NCBI GenBank assembly: GCA_029558905.1
Contig: JAKQCX010000027.1
Coordinates: 248,001 to 312,000 of the forward strand
Length of the DNA stretch: 64,000 bases
Source of the DNA: Pseudomonadota bacterium
GTDB lineage: Bacteria; Pseudomonadota; Gammaproteobacteria; Burkholderiales; Thiobacillaceae
Direction: 5' to 3'
Each line of letters begins with the position of its first letter. The stretch's first letter is position 1. The position numbers and the translations under genes are program-made. The notes beneath the pieces were generated by a model. That model was not told the origin of the DNA. It saw nothing but the letters and a program-made list of their open reading frames with translations, and searched no databases. This document shows positions 1 to 64,000 of the stretch, in pieces.

Positions 1-387
1 GGCGAGAAGCACACCATCAATCATGCGAAATGACAGGTAGGGTTCATCACGACGCCGACATGGCAAGCGTGGCCACCTTGCGCGCCGGATGGCCAACCCC
101 CATGACGGGTGGATACAGACCGACCCATAGGCCCCTCCAAACGCCGGTTACCGCCTCCCCGCACACCACCGGCCATCCCCTGTACATCGCCGGCCATCCC
201 CCGCACGTCACGACCGTCCTCCGTACGTCGCCGGCTGTCCCCTGCTCATCGCCGGCTGTCCTTCGCAAGCCACCGGCTGTCATTCCGAACGCAGTGAGGA
301 ATCTTCGGCTGCGAATTGTGCCACCCGTCCCGGGGCGGCGATGCCAGCAGATGCGGGCTGCGGCCGCCGGCTGATGTGTCGGGCATC
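1..387. other. Non-coding left edge with degenerate repeat array
   Basis: I can support no gene here. Several overlapping open frames exist on both strands, but they are arginine/proline-rich readings of a repeat and resemble no family. The stretch holds the 21-bp array described separately and, next to it, the 3' end of a membrane-anchored fragment encoded on the minus strand. Confidence 0.6.
169..306 (+). repeat. Degenerate 21-bp tandem array ending in a 30-bp dispersed element
   Basis: Units beginning CCGGC(C/T) start at 169, 190, about 211, 231, 252 and 273, giving a 20-21 bp period with drifting sequence. The last unit runs into a 30-bp segment (277-306, core CCGAACGCAGTGAGGAATC). The same 30 bp occurs exactly, in inverted orientation, at 22632-22661, next to another 21-22 bp array. 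The segment has short complementary ends (ATTCC/GGAAT), like small palindromic intergenic repeats seen in many bacterial genomes. Unlike a CRISPR, there are no unique spacers between constant repeats. Confidence 0.75.
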
Positions 388-807
388 TCACGGACTGACT
401 CCGTCCGCCTGCAGCAGGAGCCAGATCAGCAGGAGCAGGGACAGCAGCAGCCCTGCCAGGGCCCCGGTCAGGCGAAGGACTCCACGCCGCCGCCGGACCC
501 GCGCACGCAACCGGTGCAGATGCCGGGCCAGCTCCGCCGGCGCCTCGTCGATGAACTGGCGCATGGCGTCTTCACCCTGCAGGATGGCCGTGAAATGCCC
601 GGCCGGGTTGTTCCAGCTCACCAGCCATTGGCGTCCGTCGAAGCCGCCGACGCGCAGGTCCAGACTGCTGGCGGGAGCGGTGTACCAGTGCCCGCGGCCA
701 TGTATCTCCAGCACCCCATTCTCGAAATGGGCCAGGGCCTTCTGGCCCGCGGCCGGCAGGGAGGGGCCAAAGAGCAGAACCTTGAATTCAGGTCTGGGCA
801 GGCGCAT
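388..807 (-). CDS. Small membrane-anchored protein, possible remnant of an M48-type protease N-terminus
   Basis: This 139-residue protein has a soluble, probably beta-rich first part (about residues 5-75), a run of arginines (RARVRRRR, about 100-107), then one hydrophobic segment (about 113-132) and a seven-residue tail. The layout resembles the N-terminal domain plus first transmembrane helix seen in some M48-family metalloproteases, but the zinc motif HExxH and everything after the helix are absent. It may be a truncated gene or a genuine small inner-membrane protein. Its 3' end lies about 80 bp from the repeat element at 277-306, which could mark a rearrangement. It is divergently transcribed from the nitroreductase. 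Family assignment is weak. Confidence 0.5.
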   Translation of the reverse strand: MRLPRPEFKVLLFGPSLPAAGQKALAHFENGVLEIHGRGHWYTAPASSLDLRVGGFDGRQWLVSWNNPAGHFTAILQGEDAMRQFIDEAPAELARHLHRLRARVRRRRGVLRLTGALAGLLLSLLLLIWLLLQADGVSP

Positions 808-836
808 ATGCGGAGGGTTCAGAGAAGGTGGCTAGA

Positions 837-1484
837 ATGCCGGATCAGTTCGAGAAAACCAACATGCCCCAGAATCCAAACGTACCGTTGCTGGACGTCT
901 TCCAGCGTCGCCATGCCTGCCACGGCTTTCAGCCGGACATCCCTCTGACCCCGGCCGATCTGGAATTCATCCTGGAGGCCGGTCGTTTGTCGCCTTCCTC
1001 CTTCGGCCTGGAACAATGGAAGTTCCTGGTCCTCTCCCATCCGACCCACAAGGCCGCCATGCAGGAGGCCTGTTTCCGCCAGCCCCAGGTGGGTTCCGCC
1101 AGTGCCCTGGTGGTGATCCTGGCCAAGATCGCGGAACTGGATCCGGATCATGCCTACACGCGCAGGCTGCTGGCGCGGGAATATCCCGGCGAGGCCTTCG
1201 CCTCCGCCCTGGAAAACTACCGCACCTTCCACGCCAGTACCGACGTGAAGGCCTGGAGCGTGAGCCAGTGCCACATCGCCGCCGCCAACATGATGACCGC
1301 CGCGGCCGGCATAGGCATCGACTCCTGCGCCATCGGCGGTTTCCTGCCGGAACGGGTGGTGCATATCCTGGAAATCGATCCGGCCGCCTACGAGGTGGCC
1401 CTGGTGCTGGCCCTGGGTCGGTGTGCCCAGCCTGCCGGCGAGAAGCTGCGCCTGCCCCTGGCGGAGCTGGTGACCTACCGCTGA
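837..1484 (+). CDS. Nitroreductase-family NAD(P)H oxidoreductase
   Basis: 215-residue flavin-dependent oxidoreductase of the nitroreductase fold. These enzymes use FMN and NAD(P)H to reduce nitro compounds, quinones or related acceptors in the cytoplasm. Visible family marks are the N-terminal RRHACHGF stretch, RLSPSSFGLEQWKF (FMN-binding and start of the core helix), and the C-terminal region around ALGRCAQP. The ATG at 837 was chosen because AGAGAAGG lies 8 nt upstream; an in-frame GTG at 828 and an ATG at 864 are alternatives. The physiological substrate cannot be deduced. VanZ follows 11 bp later and is probably co-transcribed. Confidence 0.85.
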   Translation: MPDQFEKTNMPQNPNVPLLDVFQRRHACHGFQPDIPLTPADLEFILEAGRLSPSSFGLEQWKFLVLSHPTHKAAMQEACFRQPQVGSASALVVILAKIAELDPDHAYTRRLLAREYPGEAFASALENYRTFHASTDVKAWSVSQCHIAAANMMTAAAGIGIDSCAIGGFLPERVVHILEIDPAAYEVALVLALGRCAQPAGEKLRLPLAELVTYR

Positions 1485-1495
1485 GCGCGGCCGAC

Positions 1496-1888
1496 ATGGG
1501 CCTGCGTCCCTGCTGGCTCGCACTGGGCTGGTTGCTTGTGGCGGCGGTGTGCTGGCTGTCCCTCACCACCCAGCCCCCGGACCTGGGGGAGCAAGATGGC
1601 GACAAGCTCGGCCACCTGCTGGCCTATTTCAGTCTCATGGCCTGGTGGGGTCAGCTGGATGTCCGTCGCAACCTTCTGCTGGGGCTGTTCCTGCTCCTGG
1701 GCCTGATGCTGGAGGGTCTCCAGGGCCTCATCCCCATGCGTCAGCCCAGCGGCCTGGACATGCTGGCCAATGCCACCGGAGCGGGTCTGGGTTGGCTGAT
1801 CACCCGCGCCTGGCCCGACTGGCTGCCCCGCCTGGAAAGACGCTGGCGGGCGTGCTGCGTGCGCGGCCGATCGCGCGCACGTCCCTGA
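1496..1888 (+). CDS. VanZ-family membrane protein
   Basis: 130-residue protein with about four hydrophobic segments. It carries the VanZ-like signature DKLGHLLAYFSLM in the first half and a conserved acidic/proline region (LEGLQGLIPMR...SGLDMLANATGA) before the last helix. VanZ proteins are integral membrane proteins; the founding member gives low-level teicoplanin resistance, but most chromosomal copies have no known role. It starts 11 bp after the nitroreductase stop. The C-terminus is arginine-rich and faces the cytoplasm in the simplest topology. Function beyond family membership is unknown. Confidence 0.8.
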   Translation: MGLRPCWLALGWLLVAAVCWLSLTTQPPDLGEQDGDKLGHLLAYFSLMAWWGQLDVRRNLLLGLFLLLGLMLEGLQGLIPMRQPSGLDMLANATGAGLGWLITRAWPDWLPRLERRWRACCVRGRSRARP

Positions 1889-1972
1889 CCCGGGCGCAGG
1901 GCCTGCCCAGGGCGTATCGGCGCCTTCAACGCCGGATTAAAGCCGGGCCGAGCCTGGCCGATATTCTGTCCC

Positions 1973-3100
1973 ATGCCTTCCAGTACGCCACAGGGACCGG
2001 GCCGCGGCATGCAAGCCAATCCCCCCGCCACCATCCTCATCGTCGACGATCTACCGGAAAACCTGCTCGTTCTGGGTGGGCTCCTGCGCTCCTCCTATCA
2101 GGTGCTTGCCGCGAATTCAGGCGAGAAGGCCTTGCGCATCGCGCGCAACACGCCGCATCCGGATCTGATCCTGCTGGATGTGATGATGCCCGGCATGGAC
2201 GGCTACCAGGTGTTCGATGCGCTGCGCCAGGATATGGCCACCCGTGCCATTCCCGTCATCTTCGTCACCTCGCTGGACGATCTGCAGGCGGAACTGCGCG
2301 GGCTGGACCTTGGCGCCGTGGACTACATCACCAAGCCCGTCATCCCGCCCATTGTCCTGGCGCGGGTACGCACCCAGCTGGAACTCAAGCGTGCCCGTGA
2401 TCTGCTGTCAGGCCAGAACGTCTACCTGGAAGCCGAGGTGGCACGCCGTGTCGCGGAGAACGATCTCACCCAGCTGGTCAGCATCCGGGCCCTGGCGCAC
2501 CTGGCGGAGACCAAGGACCCGGAAACCGGCAACCACATCCTGCGTACTCAGGGCTATGTGCGCGAGCTGGCCCTTCTGCTGCGCGCGCACCCCCGCTTCC
2601 GGGATACGCTCAGCGAGCGCTACATCGACCTGCTGACCCGCTCCGCGCCCTTGCATGACATCGGCAAGGTCGGCATCCCCGACAGCATCCTGCAAAAACC
2701 CGGCCCTCTCACCGCGGAAGAGTGGTCGATCATGAAGACCCATACGCGCATCGGCGCAGAGGCCATCGAGCGGGCGGAACGGGATGCGGAGTGCGCGCTC
2801 GATTTTCTGACCCTGGCCAAGGAAATCTCGCTGCGCCACCATGAAAAATGGGATGGCAGCGGCTATCCGGATGGCCTGGCGGGCGACGCCATTCCGCTGT
2901 CCGCCCGCATCATGGCACTGGCCGATGTGTTCGACGCACTCATCATGCGCCGGGTCTACAAGCCGGCCATGGACATGGAGGATGCCATCCTCTTCATCCA
3001 GCAGGCGCGCGGACGGCATTTCGATCCGGACATGACCGATGTCTTTTGCGAGCACCGCGAGATTTTCTTCGACATCGCGCGCCGCTTAAGTGACGCATGA
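1973..3100 (+). CDS. Response regulator with HD-GYP cyclic-di-GMP phosphodiesterase output domain
   Basis: 375 residues: a receiver domain (about 20-140) with phospho-acceptor Asp69 in [10 protein letters not shown], a short helical linker (about 145-180), then an HD-GYP domain (about 185-370). The catalytic signatures are intact: H228-D229 in [10 protein letters not shown] and [11 protein letters not shown] at 289-299. HD-GYP domains hydrolyse cyclic-di-GMP, so phosphorylation probably tunes motility, biofilm or other c-di-GMP outputs. The next gene, a giant hybrid histidine kinase, starts before this one ends, making it the obvious cognate kinase. ATG 1973 is used; ATG 2009 is an alternative and neither has a strong ribosome site. 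Confidence 0.92.
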
Positions 3101-6100
3101 CGACATGGGAGAGGCGTCCCGGAGTCCTGCATCCGCCTTGCCACCCGACCCGGACCCGACGGCAACGCCCGTGCCTGTCCGGCACGCTCCGCCGGGGTGG
3201 CTCAAACAGGTCGTTCTCGCGCTGGTCATCGGCCTCACGGGCACGGGGCTCCTGTTCGACAACTACCTACAGCAAAGACACAGGCTGGAGCAGGAGCTGT
3301 CCGCCATCGCCAGGATGCGCGCCTTCCGTGTTGCCGATTGGCTCAGGGAGCGGCACAACGACATGCGCCTGCTGCATGGCTCCGAGGTCCTGTCCAGCCT
3401 CTTCGTGCGCTGGCGCCAGCAGGGAGACGAGGCCGCGTTCGCCAGGTTGAAACAGCACCTGCTGCAGCTCATCTCGACCGCTCAGTTCAAGCAGGTTCAA
3501 CTGCTGGATGGTCACGGTCGCGACCTCTGGCGCGTCAGCCGCGGACCGCGGCGCTCCGGCATGCCGGAGCGCCTGCGCCTGCCGGCAGCCGCACACGCGC
3601 GCGGCACCGGCATGCTCCCCCCGTACCGGGATGCCGGCGGCAACTTCCATCTGGACTTCTTCGCGACACTGCCCGTGCCGGCACCCATGGTGGCACCGGT
3701 CGTCGTCCTGCACTCCGATGTCATGCCCCGCAGGGCCTCGGGCATCGATGCCTGGCCGGCACCGGATGATGCGGACGAAGTCGTCCTGTACCGCCAAGAG
3801 GGAGAAAAGATCTCCCTGCTCAATGAAGCCCGCTCCGGCGGCCAGACCGAGTTTTCCGTCCAGCCCGGCGCGGCCGACATGGAACTGCTTGGCAGCCAGG
3901 CGCTGCAGGACCCCTCGCGCGCGGGAAGTCTGCTTGTGGGGCGCGACTACCGGGGTGTCGCGGTCCTGGGTGTGAGCCAGCAGGTGGCCGGCACGGACTG
4001 GGTGCTCATCGCCAAGATCGATGCGTCCGAGTTCCGGCGGCGTGTCCTGGCCAGCAGCCAGTGGATCTTCATCGGCACGCTGCTGTGTCTACTGTCGGGC
4101 GCGGCCATGCTGCATCTGGCCCAGCTGCGCCGCAGGCTGAGCCATGACCAGGCGGTACAGCAGGCGCAGAGGGAGCGCCTGCGGGCACTGCGCCTGCTGG
4201 CCGCCATCGTCAACAGTTCCGAGGATGCCATCTTCGCCAAGGACGTGCGTGGCAGGTATCTGCTCTACAACCGGGCGACCGCCCGGTTCATCGGCAGACA
4301 GAGCCAGGATGCCCTGGGCCAGGACGATACGGACCTGCTGCCCGCGGAAGTGGCCGCCCAACTGCGTGCCAACGATCAGCGCGTGATGGACGGAAAATGC
4401 ACGCTCACCTTCGAGGAGACGCTGGAGACCCCGCAAGGCAAGCATGTCTTCATGGTCGTCAAGGGCGTGTTGCAGGACGATGCGCAGCATGTCATCGGTA
4501 CCTACGGCATCGCGCGCGACATCACCGCCCAGAAGGATGCGCTCGTGGCCCTGGAGGAAAGCGAGCGCAGCTTCCGCTCGCTGGCGGAGCAGATTCCCGC
4601 CGTGCTCTACCGCGCCTCTCTCGACCATCTTTTCCATGCCTTCTATACAAGCCCGCGCGTGGCCCAGTGGGGTTATAGCCCGGAGGAATGGCGCGCCGAG
4701 CCGGATTTCTGGCTGCGGTGCATACACCCCGAGGATCGGGCGCGGGTGCTGGCGGAGATGAACGCCTGGCAGGCGGGCGATGGCGTGCTGACCCTGGAAT
4801 ACCGGCTCAGGACCAAGAACGGCGATTGGCGGCATATCCGGGACGAGGGGCAGGTCATGGCCAACGCCATGGGAGACGAGGCCTGCTACCAGGGCCTGAT
4901 GCTGGACGTCACCGCGCAGCACGAGCTGGAGGAACATCTCCGGGCCGCGCGCACGCGCGCGGATCTGCTGGCCGAAGCGCTGAACCGTTCCTCCCAGGCA
5001 TTCTGCATAAACTTTCCGGATGGCCGTCTGGGCCTGCACAACCCGGCCTTTCTCGATCTGGTGGGTTACTCGGCGGAGGAGATCGCCCAGCTGGACTGGA
5101 TGCGGGACCTGACTCCGCCGGAATGGCTGCCCATCGAGCAGGCCAGGCTGGAGGAGCTAAACGGCAGCGGCCAGCCCGTGCGTTATGAAAAGGAATACCT
5201 GCGCAAGGATGGCAGCCGCGTGCCCATCGAGCTGGTGGCGCAGGTGGTGCCGGACGCGGCCGGACGGCCCGATTACTACTTCTCCTTCATCACCGACATC
5301 AGCGAACGCAAGCGCCACCACGATCTGCTGGAGATGACGGCGCGCAGGGCCCAGGCCCTGATGGAACTGCCCCGGATGGCGGAAGACCTGGATGCCGGCG
5401 GCTTTCTGCAACGGGGCCTGGAGATGGCCGGGCACCTCACCGGCTGCGACGTGGTCCTCGCCCATCTCGTGCGCGACGACGCGGCGACCATGGAACTGGT
5501 GGCCTGCACCCGGGCCGCGCGGGAGCGCTTTCCCGAACTCACCCGCGACGGTTCCCTGCCCATCGGCCAGGACGGCCCCTGGGCCGAGGCCGTGCACCAG
5601 CGCCGGACGGTGATCATGGGGGCGTGCGGTGCTTCTGCCTGCGTGCCTGCGGCCCATCCGGACCGGGCCCCCGCGCCGCACGTGCTCGTCGTGCCGGTCC
5701 TCGAGGTGGACGGGGTGCGCATGCTGTTCAGCCTCGCCGGCAAGCGCACGCCCTTCACGGAGCCGGATGCCGACACCCTGCGGCTGCTGGCCAACGAGAT
5801 TTGGAGCCTGCGGGAGAAGCGTCGCAGCCTGCTTGCCCTGCGCGCCAGCGAATCCCTGCATGCCATGGTGCTGAGCGCCCTGGGGGAAGGCGTGTACGGC
5901 GTCGACCCGGACGGGCGCTGCACCTTCATCAATGCCGCCGCGCTCGCCATGCTGGGCTTCAGCGAAGCGGAAGTCCTGGGCCAACCGCAGCACGAGCTGT
6001 TTCATCATCAGCATCCACAGGGCGACCCTTACCCGCTGCACGCCTGCCCCATCTACAAGACCCAGCGCGATGGCGTTCCACGCCAGGTGGAGGACCACTT

Positions 6101-8549
6101 CATCCGCAAGGACGGCAGCAGCTTTCCCATCGATCTGATCGTTACACCCATGGTCTCGGAAGGTAGGCGGCTCGGCGTGGTGGCCGCATTCCAGGACATC
6201 AGCGTGCGGAAATCCACCGAGACGCGCCTGCGCCAGCTGGCGCAGGCGCTGGAACAGAGCCCGGAGAGCGTGCTCATCACCGACCTGCACGCACGGATCG
6301 AATACGTCAATCAGGCCTTCCTGGACAACAGCGGATACAGCCTCGACGAAGTCCTGGGGCAAAATCCGCGCATCCTGCAGTCGGGCAGGACGGATCGCAC
6401 CACCTACGAAGCCCTTTGGACCAGCCTGACACAGGGACGTGCGTGGAAGGGCGAGTTCGTCAACCAGCGCAAGGACGGCAGCCACTATGTGGAATTCGCC
6501 ATCATCAGCCCCCTGCGCCAGGAAGATGGGCGTGTCACCCACTACGTGGCGGTGAAACGGGACATCACCGAGCAGAAGCGCCTCGGCGAGGAGCTGGACC
6601 GGTACCGCCACCACCTCGAGGACCTGGTCCAGCAACGTACGATCGAGCTGGAGCAGGCGCGCCAGGCCGCCGAGTCGGCCAGCAAGGCCAAGAGCGCCTT
6701 CCTGGCCAACATGAGCCACGAGATCCGTACCCCCATGAACGCCATCCTGGGCCTTGCCCATCTGCTCAAGCGCGACGCGCGGGACGCGGGACAGAGAGAG
6801 CGTCTGGTCAAGGTCGAGTACGCGGCCAAGCACCTGCTGGGCCTCATCAACGACACCCTGGATCTATCCAAGATCGAGGCCGGCAAGCTCCTGCTGTACC
6901 AGGAAGAGTTCACCCTCGACGCGGTCCTGGATCACGTGGCCTCCATGATCGCGGACAGCGCCCAGACAAAAGGGTTGCGCGTGCTGGTCGACCGGGACGA
7001 CGCACCCACCTGGCTGCGCGGCGACACCATGCGCCTGCGCCAGGCGCTGCTCAACTTTGCCAGCAATGCCGTCAAATTCACCGAGCAGGGCAGCATCCAC
7101 CTGCGTGCCAGGCACCTGCAAGAGGCCGACGGGGAACTGTTGGTGCGGTTCGAGGTGCAGGACACGGGCATGGGCGTGGCCCCGGAACAACAGGACAGGC
7201 TGTTCCAGGCCTTCGAGCAGGCCGACGCCAGTACCACACGGAAATTCGGCGGTACCGGCCTGGGTCTGGCCATCACCCGGAAACTGGCGCATCTGATGGG
7301 CGGCGAGGCAGGCATGGAGAGCGAACCGGGACGTGGCAGCCTGTTCTGGTTCACCGCCCGCCTCGGCCGCGGCACGGGCATCAGGCCCGACCGGCCCGAG
7401 GCGCATCTCGCCAGCGAGGACATGCTGCGCGCGCGTCATGCCGGCGCGCGCGTGCTGGTCGTGGAAGACAACGCAATCAACCGCGAGGTGGCCATGGGCC
7501 TGCTGCGGGCCGCGGACCTGAGCGTGGACTGTGTCAACAACGGGCAGGAGGCGCTGGAGAGGGTGCGGGCGGGCTCCTACGATCTGATCCTCATGGATAT
7601 GCAGATGCCCGTAATGGGAGGGCTGGAGGCCACGCGCAAGTTGCGCGCGCAGCCGGGACTGGAGCGGCTGCCCATCCTCGCCATGACCGCCAATGCCTTC
7701 GAGGAGGACCGCATGGCCTGTGCCGAGGCGGGCATGAACGACTTCGTGAGCAAACCGGTCGAACCGGAATCTCTCTATGCCACGCTGCTCAAGTGGCTGC
7801 CCGCCGGACAGCCACCTGCGGATGCGGGGGGCGATCCGGCCGCGCCCGTGCGGACAGCAGGGCCGCCGCTGTCCGCACCTGACCTGTTGCGGCGGCTGAC
7901 CCACATGCATGGGCTGGATGTGGACAGGGGCCTGCGTTCCGTCAACGCAGATCCGGATCGCTATCTGCGCCTGCTGCGTCTCTTCGCGGAAAACCATCGG
8001 GACGACATCTCCCGGCTGTCACGGCTGCTGGCGGCGGGTGACCGCCAGGGCGCGCATCACATCGCCCATGCCATCAAGGGTGTGAGCGCGACTCTCGGAC
8101 TCACCCGGGTAGGCGCGGCCGCGGCGGACATGGAATCCCTGCTGCGGCGCGCGGATGGCGCGGAGATCGCGCTCACTCCCCACCTGGATGAGCTCGCCAG
8201 GGCCATGGAGACACTGATCCCGCTGTTCGTGGAAAATGTGCCCGCGGCCTGCGTGCCCCCGCCGATCCCCGATCCCGATCCCGCGGCGGGCGCCGACCTG
8301 CTGCGTGAACTGATGCGCCTGACGACAGGAAGCAATACCCTCGCCATCGAATTGGCCCATGCACAGACGGCCGTTCTGTCCAGCCTGCTGGGCGGCGACG
8401 CCGCGCGCTTCATCGGCTTGCTCGAATGCTTCGAATTTGAACAGGCGGCTGAATTGCTCGCACAACACCCATCGGCCTGCATGGCCGCGGCATCCGCGCC
8501 CGGTACGGGCCTCAGTGACGGGCTGGCTCCATCACCGCGTCCAGATTGA
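3090..8549 (+). CDS. Multi-PAS hybrid sensor histidine kinase with receiver and Hpt domains
   Basis: 1819 residues. Order: first membrane helix (about 36-56), periplasmic sensor region, second helix (about 327-347), three PAS domains (about 370-745), a GAF-like region (about 755-915), two more PAS domains (about 925-1165), coiled coil, HisKA with His1210 in MSHEIRTP, HATPase (NAVKF, GTGLGL), receiver with Asp1503 (LILMDMQMP), and an Hpt domain with His1660 in HAIKG. This is a complete internal phosphorelay. The GTG start at 3090 overlaps the HD-GYP gene by 11 bp (ATG 3105 is an alternative), so the two are probably translated together. The last 38 bp overlap the convergent gcvR. The signal is unknown; PAS/GAF domains often bind haem, flavin or small ligands. 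Confidence 0.93.
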
Positions 8550-9048
8550 GGCTGTCGCAGTAATCGAAGAAATCACCCCGCAGGGTGGGCAGATGCAGGT
8601 CTGCGGGCACGCCGATGGTGATGTCCACCGAGAACATGGGTGTGCCGGTATGGGGCGCAAGGTAGGTTTCGGTGCTCAGCGCCTCGATGTTGATGCCCTG
8701 GCGGGAGAAGAATTCCGCCAGCTTGTGCACGATCCCGGGTTGATCCATGGCCACCACGTTGACCCGATAGGGCACCAGGGGCTTGACGCGTTGTGCCGCG
8801 CGCGTGCGCTGGCACAGCAGGGTCATGCCCAGTTCATCGCCGATGGCCGTTGCACGGTCCTCCAGCCTGCTGAGGGCGTGCCAGGGGCCGGATACCAGCA
8901 TGAGGATGGCGAATTGCCCACCCAGCACCGCCATGCGTGACTCCCCGATGCTGCAGCCGGTATCCAGGATGCGGCTGGTGAAGCGTTCCACCAGGCCGAT
9001 CCGATCTTCACCGGAGGCGGTGATGGCCAGGTAGTCATGGGTGTGCAT
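8512..9048 (-). CDS. gcvR: Glycine cleavage system repressor-like protein, two ACT domains
   Basis: 178 residues comprising two ACT domains: residues about 5-85 ([19 protein letters not shown]) and about 92-170 ([28 protein letters not shown]). This is the GcvR organisation; in E. coli GcvR binds glycine and modulates the activator GcvA by protein contact, without binding DNA itself. No gcvA or gcv operon is in view, so its partner here is inferred. An upstream in-frame start would add 16 proline-rich residues; [10 protein letters not shown] was preferred as the typical family start. The 3' end overlaps the histidine kinase gene tail-to-tail. Confidence 0.8.
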
Positions 9049-9138
9049 GGGGGGCTCGGGGGCAGGGCGACGAGCCCCGCATTGTAAGCCAGGCATGCAT
9101 GGGTGGAACCGCGCCGGGGTGAGGCCGCGTTTGGCCGT

Positions 9139-9864
9139 TCAGGCAGGTGACCGGCCGCGCGCGCGGGCTGGCGGAGCGAAGTCGGCCGTGCGCGCCCCAT
9201 CTGCCCGGGGACACATGTCCGCCAGGGCGCATGCCGCGCAGCGCGGTCGGGGCCGGCAGACACCCTTGCCCAGGGCGACGACGAGGGCGTGGTATTCGTT
9301 GTAGAGGGCGACATCCGCCGGCAGGTGACGGTGGAAGCAGGCCTGGATCCCGGCGTAGCGCTCGTGTCCCGTCAACAGTCCCAGGCGGCCGAAGATACGC
9401 CGGGTGTAGGCATCCACCACGAAGCTGGGCAGCTCCAGGGCATAGAGCAGGATGGAGTCCGCGGTTTCCTCGCCCACGCCATGCACGGCCAGCAGGCGTG
9501 CACGCAGCTCGCGCACCGGGAATGCCTGGGCCAGGCGGATGGGGTCGCGCGCCACCCCCGCGTCCCGCAGGAACCGACACAGGGTCAGCAGGCGATGGGT
9601 CTTGACGTTGTAGCAGCCAGCGGGGCGGATGTGCCGCGCCAATTCCTCCGGTGGCATCGCCAGAATGGCCGGACAGGACAGGGCACGCGCCGCCTTCAGG
9701 TTGGCAATGGCCTTTTCCACGTTGCTCCAGGCCGTGTTCTGGGTGAGCACCGCCCCCACCATCACCTCGAACGGGCTGTCTCCGGGCCACCAGTCCTGAT
9801 GCCCGAAGGCAGCCAGGAGCCGGTCATGGACCTGCAGCCAGACGGCGGCTTCAGCGTGGGCCAT
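9139..9864 (-). CDS. Endonuclease III-like HhH-GPD DNA glycosylase lacking the catalytic lysine
   Basis: 241 residues. It shows a helix-hairpin-helix (HGVGEETADSI) followed by the conserved catalytic aspartate region (FVVDAYTRRI) and a C-terminal iron-sulfur loop C-x5-C-x2-C-x5-C (CRPRPRCAACALADMC). In endonuclease III the residue after the hairpin glycine is a lysine that acts as AP-lyase nucleophile (GRKTAN); here it is glutamate (GEETAD). A monofunctional base-excision glycosylase is therefore more likely than a glycosylase/lyase. A true nth is present at 57687-58319. Its start overlaps the end of the upstream lipoprotein gene by 14 bp, suggesting co-translation. Confidence 0.85.
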   Translation of the reverse strand: MAHAEAAVWLQVHDRLLAAFGHQDWWPGDSPFEVMVGAVLTQNTAWSNVEKAIANLKAARALSCPAILAMPPEELARHIRPAGCYNVKTHRLLTLCRFLRDAGVARDPIRLAQAFPVRELRARLLAVHGVGEETADSILLYALELPSFVVDAYTRRIFGRLGLLTGHERYAGIQACFHRHLPADVALYNEYHALVVALGKGVCRPRPRCAACALADMCPRADGARTADFAPPARARGRSPA

Positions 9865-10381
9865 GCAGATCCAGGCTGATGCGCCGGCCCAGGGCGTCCC
9901 GGATTTGCGCCAGGGTCAGGTGTCGCATGATGGGGATGCCGGGCATGTACTGGTTGCTCATGCAGGTCAGGCTACGGGCTGCCTGGGGATTGGCAGCCAG
10001 CAGGAAGGCGGTCTTGTAGTAGATGTGGCTGGGGCCGTTGTCGTGGCCGAGGCCTACCCGCAAGAAGGCGGTGGGCGGGACGGGCATGCCGGCAAAGGTT
10101 TCCACGCTGCGGCGGATGTCCAGGATGGCGAAGCGGCCCGGTGCCACGTGCTGCCGTTCGTCACGGACCGTATCCAGCTCGAATACACAGAAGGGGTCTT
10201 GTTCCTGTATCGCGTTGAAGGGTACGGGCTGGCCGTATTGCAGGCGCAGGCTGGCCGCTCCCGCCGGGATTTCCAGGGGTACGTGCAGGTGCAGGTAGCC
10301 GATGGGCGGAGCGTCGGGTGGCACCTTGGCACAGGCCGCCAGCACCAGGGTGGATGCGAGCAAGAAAAGGGCACGGGACAT
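9851..10381 (-). CDS. Predicted lipoprotein of unknown function
   Basis: 176-residue protein with a lipoprotein signal sequence (ALFLLASTLVLAAC) in which the lipobox LAAC places the lipidated cysteine at about residue 17. The start MSRALF was chosen because it gives a standard signal peptide; a longer form would prepend 17 residues. The mature part begins with a proline-rich stretch and then a mixed soluble domain, with one further pair of cysteines (FCVFELD and LTCMSNQ). No domain was recognised. It overlaps the downstream DNA glycosylase gene and is divergent from hslR. Confidence 0.7.
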   Translation of the reverse strand: MSRALFLLASTLVLAACAKVPPDAPPIGYLHLHVPLEIPAGAASLRLQYGQPVPFNAIQEQDPFCVFELDTVRDERQHVAPGRFAILDIRRSVETFAGMPVPPTAFLRVGLGHDNGPSHIYYKTAFLLAANPQAARSLTCMSNQYMPGIPIMRHLTLAQIRDALGRRISLDLHGPR

Positions 10382-10434
10382 GGGGGCGGGAGGCAAGGGG
10401 TGGATGAGCGATGGAGTCACGTTATGATGCACCC

Positions 10435-10848
10435 ATGCAGGCCACCAAGCATCCAGGCGACTCCATCGCCCCCACCATGCGCATCGACAAATGGCTGTGG
10501 GCGGCGCGTTTCTTCAAGACCCGTGCCCTGGCCCAGGAGGCCGTGCGGGCGGGGAGGGTCCGGTTGAATGGGGCGTGCTGCAAGCGCGGCCGGGGCCTGC
10601 GCCCGGGGGATCGCCTGACGATCCAGGTGGAAGCCCTGGCCTGGAGCGTGACCGTGCTGGCCCTGACCGGCCGGCGCGGTCCCGCAACCGTGGCGCGCAC
10701 ACTGTACGAGGAGGATGCGGAGAGCGTCATGGCGCGGCAGCGGCACATCGAGGCGTGCCGGCTCGCCCAGGATCCGTGCAGCCAGCTGCGTGGCCGCCCC
10801 ACCAAGCGGAACCGGCGCCTGCTGCACCGTTTCAACTCCGCAGATTGA
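10435..10848 (+). CDS. hslR: Heat-shock RNA-binding S4-domain protein (Hsp15)
   Basis: 137 residues. The S4 RNA-binding domain occupies about residues 15-75 (MRIDKWLWAARFFKTRALAQEAVRAG...VRLNGACCKRG) and is followed by LYEEDAESV and a basic tail with GRPTKRNRRLLHRF, matching E. coli Hsp15 along its length. Hsp15 binds stalled 50S subunits carrying nascent peptidyl-tRNA and helps recycle them after heat shock. Start ATG 10435 is used; ATG 10480 (MRIDKW) would also encode the full S4 domain. It stands alone, divergent from the lipoprotein gene. Confidence 0.9.
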   Translation: MQATKHPGDSIAPTMRIDKWLWAARFFKTRALAQEAVRAGRVRLNGACCKRGRGLRPGDRLTIQVEALAWSVTVLALTGRRGPATVARTLYEEDAESVMARQRHIEACRLAQDPCSQLRGRPTKRNRRLLHRFNSAD

Positions 10849-10937
10849 ACGAGGGGAGAGGGTTGCATGTGTTCAGGCAGGCGCGCCCTAGTCCGGCACC
10901 CTGGCCGGGAGCGCGGGGCGGCCCTGGGGTGGAGGGC

Positions 10938-12125
10938 ATGAACGAATACGATTGCATCGTGGTCGGCGGGGGAATCAGTGGTCTGGTGGCCGCATCCCGT
11001 CTGGGGCGGGCCGGGCGCAGTGTATTGCTGCTGGAAGCGACGGCACGTCTGGGGGGGTGCGTGCACTCCTGGCGACCGACACGGGACTTTTGGTTGGAGC
11101 TGGCCGCGCATACGGCCTACAACTCCTATGGCCCCCTGCTGGAGGCCCTGGCGGACCGGGGTCGCCTGGCAGAACTGAAACGTCGGGAGAAACTGGGTTA
11201 CCGTTTCGTCGCGCCGGATGGGCGTCTGCAATCCCCCATCGGACGCCTGAATCTTTTCGAGGCGGCCTGGAGCCTGCCGTTCGGCCTGGGCCGGCCCAAG
11301 GCCGGACACACCGTGGCCGAGTGGTTCGGTGGCCTGCTGGGCAAGCGTAACTACCGCCGTCTGCTGGCGCCCGCCTTTGCCGCCGTGCTGTCCCAGCCGG
11401 CGGACAGTTTTCCCGCTGAGTGGCTGTTCCGGCGCAAGCCGCGCATGCGCGAGGTCCCGCGCAAGTTCACATTCGAGGGGGGGCTGCAAGGCCTGCTGGA
11501 GGCCCTGACCCAGGGCGCACCCTTCCATGTGGGCTTTGAGGCCCAGGTGCGGGGAGTGCAGCGCAGTGCCGGGGGCTTCAGCCTGGATACGGGTGAAGGG
11601 CCGTTGACCTGTCGGCAGCTGGTGCTGGCCGTACCCGTGGATACCGCGGCCGCCCTGCTGGCGGAGGCCTATCCCGAAGTGGCCCGCATTCTGCAAAGCT
11701 TTCCCATGGCCAGCAGCGAGGCCCTGGGAGTGGTGCTGCCACGCACGGCCTGCGCGCTCCCCCCTGTGGCCGGTCTCATCGGCGTGGACGATGATTTCTG
11801 GTCCGTGGTGACGCGTGATCCCGTGCCCCATGCCAACTGGCGTGGTTTCACCTTCCATTTCCGTCCCGGACGCCTGAATCGGGAGGAAAAGCTTGCCCGG
11901 GCCGCAGCCGTGCTGGGCGTGGACCCGGCGCACTTCCTGCATGTGACGGAATCCGTCAACCGCCTGCCGGCCCCGGGTGTGAAGCATCCGGGCCGGGCGG
12001 GGGAAGTGGATGCCCTGTTGGCGGGGCAGGCCCTGTCCCTGGTGGGCAATTACCTGAACGGACTGTCCCTGGGTGATTGCGCGGAGCGCGCTGCACGTGA
12101 GACGGACCGCCTGTTGAACCTTTGA
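10938..12125 (+). CDS. FAD-dependent oxidoreductase, amine-oxidase/protoporphyrinogen-oxidase superfamily
   Basis: 395 residues. The N-terminus has the dinucleotide-binding motif VVGGGISGLVAASRLGRAG and the second FAD contact LLEATARLGGCVHSW, which define the flavin monooxygenase/amine-oxidase superfamily. The C-terminus LVGNYLNGLSLGDCAE matches the FAD-binding end of HemY-type protoporphyrinogen oxidases. It is shorter than typical HemY (about 450-480 residues), so the substrate is uncertain. GGAGG ends about 2-3 nt before the ATG at 10938, rather close. A DJ-1 family gene follows 13 bp downstream, so the two likely share a transcript. Confidence 0.82.
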   Translation: MNEYDCIVVGGGISGLVAASRLGRAGRSVLLLEATARLGGCVHSWRPTRDFWLELAAHTAYNSYGPLLEALADRGRLAELKRREKLGYRFVAPDGRLQSPIGRLNLFEAAWSLPFGLGRPKAGHTVAEWFGGLLGKRNYRRLLAPAFAAVLSQPADSFPAEWLFRRKPRMREVPRKFTFEGGLQGLLEALTQGAPFHVGFEAQVRGVQRSAGGFSLDTGEGPLTCRQLVLAVPVDTAAALLAEAYPEVARILQSFPMASSEALGVVLPRTACALPPVAGLIGVDDDFWSVVTRDPVPHANWRGFTFHFRPGRLNREEKLARAAAVLGVDPAHFLHVTESVNRLPAPGVKHPGRAGEVDALLAGQALSLVGNYLNGLSLGDCAERAARETDRLLNL

Positions 12126-12138
12126 GGAGGACATCGCC

Positions 12139-12690
12139 ATGCCCCGCGTACTCGTGCCCCTGGCCCCCGGTTTCGAGGATCTGGAAGCCACCACCATCGT
12201 CGACATCCTGCGCCGCGCGGACATCGTTGTGATCACCGCCGGTCTGGAGCCTGGTCTGGTCCAGGGTGCCCGGGGCATGCGTGTGCAGCCCGACGCCGGT
12301 CTGGAGGAAGTGCTGGAACAGGACTTCGACATGATCGCCCTGCCAGGCGGCATGCCCGGCGCCGAACATCTGAAGAATGATGCCCGCGTCCAGGCCCTGC
12401 TCAAGCGTCAGGCTGCAGCCGGCAAATACACCACCGCCATCTGCGCCGCCCCCATCGCCCTGGCCCAGGCGGGCCTGCTGGACGGACGCCGTGCCACCAG
12501 TTATCCGGGCTTCATCGACAGGCTCCAGCCCCCCGGTTCCACCTATCTGACGGCACCGGTGGTGGTGGATGGCAAGGTCGTGACCTCCCGGGGTCCTGGC
12601 ACGGCCATGGATTTCGCCCTCACCCTGGTGGAACTGCTGAAGGGCCGGACCACGCGGGACCAGGTGGAGGCGGGGCTGGTACGCTTCTAG
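12139..12690 (+). CDS. DJ-1/YajL/ThiJ-family protein
   Basis: 183 residues of the DJ-1/PfpI superfamily. The reactive cysteine is Cys102 in the nucleophile elbow AICAAPIALA, with the partner acidic residue in the N-terminal GFEDLEA motif and a second conserved region SRGPGTAMDFAL near the C-terminus. Bacterial members act as oxidation-responsive chaperones and have reported glyoxalase or deglycase activities; which applies here is not decided by sequence. A good ribosome site (GAGGAGG) begins at the end of the preceding oxidoreductase gene, 13 bp away, supporting an operon. Confidence 0.9.
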   Translation: MPRVLVPLAPGFEDLEATTIVDILRRADIVVITAGLEPGLVQGARGMRVQPDAGLEEVLEQDFDMIALPGGMPGAEHLKNDARVQALLKRQAAAGKYTTAICAAPIALAQAGLLDGRRATSYPGFIDRLQPPGSTYLTAPVVVDGKVVTSRGPGTAMDFALTLVELLKGRTTRDQVEAGLVRF

Positions 12691-12777
12691 ACGCGCGCAT
12701 CCCGGCATGAAGCCTTGCCTGGACGTCCCACGTTAATCTAGGGTCGATATTCCTGCCCGACCATCCCCGGAGATTTC

Positions 12778-12939
12778 ATGCCGAAGACCCTGCCGACCCT
12801 GCTGCTGTGCGCGTTTGCTTCCCTTGGCGTCCAGGCCGCTGACCCGGACTGTGAAGTCCGGGTCAGCGAGCGGAAGCTGGCGGGTGCCGCCAGGGCCAGC
12901 TTCGTGAAGAAATGCGAGAGGGACGCGCCGGGGAAATGA
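12778..12939 (+). CDS. PsiF-repeat-like short exported protein
   Basis: 53-residue protein, below usual gene-calling length cut-offs. It starts at ATG 12778 with GGAG 5 nt upstream. Residues 1-21 form a signal peptide ending in VQAA, and the mature part holds one PsiF-like unit: a cysteine, about twelve residues, KLAGAARASFVKKC, and a charged tail. PsiF proteins of enterobacteria are small, phosphate-starvation-inducible and of unknown function. The two cysteines could form a disulfide in the periplasm. A perfect 12-bp inverted repeat with a 4-nt loop lies inside the gene at 12839-12866. The call rests on the motif, the signal peptide and the ribosome site. Confidence 0.65.
   Translation: MPKTLPTLLLCAFASLGVQAADPDCEVRVSERKLAGAARASFVKKCERDAPGK
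12839..12866. other. Perfect 12-bp inverted repeat inside the PsiF-like gene
   Basis: Arms CTGACCCGGACT (12839-12850) and AGTCCGGGTCAG (12855-12866) are exactly complementary around a GTGA loop. The RNA would form a very stable hairpin shortly after the signal-peptide coding region. No T-run follows, so this is not a standard terminator; translational pausing or mRNA protection are possible roles. Confidence 0.7.
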
Positions 12940-12979
12940 CCCCGACCTGAGTCCCGCGGGCCCCGCCCGGTTGACGGGC

Positions 12980-13489
12980 TCAGCGGATGGATTCGATGCT
13001 GAACTTCTTGTCCATGATCTGTGGCGTGATCACGGCATAGCCCTGGTGCTGCCAGTGCACCAGTTCCGCGGGCCCGGAGGGCACGACCTGCACGAAGTCC
13101 TGCATGCCTTCGAGGTTGTAGCCATAGTCGTCCATGGCCACCACGCACACCTTGAATTCCACGCCCAGGTCGGCGTAGTAGCGCATGCGCTCCACGTCGT
13201 CCTTGTATCTTTCCTCGTTCTTTTTCGCCAGCGTCACCACCTCGGTACCGTGGATCACTACCTTGACGGTCTCCGGGTTGAATTCGTAGGGTTCTTCCGA
13301 CAGGGCGAGCGCCAGGGCACGAATCCAGTACAGGGCCGCACCCATCTTGGCCGGATCATCCAGGAAGAAATCGAAAACCACCTTGGGGGCTGCGTAGGGT
13401 GTCTGCACGAAGGTGGCTCCGGCCCGGGCAGTGCCGAAGAGCAGGAGTCCGAAGACGATGGCGATGAAGATCTGCATCCGGTGACGCAT
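12980..13489 (-). CDS. DsrE-like protein with signal peptide
   Basis: 169 residues. The first 22 residues (MRHRMQIFIAIVFGLLLFGT followed by ARA) form a signal peptide, so the protein is exported. The mature domain resembles the DsrE/F fold, with a beta-strand VKVVIHGTEVVTL and a helix-strand VEFKVCVVAMDDYGY; the cysteine lies where other DsrE-like proteins often carry one. Cytoplasmic DsrE relatives transfer sulfur, while exported forms are mostly uncharacterised. ATG 13489 has AGGAG a few bases upstream. It is last in a minus-strand run behind an NnrS gene (50 bp gap). Confidence 0.75.
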   Translation of the reverse strand: MRHRMQIFIAIVFGLLLFGTARAGATFVQTPYAAPKVVFDFFLDDPAKMGAALYWIRALALALSEEPYEFNPETVKVVIHGTEVVTLAKKNEERYKDDVERMRYYADLGVEFKVCVVAMDDYGYNLEGMQDFVQVVPSGPAELVHWQHQGYAVITPQIMDKKFSIESIR

Positions 13490-13539
13490 GGTTGGCTCCT
13501 GGTTGCGAATTTCACTCAGCATAGACGAAGTTGCACGCC

Positions 13540-14772
13540 TCAGCCCGGTTTGCCATCCAGGCGGGGTCGCCAATAGGCAGGGGCGTATTTCCAGGCCCAC
13601 AGACCGAAGGTGGCGAGCCAGAGCAGGCCGGTCAGAAAGATACAGGGCTGCGACCAGGCCTGCAGGGGAGGCAGCAGATCAGGAAGAATGCGTACCACGG
13701 CCATGGCCTGCACCAGCCAGATCAGCCACCAGGTGGCGCTGTCCGCTTCCAGGGGACGGCCCGAATGGCCCAGGGTAACGCGCGAGGCCATACCCACCAG
13801 CATGGTGGTGAAGAAGCCGATGCCCAGCGCATGCAGGGGTGCCAGGCCGGCGCCCCAGCCCAGGTGGACAAAGCGGGCCAGGCTGTCCGCGGCATAGAGC
13901 AGGAAAGCCAGGCCGGACCAGACGAAGCCGACATGCAGCATGGCCAGCAGGCGCACGCCGAAACTGCGCGCGATGCCCCAGCGGCTGGCGAACCAGAAGG
14001 CGATGCCCATCAGGGGCAGGTCCACCAGCCAGGTGAACCGTGCCAGGGCAAGGGCTTCCAGCAGACCATGCAGCAGGCTGGCCACGAGCATGACCAGGAG
14101 AGGGCCATAGGGGCGGATCAGTACATAGTTGGGTACGACGCGGCTGGTGAACCAGGGCACCATGCGGTGGCAGACGGTGAGGAAGACGGGCACCAGGAAG
14201 GCCCAGACTCCCATTGCCTGGGCCCAGGCCAACAGACCGGCAAGATCCGTCCACAGCCAGAGCAGGAACAGGGCATTGCCCACCCAGCCCAGGCCCAGGG
14301 CGGTGCAGATGAGCTGACTGTGGCGCTTGTCCTGGGGTGGGGTGCGGACGATGGTCCGCAGCAGGGTCATCAGCCCCACGCCCCAGCCAATCAGGTGCAG
14401 GACCATGCCCGACGTGGGCAGGAAAAACGTCAGCGCCACACCGAGCGCCATGAGCACACCGGTGGTTGTATAGGCGGGCCGGGCGATCTTGCCACTGTTG
14501 AGCCAGTTGGGCACGGCGGTGAACAGGAAGCCGAAGATGAAGAAGGGAAACAGGCCGTAGAGCATGACCCAGGCATGAAATACCGGCCCCACGAATCCGT
14601 CGGGTGCCAGGCCGGTGCCACCGGCATACCGGCTTGTCAGGTCCAGCAGCCACCACGACACACTCGCCAGGGCCATGCCGGCGCCAGCCAGAAAGGGGAT
14701 GCGATGGGGTGCGGCGGTGAGCGTGGACCAGGTCGGAAACATGGCGGGCCGGGGAGGGGGTGGAGGGGCCAT
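13540..14772 (-). CDS. NnrS-family haem/copper membrane protein (first copy)
   Basis: 410 residues with roughly twelve hydrophobic segments. Family marks include FHAWVMLYGLFPFFIFGFLF near the N-terminus, VCHRMVPWFTS in the middle and LHALGIGFFTTMLVGMASR near the C-terminus, with histidines placed as likely metal or haem ligands. NnrS proteins protect some denitrifiers and other bacteria from nitrosative stress. A second, more typical NnrS is encoded at 23442-24653. ATG 14772 is used; ATG 14742 is an alternative. It lies 73 bp downstream of rsgA and 50 bp upstream of the DsrE-like gene. Confidence 0.8.
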   Translation of the reverse strand: MAPPPPPRPAMFPTWSTLTAAPHRIPFLAGAGMALASVSWWLLDLTSRYAGGTGLAPDGFVGPVFHAWVMLYGLFPFFIFGFLFTAVPNWLNSGKIARPAYTTTGVLMALGVALTFFLPTSGMVLHLIGWGVGLMTLLRTIVRTPPQDKRHSQLICTALGLGWVGNALFLLWLWTDLAGLLAWAQAMGVWAFLVPVFLTVCHRMVPWFTSRVVPNYVLIRPYGPLLVMLVASLLHGLLEALALARFTWLVDLPLMGIAFWFASRWGIARSFGVRLLAMLHVGFVWSGLAFLLYAADSLARFVHLGWGAGLAPLHALGIGFFTTMLVGMASRVTLGHSGRPLEADSATWWLIWLVQAMAVVRILPDLLPPLQAWSQPCIFLTGLLWLATFGLWAWKYAPAYWRPRLDGKPG

Positions 14773-14845
14773 GCTAGCGTCCTGAGGTCACGGCTCCTTG
14801 ATGCAGGTCAATCCGTCGTCCCCCCGGGCCACCCCCGCGGACCGA

Positions 14846-15757
14846 CTACCGGTCTTGCAGCAGGCTGTGATAGACACGCAGGCGGCTGGGCAGGATGCCT
14901 CCCGCCTGGGCAGCCTCCAGCACGGCGCAACCCGGCTCCCGTACATGACGGCAGTCGTGGAAACGACACAGTCCCAGACGCCCGCGGATCTCCGGAAAGG
15001 CATGCATGAGATCCCGTGTGCGCAGGTGTTCGAGGCCGAATTCCTGCATGCCCGGGGAGTCGATCAGGCTGCCGCTGGCCTGCCCCCCCGGCAGGGCGTG
15101 GAGCCGTGTGTGCGTGGTGGTATGCCGACCCGCGTCCAGGACCTGGGAGATCTCCCCCACCGTTGCCCTTGCCGTCGGCACCAGGCGGTTGAGCAGGCTG
15201 CTCTTGCCTGTGCCCGAGGCCCCCACCAGCACGCTGGTCCGGCCCCGCAGGAGGGCCTGCAGGGCGGCGATGTCCCCCAGGGCGGAGACCGCCGTCAGGG
15301 TGTAGCCCAAGGTGGCATAGGCCCGCAGGGCCTCGGCCAGGTCCGCGGTTTCCGCCAGATCGGTCTTGTTGAGGATGATGCGTGCGGGGATGTCCGCCGC
15401 TTCACAGGCCAGCAGGCAGCGGATCAGCAACTCCTCGCGGAACAGCGGCACGGCGGCCACCACCACCAGTGCCTGGTCCAGATTGGCGGCGATGAGCTTG
15501 GAGCGGTGGCGGTCGGAGCGGTAGAGCAGATTGCGGCGCGGCTCGATGCGTTCGATGACGCCGCTGCACGCATGCGTGGAAGCAAATCTCACCCAATCGC
15601 CACAGGCCACGCCGCCCTTTTTGCCGCGGGTGACGCAGCCGATCACATGCTCACCGTCATGCACCTGGAAATGGTGGCCATGCACGGCGACCACCCGACC
15701 CCGACGGGGTGGACCGGGGCTCAAGCAGGCATGTCGCCCGGTGCCTCCCCGTGGCAT
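14846..15757 (-). CDS. rsgA: Ribosome small-subunit-dependent GTPase A
   Basis: 303 residues. An OB-fold N-terminal domain (about 10-75) precedes a circularly permuted GTPase: NKTDL (G4, in IILNKTDLAE) comes before the P-loop GASGTGKSSL (G1) and DSPGMQEFG (G3). The C-terminal zinc site is CRFHDCRHVREPGC. RsgA helps late maturation of the 30S subunit. The start at 15757 (MPRGGTGRHACL) was chosen over one 30 residues upstream because it fits the family length and clears the neighbouring gene. The gene is near orn, a pairing common in gammaproteobacteria. Confidence 0.93.
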   Translation of the reverse strand: MPRGGTGRHACLSPGPPRRGRVVAVHGHHFQVHDGEHVIGCVTRGKKGGVACGDWVRFASTHACSGVIERIEPRRNLLYRSDRHRSKLIAANLDQALVVVAAVPLFREELLIRCLLACEAADIPARIILNKTDLAETADLAEALRAYATLGYTLTAVSALGDIAALQALLRGRTSVLVGASGTGKSSLLNRLVPTARATVGEISQVLDAGRHTTTHTRLHALPGGQASGSLIDSPGMQEFGLEHLRTRDLMHAFPEIRGRLGLCRFHDCRHVREPGCAVLEAAQAGGILPSRLRVYHSLLQDR

Positions 15758-15785
15758 GTTAGGCCAATAGCGGCGGCTGGGCGGC

Positions 15786-16130
15786 TCAAAGCTGGAAAAG
15801 AGTGTCGATCTTGGCGGCGCAGATGAAATCGGATTCCGACAGGCCATCTATGGCATGGGTGATGTATTCCACGCGACAGCTGTTATAGGTCACGGTCAGG
15901 TCCGGGTGGTGTCCCTGCTGATGGGAGATCCATGCCACGGCGTTCACGAAGGTCATGGTGACATAGTGGTCCGGAAACCTGAAATCGCGCCGCAGTCTGC
16001 CGTCCACCACGCTCCAGTCCTTGTCGAGCTGGGGCATGAGGGTGTTGATCTCGTCGGTGGTGAGGGGCGGGATGCCGCCTTCGCAGGGCTTGCACTTGCC
16101 CTGGGCCAGGTCGCAGAAGGTTTCGCTCAT
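15786..16130 (-). CDS. Pterin-4a-carbinolamine dehydratase
   Basis: 114 residues. The conserved catalytic segment is ISHQQGHHPDLTVTYN, with the paired histidines, followed by VEYITHAIDGLSESDFICAA. The enzyme dehydrates 4a-hydroxytetrahydropterin to recycle pterin cofactor for aromatic amino acid hydroxylases; in bacteria without a hydroxylase a role in molybdopterin metabolism has been proposed. The N-terminal CKPCEGG is typical of bacterial members. It sits 28 bp upstream of rsgA and 70 bp downstream of a cytochrome c gene on the same strand. Confidence 0.93.
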   Translation of the reverse strand: MSETFCDLAQGKCKPCEGGIPPLTTDEINTLMPQLDKDWSVVDGRLRRDFRFPDHYVTMTFVNAVAWISHQQGHHPDLTVTYNSCRVEYITHAIDGLSESDFICAAKIDTLFQL

Positions 16131-16200
16131 GGGGAAAGGGGACAGGAGGGAGAGGGAAACGGGGGCGGCGCTCTGCCGCGCCCCGTGGGACGCGGAGGCG

Positions 16201-16503
16201 TTACTTGAACTTGTAATAGGTTTGGTTGAGGAAGGCACCCAGGTTGGCCTCATCCTCGGGGAACAGATTGAGGCCTAGCATGGAGTTGCAACCGCCGATT
16301 TGCTGCGCCAGGCCATCTGCGCTTTTCACGCGTCGGTCGGCACGGGTGTAGATCTTGCCGCTGTCTCCGTCGAAGCGTCCGGCATGACAGGCGGCGCATT
16401 TCTCCTTTTCCAGGGCCTTGCCGGCGGCGGCATTGCCATGGGCAAAGGGTGCGGCCAGGGCGGGCGTGCCGATCAGGGCGAGAAGGACGGCCAGTCTTTT
16501 CAT
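16201..16503 (-). CDS. Small mono-haem cytochrome c
   Basis: 100 residues: signal peptide (MKRLAVLLALIGTPALA), then one haem c site CAACH (about residues 36-40) and a C-terminal helix with a methionine (GGCNSMLGL) that could be the distal ligand. It is therefore a periplasmic class I-type electron carrier of about 8 kDa when mature. AAAGGAG lies upstream of ATG 16503, a strong ribosome site. It lies between the M48 protease gene (25 bp upstream) and the carbinolamine dehydratase gene. The electron partner is unknown. Confidence 0.88.
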   Translation of the reverse strand: MKRLAVLLALIGTPALAAPFAHGNAAAGKALEKEKCAACHAGRFDGDSGKIYTRADRRVKSADGLAQQIGGCNSMLGLNLFPEDEANLGAFLNQTYYKFK

Positions 16504-16528
16504 GATGCAGCTCCTTTCGAAATACCGG

Positions 16529-17794
16529 TCATGCCGGTTGGATTGAAGATACCCCAGTATAACGCTCAAGTATTGCAATGCGTTCCACGGCCTTGGGGTG
16601 GCTGTCGTAGAACAGGGAATACAGCGGGTCGGGTGTGAGGGTGGTGGCGTTGTCGCAATACAGTCGCGCCAGGGCACTGATGAGGTGGGCTGGCTGGCTG
16701 TGCCGGGCGGCGAAGGCGTCGGCCTGGAATTCGTGTCGGCGCGAATACAGGCTCATGAGAGGCGTGAAGGGGAACAGGAATACCGGCAGGGTCAGAAAGA
16801 ACAGGGCCAGGGCCGTGGCATCCGTGGCGTGGGCAACACCCAGGCCGGCATAGAACCAGTGGGTATCCTTGAGCCAGGCCAGCACCGCCAGCAGCCCCAG
16901 GGACACCAGGAACATGAAGCCGATGCGCTTGACGATGTGACGGTGATGAAAGTGACCCAGCTCGTGGGCCAGCACCGCCTCGATCTGGTCGGGTGAGAGC
17001 TGGCGCAGCAGGGTGTCGTAGAAGACGATGCGCTTGGATCTGCCCAGACCGGTGAAGTAGGCGTTGCCATGGCTGGAACGTCGCGAGCCGTCCATGACGA
17101 ACACGCCCCTGGACCGGAAGCCGGTGCGCCGTAGCAGAGCCTGGATGCGCTCGTGCAGACCTTCGTCCGCCAGGGGGGTGAAGCGGTTGAACAGGGGCGC
17201 GATGAGGCTGGGGTATAGGCTCAGCGCCAGCAGGTTGAAGAGCATCCACACGCCCCATACCCACAGCCACCAGGCATCCCCCATGATGCCCATGAGCCAG
17301 AGCACAAGCAGCACCAGGGGAGAGCCGATCGCCAGGCCGATCAGGGCCTGTTTCACCAGGTCGGCCGCATAGCTGCCCAGGGTCTGGCGGTTGAAGCCGA
17401 AGCGTGCCTCGATACGGAACCGGTGCCACAGATCCATGGGCAGCTCCACCATGGCACTGATGGAGACCAGGGCCAGGAGCAGGGCCGTGCCCACCAGCAG
17501 GGGGGCGTCGATGACCTGGCTCAGACCATCGTACAGGGACTGGATGCCGCCCCCCAGAGTGAAGGCCAGCAGCAGGCCATACTCCACGGCCAGGTGCAGC
17601 AGGCCCAGACGAGCCTTGGCCAGGGTGTAGGCAGCGGCCTTGCGGTGCTCGGCCAGCGGGATGGTCTGGGCGAAGGCGGAGGGCAGGGCGTCGCGGTGGG
17701 TCCACACGTGGCGCATGTGGCGCAACAGCAGCCACAGCTTGAGGCCGAAGCTGAGGATCACGGCGGCGAGGAAGACTTGCGTGAATGACGGCAT
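16529..17794 (-). CDS. M48-family (Ste24-type) membrane metalloprotease
   Basis: 421 residues. Several membrane helices flank a zinc protease domain with [10 protein letters not shown] as the active-site helix and [12 protein letters not shown] as the third-ligand glutamate region, both typical of CAAX prenyl protease 1/Ste24 relatives. Bacterial members are thought to degrade or process inner-membrane proteins. The start at 17794 (MPSFTQVF) begins directly with the first helix; a longer frame would add 48 atypical residues. It is divergent from orn and leads the minus-strand run to the DsrE-like gene. Confidence 0.9.
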
Positions 17795-17979
17795 GCGTCC
17801 TTGGAGGAGCTGGGGTGGAAAAGGTGCCGGGCGGCTGCCCGCGCGCCAGGAAACGATCCACACGGCCGGATACAGGAAAGCTCGGGATGGATGCGGCCGA
17901 TTCCGCTGCCCGGCGCGTGCGCGGGGCGATTGTGCCACAATGTCCAGATTGCTTTGACAGACCGGCGAACAGGTATTTT

Positions 17980-18528
17980 ATGCCGCAAGTGGCCACGCAT
18001 CTGATCTGGCTGGACATGGAGATGTCCGGTCTGGACCCCGACCACGACAGGATTCTCGAAATCGCCCTCATCATCACCGACAAGGACCTCAACCTGGTGC
18101 AGGAAGGTCCCGTTCTGGTGGTACATCAGGCCGATGCGGTGCTGGATGCCATGGATAGCTGGAACCAGGGCACGCACGGCAAGTCCGGCCTCATCGACAA
18201 GGTCAGGGCCTCCAGCCTGGGCGAGACCGACGTGGAAGAGCGGATGCTGACCTTCCTGCGCCGCCACGTGCCCAAGCGCGCCTCGCCCATGTGCGGCAAT
18301 TCCATCTGTCAGGACCGTCGTTTCCTGGCGCGGTACATGCCACGTCTGGAGGCCTACTTCCACTACCGCAACCTGGATGTGTCCACGCTCAAGGAACTGG
18401 CCAGCCGTTGGCGGCCCGCGCTGAAAGACGGGTTCGTCAAGGCCAATCGCCACACGGCCCTGGCGGACATCCTCGAGTCCATCGAGGAACTCAAGTATTA
18501 CCGGGAGCATTTCATCCGTCTGGCCTGA
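17980..18528 (+). CDS. orn: Oligoribonuclease
   Basis: 182 residues, the usual Orn length. The DEDD exonuclease signature is complete: [11 protein letters not shown] (ExoI), the central [22 protein letters not shown] region (ExoII) and [15 protein letters not shown] (ExoIII, DEDDh histidine). Orn degrades 2-5-nt RNA fragments and finishes cyclic-di-GMP breakdown by cleaving pGpG, which connects it functionally to the HD-GYP regulator in this window. ATG 17980 has a modest AGGT ribosome site. The glucan phosphorylase gene follows 45 bp later. Confidence 0.96.
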
Positions 18529-18573
18529 AGCCGTCTGCGCGTCGATTCATCGCCCGTCCACAGGAACAACAAC

Positions 18574-21126
18574 ATGCAACCTGGCACCCCCTATGTCGTT
18601 GAAGTCAATCCACGCATCCCCCGCCGCCTGGCCCGCCTGACCGAGCTGGCGGAAAACCTCTGGTACGCCTGGGACCAGCCCACACGCACCCTGTTCGCGC
18701 GCTTGCATCCGGGTCTGTGGAACGCGGTCAACCACAATCCCAAGGCCTTCCTCAAGCGGGTGGACGAGGAGCACCTGACGGATGCGGCCGAGGACCACAT
18801 CTTCCTGGGCAGCTACAACCGGGTGCTGTCTGCCTTCGACACCTACATGAGCGAGCCCCTGCGCCGGGACATGCCCATCAGCCTGAAGCCCGGTGATCTG
18901 GTGGCCTATTTCTGCGCCGAATTCGGTTTCCACGAGAGCTTCCCGGTGTATTCCGGCGGTCTGGGCATCCTGGCCGGAGACCACTGCAAGTCCGCCTCGG
19001 ACATGCGCCTGCCCTTCGTGGCCGTGGGCCTGCTCTACCGTCAGGGCTATTTCTCCCAGCGCATCGACAACGACGGCAACCAGATCGCCACCTACACCGA
19101 TTCGGAGTTCGACGATCTGCCCATCCATCCCGCTCTGCGGGAGGACGGCAGCGAGGTACATGTCCAGATGGAGCTGCCGGGGCGTGGGCTGGAGGTGAAG
19201 GTATGGGAGACGCGCATCGGACACGTGCGTTTGTGCCTGTTGGACACGGATCTGCCGGACAACCGCCCTGAAGACCGTTACATCACCCACCAGCTCTATG
19301 GCGGTGACAAGCACACCCGCATCCAGCAGGAAATGGTATTGGGCATCGGCGGCATGCGCGCCCTCGAACAGATGGGCATCAAACCCACCTGCTACCACAT
19401 CAATGAAGGCCATGCCGCCTTCCTGGTGCTGGAGCGGGTGCGGCGCAAGGTAAAGCAGGGCCTGAACTACCATGCGGCGCTGGAGGCAGTGGCGGTTTCC
19501 ACCGTGTTCACCACCCATACCCCGGTGCCCGCGGGTCACGACCACTTCGCCGAGGAGATGATCTGGGAATACTTCAGTCACTGCTGCGCCGACCTGGGGG
19601 TGAGCCGCGAGGAGTTCATGCTCCTGGGGGATGCGGGTCGCGGTCTGGAGTTCAACATGACCAAGCTGGCCCTGAAGGGCTCGCGCCACCACAACGGCGT
19701 ATCCCGCATCCACGGCGGCGTGTCTTCGCGCATCCTGGCGGACATGTGGCCACAGATCGCGCCGGACGAGTCGCCCATGGACTACATCACCAACGGAGTG
19801 CATGTGCCCACATTCCTTGCGCAGGAATGGCAGGACCTGTTCGACAACAAGCTGGGCTACGAATGGCGCCGTCGCCTGACCGACGTGGATTTCTGGCAGA
19901 AGGTCGAAGGCATCCTGGACCACCACTTCTGGTCGGTGCACCAGTCCATCAAGACCCAGATGCTGCACTCCATCCGCCATCGCATCACGCTGCAGCACCT
20001 GCGCAACCACGGCTCCGATGCCCACCTGCGGCGTACCCTCAAGTACGCCAATCCGCTGGATCCCAACGTCCTCACCATCGGTTTCGCGCGTCGCTTCGCC
20101 ACCTACAAGCGGGCTACCCTGATGTTCGAGAACATGGACTGGCTGCGCCAGATCGTCAGCGACCCGGAGCGCCCGGTGCTGTTCATCTTCGCCGGCAAGG
20201 CCCATCCCGCGGACCGGCCGGGACAGGAACTGATCCGTCGCATCCACGAGGTGTCCCGCTGGCCCGAATTCGAGGGCAAGCTGCTCATGGTGGAGGGCTA
20301 TGACCTGGGCCTGGGGCGACGCCTGGTGGCGGGCTGCGACGTGTGGCTCAACAACCCCATCTATCCCCTGGAGGCCTCCGGCACCTCGGGCATGAAGGCG
20401 GGACTGAACGGCGTGATCAATCTGTCCGTGGCCGACGGCTGGTGGGATGAGGGCTTCGATGGCGCCAATGGCTGGAGCATCAAGTCCGCGCCGGAGTATT
20501 ACGACGACGCCCGCCGCAACCGCGAGGACAGCCGGGACCTCTACGAGCTGCTGCAGGACCAGGTCATCCCCATGTATTACCGACGCAACGAACTGGGCAT
20601 TTCTCCCGAGTGGGTGCGCATGGCCAAGCGTTCCATCGCCACCCTGCTGCCGCGCTTCAGCTCCACGCGCATGGTGCTGGAATACGTCAACAGGTTCTAC
20701 GCACCGGCCTCGCGCCAGTGGCGGCGCTATTCGGAAGGAGGTTTCGCCGCCGCACAGGCCTTGGCGGCCTGGAAGGCCAAGGTACGCACGGCCTGGGGAG
20801 GTATATCCGTGCGTCGCCTGGATGAACCACAAAAACGCCTGGTGTTCGGTGAGGCCATGGACATTCGCGTGGCGGCCAGGCTCAATGGCCTGGCCCCGGA
20901 AGACGTGCGCGTGGAACTGCTCATCGGCCGTGCCTCGCATGCCGGCCAGGGCAAGGAACTGCAGACCATCGTCCTGAAGCCCGCGGGCTGGCAGGGGGAT
21001 GAGGCCCTGTTCGAGCTGGAGCTCCTGCCCGACCTGTGTGGCCGCCTGCAGTACCGGGTGCGGATCTACCCCTACCATGAGCTGCTGACGCATCCCTTCG
21101 AGACCGGGCTGATGGTCTGGCTGTGA
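18574..21126 (+). CDS. glgP: Alpha-glucan (glycogen/maltodextrin) phosphorylase
   Basis: 850 residues. An N-terminal DUF3417 region (about 10-110, [20 protein letters not shown]) precedes the phosphorylase core, identifying the alpha-glucan phosphorylase subfamily distinct from E. coli GlgP/MalP. The pyridoxal phosphate lysine is Lys608 in [14 protein letters not shown]. The enzyme releases glucose 1-phosphate from alpha-1,4-glucans. That product is the substrate of GalU, encoded 11 kb away. The stop overlaps the GTG start of crcB, so glgP, crcB, DUF190 and the TauE/SafE gene form a tight plus-strand group. Confidence 0.92.
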
Positions 21127-21500
21127 CCGCCTTCTTGGCCGTCGGCATCGGCGCCGCCCTGGGGGCCTGGCTGCGCTGGGGCCTGGGCCTGTGGCTCAAC
21201 CCCGTCTTCCCCGCCATTCCCTACGGCACCCTGGCGGCCAACCTGGCGGGCGGCTACCTGGTGGGCCTGGCCATCGCCTTCTTCGCCCAGCACCCGGGCC
21301 TGCCGCCCGAATGGCGCCTGTTCGCCATCACCGGCTTCCTGGGCGGCCTGACCACCTTTTCCACCTTCTCCGCCGAGGTCTTCACCCTGCTGAGCCGGGG
21401 CCAGATGGGCTGGGCCATGGCGGCGGCGGGCCTGCACCTGCTGGGCTCCCTGGCCATGACCGGGCTGGGGGTGTGGACCCATTCCCTGCTGAGGGGCTGA
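21123..21500 (+). CDS. crcB: Fluoride channel/exporter CrcB (Fluc)
   Basis: 125 residues with four membrane helices. The Fluc signatures are present: N-terminal [26 protein letters not shown] and [15 protein letters not shown]. Fluc proteins are dual-topology dimers that let toxic fluoride leave the cytoplasm. Translation starts at a GTG overlapping the glgP stop by 4 bp. No fluoride riboswitch can precede it in this arrangement, so expression should follow glgP. A DUF190 gene, a frequent crcB neighbour, starts 2 bp after its stop. Confidence 0.93.
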
Positions 21501-21502
21501 CC

Positions 21503-21817
21503 ATGGAAATGTTGTGCGTCCGTTTTTACGTGCAGGAAGGCATGCGCCTGGATCACCAGCCCATCGGCGAATGGCTGTTCGACCAGGCCAAGGCGGCGGG
21601 CATTCCCGGCGGCACGGCTTTCCGCGCCGCCGCCGGCTTCGGCCGCCATGGGCCCCACGAGGACCATTTCCTCGAACTGGCGGGCCGGCTGCCCGAGGCG
21701 GTGGAATTCTTCGCCCCTCCCGCCGCCATCGATGCCCTCGTCGCCCGGGTGGGGGCGGCGGGCCTGAGGCTGCTGTACATCACCTACCCGGTGCGGGCGG
21801 GCGTGACCGGATCATGA
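21503..21817 (+). CDS. DUF190-family protein
   Basis: 104 residues of the DUF190 family, small soluble proteins of ferredoxin/ACT-like fold often encoded beside crcB. Visible marks are the N-terminal strand CVRFYVQEGMRLD, the helix with the glycine-rich GGTAFRAAAGFGRHG, and the C-terminal strand LRLLYITYPVRAG. Function is unknown; linkage suggests a part in fluoride homeostasis or regulation. ATG 21503 is 2 bp after the crcB stop, and its own stop overlaps the next ATG (ATGA at 21814). Confidence 0.85.
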   Translation: MEMLCVRFYVQEGMRLDHQPIGEWLFDQAKAAGIPGGTAFRAAAGFGRHGPHEDHFLELAGRLPEAVEFFAPPAAIDALVARVGAAGLRLLYITYPVRAGVTGS

Positions 21818-22575
21818 CCTTGGGATGGGCCGACCAGGCCATCCTCTTCGCCGCCTCCTTCGTCGCCAACTGGCTTTCCGCCCTGTCCGGCGGTGGTGCC
21901 GGACTGATCCAGTTCCCCATCCTCATCTTCCTGGGTCTGCCCTTCGGTGTGGCCCTGGCCACCCACAAGGTGGCCAGCGTGTTCCTGGGCATTGGTGCCA
22001 CCGCCCGGTACCTGAGGGAAAGCCATCTGGAACGCCGTTTCGCCCTGGTGATCCTGGGCGCCGGCCTGCCCGGGGTGGTGCTGGGGGCCTCCACCATCCT
22101 GCACGTGCCCGAGCGGCCCGCCACCATCGCCCTGGGTCTGCTCACCCTGGGCCTGGGCATCTACTCCATGTTCAAGCCCAGGCTGGGCATGGAGTTCGCG
22201 CCCCGCAACCGGGAGGGCAGGGGGCTGTGGATCGGTGTGGCGGGTCTGTTCACCGTGGGTTTCCTCAACGGCTCCATCACCTCGGGTACGGGCCTGTTCC
22301 TCACTATCTGGCTCATCCGCCACTTCGGTCTGGACTACAGGCGGGCCGTGGCCTACACCCTCATCCTCTGCGGCTTCATCTGGAACGGTACCGGCGCCGT
22401 GGTGCTGGGCATCCTCGGCACCGTGGCCTGGGGCTGGATGCCCGCGCTGCTGGCCGGTTCCATCCTCGGCGGCTACCTGGGCAGTCACCTGGCCATCACC
22501 CGGGGAAACATCTGGATCAAGCGTGCCTTCGAGATCACCACCGTGCTCATCGGCCTGAAACTGTTGCTGGGCTAG
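21814..22575 (+). CDS. TauE/SafE-family permease
   Basis: 253 residues with about seven or eight membrane helices. The TauE/SafE hallmarks are NWLSALSGGGAGLIQFPIL at the N-terminus, a second half-repeat around FLNGSITSGTGLFLTIWL, and GGYLGSHLAITRG near the end. Members export organosulfonates, sulfite or related anions. The start ATG overlaps the DUF190 stop, so it belongs to the glgP-crcB group. Given the fluoride channel next door, an anion-export theme is possible, but the substrate is not defined by sequence. Confidence 0.88.
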   Translation: MTLGWADQAILFAASFVANWLSALSGGGAGLIQFPILIFLGLPFGVALATHKVASVFLGIGATARYLRESHLERRFALVILGAGLPGVVLGASTILHVPERPATIALGLLTLGLGIYSMFKPRLGMEFAPRNREGRGLWIGVAGLFTVGFLNGSITSGTGLFLTIWLIRHFGLDYRRAVAYTLILCGFIWNGTGAVVLGILGTVAWGWMPALLAGSILGGYLGSHLAITRGNIWIKRAFEITTVLIGLKLLLG

Positions 22576-22631
22576 GGTTAGCCGGGGAGGTGGCGGTCAA
22601 CGGGTCACGCGGCGAAGGTATGTCATTGCCT

Positions 22632-22790
22632 GAAGATTCCTCACTGCGTTCGGAATGACAGGCAGCGGGGTTCGGAATGACAGGCCATGGGGCCGGGATG
22701 ACAGGCCATGGGGTCGGGATGACAGGTCGTGCGGGAAGGGATGACAAGCCCCGAGGTTCAGTGGGGCTAGTCTCGGGGTTTGGAATGACG
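22632..22790 (-). repeat. 21-22-bp tandem array with inverted 30-bp element
   Basis: Copies of GG(A/G)ATGACAGGC begin at 22652, 22674, 22695, 22716 and 22738, and again at 22782 two periods later, so the period is 21-22 bp. The outermost part, 22632-22661, is identical as reverse complement to 277-306. Both arrays therefore end in the same 30-bp element on the same side relative to the repeat units. Weaker copies (GGGATGGCG, GGGATGAGG) continue to about 22885. Confidence 0.8.
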
Positions 22791-22943
22791 AGCCTCGCAT
22801 CCGGGCACCAGGCCACGGGCTTCGGCCGACCTGCCGTGCACTCCGGGATGGCGTGTGACGAGGTTCGGGATGAGGGCGAATCGTGCAGCCGTCCCCTGAC
22901 CCAGGGGCTGGGCAGGCCCGCCTGGATCGGCGACGGGCCGCAC

Positions 22944-22966
22944 AAAAAAGCGGGCCCGTGGCCCGC
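22944..22966 (-). terminator. Rho-independent terminator of the DUF2249 gene
   Basis: Read on the minus strand, a 7-bp stem GCGGGCC/GGCCCGC with a 3-nt loop is followed by six T. It lies 23 bp after the stop codon of the DUF2249 gene and points away from it. Confidence 0.85.
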
Positions 22967-22989
22967 TTCCTTCGGCCGTCCGCGGACGC

Positions 22990-23286
22990 TCAGCCGCAGC
23001 AGGCCCCGCCGGAGCAGCAGGAGTCCTCGGCCTTGGCCTGGCCGCCGGCATTCATGCGGCTGATCTGGATGCGCCAGTGTTCCGGGCCGGATTGCAGATA
23101 CACCCACTGGTACTGGCCCGGGGCGCGGGACTCCAGTTGCAGGCGCAGGGGCACGGGATCATGGTCGTTGACGATTTGCAGGCATTCGTCGCCCTGCAGG
23201 GCATCGAGTTTGTCGAAGATCCGGGCGTGCCGATCCTGGGGGGGAATGGCGCGCACATCGAGTTCGGTAACGGTGCTGATGTTCAT
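22990..23286 (-). CDS. DUF2249-domain protein with cysteine-rich tail
   Basis: 98 residues. Residues 1-78 match DUF2249, a small TusA-like domain: ELDVRAIPPQDRHARIFDKL, then QIVNDHDPVPLRLQLE and the aromatic GQYQWVYLQSGPEHWRIQI. The C-terminal 11 residues, SCCSGGACCG preceded by acid residues, contain four cysteines suited to binding a metal. DUF2249 genes often accompany nitrate/nitric-oxide genes, and the neighbour upstream is an nnrS. ATG 23286 begins at the conserved MNISTV; a start nine residues upstream is possible. Function is unknown. Confidence 0.82.
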   Translation of the reverse strand: MNISTVTELDVRAIPPQDRHARIFDKLDALQGDECLQIVNDHDPVPLRLQLESRAPGQYQWVYLQSGPEHWRIQISRMNAGGQAKAEDSCCSGGACCG

Positions 23287-23441
23287 GATGAGCCTCTTCG
23301 AAGATGAAAACATGCCGGGTGGACGAAGCCACCCGTTGCATCCATTAAAACATCATGAGCCAATAAATCAACGGGCTGGAAGTAGGGTCTTGGGCCGCCG
23401 GACGACCGCAGAAACGGACTTCCCTGTCGAATCCTGTGCGA

Positions 23442-28782
<5,341 letters not shown>

Positions 28783-28790
28783 CGGATGAG

Positions 28791-29096
28791 ATGAAGGCCT
28801 TGGCCTGGGTGATCACCTCGCTCATCGCGCTGCTGCTGTACGCCATGTGGCTGGGCAAGGGCAACTGGTTCCGGGTGTGGGATCTGGACCGGGAGGTGGC
28901 GGCCCAGCAGACGGCCAATCAGGCCCTCGAGGCACGCAACGCCCAGCTGGCGGCCGAGGCCCGCGATCTGCATTCGGGCTACGATGCCTTGGAGGAGCGC
29001 GCCCGCTATGAACTGGGCATGGTGCGCGCCGACGAGGTCTTTTTCCATGTAATGGAGCCGGGTTCCAGTCCCCGGGCGGAGGTGAAACACCCATGA
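28791..29096 (+). CDS. ftsB: Cell division protein FtsB
   Basis: 101 residues: a single N-terminal membrane helix (about 4-20), then a leucine/alanine heptad coiled coil (about 25-65, LDREVAAQQTANQALEARNA) and the conserved end YELGMVRADEVFF. FtsB forms the FtsQLB divisome subcomplex in the inner membrane. Position directly after eno (8 bp) is the standard gammaproteobacterial location. Its stop overlaps the zipA start (ATGA), coupling two division proteins. Confidence 0.93.
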   Translation: MKALAWVITSLIALLLYAMWLGKGNWFRVWDLDREVAAQQTANQALEARNAQLAAEARDLHSGYDALEERARYELGMVRADEVFFHVMEPGSSPRAEVKHP

Positions 29097-30553
29097 TGAC
29101 CACGCTGCAAATCGTTCTGGCCATCGTCGGTGTCGTCCTGATCGGTGCCATCGTGATTTACAACCTGGTGCAGGAGCGCCGCTTCCGCCGCGAGGCGGAG
29201 CGCATGTTCTCCCATCGTCGGGAAGACATCATGCTGGGCGAATCCGTGCATGCCGGCACGGAGGACACCGATGTCCGTTCACGCATTTCCCTGAGCGAGG
29301 AGACACCCACGGCGCCCGAGGTGGTGCGTGCCGTACTGGAGGCGGAGGCGGAGTATCCACTGGTCGGTCGGGAGCACGGTCCCGAGCCCATCGGGGAGGA
29401 AGCGTGCGCCGCTTCGGACGAGTCGGGCACGCGATCCACGCGCGATGCGGGGGTATTGCCCGATCCGGCAGCTGTCGTGGCGGAGGAGGCCCCACGCGGT
29501 GCTGCGCCGGAATCCACGGCGCCGCTCACGCGCGATCTGTCCCGGCCGCCGGCGGCACCAGCCTTGGCATCCGTGGCGGTTCCACCCAGGGACGCGGCCG
29601 CCGCGCCGGCGGCCGTATCCGTTCCGCCTCCGGCGATATCCGTCCCTCCCCCGGCGCAAAGGATACCGACCACGCCCGCACCCAGCCTGTCGATTCCGGC
29701 CGTCTTCGAGGAGGGCGATGAATCCCCCGCGAAGATCCGGGACAGTGGCTTGGATGCCGAAACCGAGTATGTGGCGCGCATCCGCTTCGCCACACCCTCG
29801 GCCGCCAGCTACGGCTCGCTCCTGAGCACCCTGCGGCGTGTCGGCAAGCCGGTACGGGCCTTCGGCAAACGCCTGGATGGTGGCTGGGAGCCCCTGACCA
29901 GCCATCCTCGTGTGAGCTACGACCAAGTGGAGATCGGCCTGCGTCTGGCGGATCGCAACGGCGCGGTCAGCCATGAGCAACTGGATGTCTTCTGCCGTGC
30001 ACTGTTCGGCTTTGCCGCGGAGGAGGGGGGGGCCGTCACTTGCCCCGACAAGCAGGACGCCCTGCAGGCCGCCCGGTCGCTGGACCTGCTGTGCATGGAA
30101 GTGGACGTACTCATCGGCCTGAACGTCATTGCCTCGGAGGCCCGCCCATTTACCAGCGAGGCCATTCACAAGCAGGCCGAGGAAGCCCACATGGTGCTGG
30201 AAGCGGATGGCACCTACCACGCCAAGGACGCGTTCGGTCACACCCTGTTCACGCTCGCCAACCAGGACGATCAGCCGTTTCCACGGGATGGCCGGGGTCT
30301 CACCGTGCATGGCGTAACCCTGCTGTTTGATGTGCCCCGGGTGGCGGATGGTCTGGCGGTATTCGACCGCATGACCCGCCTGGGCTTCGATCTGGCCTGG
30401 CGCCTGGAAGGTCGCCTGGTGGATGACAACGGCCGTGCCGTGAGCGAGGAAAACCTGGATCGGGACCGCGCCCGGCTGGCCGCCTTCTATGGCCGCATGG
30501 AGGCCCGTGGCATTCCGGCCGGTGGTGAGCGGGCCTTGCGGCTGTTCGCCTGA
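29093..30553 (+). CDS. zipA: Cell division protein ZipA
   Basis: 486 residues. An N-terminal membrane anchor (about 4-24) is followed by a basic segment, a long proline/alanine-rich unstructured linker (about 110-215, repeats of IS/VPPPA type) and the C-terminal FtsZ-binding domain (about 350-480, ending near GVTLLFDVPRVADGLAVFDR). ZipA tethers the FtsZ ring to the membrane. It is longer than E. coli ZipA (328), mostly through the linker and a middle region. The start overlaps ftsB; ligA follows 21 bp after it, the usual zipA-ligA pairing. Confidence 0.88.
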   Translation: MMTTLQIVLAIVGVVLIGAIVIYNLVQERRFRREAERMFSHRREDIMLGESVHAGTEDTDVRSRISLSEETPTAPEVVRAVLEAEAEYPLVGREHGPEPIGEEACAASDESGTRSTRDAGVLPDPAAVVAEEAPRGAAPESTAPLTRDLSRPPAAPALASVAVPPRDAAAAPAAVSVPPPAISVPPPAQRIPTTPAPSLSIPAVFEEGDESPAKIRDSGLDAETEYVARIRFATPSAASYGSLLSTLRRVGKPVRAFGKRLDGGWEPLTSHPRVSYDQVEIGLRLADRNGAVSHEQLDVFCRALFGFAAEEGGAVTCPDKQDALQAARSLDLLCMEVDVLIGLNVIASEARPFTSEAIHKQAEEAHMVLEADGTYHAKDAFGHTLFTLANQDDQPFPRDGRGLTVHGVTLLFDVPRVADGLAVFDRMTRLGFDLAWRLEGRLVDDNGRAVSEENLDRDRARLAAFYGRMEARGIPAGGERALRLFA

Positions 30554-32614
<2,061 letters not shown>

Positions 32615-32720
32615 ATGAAAGAAGGCATGCAAGTGGTTTTTGTCTCCGCCGTCCGCTGTGCGGACTTGATTTGCTGCGCATGTTGGCCTGCGACGAACAC
32701 GGCTTTCGAGGAGAAATGAA

Positions 32721-33617
32721 ATGAAGAAAGTCACGAAAGCCGTGTTTCCGGCCGCCGGCATGGGCACCCGCTTCCTGCCGGCCACCAAGGCCAATCCCAA
32801 GGAGATGCTGCCCATCGTCGACAAGCCCCTGATCCAGTATGCGGCGGAAGAGGCGGCAGCGGCGGGCATCACCGATCTCATCTTCATCATCGGCCGCACC
32901 AAGCGGGCCATTGCCGACCATTTCGACAAGGCCTACGAGCTGGAGGTGGAACTGGAGACCAAGGGCAAGCTGCGGGCCCTGGAGGAACTGCGTGGCATCC
33001 TGCCCAGCAACGTGAACTACATCTTCATCCGCCAGGCCGAGGCCCTGGGGCTGGGGCATGCGGTGCTGTGTGCCCAGCCGGCGGTGAACGACGAACCCTT
33101 TGCCGTCATCCTGGCCGATGACCTCATCGATGGGGAACCCGGCGCCACCCGGCAGATGAGTGAGCTGTACAACTATTATCAGTGCTCCCTGGTGGGGGTG
33201 CAGCATGTGGCGCCGGAGGAAACCGGGGCCTATGGCATCGTGGCGGCCGCCCCCATGGCGGAGCGCCTGTCCCGGGTGACCCGCATCGTGGAAAAACCCA
33301 GGCCCGAGGAGGCGCCATCCAATCTGGCGGTGGTGGGGCGTTACATCCTTACCCCGCGCATCTTCCATCATCTGCGCCGTATCGAGCGGGGCGCGGGGGG
33401 CGAACTGCAGCTCACCGACGCCATTGCCGCCCTGCTGCAGGAGCAGCAGGTCATGGCCTACGAATTCACCGGCACCCGTTATGACTGTGGCTCCAAGCTG
33501 GGCTATCTGGAAGCCACGGTGGAATACGCCCTGAAACATCCCGAGCTGGCGGATGCCTTCAAGGGCTACCTGGAAAAGCGTTTCTGTGTCGACTGCAGCC
33601 AGCCAAAGAGGGAGTAG
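32721..33617 (+). CDS. galU: UTP-glucose-1-phosphate uridylyltransferase
   Basis: 298 residues. The nucleotidyltransferase N-terminus [20 protein letters not shown], the sugar-phosphate site [11 protein letters not shown] and the C-terminal [17 protein letters not shown] are characteristic of GalU. It makes UDP-glucose, used for polysaccharides, lipopolysaccharide core and galactose metabolism, from the glucose 1-phosphate that GlgP releases. GAGGAG lies 6 nt before ATG 32721. It is separated from ligA by 106 bp and probably has its own promoter. Confidence 0.97.
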
Positions 33618-33715
33618 CAGGCCCCGGGCAAGGGTTCGTCGTTGCGCCTTGCCGGCGTTGTGCGAGCTGCCGAGGGGTCACATGCCGCCCCCGAGATAGG
33701 GCCAGTCGTGTAGCC

Positions 33716-34153
33716 ATGAGCCGGCAGGACTTCAGCGACGAGGTGCGCAAGCACGAATCACTGCTGCTGCGCTGGGTCTGCGCCCTGCTGGGGGCCGTCT
33801 TCACCGCCTTGGGAATAGTGGGCATCTTTCTGCCCGTCCTGCCCACCACGCCCTTTTTGCTGCTGGCGGCGGCCTGTTTCGCCCGTGCATCGGAGCGCAT
33901 CCACACCTGGCTGCTCGGGCACGAAGTGTTGGGGCCCATCATTCGGGAGTGGCGCCAGCACCGCAGTATCCCCTATCGGGCCAAGCGCATGGCCGTGATC
34001 ATGATCGTTTTGAGCTTTACGGTATCCATCGTGTTCTTCGTGCCCTATTGGCAGGCCCAGCTGGCCATGGGTCTGTCCGGTCTGGCGCTTCTGACCTGGT
34101 TCATCCGCATCCCCTCCCGGGACGCACCGGGCAAGACAGGCCGGGGCGGGTGA
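33716..34153 (+). CDS. YbaN-family (DUF454) inner membrane protein
   Basis: 145 residues. Two hydrophobic blocks form about four membrane segments. The DUF454 core is visible: GIVGIFLPVLPTTPFLLLAAACFARASERIH, of which VLPTTPF and the following aromatic/arginine helix are diagnostic, then WRQHRSIPYRAKRMA. The family is widespread and uncharacterised. It is 98 bp downstream of galU and converges with dsbA, 13 bp apart. Confidence 0.85.
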   Translation: MSRQDFSDEVRKHESLLLRWVCALLGAVFTALGIVGIFLPVLPTTPFLLLAAACFARASERIHTWLLGHEVLGPIIREWRQHRSIPYRAKRMAVIMIVLSFTVSIVFFVPYWQAQLAMGLSGLALLTWFIRIPSRDAPGKTGRGG

Positions 34154-34166
34154 TGGGCCTGCCTGC

Positions 34167-34820
34167 TCAATTCCCGCCGGTGCGCAGGGCCTCCTGTACC
34201 AGTGCGCGCAGTTGCTGACGTCCGAAGCTGGGCATGGGCTGGCCGTTGACGAAGAACTCCGGGGTCCTTTCCACCCTCAGGGCCCGGGCGTCCGCCATGT
34301 CCTGCTGGATGATGGCGGCGATGGCGGGGTCTTCCATGTCCCGACGCGCGCGTTCCAGGTCTAGGCCGGTGCCCTGCAGGGCGGCCCATACCTGGTCGAG
34401 CTGCACGCTGTGGTGCTGCACCCAGTTCTGCTGGCTGGCGTACAGGGTCTCCAGGGTCTCCCAGTAACGGTTCTGTCGACGGGCAGCCTCCAGAAGCCTG
34501 ACCACCTGTCCGGCACCTTCATGGAAGGGGCTATAACGCAGGGCCAGGCGGATCTGGCCGGGATGGGCGGCCATCAGCTCCTTTACGAAGGGGTAGAAAT
34601 CGCGGCAGGTCTCGCAGGCCGGATCGAAGAACTCCACGATAACCACACTGGCCTCCGCCGGCCCCAGGGTGGGGGAGTGCATGCGCAGCAGATTTGCCTG
34701 ATTGAGGGCGGTGTGCTGCCGGGTTTCTTCCTGCCGCGCATCGGTGTGCAGACGGCTGGCCAGGAAGAAACCCAGCAGGAGGACAATGGCGGCCAGGGCG
34801 AACAGGAGTTTTTGTTTCAT
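34167..34820 (-). CDS. DsbA-family thiol:disulfide oxidoreductase
   Basis: 217 residues. An N-terminal signal anchor (MKQKLLFALAAIVLLLGFFL) exports the thioredoxin-fold domain to the periplasm. The active site is C69-E-T-C72 in FFDPACETCRDF and the cis-proline loop is RTPEFFVNG, as in DsbA/BdbD-type oxidases. It should introduce or shuffle disulfides in exported proteins and be re-oxidised by the membrane protein encoded immediately upstream, whose stop overlaps this ATG (34817-34820). CETC rather than CPHC suggests a redox potential different from E. coli DsbA. Confidence 0.88.
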   Translation of the reverse strand: MKQKLLFALAAIVLLLGFFLASRLHTDARQEETRQHTALNQANLLRMHSPTLGPAEASVVIVEFFDPACETCRDFYPFVKELMAAHPGQIRLALRYSPFHEGAGQVVRLLEAARRQNRYWETLETLYASQQNWVQHHSVQLDQVWAALQGTGLDLERARRDMEDPAIAAIIQQDMADARALRVERTPEFFVNGQPMPSFGRQQLRALVQEALRTGGN

Positions 34821-35245
34821 GGTGATACCTTCTGTCGGGTGGATGCCAGGAGGGCGATGATCAGGGAAAAGGCAAGCAGGGACATCAGGGGCAGATTGAG
34901 GAAGCCCAGCCACTGTATGCCGACCTCGCCACAGGGGATGCCCCGCCTGCAGGGCTGTGCACTGGCCGGGACGAGACCCAGCACCAGCAGCCAGTGGAAC
35001 AGGGCGAAACCCCAGCCCGCCAGGGCCAGGGGCAGGGTATAGCGCACCACGCGGGGATCCAGTGGAAACAGGCCCAGGGGCAGCAGCAGCATCAGGGGGA
35101 ACATGCAGATGCGCTGCCACCAGCACAGTTCACAGGGTGGAAGCCGCATCACTTCGCTGAAGAACAGGGCACCCAGGGTGGATACGGCGGCCACCAGCCA
35201 GGCCAGAAAGAGCCGGTTCCATGTACCGTGCTGCGCAGTGTTCAT
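34817..35245 (-). CDS. DsbB/BdbC-family disulfide bond formation protein
   Basis: 142 residues with four membrane helices. The two periplasmic cysteine pairs needed for electron transfer to quinone are present: C38-x-x-C41 (PPCELCWWQR) and C99/C105 (QPCRRGIPC). The partner thiol oxidase gene overlaps its stop by 4 bp, and its own start overlaps the yciK-like stop by 4 bp, so the three genes are translationally coupled. It re-oxidises the DsbA-family protein and passes electrons to the respiratory quinone pool. Confidence 0.9.
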   Translation of the reverse strand: MNTAQHGTWNRLFLAWLVAAVSTLGALFFSEVMRLPPCELCWWQRICMFPLMLLLPLGLFPLDPRVVRYTLPLALAGWGFALFHWLLVLGLVPASAQPCRRGIPCGEVGIQWLGFLNLPLMSLLAFSLIIALLASTRQKVSP

Positions 35246-35988
35246 GCCGGGTCGCGCGCGTAGTGGAGGACCTGGCCGCGGATGCCCCGACCATCCGGTC
35301 CCATCAGTCGCAACAGGGCAACGGCCACCGCGTCACAGTCGGGCAGGGCGCGCTTGTCTTCCCCCGGGTGGGTGCGTGCACGCTGGGGCGAGTGCATGGG
35401 TCCGGGGATCAGGAGATTGATGCGCGGGCGCGCGTCCGACCATTCATCCGCCTGGACCTTGAAATAGGCCTCCAGGGCCGCCTTGGACACGGCAAACCCA
35501 CCCCAGTATGCCCGGGGTGTGTGGCCGTGACTCTCTCCCACCAGGATTACCGAGGCGTCCTCGGCCTTTTCAAGCAGGGGTTCCAGGGAGCGGTTGAGGG
35601 CGGCCGGGGCGGCGGCGTTGACGCGGAACAGCGTCAGCCAGTCCACCAGACATTCCTGACGCAGGGGTTGCAGGGCCTCGAAGTCCGCGGCGCAATGGCA
35701 GATGCCGTCCAGCCGGCCGAACTGGTAGGCCGTGGCCTGCAGCACGCTCTCGAAATTGGCGTCCGTGGCGCTTGCCAGGTCCAGGGGCAGGATGGCGGGT
35801 TGCGGGCCGCCGGCCGCCATGATCTCATCGTAGACCCGTTCCAGCTTGTGCACCGTGCGGCCCAGGAGGATTACGGTGGCACCGTGACGCGCAAAGCTCA
35901 GGGCGGCACTGCGTCCCAGACCCTGACCGGCGCCGGTGACCAGGATCACGCGCCCCTGGAGCAGGTCGGGAGCGGGGGTGTAGTCCAT
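35242..35988 (-). CDS. YciK-like short-chain dehydrogenase with altered active site
   Basis: 248 residues. The Rossmann motif VTGAGQGLGRSAALSFARHG and overall alignment place it near E. coli YciK, an SDR of unknown substrate. Two catalytic features differ: the usual YxxxK tyrosine is phenylalanine (WGGFAVSKAAL, codon TTT), and the NAG motif reads HCAAD; the lysine, the serine and the helix asparagine (RVNAAAP) are retained. It may be catalytically weak or have another role. It lies 21 bp after hpnE and overlaps the dsbB-like gene. Confidence 0.8.
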   Translation of the reverse strand: MDYTPAPDLLQGRVILVTGAGQGLGRSAALSFARHGATVILLGRTVHKLERVYDEIMAAGGPQPAILPLDLASATDANFESVLQATAYQFGRLDGICHCAADFEALQPLRQECLVDWLTLFRVNAAAPAALNRSLEPLLEKAEDASVILVGESHGHTPRAYWGGFAVSKAALEAYFKVQADEWSDARPRINLLIPGPMHSPQRARTHPGEDKRALPDCDAVAVALLRLMGPDGRGIRGQVLHYARDPA

Positions 35989-36009
35989 GATGTCGGGGTG
36001 GATGCCGCT

Positions 36010-37278
36010 TCAGCGCACCATCCGGGAGAGGATGAGATGCGCGCATTGTACGCCGCTGCGCACGGCGGCCTCGAATGTGGCGGGATAGGGTCCCGCCGTG
36101 TAGTCGCCCGCCAGGTACAGATGCGGCAGGGGGGTGATGTTGTCTGGCCGCGACAGCCCCGGCACACAGGCATAGGTGGCGCGCTTCTCGGCGATGCGCT
36201 TCCAGGCCAGCAGGGCGGGCAGCGGACCCAGCGCACGCCGCAGTTGCATCAGGGCGGTGTCCAACGGATGCGCCGCTGTGGGCTCCATGTGGTGGCCCGT
36301 GGCGCTGGCCACCAGGCTCACCACGCCATCTCCCAGATCGCTGCGTTCGAAGGCCCACGCGGCCTGTCCCGGGCCCAGGGCCAGCATGGGAAAGGGGAAG
36401 GTGGGGGTATGGGCGAAGCGCAGCCACAGGGTGAGGATGGGTTGCCAGGTGAAGCGGTCGAGCTGCGCGTGGATGGGCGCCAGTCCGGGCAGCGTCCCGG
36501 TCAGGTCCCGCACCTGTGCGGGGTGGGTGGCCAGCACGACGCAAGCGAAGGATTCCTCGGGCCCGCGCAGAAAATAGCCGCCGTCGCACGCGTGGATGCC
36601 CTGCACGCGCGTGGCCAGGCGGATCGTGGCCCCGACACGCACCAGATGCTCCCCGGCGGGCGTGGGTACCAGGCGTCCCAGATCGGTGCGGTTGAGGATC
36701 AGGTCGCTGTCCCCGCCACGACCCATGAGGCTGTCCCGCAGCACGTTGCAGAGTACTTGGGCGGAGGCCTGTGCGAGCGGGGTGTTGAGGGCCGCCAGAC
36801 AGATGGGGCCCCACAATCTGTCCACCAGAGTGGTGGGCTGGTCACGCAGGAATGCCGCTGCAGATGTATCCCCGGGCAGACGAAATCCCTGCCGCTTCAG
36901 GCGCCGCATGAGCCGGATCGCTGCCAGCTTGTCCCGCCAGCCCAGCCCCTGGGCCTGGAGCAGCCCCACGGCCAGATGCAGGGGCGGCGGCAGGCCGGGC
37001 AGACGCAGGCGGAAGCCGGGTTGATGCAATGCCATGGGCCGGCGCTCGACCAGATCCTGGGTACCCAGGCGTCGCAACAGGGCCAGGGTCTCCCGGTAGG
37101 CCCCCAGCATCAGGTGCTGGCCGTTGTCGACGCTGAGGCCGTCCCATGTCACCGTGCGGGCCCGCCCTCCCAGCTGGCGCGCGGATTCGAACAACGTGAC
37201 CGGGATCCGGGCATCCGCCAGATGGATGGCACAGGCCAGGCCGGCCCAGCCGCCCCCCACCACGGCCACCGGCTTCAT
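36010..37278 (-). CDS. hpnE: Hydroxysqualene dehydroxylase (squalene-associated FAD desaturase)
   Basis: 422 residues. FAD motif VVGGGWAGLACAIHLADA, second flavin contact FESARQLGGRARTV and C-terminal LYLAGDYTAGPYPATFEAAV identify HpnE. It removes the hydroxyl from hydroxysqualene to give squalene, the last of three HpnDCE steps that replace eukaryotic squalene synthase. It is directly downstream of hpnD (10 bp) in a minus-strand hpnC-hpnD-hpnE order. ATG 37278 begins at MKPVAVVGGGW. No squalene-hopene cyclase lies in the window. Confidence 0.93.
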   Translation of the reverse strand: MKPVAVVGGGWAGLACAIHLADARIPVTLFESARQLGGRARTVTWDGLSVDNGQHLMLGAYRETLALLRRLGTQDLVERRPMALHQPGFRLRLPGLPPPLHLAVGLLQAQGLGWRDKLAAIRLMRRLKRQGFRLPGDTSAAAFLRDQPTTLVDRLWGPICLAALNTPLAQASAQVLCNVLRDSLMGRGGDSDLILNRTDLGRLVPTPAGEHLVRVGATIRLATRVQGIHACDGGYFLRGPEESFACVVLATHPAQVRDLTGTLPGLAPIHAQLDRFTWQPILTLWLRFAHTPTFPFPMLALGPGQAAWAFERSDLGDGVVSLVASATGHHMEPTAAHPLDTALMQLRRALGPLPALLAWKRIAEKRATYACVPGLSRPDNITPLPHLYLAGDYTAGPYPATFEAAVRSGVQCAHLILSRMVR

Positions 37279-37288
37279 GCATCCGTTC

Positions 37289-38179
37289 TCATGCGAATAC
37301 CCAGGATTTCCACGCCAGCCACAGCTTGCGCAGAGGGGTGAGGGCATAGCGCCGGTCCAGTACCCGGCAGCCGTCGGCCTGGATCTCCCGCAGCAGGGTG
37401 CGATAGATGGCGGCCATTGCCAGGCCAGGGCGCTGGGCCTTGCGGTCCGTCGCCGGCAGCAGGGCCAGGGCCTCGTCATAGGTGGTCTGGGCGCGCTGGC
37501 ACTGGAAGGTCATGAGCCGGTCGAAGGGCGTGCCGTAGCGGGCCTGCAGCAGGTCGGACTCCATCACGCCGAAGCGGGCCAGCTCGTCCTGGGGCAGATA
37601 GATGCGTCCGCGGCGGGCGTCCTCGCCCACGTCGCGGATGATGTTGGTTAGCTGGAAGGCCAGCCCCAGGCGGTGCGCGTATTTCAGTGTGGCGCGCGCC
37701 AGGGGGGTTGTCTCACTGTGTCCGAAGATCAGGGCCGATACTTCCCCCACTACGCCGGCGACCCGATGGCAGTAGAGGTTGAGTTGCTTGAAATCCGGAT
37801 AGCGCACTGGCCCTAGGTCCATTTCCATGCCGTCGATGATGGCTTCAAAGGCCTCCTGGGGCAGACGGTAGGCCGTGATGGCCCCGGCCAGGGCCTGGGT
37901 GACCGGATGACCGGGGCGACCGGCGTAGAGGGCGAGGATCTCGCCTCGCCACCAGTCCAGTTTGATCCGGGCCACCTGGGTGTCGCGGCACTCGTCGGCG
38001 ATGTCATCCACTTCCCGGCAGAAGGCATAAAAGGCGGTGATGGCCCGGCGCTGCTCCGGGGGCAGGAAACGAAAGGCGTAATAGAAACTGGAACCGCTCG
38101 CGGCGGCCCTTTCCTGGCAGTAGGCATGCGGATCACTGGCCACAGCCGGTCCCGCACCCGCTGCCGGAGCAGCCACCAC
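37289..38179 (-). CDS. hpnD: Presqualene diphosphate synthase
   Basis: 296 residues of the trans-isoprenyl diphosphate synthase fold. The two aspartate-rich motifs are FCREVDDIADE and IIRDVGEDARRGRIYLPQDEL, binding magnesium-diphosphate. It joins two farnesyl diphosphates to presqualene diphosphate. The start is a GTG at 38179, inside the 3' end of hpnC (47-bp overlap), which implies tight coupling; the first fifteen residues are Ala/Gly/Pro-rich and may not be conserved. Distinguished from HpnC by QLTNIIRDVGED. Confidence 0.92.
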   Translation of the reverse strand: MVAAPAAGAGPAVASDPHAYCQERAAASGSSFYYAFRFLPPEQRRAITAFYAFCREVDDIADECRDTQVARIKLDWWRGEILALYAGRPGHPVTQALAGAITAYRLPQEAFEAIIDGMEMDLGPVRYPDFKQLNLYCHRVAGVVGEVSALIFGHSETTPLARATLKYAHRLGLAFQLTNIIRDVGEDARRGRIYLPQDELARFGVMESDLLQARYGTPFDRLMTFQCQRAQTTYDEALALLPATDRKAQRPGLAMAAIYRTLLREIQADGCRVLDRRYALTPLRKLWLAWKSWVFA

Positions 38180-39020
38180 CGTGGCCGCGCCTGCCTCCCG
38201 GAAACAGGGCCTTCCAGGTCAGGCTGGGCCAGTCCCGCGGGGTCAGCACGGGGCGTTGCGTGAAGACATCACCCCTGCTGTCGTGGATCTTCTCCAGGAT
38301 GCGCGAACCGCCCAGGATGATGAGCCGCATCTCCATCCCGATGCGGCCCGGCAGGACCTTGCCCAGCGGTGCGCCGGCCTGGAGCATCCTGCGCGCCCGC
38401 TCGACCTGGTGTTTCATGAACATCTGCCAGAGGCCATCCGTGCGGCCCGCGGCGATCTGGCTCTCCGCAATGCCGAAGCGGGCCAGCTCGTCCTGGGGCA
38501 GATAGACGCGACCCTTGCGCCAGTCCACGGGGATGTCCTGCAGGAAGTTGATGAGCTGCAGCGCGGAACATATCCCGTCTGACCAGGCCAGGTGCCTAGG
38601 GTCCGCATCTCCGTACAAATGCAGGAGCAGGCGGCCGATGGGATTGGCGGAACGGCGGCAATAGCCCATGACCTCGCCGAAGTCGGCATAACGGGTCTTG
38701 CCACAGTCCTGCTCGAAGGCGGAGAGCAGATCGTGGAACAGGGCATGGGGCAATTGATGCGCGCGGATGTGGGGCGCCAGGGCGCGAAACACCGGGTGGA
38801 CCACGTCCTCACCCCGCTCCAGGGCGCGCAGATGGGCACGGTACTCCGCCAGGCGTTCCAGGCGCCAGGTTGCGGGGTGATCCCCCTCGTCGGCGAAATC
38901 GTCCGCGCTGCGTGCAAAGGCGTAGATGGCCCGTACCGCCGGTCGCAGGCGGGCGGGAAGGAAGAGGGAGGCCACGGGGAAGTTCTCGTAGTGGCCGACG
39001 GTCCGGTGCGCGGTCTGCAT
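38133..39020 (-). CDS. hpnC: Hydroxysqualene synthase HpnC
   Basis: 295 residues. The family start HYENFPVASLFLPARLRP, the first motif ARSADDFADEGD and the second NFLQDIPVDWRKGRVYLPQ define HpnC, which converts presqualene diphosphate to hydroxysqualene. The C-terminus ends in an unusual Gly/Cys/Arg-rich tail (GCSGSGCGTGCGQ) that lies in the overlap with hpnD and may have arisen by read-through into that gene. It is the first gene of the minus-strand hpn-yciK-dsb cluster and divergent from the RND pump. Confidence 0.92.
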   Translation of the reverse strand: MQTAHRTVGHYENFPVASLFLPARLRPAVRAIYAFARSADDFADEGDHPATWRLERLAEYRAHLRALERGEDVVHPVFRALAPHIRAHQLPHALFHDLLSAFEQDCGKTRYADFGEVMGYCRRSANPIGRLLLHLYGDADPRHLAWSDGICSALQLINFLQDIPVDWRKGRVYLPQDELARFGIAESQIAAGRTDGLWQMFMKHQVERARRMLQAGAPLGKVLPGRIGMEMRLIILGGSRILEKIHDSRGDVFTQRPVLTPRDWPSLTWKALFPGGRRGHGGGCSGSGCGTGCGQ

Positions 39021-39102
39021 GGCCGTAGTGTACCGGCTCGCCCGTGCGGCGCGGACATGCGATCCGGGACATGAGGCAAAATGCACCAGAGGAGACCGAT
39101 AC

Positions 39103-40248
39103 ATGACAGGAACGAAACGCGTGATGGGGAGTGCCTTCCTGCTGTTGGCGCTGGCCGGGGCGGGGTATGTCATCTGGCTGCGCTCCACTGGCCAGGAAGG
39201 CAAGACCGTGCCCAAGGACAAGCCCCCCGTGCCGGTACTGGTGGCCATGGCCGACGTCCGCGACATGCCGGTGATCCTGGACCTGGTGGGCCGGGCCGAA
39301 GCCTACGAGTCGGTACACCTGAAGGCGCGGGTGGACGGCCAGGTGGCGACGGTGGCCTTCCAAGAAGGCCAGGCCGTGGCCGCGGGACAGGAGCTGCTGC
39401 GCCTGGACGAGGCGGATTTTTCCGCCCGTTTGCGTCAGGCCGAGGCCAACCTGGCCCGCGACCAGGCCAACCTGTCCAAGGCGCGGGCGGATGTCGGCCG
39501 TTACACCACCCTGCAGGCCCAGGGCTTCGTTTCCAGCGAGAAGGTGGACGAGGTGGCGGCCGTGCTGGCGGCGGCCGAGGCCACGGTGAAGGCGGACCAG
39601 GCGGCGGTGGAACTGGCGCGCCTGCAACGGAGCTATACCGTGATCCGCGCCCCTTTTGCCGGCCTGGTCGGAGCCCGCCTGGTGCATCCCGGCACGACGG
39701 TGAAGATGAACGAGACCGAGCTGGCGGTGGTGAACCGGGTACAGCCCCTCTATGTGAGCTTTGCCGTGCCGGAGAAATACCTGCCCAGGCTGCGCTCCCG
39801 CCTGGGCACGGGTACCCTGGGCGTGTCGGTGCGCATTCCCGGCGAGACCGGTACCGGCTTGCGGGCGGAACCGCAATTCCTCGACCATGCCGTGGATACC
39901 GCCAGCGGCACCGTGCGCATGAAGGCCTTGCTGGCCAACCCGGACGGGCACCTGACCCCGGGCCAATTCCTGGATGTGCGCCTCGTGCTGGACACCCTGC
40001 GGGGTGTGGTGACGGTGCCGGCCGAGGCGGTGCAACAGGGCCCGGAAGGCAACTTCGTTTATGTGGTGGAAGCGGATCAGGGCACCCGGCAGCAGCCCGT
40101 GACCCTGAGCCTGACACGGGATGGGCGCGCGGCCCTGGGTGAAGGTCTGGCGGCGGGACAAACGGTGGTCATCGACGGCCATTCCCGTCTCAGCCCCCAG
40201 GCCAGAGTGAGGATCCGGGACGACAATGCCGCACCCGCCAGGCCTTAG
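39103..40248 (+). CDS. RND efflux periplasmic adaptor subunit
   Basis: 381 residues. An N-terminal signal/anchor (about 7-27) precedes the membrane-fusion protein fold: lipoyl half-motif LKARVDGQVATVAFQEGQAV, a helical hairpin (about 105-165), the second lipoyl half (IRAPFAGLVGARLVHPG) and beta-barrel/membrane-proximal domains. It bridges the inner-membrane pump encoded next (88 bp downstream) and an outer-membrane TolC-type channel, which is not in the window. AGAGGAG lies 7 nt before ATG 39103. Confidence 0.92.
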   Translation: MTGTKRVMGSAFLLLALAGAGYVIWLRSTGQEGKTVPKDKPPVPVLVAMADVRDMPVILDLVGRAEAYESVHLKARVDGQVATVAFQEGQAVAAGQELLRLDEADFSARLRQAEANLARDQANLSKARADVGRYTTLQAQGFVSSEKVDEVAAVLAAAEATVKADQAAVELARLQRSYTVIRAPFAGLVGARLVHPGTTVKMNETELAVVNRVQPLYVSFAVPEKYLPRLRSRLGTGTLGVSVRIPGETGTGLRAEPQFLDHAVDTASGTVRMKALLANPDGHLTPGQFLDVRLVLDTLRGVVTVPAEAVQQGPEGNFVYVVEADQGTRQQPVTLSLTRDGRAALGEGLAAGQTVVIDGHSRLSPQARVRIRDDNAAPARP

Positions 40249-40336
40249 TCCCTGTCATTGCGGCACCCACAGGAAGCCAGGGGTCTTGCGGGCCTCGGTC
40301 CTGGCTGGGGCGAGACCCTGCGCGGCGCGCTGAGCG

Positions 40337-43300
40337 ATGCACCTGTCCGAACTCTGTATCCGCCGGCCGGTGATGACCACGCTGCTCATGGCGGCGTTTC
40401 TCATCTTTGGCCTCATGGCCTACCGTCTCCTGCCGGTATCGGAACTGCCCAATGTGGATTTCCCCACCATCAGCGTATCCGCTGCCCTGCCCGGGGCTTC
40501 GCCGGAGACCATGGCGGCGGCGGTGGCCACTCCCCTGGAGGCCCAGTTCTCCACCATCGCCGGGGTGGACAGCATGACCTCGGTGAGCGCCCAGGGCGCC
40601 ACCAACATCACCCTGCAGTTCAACCTGGAGCGGAACATCGATGCCGCCGCCCTGGACGTGCAGTCCGCCATTGCCGCGGCCCAGCGCAAGCTGCCGCCCG
40701 ACATGCCGGCGCCACCTTCCTTCCGCAAGGTGAATCCGGCGGACCAGCCCATCTTCTACCTGGCCATGTATTCCCCCAGCCTGCCCATGCAGACGGTGAA
40801 CGAATACGCCGATACCCAGCTGGCCCAGCGCATCTCCACCATTCCCGGTGTGGCCCAGGTGATGATCTACGGTGCCCAGAAGTACGCCGTGCGCATCCAG
40901 GCCGACGCGGACCAGCTGACCGCACGGGGTATCGGTATCGACGAGCTGCAGGCCGCCATCCGCGGTGCCAACGTGAACCAGCCCACGGGTACCCTGGACG
41001 GGCCCAAGCAGAGCCTGGCGGTGAAGACCGATGGTCAGCTGGAGACTGCGGCCGCCTACCGCCCGCTGGTGGTGGCCTGGCGCAACGGCGCGCCGGTACG
41101 GCTGGACGAGGTGGCCACCGCGCTCGACAGCATCGAGGACAACAAGCGCGCCAACTGGCTGGTGGACCGGGAAGGCGCCAAGCGTTCCATCATCCTGGCC
41201 ATCCAGCGCCAGCCCGGGGCCAATACCATCCAGACCGTGCAGGCCATCAAGGCCATCCTGCCGGCCTTTCAGGAGAAGCTGCCGGCTTCGGTGAAGCTGG
41301 ATGTGATGTACGACCGCAGCCTCTCCATCCAGGAATCGGTGCGTGACGTGCAGTTCACGCTGGTGCTGGCGGGTTGCCTGGTGGTGCTGGTCATCCTGCT
41401 CTTCCTGCGCAACCTGTCCGCCACCCTCATTCCCGCGGTGACCCTGCCCATCTCGGTAATCGGCACCTTCGCCGCCATGCATGTCCTGGGCTACAGCCTG
41501 GATAACCTGTCCCTGCTGGCCCTGACCCTGTCTGTGGGTTTCGTGGTGGACGACGCCATCGTCATGCTGGAAAACATCATGCGCCATCAGGAGATGGCGC
41601 ATGATGTCACGGGCAAGGCCAGCGGCGGCAACCCCGATGTCAAGGCCGCGACGGCGGCCGGACGTGACATGCTCATCATGCGACGGGCTGCCCTGCAAGG
41701 CAGCCGGGAAATCAGCTTCACCATAGTTTCCATGACCCTGTCCCTGGTGGCGGTGTTCATACCGATGATGTTCATGGGCGGCATCATCGGCCGCCTGCTG
41801 CACGAGTTCGCCGTCACCATCGCCGCCGCCATCCTGGTGTCCGGCCTGGTTTCCCTGACCCTCACGCCCATGCTGGCCAGCCGTTACATCAGGCCCCCGG
41901 GCGAGACCCGCCACGGTGCCGCATACCGTGCCCTGGAGCGGGTGTTCGAGGCCATGCTGAGGCTCTACAGCACCACACTCACCGGGGCCATGGCGCATCC
42001 CAGGCTGATCCTGGCCATGTTCTTCGCCACCCTGGCGGCGAGCGCCTGGATGTTCATGGCCATCCCCAAGGATTTCATTCCCAGCGGGGACTCCGGCCGC
42101 ATCATGGCCTACACCGAAGGCGCCCAGGATGCGTCCTTCGCCGCCATGGTGGAGCGCCAGCGCCAGGTGGCGGCCATTGCCGCCCAGGAGCCCGACATCG
42201 CCACCTTCATGTCTGTGGTGGGGGCCGGTGGCTCCCGTATCTCGGCCAACAGCGGCATCATGCTGTTCACCCTCACACCCCGTGCGCAGCGCGACCTCAC
42301 TCCGGATCAGCTCATCGAACGGCTGCGGCCCAAGCTGAATGCCGTACCGGGCATCAAGGTGGCCCTGCAGAACCCACCTCCCATCCGCGTATCGGGCCAG
42401 ATCACCGCCGCCCAGTACCAGTACACCCTGCAATCCACGGATCTGCAGGAGTTGTATCACTGGAGCGAGGTGATGCTGGAGCACCTGCGACGCTTGCCGG
42501 GCTTCGAGGATGTGAGCACCAATCTCAACGACAAGAGCCCGGCCCTGGCCGTGAAAATCGACCGAGACAAACTGGCGGCCCTGGGGCTCACCTACGGTCA
42601 GGTGGAAGATGCCCTGCAGTCCGCCTTCAGCTCGCGCCAGATCTCCACCATCTATGGCAGCGCCAGCCAATATCAGGTGATCCTGGAACTGGACCCGGCG
42701 CAGCAGGCTGATCCCAACATCCTGGCGCGGCTGCATGTGCGCGCCGGCGGCGGTCAGCTCGTGCCCCTGGACACCGTGGCCCGCATCCAGCGCAGGTCGC
42801 AGGCCCTGACAGTGAACCACCTGGGCCAGTTGCCCGCCGTGACCCTGTCCTTCAATCTGCGGCCCGGAGTGTCCCTCGGGGAGGCGGTGTCGCGCATCCG
42901 CGCGGTGGAGCGGCGACTGCGCATGCCCGTCTCCCTCAATACCGGCATGCAGGGGACCGCGCAGGCCTTCGAGGAGTCACAGAAGGGCCTGGGTCTGCTG
43001 CTGCTGGTGGCGGTGTTGGTGGTCTATCTGGTGCTGGGCATCCTGTACGAGAGCTTCATCCACCCGCTGACCATCCTGTCCGGCCTGCCCGCCGCCGGCG
43101 TGGGGGCCCTGGCCACGCTGATGCTGTTCAAGGTGGACCTGAGCCTCTATGCCTTCGTGGGCGTGATCATGCTCGTGGGCATCGTCAAGAAGAATGCCAT
43201 CATGATGATCGACTTCGCCCTGGAGCATCAGCGCACCCAGGGTATGGTGCCCGCGGAGGCCATCTTCCAGGCCTGTCTGGTGCGCTTCCGCCCCATCATG

Positions 43301-43510
43301 ATGACCACCCTGGCGGCCCTGGCAGGCACACTGCCCATCGCCATCGCCTTCGGCTCCGGCGGGGAAATCCGTCAGCCCCTGGGCCTGGCGGTGGTGGGTG
43401 GGCTGGTGGTCTCGCAACTGCTCACCCTCTACATCACCCCCGTCATCTATCTGTACCTGGAGCGTCTGGCCGGGCATTCCGTCGACCGGAGGCGTGCGCG
43501 TGCCTCCTGA
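40337..43510 (+). CDS. RND-family efflux permease (HAE1/MdtB-like)
   Basis: 1057 residues with the twelve-helix RND layout: helix 1 after CIRRPVMTTLL, two large periplasmic loops, and the helix-4 proton-relay aspartates in SVGFVVDDAIVMLENI. The C-terminal half repeats the pattern and has the matching lysine (GIVKKNAIMMIDFAL). It uses the proton gradient to expel hydrophobic compounds; substrates cannot be predicted. Between helix 4 and the next helix (about residues 417-454) it carries about 22 residues more than MdtB- or AcrB-type pumps. tRNA-Leu begins 57 bp after the stop. Confidence 0.93.
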   Translation: MHLSELCIRRPVMTTLLMAAFLIFGLMAYRLLPVSELPNVDFPTISVSAALPGASPETMAAAVATPLEAQFSTIAGVDSMTSVSAQGATNITLQFNLERNIDAAALDVQSAIAAAQRKLPPDMPAPPSFRKVNPADQPIFYLAMYSPSLPMQTVNEYADTQLAQRISTIPGVAQVMIYGAQKYAVRIQADADQLTARGIGIDELQAAIRGANVNQPTGTLDGPKQSLAVKTDGQLETAAAYRPLVVAWRNGAPVRLDEVATALDSIEDNKRANWLVDREGAKRSIILAIQRQPGANTIQTVQAIKAILPAFQEKLPASVKLDVMYDRSLSIQESVRDVQFTLVLAGCLVVLVILLFLRNLSATLIPAVTLPISVIGTFAAMHVLGYSLDNLSLLALTLSVGFVVDDAIVMLENIMRHQEMAHDVTGKASGGNPDVKAATAAGRDMLIMRRAALQGSREISFTIVSMTLSLVAVFIPMMFMGGIIGRLLHEFAVTIAAAILVSGLVSLTLTPMLASRYIRPPGETRHGAAYRALERVFEAMLRLYSTTLTGAMAHPRLILAMFFATLAASAWMFMAIPKDFIPSGDSGRIMAYTEGAQDASFAAMVERQRQVAAIAAQEPDIATFMSVVGAGGSRISANSGIMLFTLTPRAQRDLTPDQLIERLRPKLNAVPGIKVALQNPPPIRVSGQITAAQYQYTLQSTDLQELYHWSEVMLEHLRRLPGFEDVSTNLNDKSPALAVKIDRDKLAALGLTYGQVEDALQSAFSSRQISTIYGSASQYQVILELDPAQQADPNILARLHVRAGGGQLVPLDTVARIQRRSQALTVNHLGQLPAVTLSFNLRPGVSLGEAVSRIRAVERRLRMPVSLNTGMQGTAQAFEESQKGLGLLLLVAVLVVYLVLGILYESFIHPLTILSGLPAAGVGALATLMLFKVDLSLYAFVGVIMLVGIVKKNAIMMIDFALEHQRTQGMVPAEAIFQACLVRFRPIMMTTLAALAGTLPIAIAFGSGGEIRQPLGLAVVGGLVVSQLLTLYITPVIYLYLERLAGHSVDRRRARAS

Positions 43511-43567
43511 TGGCCCGGGCGGAACGTGGGCGGGCACGTGATAAACTCCTGCGGCTTTTTTGTCTGG

Positions 43568-43652
43568 GCGGAAGTGGCGGAATTGGTAGACGCACTGGAT
43601 TTAGGTTCCAGCGCCGCGAGGTGTGCAGGTTCGAGTCCTGTCTTCCGCACCA
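43568..43652 (+). tRNA. tRNA-Leu (anticodon UAG)
   Basis: 85 nt including the encoded CCA. The acceptor arms GCGGAAG and CTTCCGC pair fully, the anticodon stem CTGGA/TCCAG encloses loop TTTAGGT with anticodon TAG, the extra arm is long as in class II tRNAs, and the T arm holds GGTTCGAGTCC. It reads CUA and probably other CUN leucine codons. It lies between the RND pump and tig, 46 bp upstream of tig. A -10-like TAAACT is at 43542-43547. Confidence 0.97.
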
Positions 43653-43698
43653 TGGCCCGGTATCATCGCATCGACATCCCGTAGGACAAGGAAAATTC

Positions 43699-44984
43699 AT
43701 GACTGCAACCGTGGAAACCCTGGATGGCCTGACCCGCCGCGTGCACCTGACGTTGAACAAGGAAGAGGTGGAAGCCGAGATGAACAAGCGCCTGGCGCGC
43801 ATCGCCAAGACCGTGCGCCTGGATGGCTTCCGTCCGGGCAAGGCACCCCTGAGGATGGTGGCGGCCCGCTACGGCCACGAGGTGCAGGGCGAGGTCATGG
43901 GTGAGGCTCTGCAGAAAGCCTTCAGCCAGGTCGTGGACGACCACAGGCTGGCGGTGGCGGGCTATCCGAGCTTTGCCCCGGGCCAGGCCGGGGCGTTCGT
44001 CGCCACCTTCGAGGTGTTCCCGGAGATCACCATCGGGGATGTGAGCCAGATCAGGGTGACCCGCCCCGTGGTGGAGGTGGGGGACGCGGACGTGGATCGC
44101 ACCCTGGAGGTCCTGCGCAGGCAGCGCGTGCGCTTCCATGCCGTGGAGCGGGAGGCGCGTGCGGGAGACCGGGTACATGTCGACTATCGGGGCAGGATCG
44201 ATGGCGAACCCTTCCAGGGGGGAGATGCCAGGGACTTCCCCGTCATCCTAGGCGAGGGGCGTACCCTGAAGGAGTTCGAAGGCAGCCTGACGGGCATGAG
44301 GGTCGGCGAGAGCAAGCGCTTCGACGTGACCTTTCCGGAAGATTATTTCGCCAGGGAACTGGCCGGCAAGACCGCTACCTTCGAGGCCGACATGAAGTCC
44401 GTGCATGAGCCCCAGTTGCCACCGGTGGACGAGGCCTTTGCCCAGAGCATGGGGATACACGAGGGGGGAGTGGCCAGGCTGCGCGAAGAGATCGCCGACA
44501 ACCTGAGGCGCGAGGCGAGGCGCCGCGTCCTGGCCAGGGTCAAGGAGCAGGCGCTCAACGGCCTGCTGGAGGGCGCACCGTTCGATGTCCCTTCCAGTCT
44601 GGTGGCCATGGAGCGCCGTGCCCTGCACGAGAAGGCGGTCAATGACCTGAAGGCCCGGGGCATGAAGGACGCCGACATCAAGATAAATGACGAGATCTTC
44701 GAGCCCCAGGCCAAGCGGCGCGTGGCACTGGGCCTGCTCATGGACCACATCGTCTCCAGCCATGGCCTGAAGGCCCAGGACGAACAGGTGCGAGCCCTGG
44801 TGGACGAATTTGCCCAGAGCTACGAAGACCCTGCCGAGGTGGTAGCCTGGTATTACCAGGATCCTGCCCACCTGCACGACGTTCGCGGGCTGGTCCTGGA
44901 AGAGAATGTGGTCAACTGGGTGCTGGGCCAGGCGCAGGTCACCGACGAGCCCACCTCACTCGAAAAACTCATGGGGAATGCCTG

Positions 44985-44985
<1 letters not shown>
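43699..44985 (+). CDS. tig: Trigger factor
   Basis: 428 residues. The ribosome-binding N-domain has the signature GFRPGKAP (about residue 43-50); the FKBP-type prolyl isomerase domain spans about 155-240 ([14 protein letters not shown]...[15 protein letters not shown]); the C-terminal arms are helical. It is the first chaperone met by nascent chains. ATG 43699 has AAGGA 9 nt upstream. Its stop overlaps the clpP start (TGATG), so folding and proteolysis genes are coupled in the standard tig-clpP-clpX-lon order. Confidence 0.97.
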
Positions 44986-45623
<638 letters not shown>

Positions 45624-45661
45624 ACTCGAAAGGGTCATCGGACATTTCTTCGGGACGAGAC

Positions 45662-46927
45662 ATGGCGGACAAGCAGGGCGACGACAAACTCCTTTACTGC
45701 TCCTTCTGTGGCAAGAGCCAGCATGAGGTGCGCAAGCTCATCGCCGGGCCATCGGTGTTCATCTGCGATGAGTGCGTGGACCTGTGCAACGACATCATCC
45801 GCGAGGACATCGGCAAGGATCCGGAAAAGGCCAGCGGCGACAAATTGCCCACGCCGCAGGAGATCTGCGAGATCCTGGACCAGTACGTCATCGGCCAGGC
45901 ACAGGCCAAGAAGGCCTTGTCCGTGGCGGTGTACAACCACTACAAGCGTCTGCGCCAACCCGGAGGCGGCGGCAAGGAGGATGACGTGGAACTGGCCAAG
46001 AGCAACATCTTGCTCATTGGCCCCACGGGTTCCGGCAAGACCCTGCTGGCCCAGACCCTGGCCCGCCTGCTCAACGTGCCCTTCGTCATGACCGACGCTA
46101 CCACCCTCACGGAGGCGGGTTATGTGGGCGAGGACGTGGAAAACATCGTGCAGAAGCTGCTGCAGAAATGTGACTACGACGTGGAAAAGGCCAAGCATGG
46201 CATCGTCTACATCGACGAGATCGACAAGATCTCACGCAAGTCCGACAACCCCTCCATTACCCGGGACGTGTCCGGCGAGGGTGTGCAGCAGGCCCTGCTG
46301 AAGCTCATCGAAGGTACCGTGGCCTCCATCCCGCCCCAGGGAGGGCGCAAGCACCCGAACCAGGAATACGTACAGGTGGACACCACCAACATCCTGTTCA
46401 TCGTGGGCGGTGCCTTCAGCGGCTTGGAGCGGGTGATCCGCAACCGCACGGAGAAGTCCGGCATCGGTTTCGGCGCGGAGGTGAAGTCCAAGGACAACCG
46501 CAAGGATCTGGGCGAGATGTTCAAGATGGTGGAGCCCGAGGACCTCATCAAGTACGGTCTCATTCCGGAATTCGTCGGGCGTCTTCCGGTGATCGCCACC
46601 CTGGAGGAACTGGACGAAAAGGCCCTGGTCAGGATCCTGACAGAGCCCAGAAATGCCCTGGTGAAGCAGTTCCAGAAACTGTTCAGGATGGAAGGTGCCG
46701 AGCTGGAATTCCGCGAGGAGGCCCTGCTGGCCATCGCCGGTGGTGCGCTCAGGCGCAAGACCGGTGCGCGGGGCCTGCGCTCCATCATCGAGCATGCCCT
46801 GCTGGACATCATGTTCGAACTGCCGGGCATGCAGAATGTCAACAAGGTGGTGTTGGACGAGAAGGCCGTCACCGGAGAGGGCAAGCCGCTGTTGATGTAT
46901 GCCGAATCGGCCAAGGTCGCCGGCTGA
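45662..46927 (+). CDS. clpX: Clp protease ATP-binding subunit ClpX
   Basis: 421 residues. The N-terminal four-cysteine zinc-binding domain (CSFCGKSQ...ICDECVDLC) recognises adaptors and substrates; the AAA+ core has Walker [13 protein letters not shown], Walker [12 protein letters not shown] and the RKH/pore loop region. It unfolds tagged proteins and feeds them to ClpP. A hairpin and a possible heat-shock promoter lie in the 116-bp gap before lon. Confidence 0.98.
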
Positions 46928-46962
46928 TTTCGCAGTACAGTTCTTTACGTTGTTTGGCCGTT

Positions 46963-46998
46963 CCGCCGGCTTGAAATCCGCGCCGGCGGCCTGAGATA
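46963..46998 (+). promoter_or_regulatory. clpX-lon spacer: GC hairpin enclosing a possible sigma-32 -35 element
   Basis: CCGCCGGC (46963-46970) and GCCGGCGG (46982-46989) form an 8-bp perfect stem around an 11-nt loop. The sequence CTTGAAA (46970-46976), identical to the sigma-32 -35 consensus, lies in that loop, and a weak -10-like CCTGAGAT starts 13 nt later at 46990. lon is heat-shock controlled in relatives, so a promoter is plausible; the hairpin has no T-run. Confidence 0.4.
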
Positions 46999-47043
46999 GC
47001 TCTCTCATCGCAGCCTGGACCCCAGGCCCAACGGAGAATTTTC

Positions 47044-49476
47044 ATGAGCCAAACCGCTTTGTTTCTCGAGCCCGTATCCCTGCCCCTGTTGCCCTTGCGC
47101 GACGTGGTGGTGTTTCCCCACATGGTGATCCCCCTGTTCGTGGGGCGCCCGAAATCCATCAAGGCTCTGGAAACCGCCATGGAGGGAGGCAAGCACATCC
47201 TGCTGCTGGCACAGAAGTCCGCCGCCAAGGATGAGCCCGGCTTCGAGGACCTCTACGAGGTCGGGGCCATTGCCAGCATCCTGCAGATGCTCAAGCTGCC
47301 GGACGGCACCGTGAAGGTGCTGGTGGAGGGCAATCAGCGCGTGCGCGTGGATGGCTTCGTCGACGCGGAATCGCATTTCCTGGGCCGTGCCACGCCCCTG
47401 GAGGAAAACCCGGGTGATGATGCGGAGATCGAGGCCATGCGTCGCGCCCTGCTGGCGCAGTTCGATAACTATGTGAAGCTCAACAAGAAGATCCCGCCGG
47501 AGATCCTGGCCTCCCTGGCGGGTATCGACGACGCGGGCCGTCTCGCGGACACCATTGCCGCGCACCTGCCCCTGAAGCTGGAGCAGAAGCAGGCCATTCT
47601 GGAGATGGCAGAGCTGAAGGCGCGTCTCGACCATCTCATGGGATTCATGGAGACGGAGATCGACATCCTGCAGGTGGAGAAGCGCATACGCGGCCGAGTG
47701 AAGCGCCAGATGGAGAAGAGTCAGCGCGAGTACTACCTGAACGAGCAGGTGAAGGCCATTCAGAAGGAGTTGGGCGAAATCGAGGAAGGTGCCGAACTCG
47801 ACGAGCTGGAGAAGAAGATCAAGGCCGCGCGCATGTCCCGGGAGGCCACCAAGAAGGCCGAGGCGGAACTCAAGAAGCTGAAGATGATGTCTCCCATGTC
47901 GGCGGAGGCCACCGTGGTGCGCACCTACATCGATACTCTCATCAACCTGCCCTGGAAGAAGAAGACCAAGATCAGCAAGAAGCTGGAGGGCGCGCAGGAA
48001 GTGCTGGATGCCGACCACTACGGACTGGACAAGGTGAAGGAGCGCATCATCGAGTACCTGGCCGTGCAGCAACGCGTGGACAAGCTCAAGGGGCCCATCC
48101 TCTGCCTGGTGGGACCGCCCGGCGTGGGCAAGACCTCCCTGGGCCAGTCCATCGCCAAGGCGACCAATCGCAAGTTCGTGCGCATGGCCCTGGGGGGCGT
48201 GCGGGACGAGGCGGAGATCCGCGGCCATCGGCGCACCTACATCGGTTCCCTGCCGGGCAAGGTCCTGCAGAGCCTGACCAAGGCCGGGGTGAAAAATCCC
48301 CTGTTCCTGCTGGATGAAGTGGACAAGATGGGCCAGGACTTCCGCGGTGATCCCTCTTCCGCCCTGCTGGAGGTGCTGGATCCGGAGCAGAACCACACCT
48401 TTCAGGACCACTATGTGGAGGTGGACTTCGACCTGTCGGACGTGATGTTCGTGGCTACCGCCAACTCCATGAACATCCCCGCGCCCCTGCTGGACCGCAT
48501 GGAGGTCATCCGCCTGTCCGGCTATACCGAGGACGAGAAGGTCAACATCGCCCAGCGCTATCTGCTGCCCAAGCAGATGAAGAACAACGGCTTGAAGAGC
48601 GAGGAATTGTCCGTGTCCGAGGCGGCCCTAAGGGACATCTTGCGCTACTACACCCGGGAATCCGGCGTGCGGGGCCTGGAGCGGGAAATATCCAAGATCT
48701 GCCGCAAGGCGGTGACGGCCCAGGCGCTGAAGAAGGCCAGGGGCAAGATCAGCGTCACACCCAAGAACCTGGAAAAGTATCTTGGGGTGCGCCGCTATAC
48801 CTACGGCATGGCCGAGAAGGAAAACCAGGTGGGGCAGGTTACGGGCCTGGCCTGGACCGAGGTGGGGGGCGAGCTGCTCACCATCGAGACCACCACCATG
48901 CCGGGCAAGGGGAACATTACCCGCACGGGGCAGCTGGGTGACGTGATGAAGGAATCCATCGAGGCGGCCCGTACCGTGGTACGCAGCCGAGCCCGCAAAC
49001 TGGGCATCGCCACGGAGTCCTTCGAGCAGAAGGACATGCACATCCACATGCCTGAAGGCGCCACGCCCAAGGATGGGCCATCCGCCGGAATCGCCATCAC
49101 CACCGCCATGGTGTCGTCCCTTGCCGGCATACCCGTGCGATGTGATGTGGCCATGACTGGCGAGATCACCCTGCGTGGTGAGGTACTGGCAATCGGCGGC
49201 CTGAAAGAGAAGCTGCTGGCGGCGCATCGCGGGGGCATCAAAAAGGTGCTGATCCCGCAGGAGAACGTCAAGGACTTGGTGGAGATTCCGGACAACATCA
49301 AGAACCGCCTGGACATCCAGCCCGTGAAGTGGATCGAGCAGGTGCTGGAGGCTGCCCTGGAACGCATGCCGGAACCGCTTGCGGACGTGGAGACCAGCCC
49401 GGACAAGGCCACGGAGACGGAGGCTGGAGCCGCCGTGCCGCCCACAGGCAAGACACCGGTGGTGGTCAAGCACTGA
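47044..49476 (+). CDS. lon: ATP-dependent protease Lon
   Basis: 810 residues. An N-terminal LAN substrate domain (about 10-205, [20 protein letters not shown]), coiled-coil region, AAA+ domain with Walker [13 protein letters not shown] and Walker B FLLDEVDK, and the protease domain with the Ser680/Lys723 dyad (PKDGPSAG and GGLKEK). It degrades misfolded and short-lived regulatory proteins. The ACGGAGAA site precedes ATG 47044. About 35 extra C-terminal residues (acidic, then [12 protein letters not shown]) extend past the usual end. Confidence 0.98.
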
Positions 49477-49512
49477 GACGGGGAAGACCGCAGGTCCAGG
49501 CCAGAAATTATT

Positions 49513-49554
49513 TTGGCTTTCTATCTGGCAAAGTCATAGGATGTCCAGTAAAAT
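49513..49554 (+). promoter_or_regulatory. Putative promoter for the tRNA-Val/tRNA-Asp pair
   Basis: This is the only AT-rich patch between lon and tRNA-Val. TTGGCT (49513-49518) is 18 bp from TAGGAT (49537-49542); a better -10, TAAAAT (49549-49554), is 45 bp before the tRNA and lacks a good -35. One of these probably starts the tRNA transcript. Confidence 0.3.
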
Positions 49555-49599
49555 GCCTCGCTTTCTGCGGGTGTGTAAGGTTTCCCGGCACGGCTCGTA

Positions 49600-49675
49600 G
49601 GGTGCTTAGCTCAGTTGGTAGAGCGTCGCCCTTACAAGGCGAATGTCGGCGGTTCGACCCCGTCAGCACCCACCA
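49600..49675 (+). tRNA. tRNA-Val (anticodon UAC)
   Basis: 76 nt with encoded CCA. Acceptor arms GGGTGCT and AGCACCC pair; the D arm contains AGCTCAGTTGGTAGAGC; anticodon stem TCGCC/GGCGA encloses CTTACAA with anticodon TAC; the T loop is GGTTCGACCCC. It decodes GUA/GUN valine codons. It lies 123 bp after lon and 36 bp before tRNA-Asp. Confidence 0.97.
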
Positions 49676-49711
49676 GAAAAATAGCTTGGACAAACGTGGT
49701 ACATGATTTCA

Positions 49712-49788
49712 GGAGTGGTAGTTCAGTCGGTTAGAATACCGGCCTGTCACGCCGGGGGTCGCGGGTTCGAGTCCCGTCCACTCCGCCA
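49712..49788 (+). tRNA. tRNA-Asp (anticodon GUC)
   Basis: 77 nt with encoded CCA. Acceptor arms GGAGTGG and CCACTCC pair; the anticodon loop CTGTCAC carries GTC; T arm GCGGGTTCGAGTCCCGT. It decodes both aspartate codons. A strong terminator follows at 49799, so it ends the two-tRNA transcript. Confidence 0.97.
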
Positions 49789-49798
49789 ACCCCTCGAA

Positions 49799-49825
49799 GG
49801 CGAACGTGAGTTCGCCTTTTTTTTT
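49799..49825 (+). terminator. Rho-independent terminator after tRNA-Asp
   Basis: Stem GGCGAAC/GTTCGCC with a GTGA loop followed by nine T (49817-49825). It closes the tRNA-Val/tRNA-Asp transcript, 10 bp after the mature tRNA-Asp end, and separates it from ppiD. Confidence 0.95.
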
Positions 49826-49886
49826 GCCAGTGGGGCCCAGCCCAGCAGGTCTTTGTACATCCTAACCAACACGATTTCCTCCAGCC

Positions 49887-51752
49887 ATGCTTGAAGCCAT
49901 ACGCGAACGCGCCCAGGGTTGGATTGCCAAGGTCATCCTGGCCCTGCTCATCGTCCCGTTTGCCCTTTGGGGCATCGACTCCTATTTTTCCCGGGGTGGC
50001 AAGCAGAAACCCGCGGCCATCGTGGGGGGCGAAGAAATCACGCAGCAGGCCTTCCAGAAATCCCTGCGTGATCAGCGTGAAGCCATGGGTGGTAAGGTGG
50101 ACGAGAAGGTCTTGCGCCAGGCCGTCATGGACCAGATGGTCAACACCCGGATCCTGCTGGATGCGGCGCGCAGAGCGGGCTTCGCCGTGCTGGAACCCCA
50201 GGTCCAGGCCATGCTTGCCGCTGAGCAGACCTTCCAGGAAAACGGCCAGTTTTCCCAGGCGCGCCTGGATGCGTGGCTGCGCAGCCGCGGCATGAACCAG
50301 GCCGAGCTCATGGCCTTGCTGCAGCAGGATCATCTGCTGCGCCAGGTCCAGACCGGGCTGGCCCAGGGGGCACTGGCTCCCCGTCCCGGCGTGGCCCGTC
50401 TGGCGGCCCTCATCGGCCAGCAGCGCGAGGTGAACGAGGTGACGTTTGCGCAGCAGCACTATATGGACCAGACCCATGTGGATGACCAGGCCGTGCGCGA
50501 GGAATATGAGGCAAGGAAAGACAGCTTTGCCACGCCGCGCCAGGTACGTGTGCAGTATGCCGTGCTGTCGCTGGCCAGTCTGGAAAAAGACATCCATCCC
50601 AGTGAGGCGGACGCACGCAAGTATTACGAGGCCAATCAGGGGCGTTATCAGGAGCCAGAGCAACGCCGCGCCAGTCATATCCTGATTCAGGTTGCCCCGG
50701 ACGCGAAGGCGGGCGACAAGGATGCCGCCAGGGCCAAGGCCCAGCAGATTCTGCAGGAGGTGCGCAAGAGCCCGCAGCGCTTTGGTGATCTGGCGCGGCA
50801 GTATTCCCAGGACCCTGGTTCAGGCCCGAATGGTGGCGACCTGGGGGCCTTTACCCGAGACATGATGGTGAAGCCCTTCTCAGACGCCGTCTGGTCCATG
50901 CAGAGGGGAGAGATCCGTGGTCCGGTGGAATCGCAGTTCGGTTACCACATCATCCGTCTGGATGGTGTGGTAGCGGGTAGCAAGATGGGGTTCGATGTGG
51001 TGAAGGGAGAGATCCTGCACACCCTGCGCCAAGAGGAGGCCCGGCGCCGCTTCGCCGAAGCGGCGGAGCGCTTCAGCAACCTGGCCTACGAACAGCCCGA
51101 CAGTCTGGAGCCCGTGGCACGTGAGTTTGGCATCAGGCTGGAGACCAGCCCCTGGATCGACGAAAGGCAGGCTACCCCAGCGTTTCTGGCCAATCCCCAC
51201 CTGCTGGAGGCCCTGTTTTCCGAGGACAGCCTGAGCAAGCATCACAACGTGGAGGCGGTGGAAGTGGCCGCCAATACCCTGGTTTCCGCGCGCGTGGTGG
51301 ACTATCACCCGGCGGGTTTGCGTCCCCTGGCCGAGGTGGAGGCGGAGATCCGCCGGCAGCTGAAGCAGGCCCAGGCTCGCCAGTTGGCCATCGACGCCGG
51401 CCGCAAGGCCCTGGCCGCGGCTCGTTCCGGGCAGGCGGTGCCGGGCTGGTCTGCCGCCATGACCCTGAGCCGGAGCCAGCCCCTGAATGTGCCCCAGGAG
51501 GCGCTGCGGGCGGTGTTCCGCAGCCCGGCCGACAGGCTGCCGTCCTATGTGGGAGCGGAAACGGCCGATGGCTATCGGCTCTATCGCCTCGATCGCGTCA
51601 CGGATGTGGATACCACGGCACTGTCGGAACGCATGCGCGTGGACCTGCGACGCATGGCGGCCCAGGAAGAGATGCGTGCCTATATGGAATATCTGAAGAC
51701 AGGCACCAAGATCGAGATCAATCCCGCCAGCCTGGAGTCGGCAGGGGACTGA
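49887..51752 (+). CDS. ppiD: PpiD-like periplasmic folding chaperone / prolyl isomerase
   Basis: 621 residues. An N-terminal membrane anchor (about 13-30, WIAKVILALLIVPFALWG) leads to a SurA-N-like chaperone region (about 35-230), a parvulin/rotamase domain (about 260-365, RASHILIQVAP...VESQFGYHIIRLD) and a long C-terminal domain, matching E. coli PpiD (623). It assists exported proteins as they leave the Sec channel. Position after lon is standard, but hupB, usually between them, is replaced by two tRNA genes here. Confidence 0.93.
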   Translation: MLEAIRERAQGWIAKVILALLIVPFALWGIDSYFSRGGKQKPAAIVGGEEITQQAFQKSLRDQREAMGGKVDEKVLRQAVMDQMVNTRILLDAARRAGFAVLEPQVQAMLAAEQTFQENGQFSQARLDAWLRSRGMNQAELMALLQQDHLLRQVQTGLAQGALAPRPGVARLAALIGQQREVNEVTFAQQHYMDQTHVDDQAVREEYEARKDSFATPRQVRVQYAVLSLASLEKDIHPSEADARKYYEANQGRYQEPEQRRASHILIQVAPDAKAGDKDAARAKAQQILQEVRKSPQRFGDLARQYSQDPGSGPNGGDLGAFTRDMMVKPFSDAVWSMQRGEIRGPVESQFGYHIIRLDGVVAGSKMGFDVVKGEILHTLRQEEARRRFAEAAERFSNLAYEQPDSLEPVAREFGIRLETSPWIDERQATPAFLANPHLLEALFSEDSLSKHHNVEAVEVAANTLVSARVVDYHPAGLRPLAEVEAEIRRQLKQAQARQLAIDAGRKALAAARSGQAVPGWSAAMTLSRSQPLNVPQEALRAVFRSPADRLPSYVGAETADGYRLYRLDRVTDVDTTALSERMRVDLRRMAAQEEMRAYMEYLKTGTKIEINPASLESAGD

Positions 51753-51767
51753 GCCGGGGCGCACGCC

Positions 51768-51793
51768 AGAAGGCCGGCGATCGCCGGCCTTCT
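51768..51793. terminator. Bidirectional terminator between ppiD and fabI
   Basis: A perfect 26-bp palindrome with 13-base arms (AGAAGGCCGGCGA and its complement) lies 15 bp after the ppiD stop and 18 bp after the convergent fabI stop. The T content after the stem is low on both sides, so termination would rely on the stem. Confidence 0.75.
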
Positions 51794-51811
51794 GCATGAC
51801 GGTGGACCGGT

Positions 51812-52603
51812 CTATTCATCCACGGCCAGGCCTGCCGTGGCGCTGAAGCCGGCATCCACGTAGGTGATTTCGCCGGTGATGCCCGATGCCAGATCAGACA
51901 GAAGGAAGGCGGCGGCATTGCCCACTTCCTCGATGGTGACATTGCGGCGCAGCGGGGCATGCTGCTCGCCCCAGGCCAACAACTTGTTGAAATCCGAGAT
52001 CCCGGCGGCCGCCAGGGTCTTGATGGGACCGGCGGAGATCCCGTTTACCCGGATACCCTTGGGCCCCAGGCTGGCGGCCATGTAGTACACCCCGGTCTCC
52101 AGGCTGGCCTTGGCCAGGCCCATGACGTTGTAATGCGGGACGTAACGCACGGCCCCCAGGTAGGACAGCGTCAGCATGGCGGCGGCGCGGCCTTCCATGA
52201 GGGGCAGTGCGGCCTTGGCCAGGGCGGTGAAGGAATAGCTGGAAATCTCGTGCGCGATACGGAAATTTTCCCGGTTCACATGCTCAAGATAGTTGCCCGT
52301 CAGGGCTTCCTTGGGCGAAAAGGCAATGGAATGCACCAGGCCGTCCAACACCCCCCAGCGCTTACCCAGTTCGGCGAACAACTGATCGATTTCCGCATCG
52401 CTGGCCACATCGCAGGCAAGCACGGGACAGGCATCGCCGAATTCCCGGGTCAGGCCCTCCACACGCTCGCGGATCTTGTCGTTCTGATAGGTGAAGGCCA
52501 GTTGCGCACCTTCCCGATGACAGGCCTTGGCAATGCCGTAGGCGATGGATCGATTGCTGATGACCCCGGTGACGAGGATCTTCTTGCCGTCAAGAAAGCC
52601 CAT
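51812..52603 (-). CDS. fabI: Enoyl-[acyl-carrier-protein] reductase (NADH)
   Basis: 263 residues. FabI-type SDR features: the N-terminal [20 protein letters not shown] (cofactor site), the catalytic Tyr and Lys in [15 protein letters not shown] (Y-x6-K spacing), and the substrate-loop [14 protein letters not shown]. It reduces the enoyl-ACP double bond at the end of each fatty acid elongation cycle. AGGGAA lies 7 nt before ATG 52603 and a perfect TATAAT -10 about 31-36 bp upstream. It converges with ppiD. Confidence 0.97.
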
Positions 52604-52633
52604 ATTGCAGTTCCCTGTGTTTGTGGTCGGAAA

Positions 52634-52639
52634 ATTATA
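52634..52639 (-). promoter_or_regulatory. fabI -10 element
   Basis: TATAAT on the minus strand, an exact consensus match, lies 31 bp upstream of the fabI start codon. No good -35 is seen 17 bp further, where the inner part of the palindrome begins. Confidence 0.45.
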
Positions 52640-52644
52640 ACCAC

Positions 52645-52694
52645 GGGTGCCATGGCCTGCCCCGGCGGCCCCGGGTCAGGCCTCTTCGGCACCC
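52645..52694. repeat. 50-bp imperfect palindrome upstream of fabI
   Basis: Nested complementary arms: GGGTGCC/GGCACCC (outer), GGCCTG/CAGGCC (middle) and CCCGG/CCGGG (inner) around a 5-nt centre, 18 paired positions in all. It begins 6 bp upstream of the fabI -10. It could be an operator, an RNA hairpin of an upstream transcript or a palindromic repeat. Confidence 0.65.
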
Positions 52695-52825
52695 ATCCCC
52701 AGGCTTGCGGGTGGCGGGAAACAATGGCCCGCACCCCGGGAAGGGCGGCACGAACCTCGTCCCGGGCGCCCGGGCCCTGCAGTGCCGAGGGAGACGGACG
52801 ACGCGGCGCGGAGATATCTCCGCAC

Positions 52826-52850
52826 GGCTCCTTACTGCGTTCGCGGTGAC
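52826..52850 (-). repeat. Diverged copy of the dispersed element
   Basis: Read on the minus strand it matches the element at 279-303 at 19 of 25 positions, sharing the exact block CGAACGCAGT. No tandem array accompanies it. Confidence 0.5.
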
Positions 52851-52938
52851 GGCCTTTGCATCCTTCCTTGCCTGCCCCGGAGCGATGCCATCTCCTTCGC
52901 GTACCCGTCGGGCCTCGCGCGCGAGCGCCAGGCATCTT

Positions 52939-53628
52939 TCATCTGGCCGGGGGCAGGCCGGGCAACACGATGGGGGCGGGGAGGCTGCCGAAAGGATTCG
53001 CCACCCATCCGCCCCAGGTGGGGCCATAGGTCATGGGGTTGGCCATGGTGGCCGCCCAGTTGCCGTACCAGGCGGGATTCAGGGGTGCCAGCAGGGAGTT
53101 CCACAGCTTGGGGTCGAAACCGGCGGTGCCCCATTGCGCATAGACGTTGGGGTTCAGGGCATTGAGGCCGGTGCTGATAAGCCTGGGGTCCAGGGGCAGC
53201 ATCATCCAGCGCATGAGTTTGGCCGGGTCCATGAGGATGTAACCGACGGCATTCAGGAACTGTGGATCCATGAGGGTCATGGCCCAGGTCGTTGCCACGC
53301 TGGGGTCCAGGAGGCGGGCGTAGTTGGCGTAGGCCTTGGGGTCCATGGCGCTGGTCAGGGACTGGGTGTAGAGCTTCGGGTCCATCATGGCGCCGATGGC
53401 GGTTACTAGGAAGCTCGGATCGGTCACCTGATTCAGGGCCGCCACGAACTTCTTCGGATCCACCAGCATGTCGGCATTGCGTGTGAAATCGGAAAGATGG
53501 CGCACCCATGCGTCCGGGCTGGACGGCATGGCGGTGTCCGCGGAAGAAGCCGATGCGGTTTCCGCAGCCAGGGCTTGGGGAATGGGGGCTACCAGCATCA
53601 GGGCCAGCAGCAGGGGGGTAGGTTTCAT
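52939..53628 (-). CDS. Exported protein built of about thirteen 13-residue Asp/Asn-Pro repeats
   Basis: 229 residues. A signal peptide (about 1-21, ending PQALA) is followed by a short linker. From residue 57 a D/N-P pair recurs at 57, 70, 83, 96, 108, 121, 134, 147, 159, 172, 184, 197 and 211, a spacing of 12-14. A unit reads roughly (M/L)DPxxYxxxLxxx(M/L), for example MDPKAYANYARLL or MDPQFLNAVGYIL. Early units have Asp, later ones Asn with Trp/Tyr/Gly. The pattern suggests stacked short helices, each capped by D/N-P. I recognise no named family. GAGGAG lies 7 nt before ATG 53628. It is 96 bp downstream of the SulP fusion gene on the same strand. Confidence 0.82.
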   Translation of the reverse strand: MKPTPLLLALMLVAPIPQALAAETASASSADTAMPSSPDAWVRHLSDFTRNADMLVDPKKFVAALNQVTDPSFLVTAIGAMMDPKLYTQSLTSAMDPKAYANYARLLDPSVATTWAMTLMDPQFLNAVGYILMDPAKLMRWMMLPLDPRLISTGLNALNPNVYAQWGTAGFDPKLWNSLLAPLNPAWYGNWAATMANPMTYGPTWGGWVANPFGSLPAPIVLPGLPPAR

Positions 53629-53724
53629 GTCGGGTCTCCTCTAGGGTGTTGGTCAGCGCCACGGGGTGGCCAGGCGGATTCTGTCCCATTTCAAGACGAT
53701 TGGCATCATGCCGCATCCAGCCGT

Positions 53725-56184
53725 TCAACCTCCCCGTGGCCCACGCCAGACGGGTTCGGCCTGTCCGGCCGCCCGATTGATCTGACGTGACAGTACGAAC
53801 AGCAGATCCGATAGACGGTTCAGGTATTGCGCCAGGCGGGTGGAGATGAGGTCCGCTTCTCCCAGGCGTACCATGCTGCGTTCCGCGCGGCGACAAACGG
53901 TTCGGCAGATGTGCGCCAGCGCCGCCGCGCGGGAGCCGCCGGGCAGCACGAATTCCCTCAGGGGAGGCAGTTGCCCGTTCAGATGGGCCAGGACCTCGTC
54001 CAGCCTGAGCACATGCTCGCGGGTAATCTGGATCTGGTCGGGCCAGGCCAGCTCGGCCCCCAGATTGAACAGGTCATGCTGGATGTCGATCAGCAGCCCG
54101 CGGACGTCCGTGGTCAGGGGTTCGGCCAGCAGGGCACCGATCTGGCTGTTGAGTTCGTCGACCTGGCCGATGGCCTCGATGCGAGGATCGCTCTTGGCCA
54201 GGCGCGTGCCGTTGGCCAGGCCGGTGCTGCCGTCGTCGCCGCTGCGGGTAACGATTTCGTTCAGGCGCTGGAATCCTGCATCCGCCGACGGCTCGGCGGC
54301 GGCGGGCGGGGCGGGGCGCATGTCTGCCGTTCTAGGCTCGCCATTGGGCAGGGCACGCTGGCATTCCCGGAAGATGCGGGCCGTGCAGTTGCGACAGATC
54401 TCCGTGTCCAGGCGTGGATAGATGCCGGCAATGGCATCCGGCTTGTGCGGGAAGACATTGTCCACACCGATTTCCATCTGGTAGCCCCCGCGTTTCAGCA
54501 TGTCACAGGCCGCCTCCCGCACGCCGCAAAGATACAAGGCCCCGCCCAGCCGGTGCCGGCGCTTGGCCTCGCTGGCCAGCAGCTCCGCGCCGGCCAGGTC
54601 GATGGTGTTGATGCCCTTGGAAAACAGCAGCAGATGCTTTTGCGTGGGTACGCTGGCATCTACGGCGGCGAAGGCATACTGGATGTGGTCCACGGCGCCG
54701 AAGAAGATGGAGCCTTCGATGCGCAGCATCTTCATTTGCGGGCAGATGGGCTGCGTGCCGTTTTCCACCACGAATTTGCGGCGCGGATCGTCGAGCGCGG
54801 AGGCGTCGGGCACCAGGGCGCGGATAGCCGGCCGGGAGGTTTTGGAGAGATAGAAGATCAGGGACACCAGAATGCCGAAGAAGATGCCCTTTTCCAGGTC
54901 GATGACGGTGCCGAAGAAGCTCACGCCCAGGACCGCGGCCTCGTTGCGGTGTGCCTTGAGGATGGCGCCGATGTGGTGGAAGTCGATCAGGTTCCAGGCC
55001 ACCAGGAACAGCACCGCAGCCATGGCGGGGATGGGCAGGTAGGCCGCCAGGGGGGCCACCAGGAACAGGATGAGCAACAGAAAAATGGCTGAGAACACCG
55101 CCGCCAGGGGCGTGCGCGCGCCGGATTCATAGTTCACGCCGCTGCGGTTGAAGGAGCCGGAGGAGGCGTAGCCGGAGAAGAAGCTGCCCGCCAGGTTGGA
55201 CAGGCCCTGGCCGATGAACTCCTGGTTACCGTTGATGTGCTGCTCCGACTTCACGGCGATGGAGCGTGAAATGGATACCGCCTCGGTCAGGGCCAGGACG
55301 GTCACCGCCAGGGCGGAGAAAAAGGTGTTCTTCAGGCTGGCCAGGGAGAAGTCCGGCATGGACAGGGGTGGCAGGCTGGCCTCCAGGGCTCCCACGGTAT
55401 GGATGCCGGTGACTTCCTGGCCAAAGCTGTTGTTGAGCCAGACCCCGACGATACCGCCCACTACCATGGCGACGATCATGTAGGGCACCTGCCTGAGGTA
55501 CTTGCGCGCCAGGATGCCCGCCACCAGGGACACCACGGCCACGCCCGTGACATAGGGATTCAGGTCGCGCAGATGGGTGAGCAGGAGACCCGCCACCTCG
55601 TAGGCGGGGGTGCCGCGGGGGATATCCAGCCCGAAGAAATTCTTCACCTGGCTGGCGGCGATGAGCAGCGCCGCGCCGGCGGTGAAGCCGATCACCACGG
55701 TGTGCGAGATGAAGTTGACCAGGGCCCCCATCTTGGCCAGACCCATGATGAGCTGGAACAGGCCCGTGAGGAAGGTGAGCGTCAACACCATCTCGATGTA
55801 CTGGGGCGTGCCCGGCTCGGCATAGGGCGACACCGAGGCGAACACCACGATGGAGATGGCCGTGGTGGGGCCGGAGACCAGGTGCCAGGACGAGCCGAAC
55901 AGGGCGGCGACGATGGTGGGCACCATGGCGGCGTACAGGCCGTATTCCGGTGGCAGGCCGGCAATGGTGGCGAAGGCCACGGCCTGGGGCAGGACGATGA
56001 GTGCACCCGAGAAGCCGGCGATGCCATCCCGCCTCAGATTGTCCCGGTTCACCCGGTGCTGCCATTTCAGGAAGGGCAGGAACTGGTATACCCACAAGTT
56101 GCAGGCCAGAAGGTTGGAAAATTCGGCGTCGAGGCGGCGCCTGTCGAACAGCGTGGAGAGACGGGGGATCTTCATCCAGGTCAT
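53725..56184 (-). CDS. SulP anion transporter-STAS protein fused to a PduO-type cobalamin adenosyltransferase
   Basis: 819 residues in one frame. Residues about 40-450 are a SulP/SLC26 membrane domain (LPQAVAFATIAGLPPEYGLY, SSGSFNRSGVN); about 484-596 a STAS domain; about 597-639 a linker with CRNC...RECQ and an Ala/Pro stretch. Residues about 640-819 are a complete ATP:cob(I)alamin adenosyltransferase with TRSGDDGSTGL, RIEAIGQVDELNSQIG, CRRAERSMVRL and YLNRLSDLLFVLSR. The first part should carry sulfate, bicarbonate or a similar anion; the last transfers adenosyl to reduced corrinoid in the cytoplasm. The ATG at 56184 overlaps the DUF1841 stop (ATGA). No stop codon or frame change separates the parts. 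Confidence 0.88.
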   Translation of the reverse strand: MTWMKIPRLSTLFDRRRLDAEFSNLLACNLWVYQFLPFLKWQHRVNRDNLRRDGIAGFSGALIVLPQAVAFATIAGLPPEYGLYAAMVPTIVAALFGSSWHLVSGPTTAISIVVFASVSPYAEPGTPQYIEMVLTLTFLTGLFQLIMGLAKMGALVNFISHTVVIGFTAGAALLIAASQVKNFFGLDIPRGTPAYEVAGLLLTHLRDLNPYVTGVAVVSLVAGILARKYLRQVPYMIVAMVVGGIVGVWLNNSFGQEVTGIHTVGALEASLPPLSMPDFSLASLKNTFFSALAVTVLALTEAVSISRSIAVKSEQHINGNQEFIGQGLSNLAGSFFSGYASSGSFNRSGVNYESGARTPLAAVFSAIFLLLILFLVAPLAAYLPIPAMAAVLFLVAWNLIDFHHIGAILKAHRNEAAVLGVSFFGTVIDLEKGIFFGILVSLIFYLSKTSRPAIRALVPDASALDDPRRKFVVENGTQPICPQMKMLRIEGSIFFGAVDHIQYAFAAVDASVPTQKHLLLFSKGINTIDLAGAELLASEAKRRHRLGGALYLCGVREAACDMLKRGGYQMEIGVDNVFPHKPDAIAGIYPRLDTEICRNCTARIFRECQRALPNGEPRTADMRPAPPAAAEPSADAGFQRLNEIVTRSGDDGSTGLANGTRLAKSDPRIEAIGQVDELNSQIGALLAEPLTTDVRGLLIDIQHDLFNLGAELAWPDQIQITREHVLRLDEVLAHLNGQLPPLREFVLPGGSRAAALAHICRTVCRRAERSMVRLGEADLISTRLAQYLNRLSDLLFVLSRQINRAAGQAEPVWRGPRGG

Positions 56185-56603
56185 TTCGTTTCCAGACAAT
56201 CGAGATAGGCCGCGGCATCCGGGGGTCGCTGCTGCCGCTGGGCATGCCAGAGCATCTCCGCCATGCAGTCCATGAGGGCGTGTTGGGCGGCGTGTGTGTC
56301 CCCCAGTCGGGCGACCAGTGTCTCATAGCATGCGCGCACGCCCGGCGGCTGATCGATGGACAGTTGCTCGGCAACGGACAGATGCATGGCCAGGTGCAGG
56401 AAGGGATTGGTCTGTCCCAGCTCGGGCAGCCAGTCCCGCGACCGATAGCGTTCCGGCTGCTCCAGGACGGGGTGGTATTCGGGATGTCGGTGCATGTGTT
56501 CCAGCGCCATGCCCTCCAGGCCGCTCAGAGGCCGACCTGTCCTGTACTTGTCCCAGACCTGGAAAAAGAAGTCCCGGGCCTGGTCACGGCTGGGGTTAAA
56601 CAT
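56181..56603 (-). CDS. DUF1841-family protein
   Basis: 140 residues. It begins MFNPSRDQARDFFFQVWDKY, the family hallmark, continues HMHRHPEYHPVLE and has the conserved block NPFLHLAMHLSVAEQLSIDQP; the C-terminus is helical (MAEMLWHAQR). The family is common in beta- and gammaproteobacteria and uncharacterised; the repeated histidines hint at metal binding. The gene overlaps FIST upstream by 8 bp and the SulP fusion downstream by 4 bp, so all three are coupled. Confidence 0.88.
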   Translation of the reverse strand: MFNPSRDQARDFFFQVWDKYRTGRPLSGLEGMALEHMHRHPEYHPVLEQPERYRSRDWLPELGQTNPFLHLAMHLSVAEQLSIDQPPGVRACYETLVARLGDTHAAQHALMDCMAEMLWHAQRQQRPPDAAAYLDCLETK

Positions 56604-57690
56604 GCGCGTCCGCGGCGTAGCCCAGGCCCAGCACCACGCTGTATTGCAGCAGACGGTTGGCCCCGTCCAGATGGGCGATCTCGCCATTGCCATAGAAGCC
56701 GATCAGGGGCAGCTCCGGGTAGCGCTGGACCAGGACATGTATGTCGCGGTCCTCGCCGCTGTAGAACCATGGGCCCCGTCCCAGGCAGGGGAACATAAGC
56801 GCGAAGGCGGGGCTGTCGCACCGGCCCGCGGCGATGCGTGCGAGCATGGCGGCCATGTCCCGCTCGGCGGCCTGGGGCTGGCGCAAGGCCCAGAATAGCT
56901 CCTGGCCCGCCTGCAAGCGTCCCGCCACGGTCACGGAGGCATCCTGGATGTTCACGCCCACCACGGGCAGGAGGTGGAAGCGGCCTTCATCCAGGGCATG
57001 TTCGCGCTGGCCGTAGGTCACGCCTGCCAGGAGCAGGTGCGTGGGGATGTGTTCCGACGTGCGGATGGGCAGGGGCAGTTCCCTGATCAGGGAGTCCAGG
57101 GCGGTATCCCCTCCCACGATACGGATGTCATGGCCCTGCACCTGATCCAGTCTGGCGGGCAGAGAGATGGGGTGGATGCCCTGGGATACGCCGATGCGCA
57201 GTTCGATTCCCCGCAGACACAGCTGGCAGCGGCCCGAGGGTTGACGACGCGCGCCCGTCCATACGGAATAGGGCCCACGCCCCGTGGCATCACCGGATAC
57301 TCCGCCGAAACGCGGGCCACCGGCATGCAGCCAGTGCAGGTCCAGGGCATTGGGGGCGCACAGGGTCAGACGGGTTTCCGTCTCGTCGCGCGCGGGATGC
57401 AGATGCATGCCGGCACCGAACACCATGGCTGCAGCGGCCGGAGCGTCCAGCACCCAATCCGCCTCGGTGAACACGCCGGCGGCCGTGCATCCCGTCACCT
57501 GCAGGCAGCCGGCGGTCCGGGTGGCCGCCGCCATGGCCGCCCGGGGATCCTGGGCGAAGTCGGAGGTAAGGTACAGCAGCACCGCCTGGGGATGGTCCAG
57601 TCCCGCGGACTCCATGGCCGCCCTGACCGCCTTGGCAGCCAGGGCAGGATCGGCGGTGCGACCCCGGGCCAGCCCCGTGGCTACCTTCAC
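56596..57690 (-). CDS. FIST sensory-domain protein
   Basis: 364 residues. FIST N domain: VKVATGLARGRTADPALAAK, VLLYLTSDFAQDP and GCTAAGVFTEADW; FIST C domain: AGQELFWALRQPQAAERDM, FALMFPCLGRGPWFYSGEDRD and LPLIGFYGNGEIAHL. FIST proteins are cytoplasmic ligand-sensing modules, often linked to signalling or methyltransferase genes, with amino-acid-like ligands proposed. This is a stand-alone version. GTG 57690 overlaps the nth stop (GTGA) and has GGGAG 8 nt upstream; a GTG at 57714 is an alternative. Confidence 0.87.
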   Translation of the reverse strand: MKVATGLARGRTADPALAAKAVRAAMESAGLDHPQAVLLYLTSDFAQDPRAAMAAATRTAGCLQVTGCTAAGVFTEADWVLDAPAAAAMVFGAGMHLHPARDETETRLTLCAPNALDLHWLHAGGPRFGGVSGDATGRGPYSVWTGARRQPSGRCQLCLRGIELRIGVSQGIHPISLPARLDQVQGHDIRIVGGDTALDSLIRELPLPIRTSEHIPTHLLLAGVTYGQREHALDEGRFHLLPVVGVNIQDASVTVAGRLQAGQELFWALRQPQAAERDMAAMLARIAAGRCDSPAFALMFPCLGRGPWFYSGEDRDIHVLVQRYPELPLIGFYGNGEIAHLDGANRLLQYSVVLGLGYAADAHV

Positions 57691-58319
57691 GCAGTCTTCT
57701 CCCGGTATTCGCACAGGTCATGGAGCACGCAAGCGCCGCAGGCCGGCCTGCGTGCCTTGCACACATAACGGCCGTGCAGGATGAGCCAGTGATGCGCATC
57801 CCGCTTGAACTCTGCCGGCACGCAGCGGAGCAGCCTCTTCTCCACTTCCAGCACGGTCCGGCCCGGGGCCAGGCCCGTGCGGTTGGCCACCCGGAAGATG
57901 TGGGTGTCCACGGCGATGGTGGGTTCGCCGAAGGCGATGTTGAGGATCACGTTTGCGGTCTTGCGTCCCACGCCGGGCAAGGACTCCAGGGCCATCCGGT
58001 CCCGTGGTACCTCGCCCGCATGCCTGTCCAGCAGGATCTGGCAGGTGGCCAGGAGGTTTCTGGCCTTGGTCTGGTACAGGCCGATGCGCCGGATGTGCGT
58101 CTTCACCCCCGCCTCGCCCAGGGACAGCATGGCCGCGGGGGTGGCTGCCGCGGCAAACAGGGTGGCCGTGGCCAGGTTCACGCTCCTGTCCGTGGCTTGC
58201 GCCGAGAGCATCACCGCCACCAGGAGCTGGAAGGGCGTGGCGTAGTGCAGTTCGGTGGCGGGGGCAGGGTTGGCTGCCCGCAAGCGCTGGAAGATTTCCC
58301 GGCGTATACCCGCGTTCAT
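57687..58319 (-). CDS. nth: Endonuclease III
   Basis: 210 residues, as in E. coli (211). Helix-hairpin-helix and catalytic Lys in LPGVGRKTANVILN, catalytic Asp in IAVDTHIFRV, and the [4Fe-4S] loop C-x6-C-x2-C-x5-C (CKARRPACGACVLHDLC). It excises oxidised pyrimidines and nicks the strand. It follows rsxE by 19 bp, the classic rsx-nth linkage of gammaproteobacteria, and overlaps the FIST gene. Confidence 0.97.
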   Translation of the reverse strand: MNAGIRREIFQRLRAANPAPATELHYATPFQLLVAVMLSAQATDRSVNLATATLFAAAATPAAMLSLGEAGVKTHIRRIGLYQTKARNLLATCQILLDRHAGEVPRDRMALESLPGVGRKTANVILNIAFGEPTIAVDTHIFRVANRTGLAPGRTVLEVEKRLLRCVPAEFKRDAHHWLILHGRYVCKARRPACGACVLHDLCEYREKTA

Positions 58320-58338
58320 GGTGTGGCCTGCGCGTGTT

Positions 58339-59037
58339 TCAGCTGGCCTTACCGGCGGGCAGGGGGGTGACCGTCGCCAGCGCGGGGCGGGTACGCTGTG
58401 TACGCAGGGTTTCCATGAAATTGCGCAGGGCGATGAGCAGGCCCAGGCCGATGAAGGCTCCAGGCGGCAGGATGGCGAGCAGGATGCCCTGGTAATCCGG
58501 AAAGACGTGCAGTACCCATTCCGTGGCGCGGGGCCCCAGGGCCAGATCCAGCCCGGAGAGCAGTGTGCCCTTGCCGAAGACCTCGCGCAGGGCGCCCAAG
58601 AGCACGATGACCGCCGTGAAGCCCAGGCCCATGGCCGCGGCATCCAGTATGGAATGGGCAGTGGAACGCTTGGAGGCGAAGGCCTCCACCCGGGCCAGGA
58701 CGATGCAGTTTGTGGTGATGAGAGGCAGGAATACACCCAGTACCACGTACAGCGGCAGCATCCATGCATGCATCACCAGTTCCACCACGGTCACCAGGGC
58801 GGCGATGATGAGCACGAACACGGGTATGCGGATCTCGCGCGGGATGAGGTTGCGCAGCACGGCGACGGAACCACTGGAGACCGCCATCACCAGGGTAGTG
58901 GCCAGTCCCAGGGAGAGGGCGTTCACCACGTTGTTGCTGATGGCCAGCAGAGGGCACAGTCCCAGGATCTGGACGATGCCGGGGTTCTGCTTCCATAGAC
59001 CGTTGATGATGATGTCACGTGATTCCGTGGAGATCAT
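58339..59037 (-). CDS. rsxE: Rnf/Rsx electron transport complex subunit E
   Basis: 232 residues, six membrane helices. Signatures: NGLWKQNPGIVQILGLCPLLAISNNVVNALSLG and the cysteine-containing PLITTNCIVLARVEAFA, which mirrors RsxA; the paired cysteines are thought to hold an iron-sulfur site between the two subunits. The complex couples ferredoxin/NADH electron transfer to ion movement, or in E. coli resets SoxR. ATG 59037 overlaps the rsxG stop (ATGA). The last 25 or so residues are a variable tail. Confidence 0.96.
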   Translation of the reverse strand: MISTESRDIIINGLWKQNPGIVQILGLCPLLAISNNVVNALSLGLATTLVMAVSSGSVAVLRNLIPREIRIPVFVLIIAALVTVVELVMHAWMLPLYVVLGVFLPLITTNCIVLARVEAFASKRSTAHSILDAAAMGLGFTAVIVLLGALREVFGKGTLLSGLDLALGPRATEWVLHVFPDYQGILLAILPPGAFIGLGLLIALRNFMETLRTQRTRPALATVTPLPAGKAS

Positions 59038-59705
59038 GGCGGGGCTCCTTTGGGTGCATGCGGCGGGCGCAACAGGGTCTGCCGGTGTGCGGCGAAATAG
59101 CGCAGGGTCTTGTGCACGGCCTTGACCACCGCGCGGGGGGTGATGGTGGCGCCGGCCACATAATCGAACCGGCCACCATCCTTGCGTACTTGCCAGCCCT
59201 CCGCGTCCGGTGTGTCCAGGCTCCTGCCCGCGAACTGCCGGATCCAGGCGCTCTTGCCGGCCTCGATGTAGTCGCCCAGACCGGGCGTTTCCTTGTGGCT
59301 GGTGACGCGCACGCCGATCAGCCGGCCGCTGGCGTCGATACCCACCAGCAGCCTGATTTCCCCGGCATACCCGTCTGGCGCGGCGGCTTCCAGTACCACG
59401 GCCACGGCCTGGCCATTCCGGGTGGCCACAAAGGCCTGGCTGGGGCGTTTCAGACCCAGCAGCGCATCCACCGCCAGGGTATGGGCGTCCCGGATGGGAT
59501 CGTTGTCGAACCCCTGCGAGGGGAGCACCTGGGACAGCAGACGGATCTTCTCCTGCTGCTCGCTGCGTTCGATGTCGATCCGGGTGATCCGGTACGCCCC
59601 CGCCAGCAGGGCCGCGCTGACCACGGAAAACACCAGCAGGGTGAGGGCGGTGCACAGGGTTTCCGTCAGGGCGGCGGGCAGTTTCCGTTGTGGCGCCGCG
59701 TTCAT
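59034..59705 (-). CDS. rsxG: Rnf/Rsx electron transport complex subunit G
   Basis: 223 residues. One N-terminal membrane helix (about 15-40) and a periplasmic FMN-binding domain. The flavin is attached covalently through the threonine of GATIT (residues 185-189, in DYVAGATITPRAVV). Conserved VTSHKETPGLGDYI precedes it. Both ends overlap neighbours by 4 bp (rsxD stop and rsxE start). Confidence 0.95.
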   Translation of the reverse strand: MNAAPQRKLPAALTETLCTALTLLVFSVVSAALLAGAYRITRIDIERSEQQEKIRLLSQVLPSQGFDNDPIRDAHTLAVDALLGLKRPSQAFVATRNGQAVAVVLEAAAPDGYAGEIRLLVGIDASGRLIGVRVTSHKETPGLGDYIEAGKSAWIRQFAGRSLDTPDAEGWQVRKDGGRFDYVAGATITPRAVVKAVHKTLRYFAAHRQTLLRPPHAPKGAPP

Positions 59706-60736
59706 GTCCTGTCCTCCCTGCCGGGTTTGTGGCCGAAGACCCGGGGCTGGGTGTAGGCATCGATGAAGGGTGCCGCCACGTTCATGAGCAGGATGGCAAA
59801 GGCCACGCCGTCCGGATAGCCGCCGAAGTTGCGGATCAGCACCGTGATGAGGCCCGCCAGGCCGGCGAATATGAGCTTGCCCCGGGGGGTGGAGGCGGCG
59901 CTCACCGGATCCGTGGCGATGAAGAAGGCCCCCAGCATGGCACCGCCGGACAGCAGATGGAGCACGGGCCCCGCATGCTGCGCGGGATTCATTGCGTGCA
60001 GCAGGCTGGCCGTGAGGGCCAGGCCACTGAGGAAGGCCACGGGGATGTGCCAGGTGATGACGCGGTTCGCCAGCAGGAGCAGGCCACCAAACAGATACAT
60101 GAGGGCCACCAGCTCCTGGGCACGGCCGCCACCCCAGCCGAAGGCGGGCAAGGCCAGGATGTCCGCCACGGGTTTGCCCATCCGGATCTGGGTCTTCCAG
60201 GTATCCAGGGCCGTGGCCGCCGTGTAGGCATCCGGGCTGATGCCGCCCTGGCCGGCAAACACCAGATCAAGGGCCTCTCCCAGGCCCACGCCGTGCGGGG
60301 CCACACCCACGGGTGCCGGCCACTGCGTCATGTACACCGGGAAGCTGACGATGAGGGCGGCATAGGCCACCATGGCGGGGTTGAAGGGGTTCTGGCCAAA
60401 GCCGCCATAGAGGTGCTTGGCCACCACCACGGCAAACAGCATGCCCAGGGCATAGAGCCACCAGGGCGCCAGGGTGGGCAGTGACAGGGCCAGCAACCAG
60501 GCCGTCACCAGGACGGAACCGTCCTTCAGGGCCGGGCCCAGGGGTCTGGCCCGCATCAGCAGCGCGAGGGTTTCCAGACCGATGCCCAGCGCGCTGCACA
60601 GCAGCAGGCTGACCCAGATACCCGGACCGAAGAACCAGGCGTGCGCGATGATGCCCGGAATCAGGGCCGCCATGACCTTGAGCATGACGGCGCTGACCGA
60701 ATTGTTCGCCAGCAGGGTGAAGGGTGAACCGTTCAT
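59702..60736 (-). CDS. rsxD: Rnf/Rsx electron transport complex subunit D
   Basis: 344 residues with about nine membrane helices. The block GAFFIATDPVSAASTPRGKL includes the threonine/serine region where FMN is covalently bound in RnfD, and the C-terminal NFGGYPDGVAFAILLMN is typical. It forms the membrane flavin core of the ion pump together with RsxG. The start is 36 bp downstream of the rsxC stop, the only sizeable gap in the cluster besides rsxA-rsxB, and rsxG overlaps its stop. Confidence 0.95.
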   Translation of the reverse strand: MNGSPFTLLANNSVSAVMLKVMAALIPGIIAHAWFFGPGIWVSLLLCSALGIGLETLALLMRARPLGPALKDGSVLVTAWLLALSLPTLAPWWLYALGMLFAVVVAKHLYGGFGQNPFNPAMVAYAALIVSFPVYMTQWPAPVGVAPHGVGLGEALDLVFAGQGGISPDAYTAATALDTWKTQIRMGKPVADILALPAFGWGGGRAQELVALMYLFGGLLLLANRVITWHIPVAFLSGLALTASLLHAMNPAQHAGPVLHLLSGGAMLGAFFIATDPVSAASTPRGKLIFAGLAGLITVLIRNFGGYPDGVAFAILLMNVAAPFIDAYTQPRVFGHKPGREDRT

Positions 60737-60772
60737 GACACAGGACTCGAGAGGGGTAGGGGGCCGAAGTGC

Positions 60773-62449
60773 CTAATCATGCGGGTCCTCCTGCCCCGGG
60801 TGGGGGACGCGCGCGCGGCGGGTCTCGATCTCGGCGATCTCCTTTTCCACGCGGGGCGGCAGGTTGTCGACGTTCTTGGGCGCGATACCCGCGGCGGCCA
60901 TTTCCTCCTTGGCCTTGGCCGCACGCGCCAGGGCGGCATCCAGGATGGCCTTCTTCTTCGCGGCCTCCGGGTCCGCCGGGTCCCCCGCTGCTGCCTTGGC
61001 CTTCGCCGCGGCGGCGGCCTTGGCGAACTTTTCCGCCTTCTCCTGCTTTTCGCGCTCCAGGCGGAAGGTCCTGAATTCATGTCGGGCACGGGCCTGGTCC
61101 GCGGCCTGATTCTCCCGCTCCCGTTCCCAGATCTCGCTCTTGGCAAAGCGGAAGAAGTCCACCAGGGGGATATGGCTGGGGCACACGTAGGAACAGCAGC
61201 CGCACTCGATGCAGTCGAACAGCTTGTAGGCCTGGGCCTTGCCGAAGTCCCGCGTGCGGCTGTACCAGTACATCTCGAAAGGCTGCAGTTGCACGGGGCA
61301 GGCCTGTGCACAGGCGCCGCAGCGGAAGCAGGGCAGCGCCTCGGGTTTGGGCGGGAACAGGACCGGGGATTTGACGATGACGCAGTTCACTGCCTTGGTG
61401 ACGGGCGCGTCGCGATCCATGAGCTCGAAACCCATCATGGGGCCGCCCACGATCTCGCCATTGGCCCCTTCCAGGCAGCCTCCCGCCGCCGCCAGCAGGT
61501 CATGGATGCAGGTACCGATGCGTGCCTCGTAGTTGCCGGGTCGGGCCACATGCCCCGTGACGGTGACGATCCGGCTGACGAGGGGCTCGCCCTGTACGAC
61601 GGCACGATACAGGCCATAGGCCGTGCCGACGTTGAATACCTGGATGCCCACGTCGGTGGACAGACCGCCCGCGGGCACTTCCACACCCGTGAGGGTATAG
61701 GTCAGCTGCTTGCCGCCTCCGCCGGGGTAGCGCGCGGGCACGGCCACGATCTCGGTCACCTCGTCCGCGGCCTGCCGCAGGGCGGCAAGGGCTTCGGGCT
61801 TGTTGGTCTCCACGCCGACCAGGATGCGACGTACACCCAGCATGTGCGCCATGATGCGCGCGCCCTGCAAGACCTCCCCGGCCCGTTCACGCATGAGGCG
61901 GTCGTCGCAGGTGATCCAGGGCTCGCATTCGGCGCCGTTGAGGATGAGGGTATGGATGGCGCCGGCGCCCTCCCGGGGCGCGCCGGGGTTGAGCTTGATG
62001 TAGCTGGGAAACACGGCGCCGCCCAGGCCCGCCAGGCCCATCTCGCGGATGCGGTTGCGCAGCGCGCTGGGATCCATGTGCGGCCAGTCCAGGGGGCGTG
62101 GATCGACGGCCCGGTCCTCGCCATCCGCCTCGATGACGACGGCCAGGTCGTACAGACCGGAAGGGTGTGGCACGGCGCGGGGTTCGATGGCCGTGACCCG
62201 ACCCGAGGTGGGGGCATGCACGGCGGTGGATACATAGCCTTCCGCGGCACCGATCACCTGTCCCCGGAGCACCGTATCGCCCACGCATACCAGGGCGCGC
62301 GCGGGGGTGCCGATGTGCTGGCGCAGGGGTACCACGTAGCGGGCCAGCAGGGGCATGGGCCGGATGGGCGAGGCATTCGATTCTGCCTTGTGCTCATCCA
62401 GACGCACGCCACCGTGGAAATGGAAGAGCTTGCGCGGCTGCCGCTCCAT
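60773..62449 (-). CDS. rsxC: Rnf/Rsx electron transport complex subunit C
   Basis: 558 residues. An N-terminal barrel/flavin domain (GGVRLDEHKAESN, GLGGAVFPSYIKLN, the last matching the NADH/FMN-site region) is followed by a SLBB-like part and two [4Fe-4S] motifs, CFRCGACAQACP and CIECGCCSYVCP. The final 120 residues are a charged Ala/Lys/Glu helix, shorter than in E. coli RsxC. RsxC is the electron-input subunit and is homologous to PduS, the cobalamin reductase that serves PduO. This matters because a PduO domain ends this gene cluster. Confidence 0.96.
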   Translation of the reverse strand: MERQPRKLFHFHGGVRLDEHKAESNASPIRPMPLLARYVVPLRQHIGTPARALVCVGDTVLRGQVIGAAEGYVSTAVHAPTSGRVTAIEPRAVPHPSGLYDLAVVIEADGEDRAVDPRPLDWPHMDPSALRNRIREMGLAGLGGAVFPSYIKLNPGAPREGAGAIHTLILNGAECEPWITCDDRLMRERAGEVLQGARIMAHMLGVRRILVGVETNKPEALAALRQAADEVTEIVAVPARYPGGGGKQLTYTLTGVEVPAGGLSTDVGIQVFNVGTAYGLYRAVVQGEPLVSRIVTVTGHVARPGNYEARIGTCIHDLLAAAGGCLEGANGEIVGGPMMGFELMDRDAPVTKAVNCVIVKSPVLFPPKPEALPCFRCGACAQACPVQLQPFEMYWYSRTRDFGKAQAYKLFDCIECGCCSYVCPSHIPLVDFFRFAKSEIWERERENQAADQARARHEFRTFRLEREKQEKAEKFAKAAAAAKAKAAAGDPADPEAAKKKAILDAALARAAKAKEEMAAAGIAPKNVDNLPPRVEKEIAEIETRRARVPHPGQEDPHD

Positions 62450-62450
62450 C

Positions 62451-62999
62451 TCAAGGCACCTTTTTCATGTGGAAGATGGGATAGCGCCACTTCCAGGTGT
62501 TGAGGTCTTCCTTCACCACTTCCATGTGGATGCAGTCCACGGGGCAGGGGGCCACGCACAGTTCGCAGCCGGTACACTGGTCGGGGAGGATGGTGTGCAT
62601 CTGCTTGGCAGCTCCGACGATGGCATCCACGGGGCAGGCCTGGATGCAAAGGGTGCAACCGATGCAGGCATCCTCGTCGATGACGGCCACGGACTTGGGT
62701 TTGGATTCCAGTCCCTCGCCCAGGGGTTTGGGATCCACCCCCAGGAGTTCGGCCAGACGCTTGATGCCATCTTCACCGCCGGGAGGACACAGGTTGATGT
62801 CTGCCTCCCCCTTGGCGATGGCCTCGGCGTAGGGCCGGCAGCCGGCATAGCCACACTGGCCGCACTGGGTCTGCGGCAGGATGGCATCGATCTTGTCCAC
62901 CAGCGGGTCTTCCTGCACCCGGAAACGTATGGCGGCCCAGCCCAGGATGCCACCCAACGCCAGGCCGATGCCGGCCATGACCAGGATGGCGTTCAGCAT
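62451..62999 (-). CDS. rsxB: Rnf/Rsx electron transport complex subunit B (ferredoxin-like)
   Basis: 182 residues. A membrane anchor (about 5-25), a four-cysteine cluster motif of the Fe-S domain (CGQCGYAGC and LCPPGG), then two ferredoxin motifs, [16 protein letters not shown] and [16 protein letters not shown]. It passes electrons through the complex at the cytoplasmic face. It ends 1 bp before the rsxC start codon and begins 100 bp after rsxA. Confidence 0.96.
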
Positions 63000-63099
63000 G
63001 GAGGGGTCCCGTGCGCACGCAAGGCTGGGGATGCAGGCAGGAAGGGCGTGGCGGGATGCAGGTGATCGCCGCGCGACACGTGCCGTCGACCATGGGCAA

Positions 63100-63675
63100 T
63101 CATTTGATCAGCCCCGCGAAGCCCATGAAGGCCAGACTCATGAGACCGGCGGTGACCATGGCGATGCTGGTGCCCTTGAAGGGCAGAGGTATATCCGCAG
63201 CGTCCAGGCGCTCGCGCATGGCCGCGAACAGGATCAGCACCAGGGTGAAACCCAGGGCACCGCCCAGACCGAACAACAGGGATTCGACAAAACCATGCTG
63301 CTCCTGCACGTTGAGCAGGGGGATGCCCAGCACGGCGCAATTGGTGGTGATCAGGGGCAGGTAGATGCCCAGTACGCGGAACAGCACCGGCGAAGTCTTC
63401 TTGATGAACATCTCGGTGAAACCGACGATGCCGGCGATCACGACGATGAAGGACAGGGTGCGCAGATAGCTCAGGTCCGGCCCCAGCAGATAGGTGTCGA
63501 TGAGATGACTGGCACCCGAGGCCAGGGTAAGCACGAAGGTGGTGGCCGCGCCCATGCCGATGGATGGCTCCAGTTTCCTGGACACCCCCATGAAGGGGCA
63601 CAGGCCCAGGATCTTGGACATCACGATGTTGTTCACGAACACCGTGCCAACGATGATGAGGAAGTAATTTTCCAT
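63100..63675 (-). CDS. rsxA: Rnf/Rsx electron transport complex subunit A
   Basis: 191 residues, six membrane helices, length as in E. coli (193). The start [28 protein letters not shown] and the central [17 protein letters not shown] contain the two conserved cysteines. RsxA pairs with RsxE in the membrane. It is the first gene of the cluster; the promoter probably lies in the 130 bp before it. A start eight residues upstream was rejected because homologues begin at MENY. Confidence 0.97.
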
Positions 63676-63805
63676 GGATGATTCGCTCAGCGCCGGCAAT
63701 TATCGCTTTCCACTCCTGGGCCTCTCAACCCGTGCAAGGCGCAAATCCGGGTCTGTCACCCCGGATTTGCAGACACGCCCGGCTCCGGGCCGGCACCCGC
63801 GTGCG

Positions 63806-64000
63806 TCAGTCGAGCAGTTCATGCGCCCCGTCACAGAAGGGGGCGTTGGCGGTGTGCTTGCAGGCGCACAGCCAGTATCGGCCCGCCTCGGTGACCTGAA
63901 ATTCATGTGGTGTGAAGTCCGTACCGGCATGGGAGCCATCGCACCATGGCTGAGTCTTCGAGCGACCACAGGCACACCACCAGTAAGACTGGCCGACCTC
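63806..64000 (-). CDS. Double CDGSH iron-sulfur protein (5' end cut by window edge)
   Basis: The last 64 residues are visible, ending ...FCDGAHELLD before TGA. Two CDGSH-type [2Fe-2S] motifs are complete: CACGRSKTQPWCDGSH and CACKHTANAPFCDGAH, each a three-Cys one-His site. Two motifs in a small soluble protein match the CISD3/MiNT class rather than the membrane-anchored mitoNEET type. Such proteins carry redox-active, transferable clusters. The start codon lies beyond the right edge. It is upstream of rsxA on the same strand, 130 bp away. Confidence 0.88.
   Translation of the reverse strand, partial: EVGQSYWWCACGRSKTQPWCDGSHAGTDFTPHEFQVTEAGRYWLCACKHTANAPFCDGAHELLD

Follow-up and report, generated by a model that had tools for sequence, protein, structure and literature searches.

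Fusions of SulP transporters with carbonic anhydrases were reportedly described by Felce and Saier in 2004. Such fusions, as well as SulP-can2 gene pairs, are also treated in PMC6458275. The gene analysed here resembles these systems in that a SulP transporter is joined to an enzyme (or, in the gene pairs, adjacent to one). It differs from the SulP-carbonic anhydrase proteins in that its enzyme has no evident link to the anion, and in that the STAS domain is retained and the enzyme is placed after it. No carbonic anhydrase domain was matched in the chain by Pfam or NCBIfam at a threshold of 0.001. A SulP-carbonic anhydrase fusion was also looked for among three SulP paralogues of the same genome (contig C17) and was not found.

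The enzyme in question is a PduO-type cob(I)alamin adenosyltransferase (ATR). According to PMC3603451, Mycobacterium tuberculosis needs a PduO-type enzyme to use B12 supplied from outside, and the authors speculate that it acts sequentially with a transporter. In that organism, however, the enzyme is a protein separate from its ABC-type transporter, whereas the fusion is one SulP chain. No description of a SulP-adenosyltransferase fusion was found among the titles and beginnings of abstracts listed from the open-access PMC literature. The attachment of an enzyme or sensor domain to SulP is already known, and the apparently new element is ATR as the partner.

The fusion lies in a 64,000-nucleotide stretch of a Thiobacillaceae genome (GenBank assembly GCA_029558905.1, contig JAKQCX010000027.1), referred to as a whole as the window. 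The relevant features are:

53725..56184, minus strand: SulP-STAS-ATR fusion gene, 819 aa, ATG at 56184-56182, stop at 53727-53725
54931..56037, minus strand: Sulfate_transp (SulP permease) domain, residues 50-418 (Pfam PF00916, 3e-89)
54439..54738, minus strand: STAS domain, residues 483-582 (Pfam PF01740, 1.7e-7, profile positions 9-104 of 106)
54328..54414, minus strand: residues 591-619, Cys tail typical of this SulP subfamily (C597, C600, C608); unfused SulP proteins end alike
54256..54327, minus strand: residues 620-643, the actual linker, which differs in length and sequence across the alignment
53782..54255, minus strand: PduO-type ATR domain, residues 644-801 (PF01923, 7.5e-55)
56181..56693, minus strand: DUF1841 gene directly upstream of the fusion (PF08897, 4.7e-58); the true start may lie inside the ORF
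56596..57714, minus strand: FIST-domain gene upstream of DUF1841 (PF08495 and PF10442)
52939-53628, minus strand: ORF downstream of the fusion, no Pfam or NCBIfam match, signal-peptide-like start by eye

Minus-strand translation of positions 53725-56184 yields 819 residues with a single stop, located at the end; the plus strand of the same region is interrupted by stops. The first-pass annotation, which did not mention the strand, had described an uninterrupted frame for an SLC26/SulP permease, a STAS domain and an intact PduO-type ATR. Translation and Pfam analysis confirmed this, and all three motifs quoted there (TRSGDDGSTGL, VDELNSQIG and YLNRLSDLLF) are present in the translated protein. 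The ORF list places the beginning of the frame at an upstream TTG (56199; 824 aa), but the ATG at 56184 appears the likelier start, since it overlaps the stop codon of the DUF1841 gene as ATGA. The permease domain scored 299.9 bits (cut-off 23.2; profile positions 1-376 of 380), the STAS domain 31.4 bits (cut-off 22.6) and the Cob_adeno_trans domain (PF01923) 186 bits (cut-off 24; profile positions 1-170 of 171).

The C-terminal part also exceeded the cut-off of NCBIfam TIGR00636 (PduO_Nterm, cob(I)yrinic acid a,c-diamide adenosyltransferase; 192.4 versus 108.45 bits). Its closest solved structure is PDB 2zhy, a PduO-type enzyme of Burkholderia thailandensis (1.4e-67), with homology extending from residue 639 to 817. 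Both proteins contain the full-length domain, which in 2zhy is a free protein and in the fusion forms the tail of a membrane transporter. A structure model built from 11 aligned rows was poor (mean pLDDT 43.7), and one built from 62 rows was usable (mean pLDDT 73.8). In a Foldseek comparison the ATR part of the model matched 2zhz and 2zhy with TMt values of 0.94-0.98 and 64-65% identity (2zhy: 64% over 170 aligned columns, TMt 0.95). The best matches of the front part were SLC26 structures; the whole-chain rmsd to these was 14-21 Å, and for this reason the relative placement of the domains was left unread.

The conserved motifs of PduO-type enzymes serve in ATP and corrinoid binding. The motifs TRxGDDG, VDELN, R...CRRAER and YLNRLSD are all present in the window protein and align with those of 2zhy. 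Median dN/dS values, calculated from 55 pairs, were 0.166 (membrane part), 0.149 (STAS), 0.232 (Cys tail) and 0.308 (ATR); the membrane part, STAS and ATR are therefore all constrained, ATR less so. Profile coverage, dN/dS and the aligned motifs rule out a decayed ATR in the window protein, in line with the earlier statement that the enzyme is not decayed. The fused ATR probably works as an enzyme.

As in other SulP/SLC26 transporters with STAS (BicA, DauA and the SLC26 structures), Sulfate_transp is combined with STAS in the fusion, which differs from all of these by the additional C-terminal enzyme domain. The score against the NCBIfam sulP subfamily model TIGR00815 (359.5 bits) was under the cut-off of 380.45. 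No substrate was assigned because the equivalog cut-offs of BicA (NF050096; 175.3 bits, cut-off 880) and DauA (NF008660; 249.3 bits, cut-off 614) were not reached. The SulP part would move an inorganic anion, for which bicarbonate and sulfate are candidates. SulP genes of autotrophs have been linked to bicarbonate through gene neighbourhood in PMC6458275 and PMC11423575. Sulfate export is equally thinkable for a sulfur oxidiser, if such a lifestyle is assumed. In Thiobacillus thioparus DSM 505 (L126:5968-8327), a related SulP gene overlaps a gene resembling those for CcmM and gamma-carbonic anhydrases, whose product scored under every equivalog cut-off of these families; this is followed by a gene resembling hydrogenase 4 subunit B and proton antiporters.

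Between the transporter and the enzyme, the first-pass annotation had placed a Cys/Pro linker. Only part of this interpretation holds: the Cys-containing stretch is the SulP tail, and the linker proper comprises approximately residues 620-643. The motif C597-x2-C600-x7-C608 was rejected as a fusion linker and assigned to SulP because unfused SulP proteins stop just after it. Among 80 relatives, most unfused SulP proteins end shortly past C-x2-C-x7-C, mostly with LPNGExR or LPDGTPR, and those of G017, G019 and G022 (74-75% identical) stop exactly where the fused proteins continue. The SulP protein of L105 continues beyond the Cys tail into another domain. Two SulP-STAS-Usp proteins of the window's family (L031:694-3348 and L032:1270-4065) consist of a related SulP with a similar Cys tail, followed by two universal stress protein stretches where the fusion has ATR; the tail may be a favoured attachment point for added domains. 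The residues C597, C600 and C608, as well as C481 (54742-54744), are kept in every row having the respective column in an alignment of 62 fused and unfused sequences, and form a candidate metal or redox site spanning STAS and the tail. The Cys block has a pLDDT of 80-87 in the 62-row model. The true linker, of unequal length across the fused proteins (about 20-30 residues), is probably disordered according to the same model, in which residues 622-650 have a pLDDT under 50. Its median dN and dS (0.94 and 1.23) derive from about 15 codons and are near saturation.

An uninterrupted full-length fusion is present in ten other genomes (77-81% identity), and in 11 of 117 genomes of the family when the window's own is included; ten of these belong to genus g1 and one (G030) to g9. 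A twelfth fused genome, G013, contains a piece cut by a contig end (residues 597-817). The eight fused records with titles are all metagenome-assembled genomes (MAGs): four named Betaproteobacteria bacterium, two Thiobacillus, one Tepidiphilus and one plain bacterium. Two reservations accompanying the initial description, namely that a sequencing error might hide a stop or frameshift in the linker and that homologues might always be two separate genes, are removed by the ten further genomes, in which the same frame is intact.

Among the matches listed for a class sample of 369 genomes (at most two candidates scored per genome), the only fusion was the window's own. Among those listed for an order sample of 399 genomes (at most five candidates per genome), a stop-free stretch from STAS to ATR was seen in G000 and G011 alone; in G688 the span holds one stop, and SulP and ATR are two neighbouring genes. 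No fusion outside the window's family was observed among the matches listed for these two samples. Long frames around ATR were considered as further fusions in 20 regions, 18 of which have an ATR match, and were rejected, as in none of the 18 are the two joined. The SulP gene is located less than 1 kb before ATR in 12 of them (ten of family f13, G036 and G061), 1.6 kb before it in G056 and about 4.9 kb in G041; it is absent from the examined ATR region of G786, G826, G773 and G050.

The gene order in the window is FIST, DUF1841, SulP-ATR, and FIST and DUF1841 genes precede SulP in a number of relatives. Close contacts between separate SulP and ATR genes take several forms. TGATG marks the overlap of SulP stop and ATR start in G036, in G033 the two overlap as separate genes, and in G061 the ATR match starts within the SulP stop. 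In all ten f13 loci, which were selected for long frames or adjacency, SulP lies less than 250 bases before ATR, and DUF1841 is also present in six. In L080, a MAG with the seemingly doubtful title Bordetella parapertussis, the ATR match starts 13 bases after the SulP stop. A DUF1841 gene directly before or near an ATR gene was observed in several families (L189, L202, L043, L048 and L054), and this neighbourhood is a possible lead to the function of DUF1841.

All 12 fused ATRs fall into one clade (95/92, starred) of the 39-row ATR tree, which indicates that the fused ATR originated once. They are joined in the next starred set up by G002, G032 and G035, in which the ATR gene is located behind FIST-DUF1841 with SulP absent between them. 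Only the label for fused rows was read in this tree, since the label for adjacent pairs covers only six pairs, all in the window's family, that overlap or abut, and the rows labelled as separate include side-by-side pairs of f13 and L080. In the SulP tree, built from 50 rows by a quick method, all 11 fused sequences group together with a support of 90, not starred, and are joined with G017, G019 and G022 at 100, starred; G030 is placed differently in the two trees. Judged from these comparisons of sequences and gene order, a join of neighbouring genes seems the simplest origin of the fusion, because SulP and ATR are separate elsewhere but are neighbours or overlap in several lineages. The SulP gene may have moved before ATR just prior to the join, or the SulP-ATR pair may be older; the nearest ATRs in the tree, which have no intervening SulP, give no direct support to an adjacent pair immediately preceding the fusion.

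The B12 context was analyzed in 29 genomes, comprising all 23 of genus g1 and six genomes of the family chosen for having ATR. PF01923 is present in 18 of the 29, in one copy each; in all 12 fused genomes this single match is the fused ATR. The unrelated family PF02572 (CobA/BtuR) is present in 17. The two families complement each other: CobA was matched in 11 of 11 genomes without PF01923 (as a contig-end fragment in G017 and in two pieces in G012), but in only six of 18 with it (as contig-end fragments only in G020), the remaining 12 having no CobA match, and no genome lacks both (Fisher p 0.0004, uncorrected for kinship). The CobA match is absent in seven of the 12 fused genomes (G000, G009, G013, G014, G015, G018 and G030). 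A missing CobA may reflect an assembly gap (completeness: window's genome 89.8%, G018 71%, G013 84%), but it is also missing in the more complete G014, G015 and G009 (100, 99 and 96%). The closest unfused SulP orthologues occur in genomes (G017, G019 and G022; L019-L021) that have CobA instead of a PduO-type ATR, a swap of unrelated enzymes inside one genus relative to the fused relatives.

A use for adenosylcobalamin exists in these genomes, since class II ribonucleotide reductase (TIGR02504) was above the cut-off in 26 of the 29 (598 bits in the window's genome). A second, weaker reductase match below the cut-off, present in many of these genomes (378 bits in the window's), is probably a class I enzyme, in which case the need for class II and adenosylcobalamin may be conditional. 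CobS is present in 13 of the 29 genomes, including the window's and G015. A search of the window's genome with PF02310 (B12-binding; MetH and methylmalonyl-CoA mutase were sought) returned two matches, none above the cut-off. No cobalamin riboswitch was detected in the window at Rfam gathering scores, where three tRNAs were the only matches.

Taken as a whole, we consider it reasonably probable that this is a membrane-tethered, working ATR that resulted from a join of neighbours and has no tight coupling to transport. The one gene would give a single bifunctional inner-membrane protein, whose SulP-STAS part would transport an inorganic anion. Suspended in the cytoplasm by a flexible linker, the ATR domain would adenosylate cob(I)alamin with ATP, and the adenosylcobalamin would be supplied mainly to class II ribonucleotide reductase. 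A single event in one lineage of Thiobacillus-related betaproteobacteria would have created the fusion, loss of the SulP stop joining SulP to a neighbouring ATR gene behind DUF1841. The tether probably does no harm or brings a slight benefit through fixed stoichiometry or membrane location, and would involve no allosteric coupling. Of the ideas in the first-pass annotation, a join of neighbouring genes agrees best with the comparative data, but its retention across a clade, with dN/dS values of both halves well under 1, makes a mere relic improbable.

A functional coupling, in which ATR, by binding ATP or corrinoid, regulates the transporter via STAS, or the transporter places ATR where corrinoids enter, is in our view doubtful. 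Retention of the fusion across the whole clade and the adjoining SulP and ATR genes of several other lineages are consistent with it, as are two points made in PMC6458275, namely that STAS is thought to be regulatory and that SulP-carbonic anhydrase neighbourhoods and fusions are read as functional links. Nevertheless, a variable linker predicted to be disordered is ill-suited to a tight allosteric joint, and the nearest SulP orthologues (G017, G019 and G022) lack the ATR domain. In a sample of 20 loci, one per family, SulP was located within approximately 6 kb of ATR in just one, compared with five for DUF1841. The earlier ideas coupling B12 chemistry to anion transport likewise found no direct support, as nothing was found that ties ATR to transport.

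It is unlikely, too, that the chain is cut after synthesis, or that a second product is started internally, so that two ordinary proteins result from a neutral join. The predicted disorder of the linker counts in favour of this reading. The former ATR start of G030 still carries an in-frame ATG, preceded by GGAGG, and the window gene has an ATG at residue 622. However, no conserved internal start was found near the joint in the 11 fused rows. Four of these 11 genomes (G011, G014, G015 and G020) lack any in-frame ATG, GTG or TTG from the Cys motif to GDDG, which leaves none of these codons for starting a separate ATR of normal size there. In all 11 rows an in-frame ATG encodes a STAS methionine (residue 562 in the window), from which translation of a shorter chain could begin; unfused homologues share this region, and no start signal marks it. 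In G014 and G015, which also lack CobA, the only ATR found must be part of a longer chain, either the whole fusion or one begun within STAS.

PduO-type ATRs are trimers and SLC26 proteins are dimers, a symmetry mismatch that would leave room for larger assemblies. It is nevertheless very improbable that ATR is kept as a trimerising module instead of an enzyme, its trimers cross-linking SulP dimers into larger membrane assemblies. The first, N-terminal ATP motif is altered in two fused proteins, to VPRSGDDG in G001 and VARGGDDG in G021, and both genomes also have CobA, which speaks for this reading. Against it, the motif is intact in the remaining fused proteins, no other ATR was found in seven of the 12 fused genomes, and the association with CobA (two of four fused genomes with CobA versus none of seven without, G020 being set aside) involves too few cases to judge. 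Finally, an assembly or sequencing artefact that removed a stop between two genes, for which no supporting point was found, is ruled out for practical purposes by the ten further assemblies.

In G014 and G015 the fusion is the only ATR of the two families searched (PF01923 and PF02572), and a common start codon for a separate enzyme of normal size is lacking, so coenzyme B12 formation appears to be completed on a transporter chain there. Annotation should take into account that a gene named sulfate permease can hold the only ATR of a genome. The clade also makes a question testable: does it serve a function when a housekeeping enzyme is attached to a transporter unrelated to it, or is this a harmless accident that becomes irreversible once no stand-alone copy remains? 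A more far-reaching and distinctly unlikely possibility is a membrane coenzyme-B12 factory, in which a single type of chain, pairing through SulP and trimerising through ATR, would build a larger array, and the supply of adenosylcobalamin would be controlled by the anion gradient or the state of STAS. If true, this lineage would have made an anion transporter the home of its ATR enzyme.
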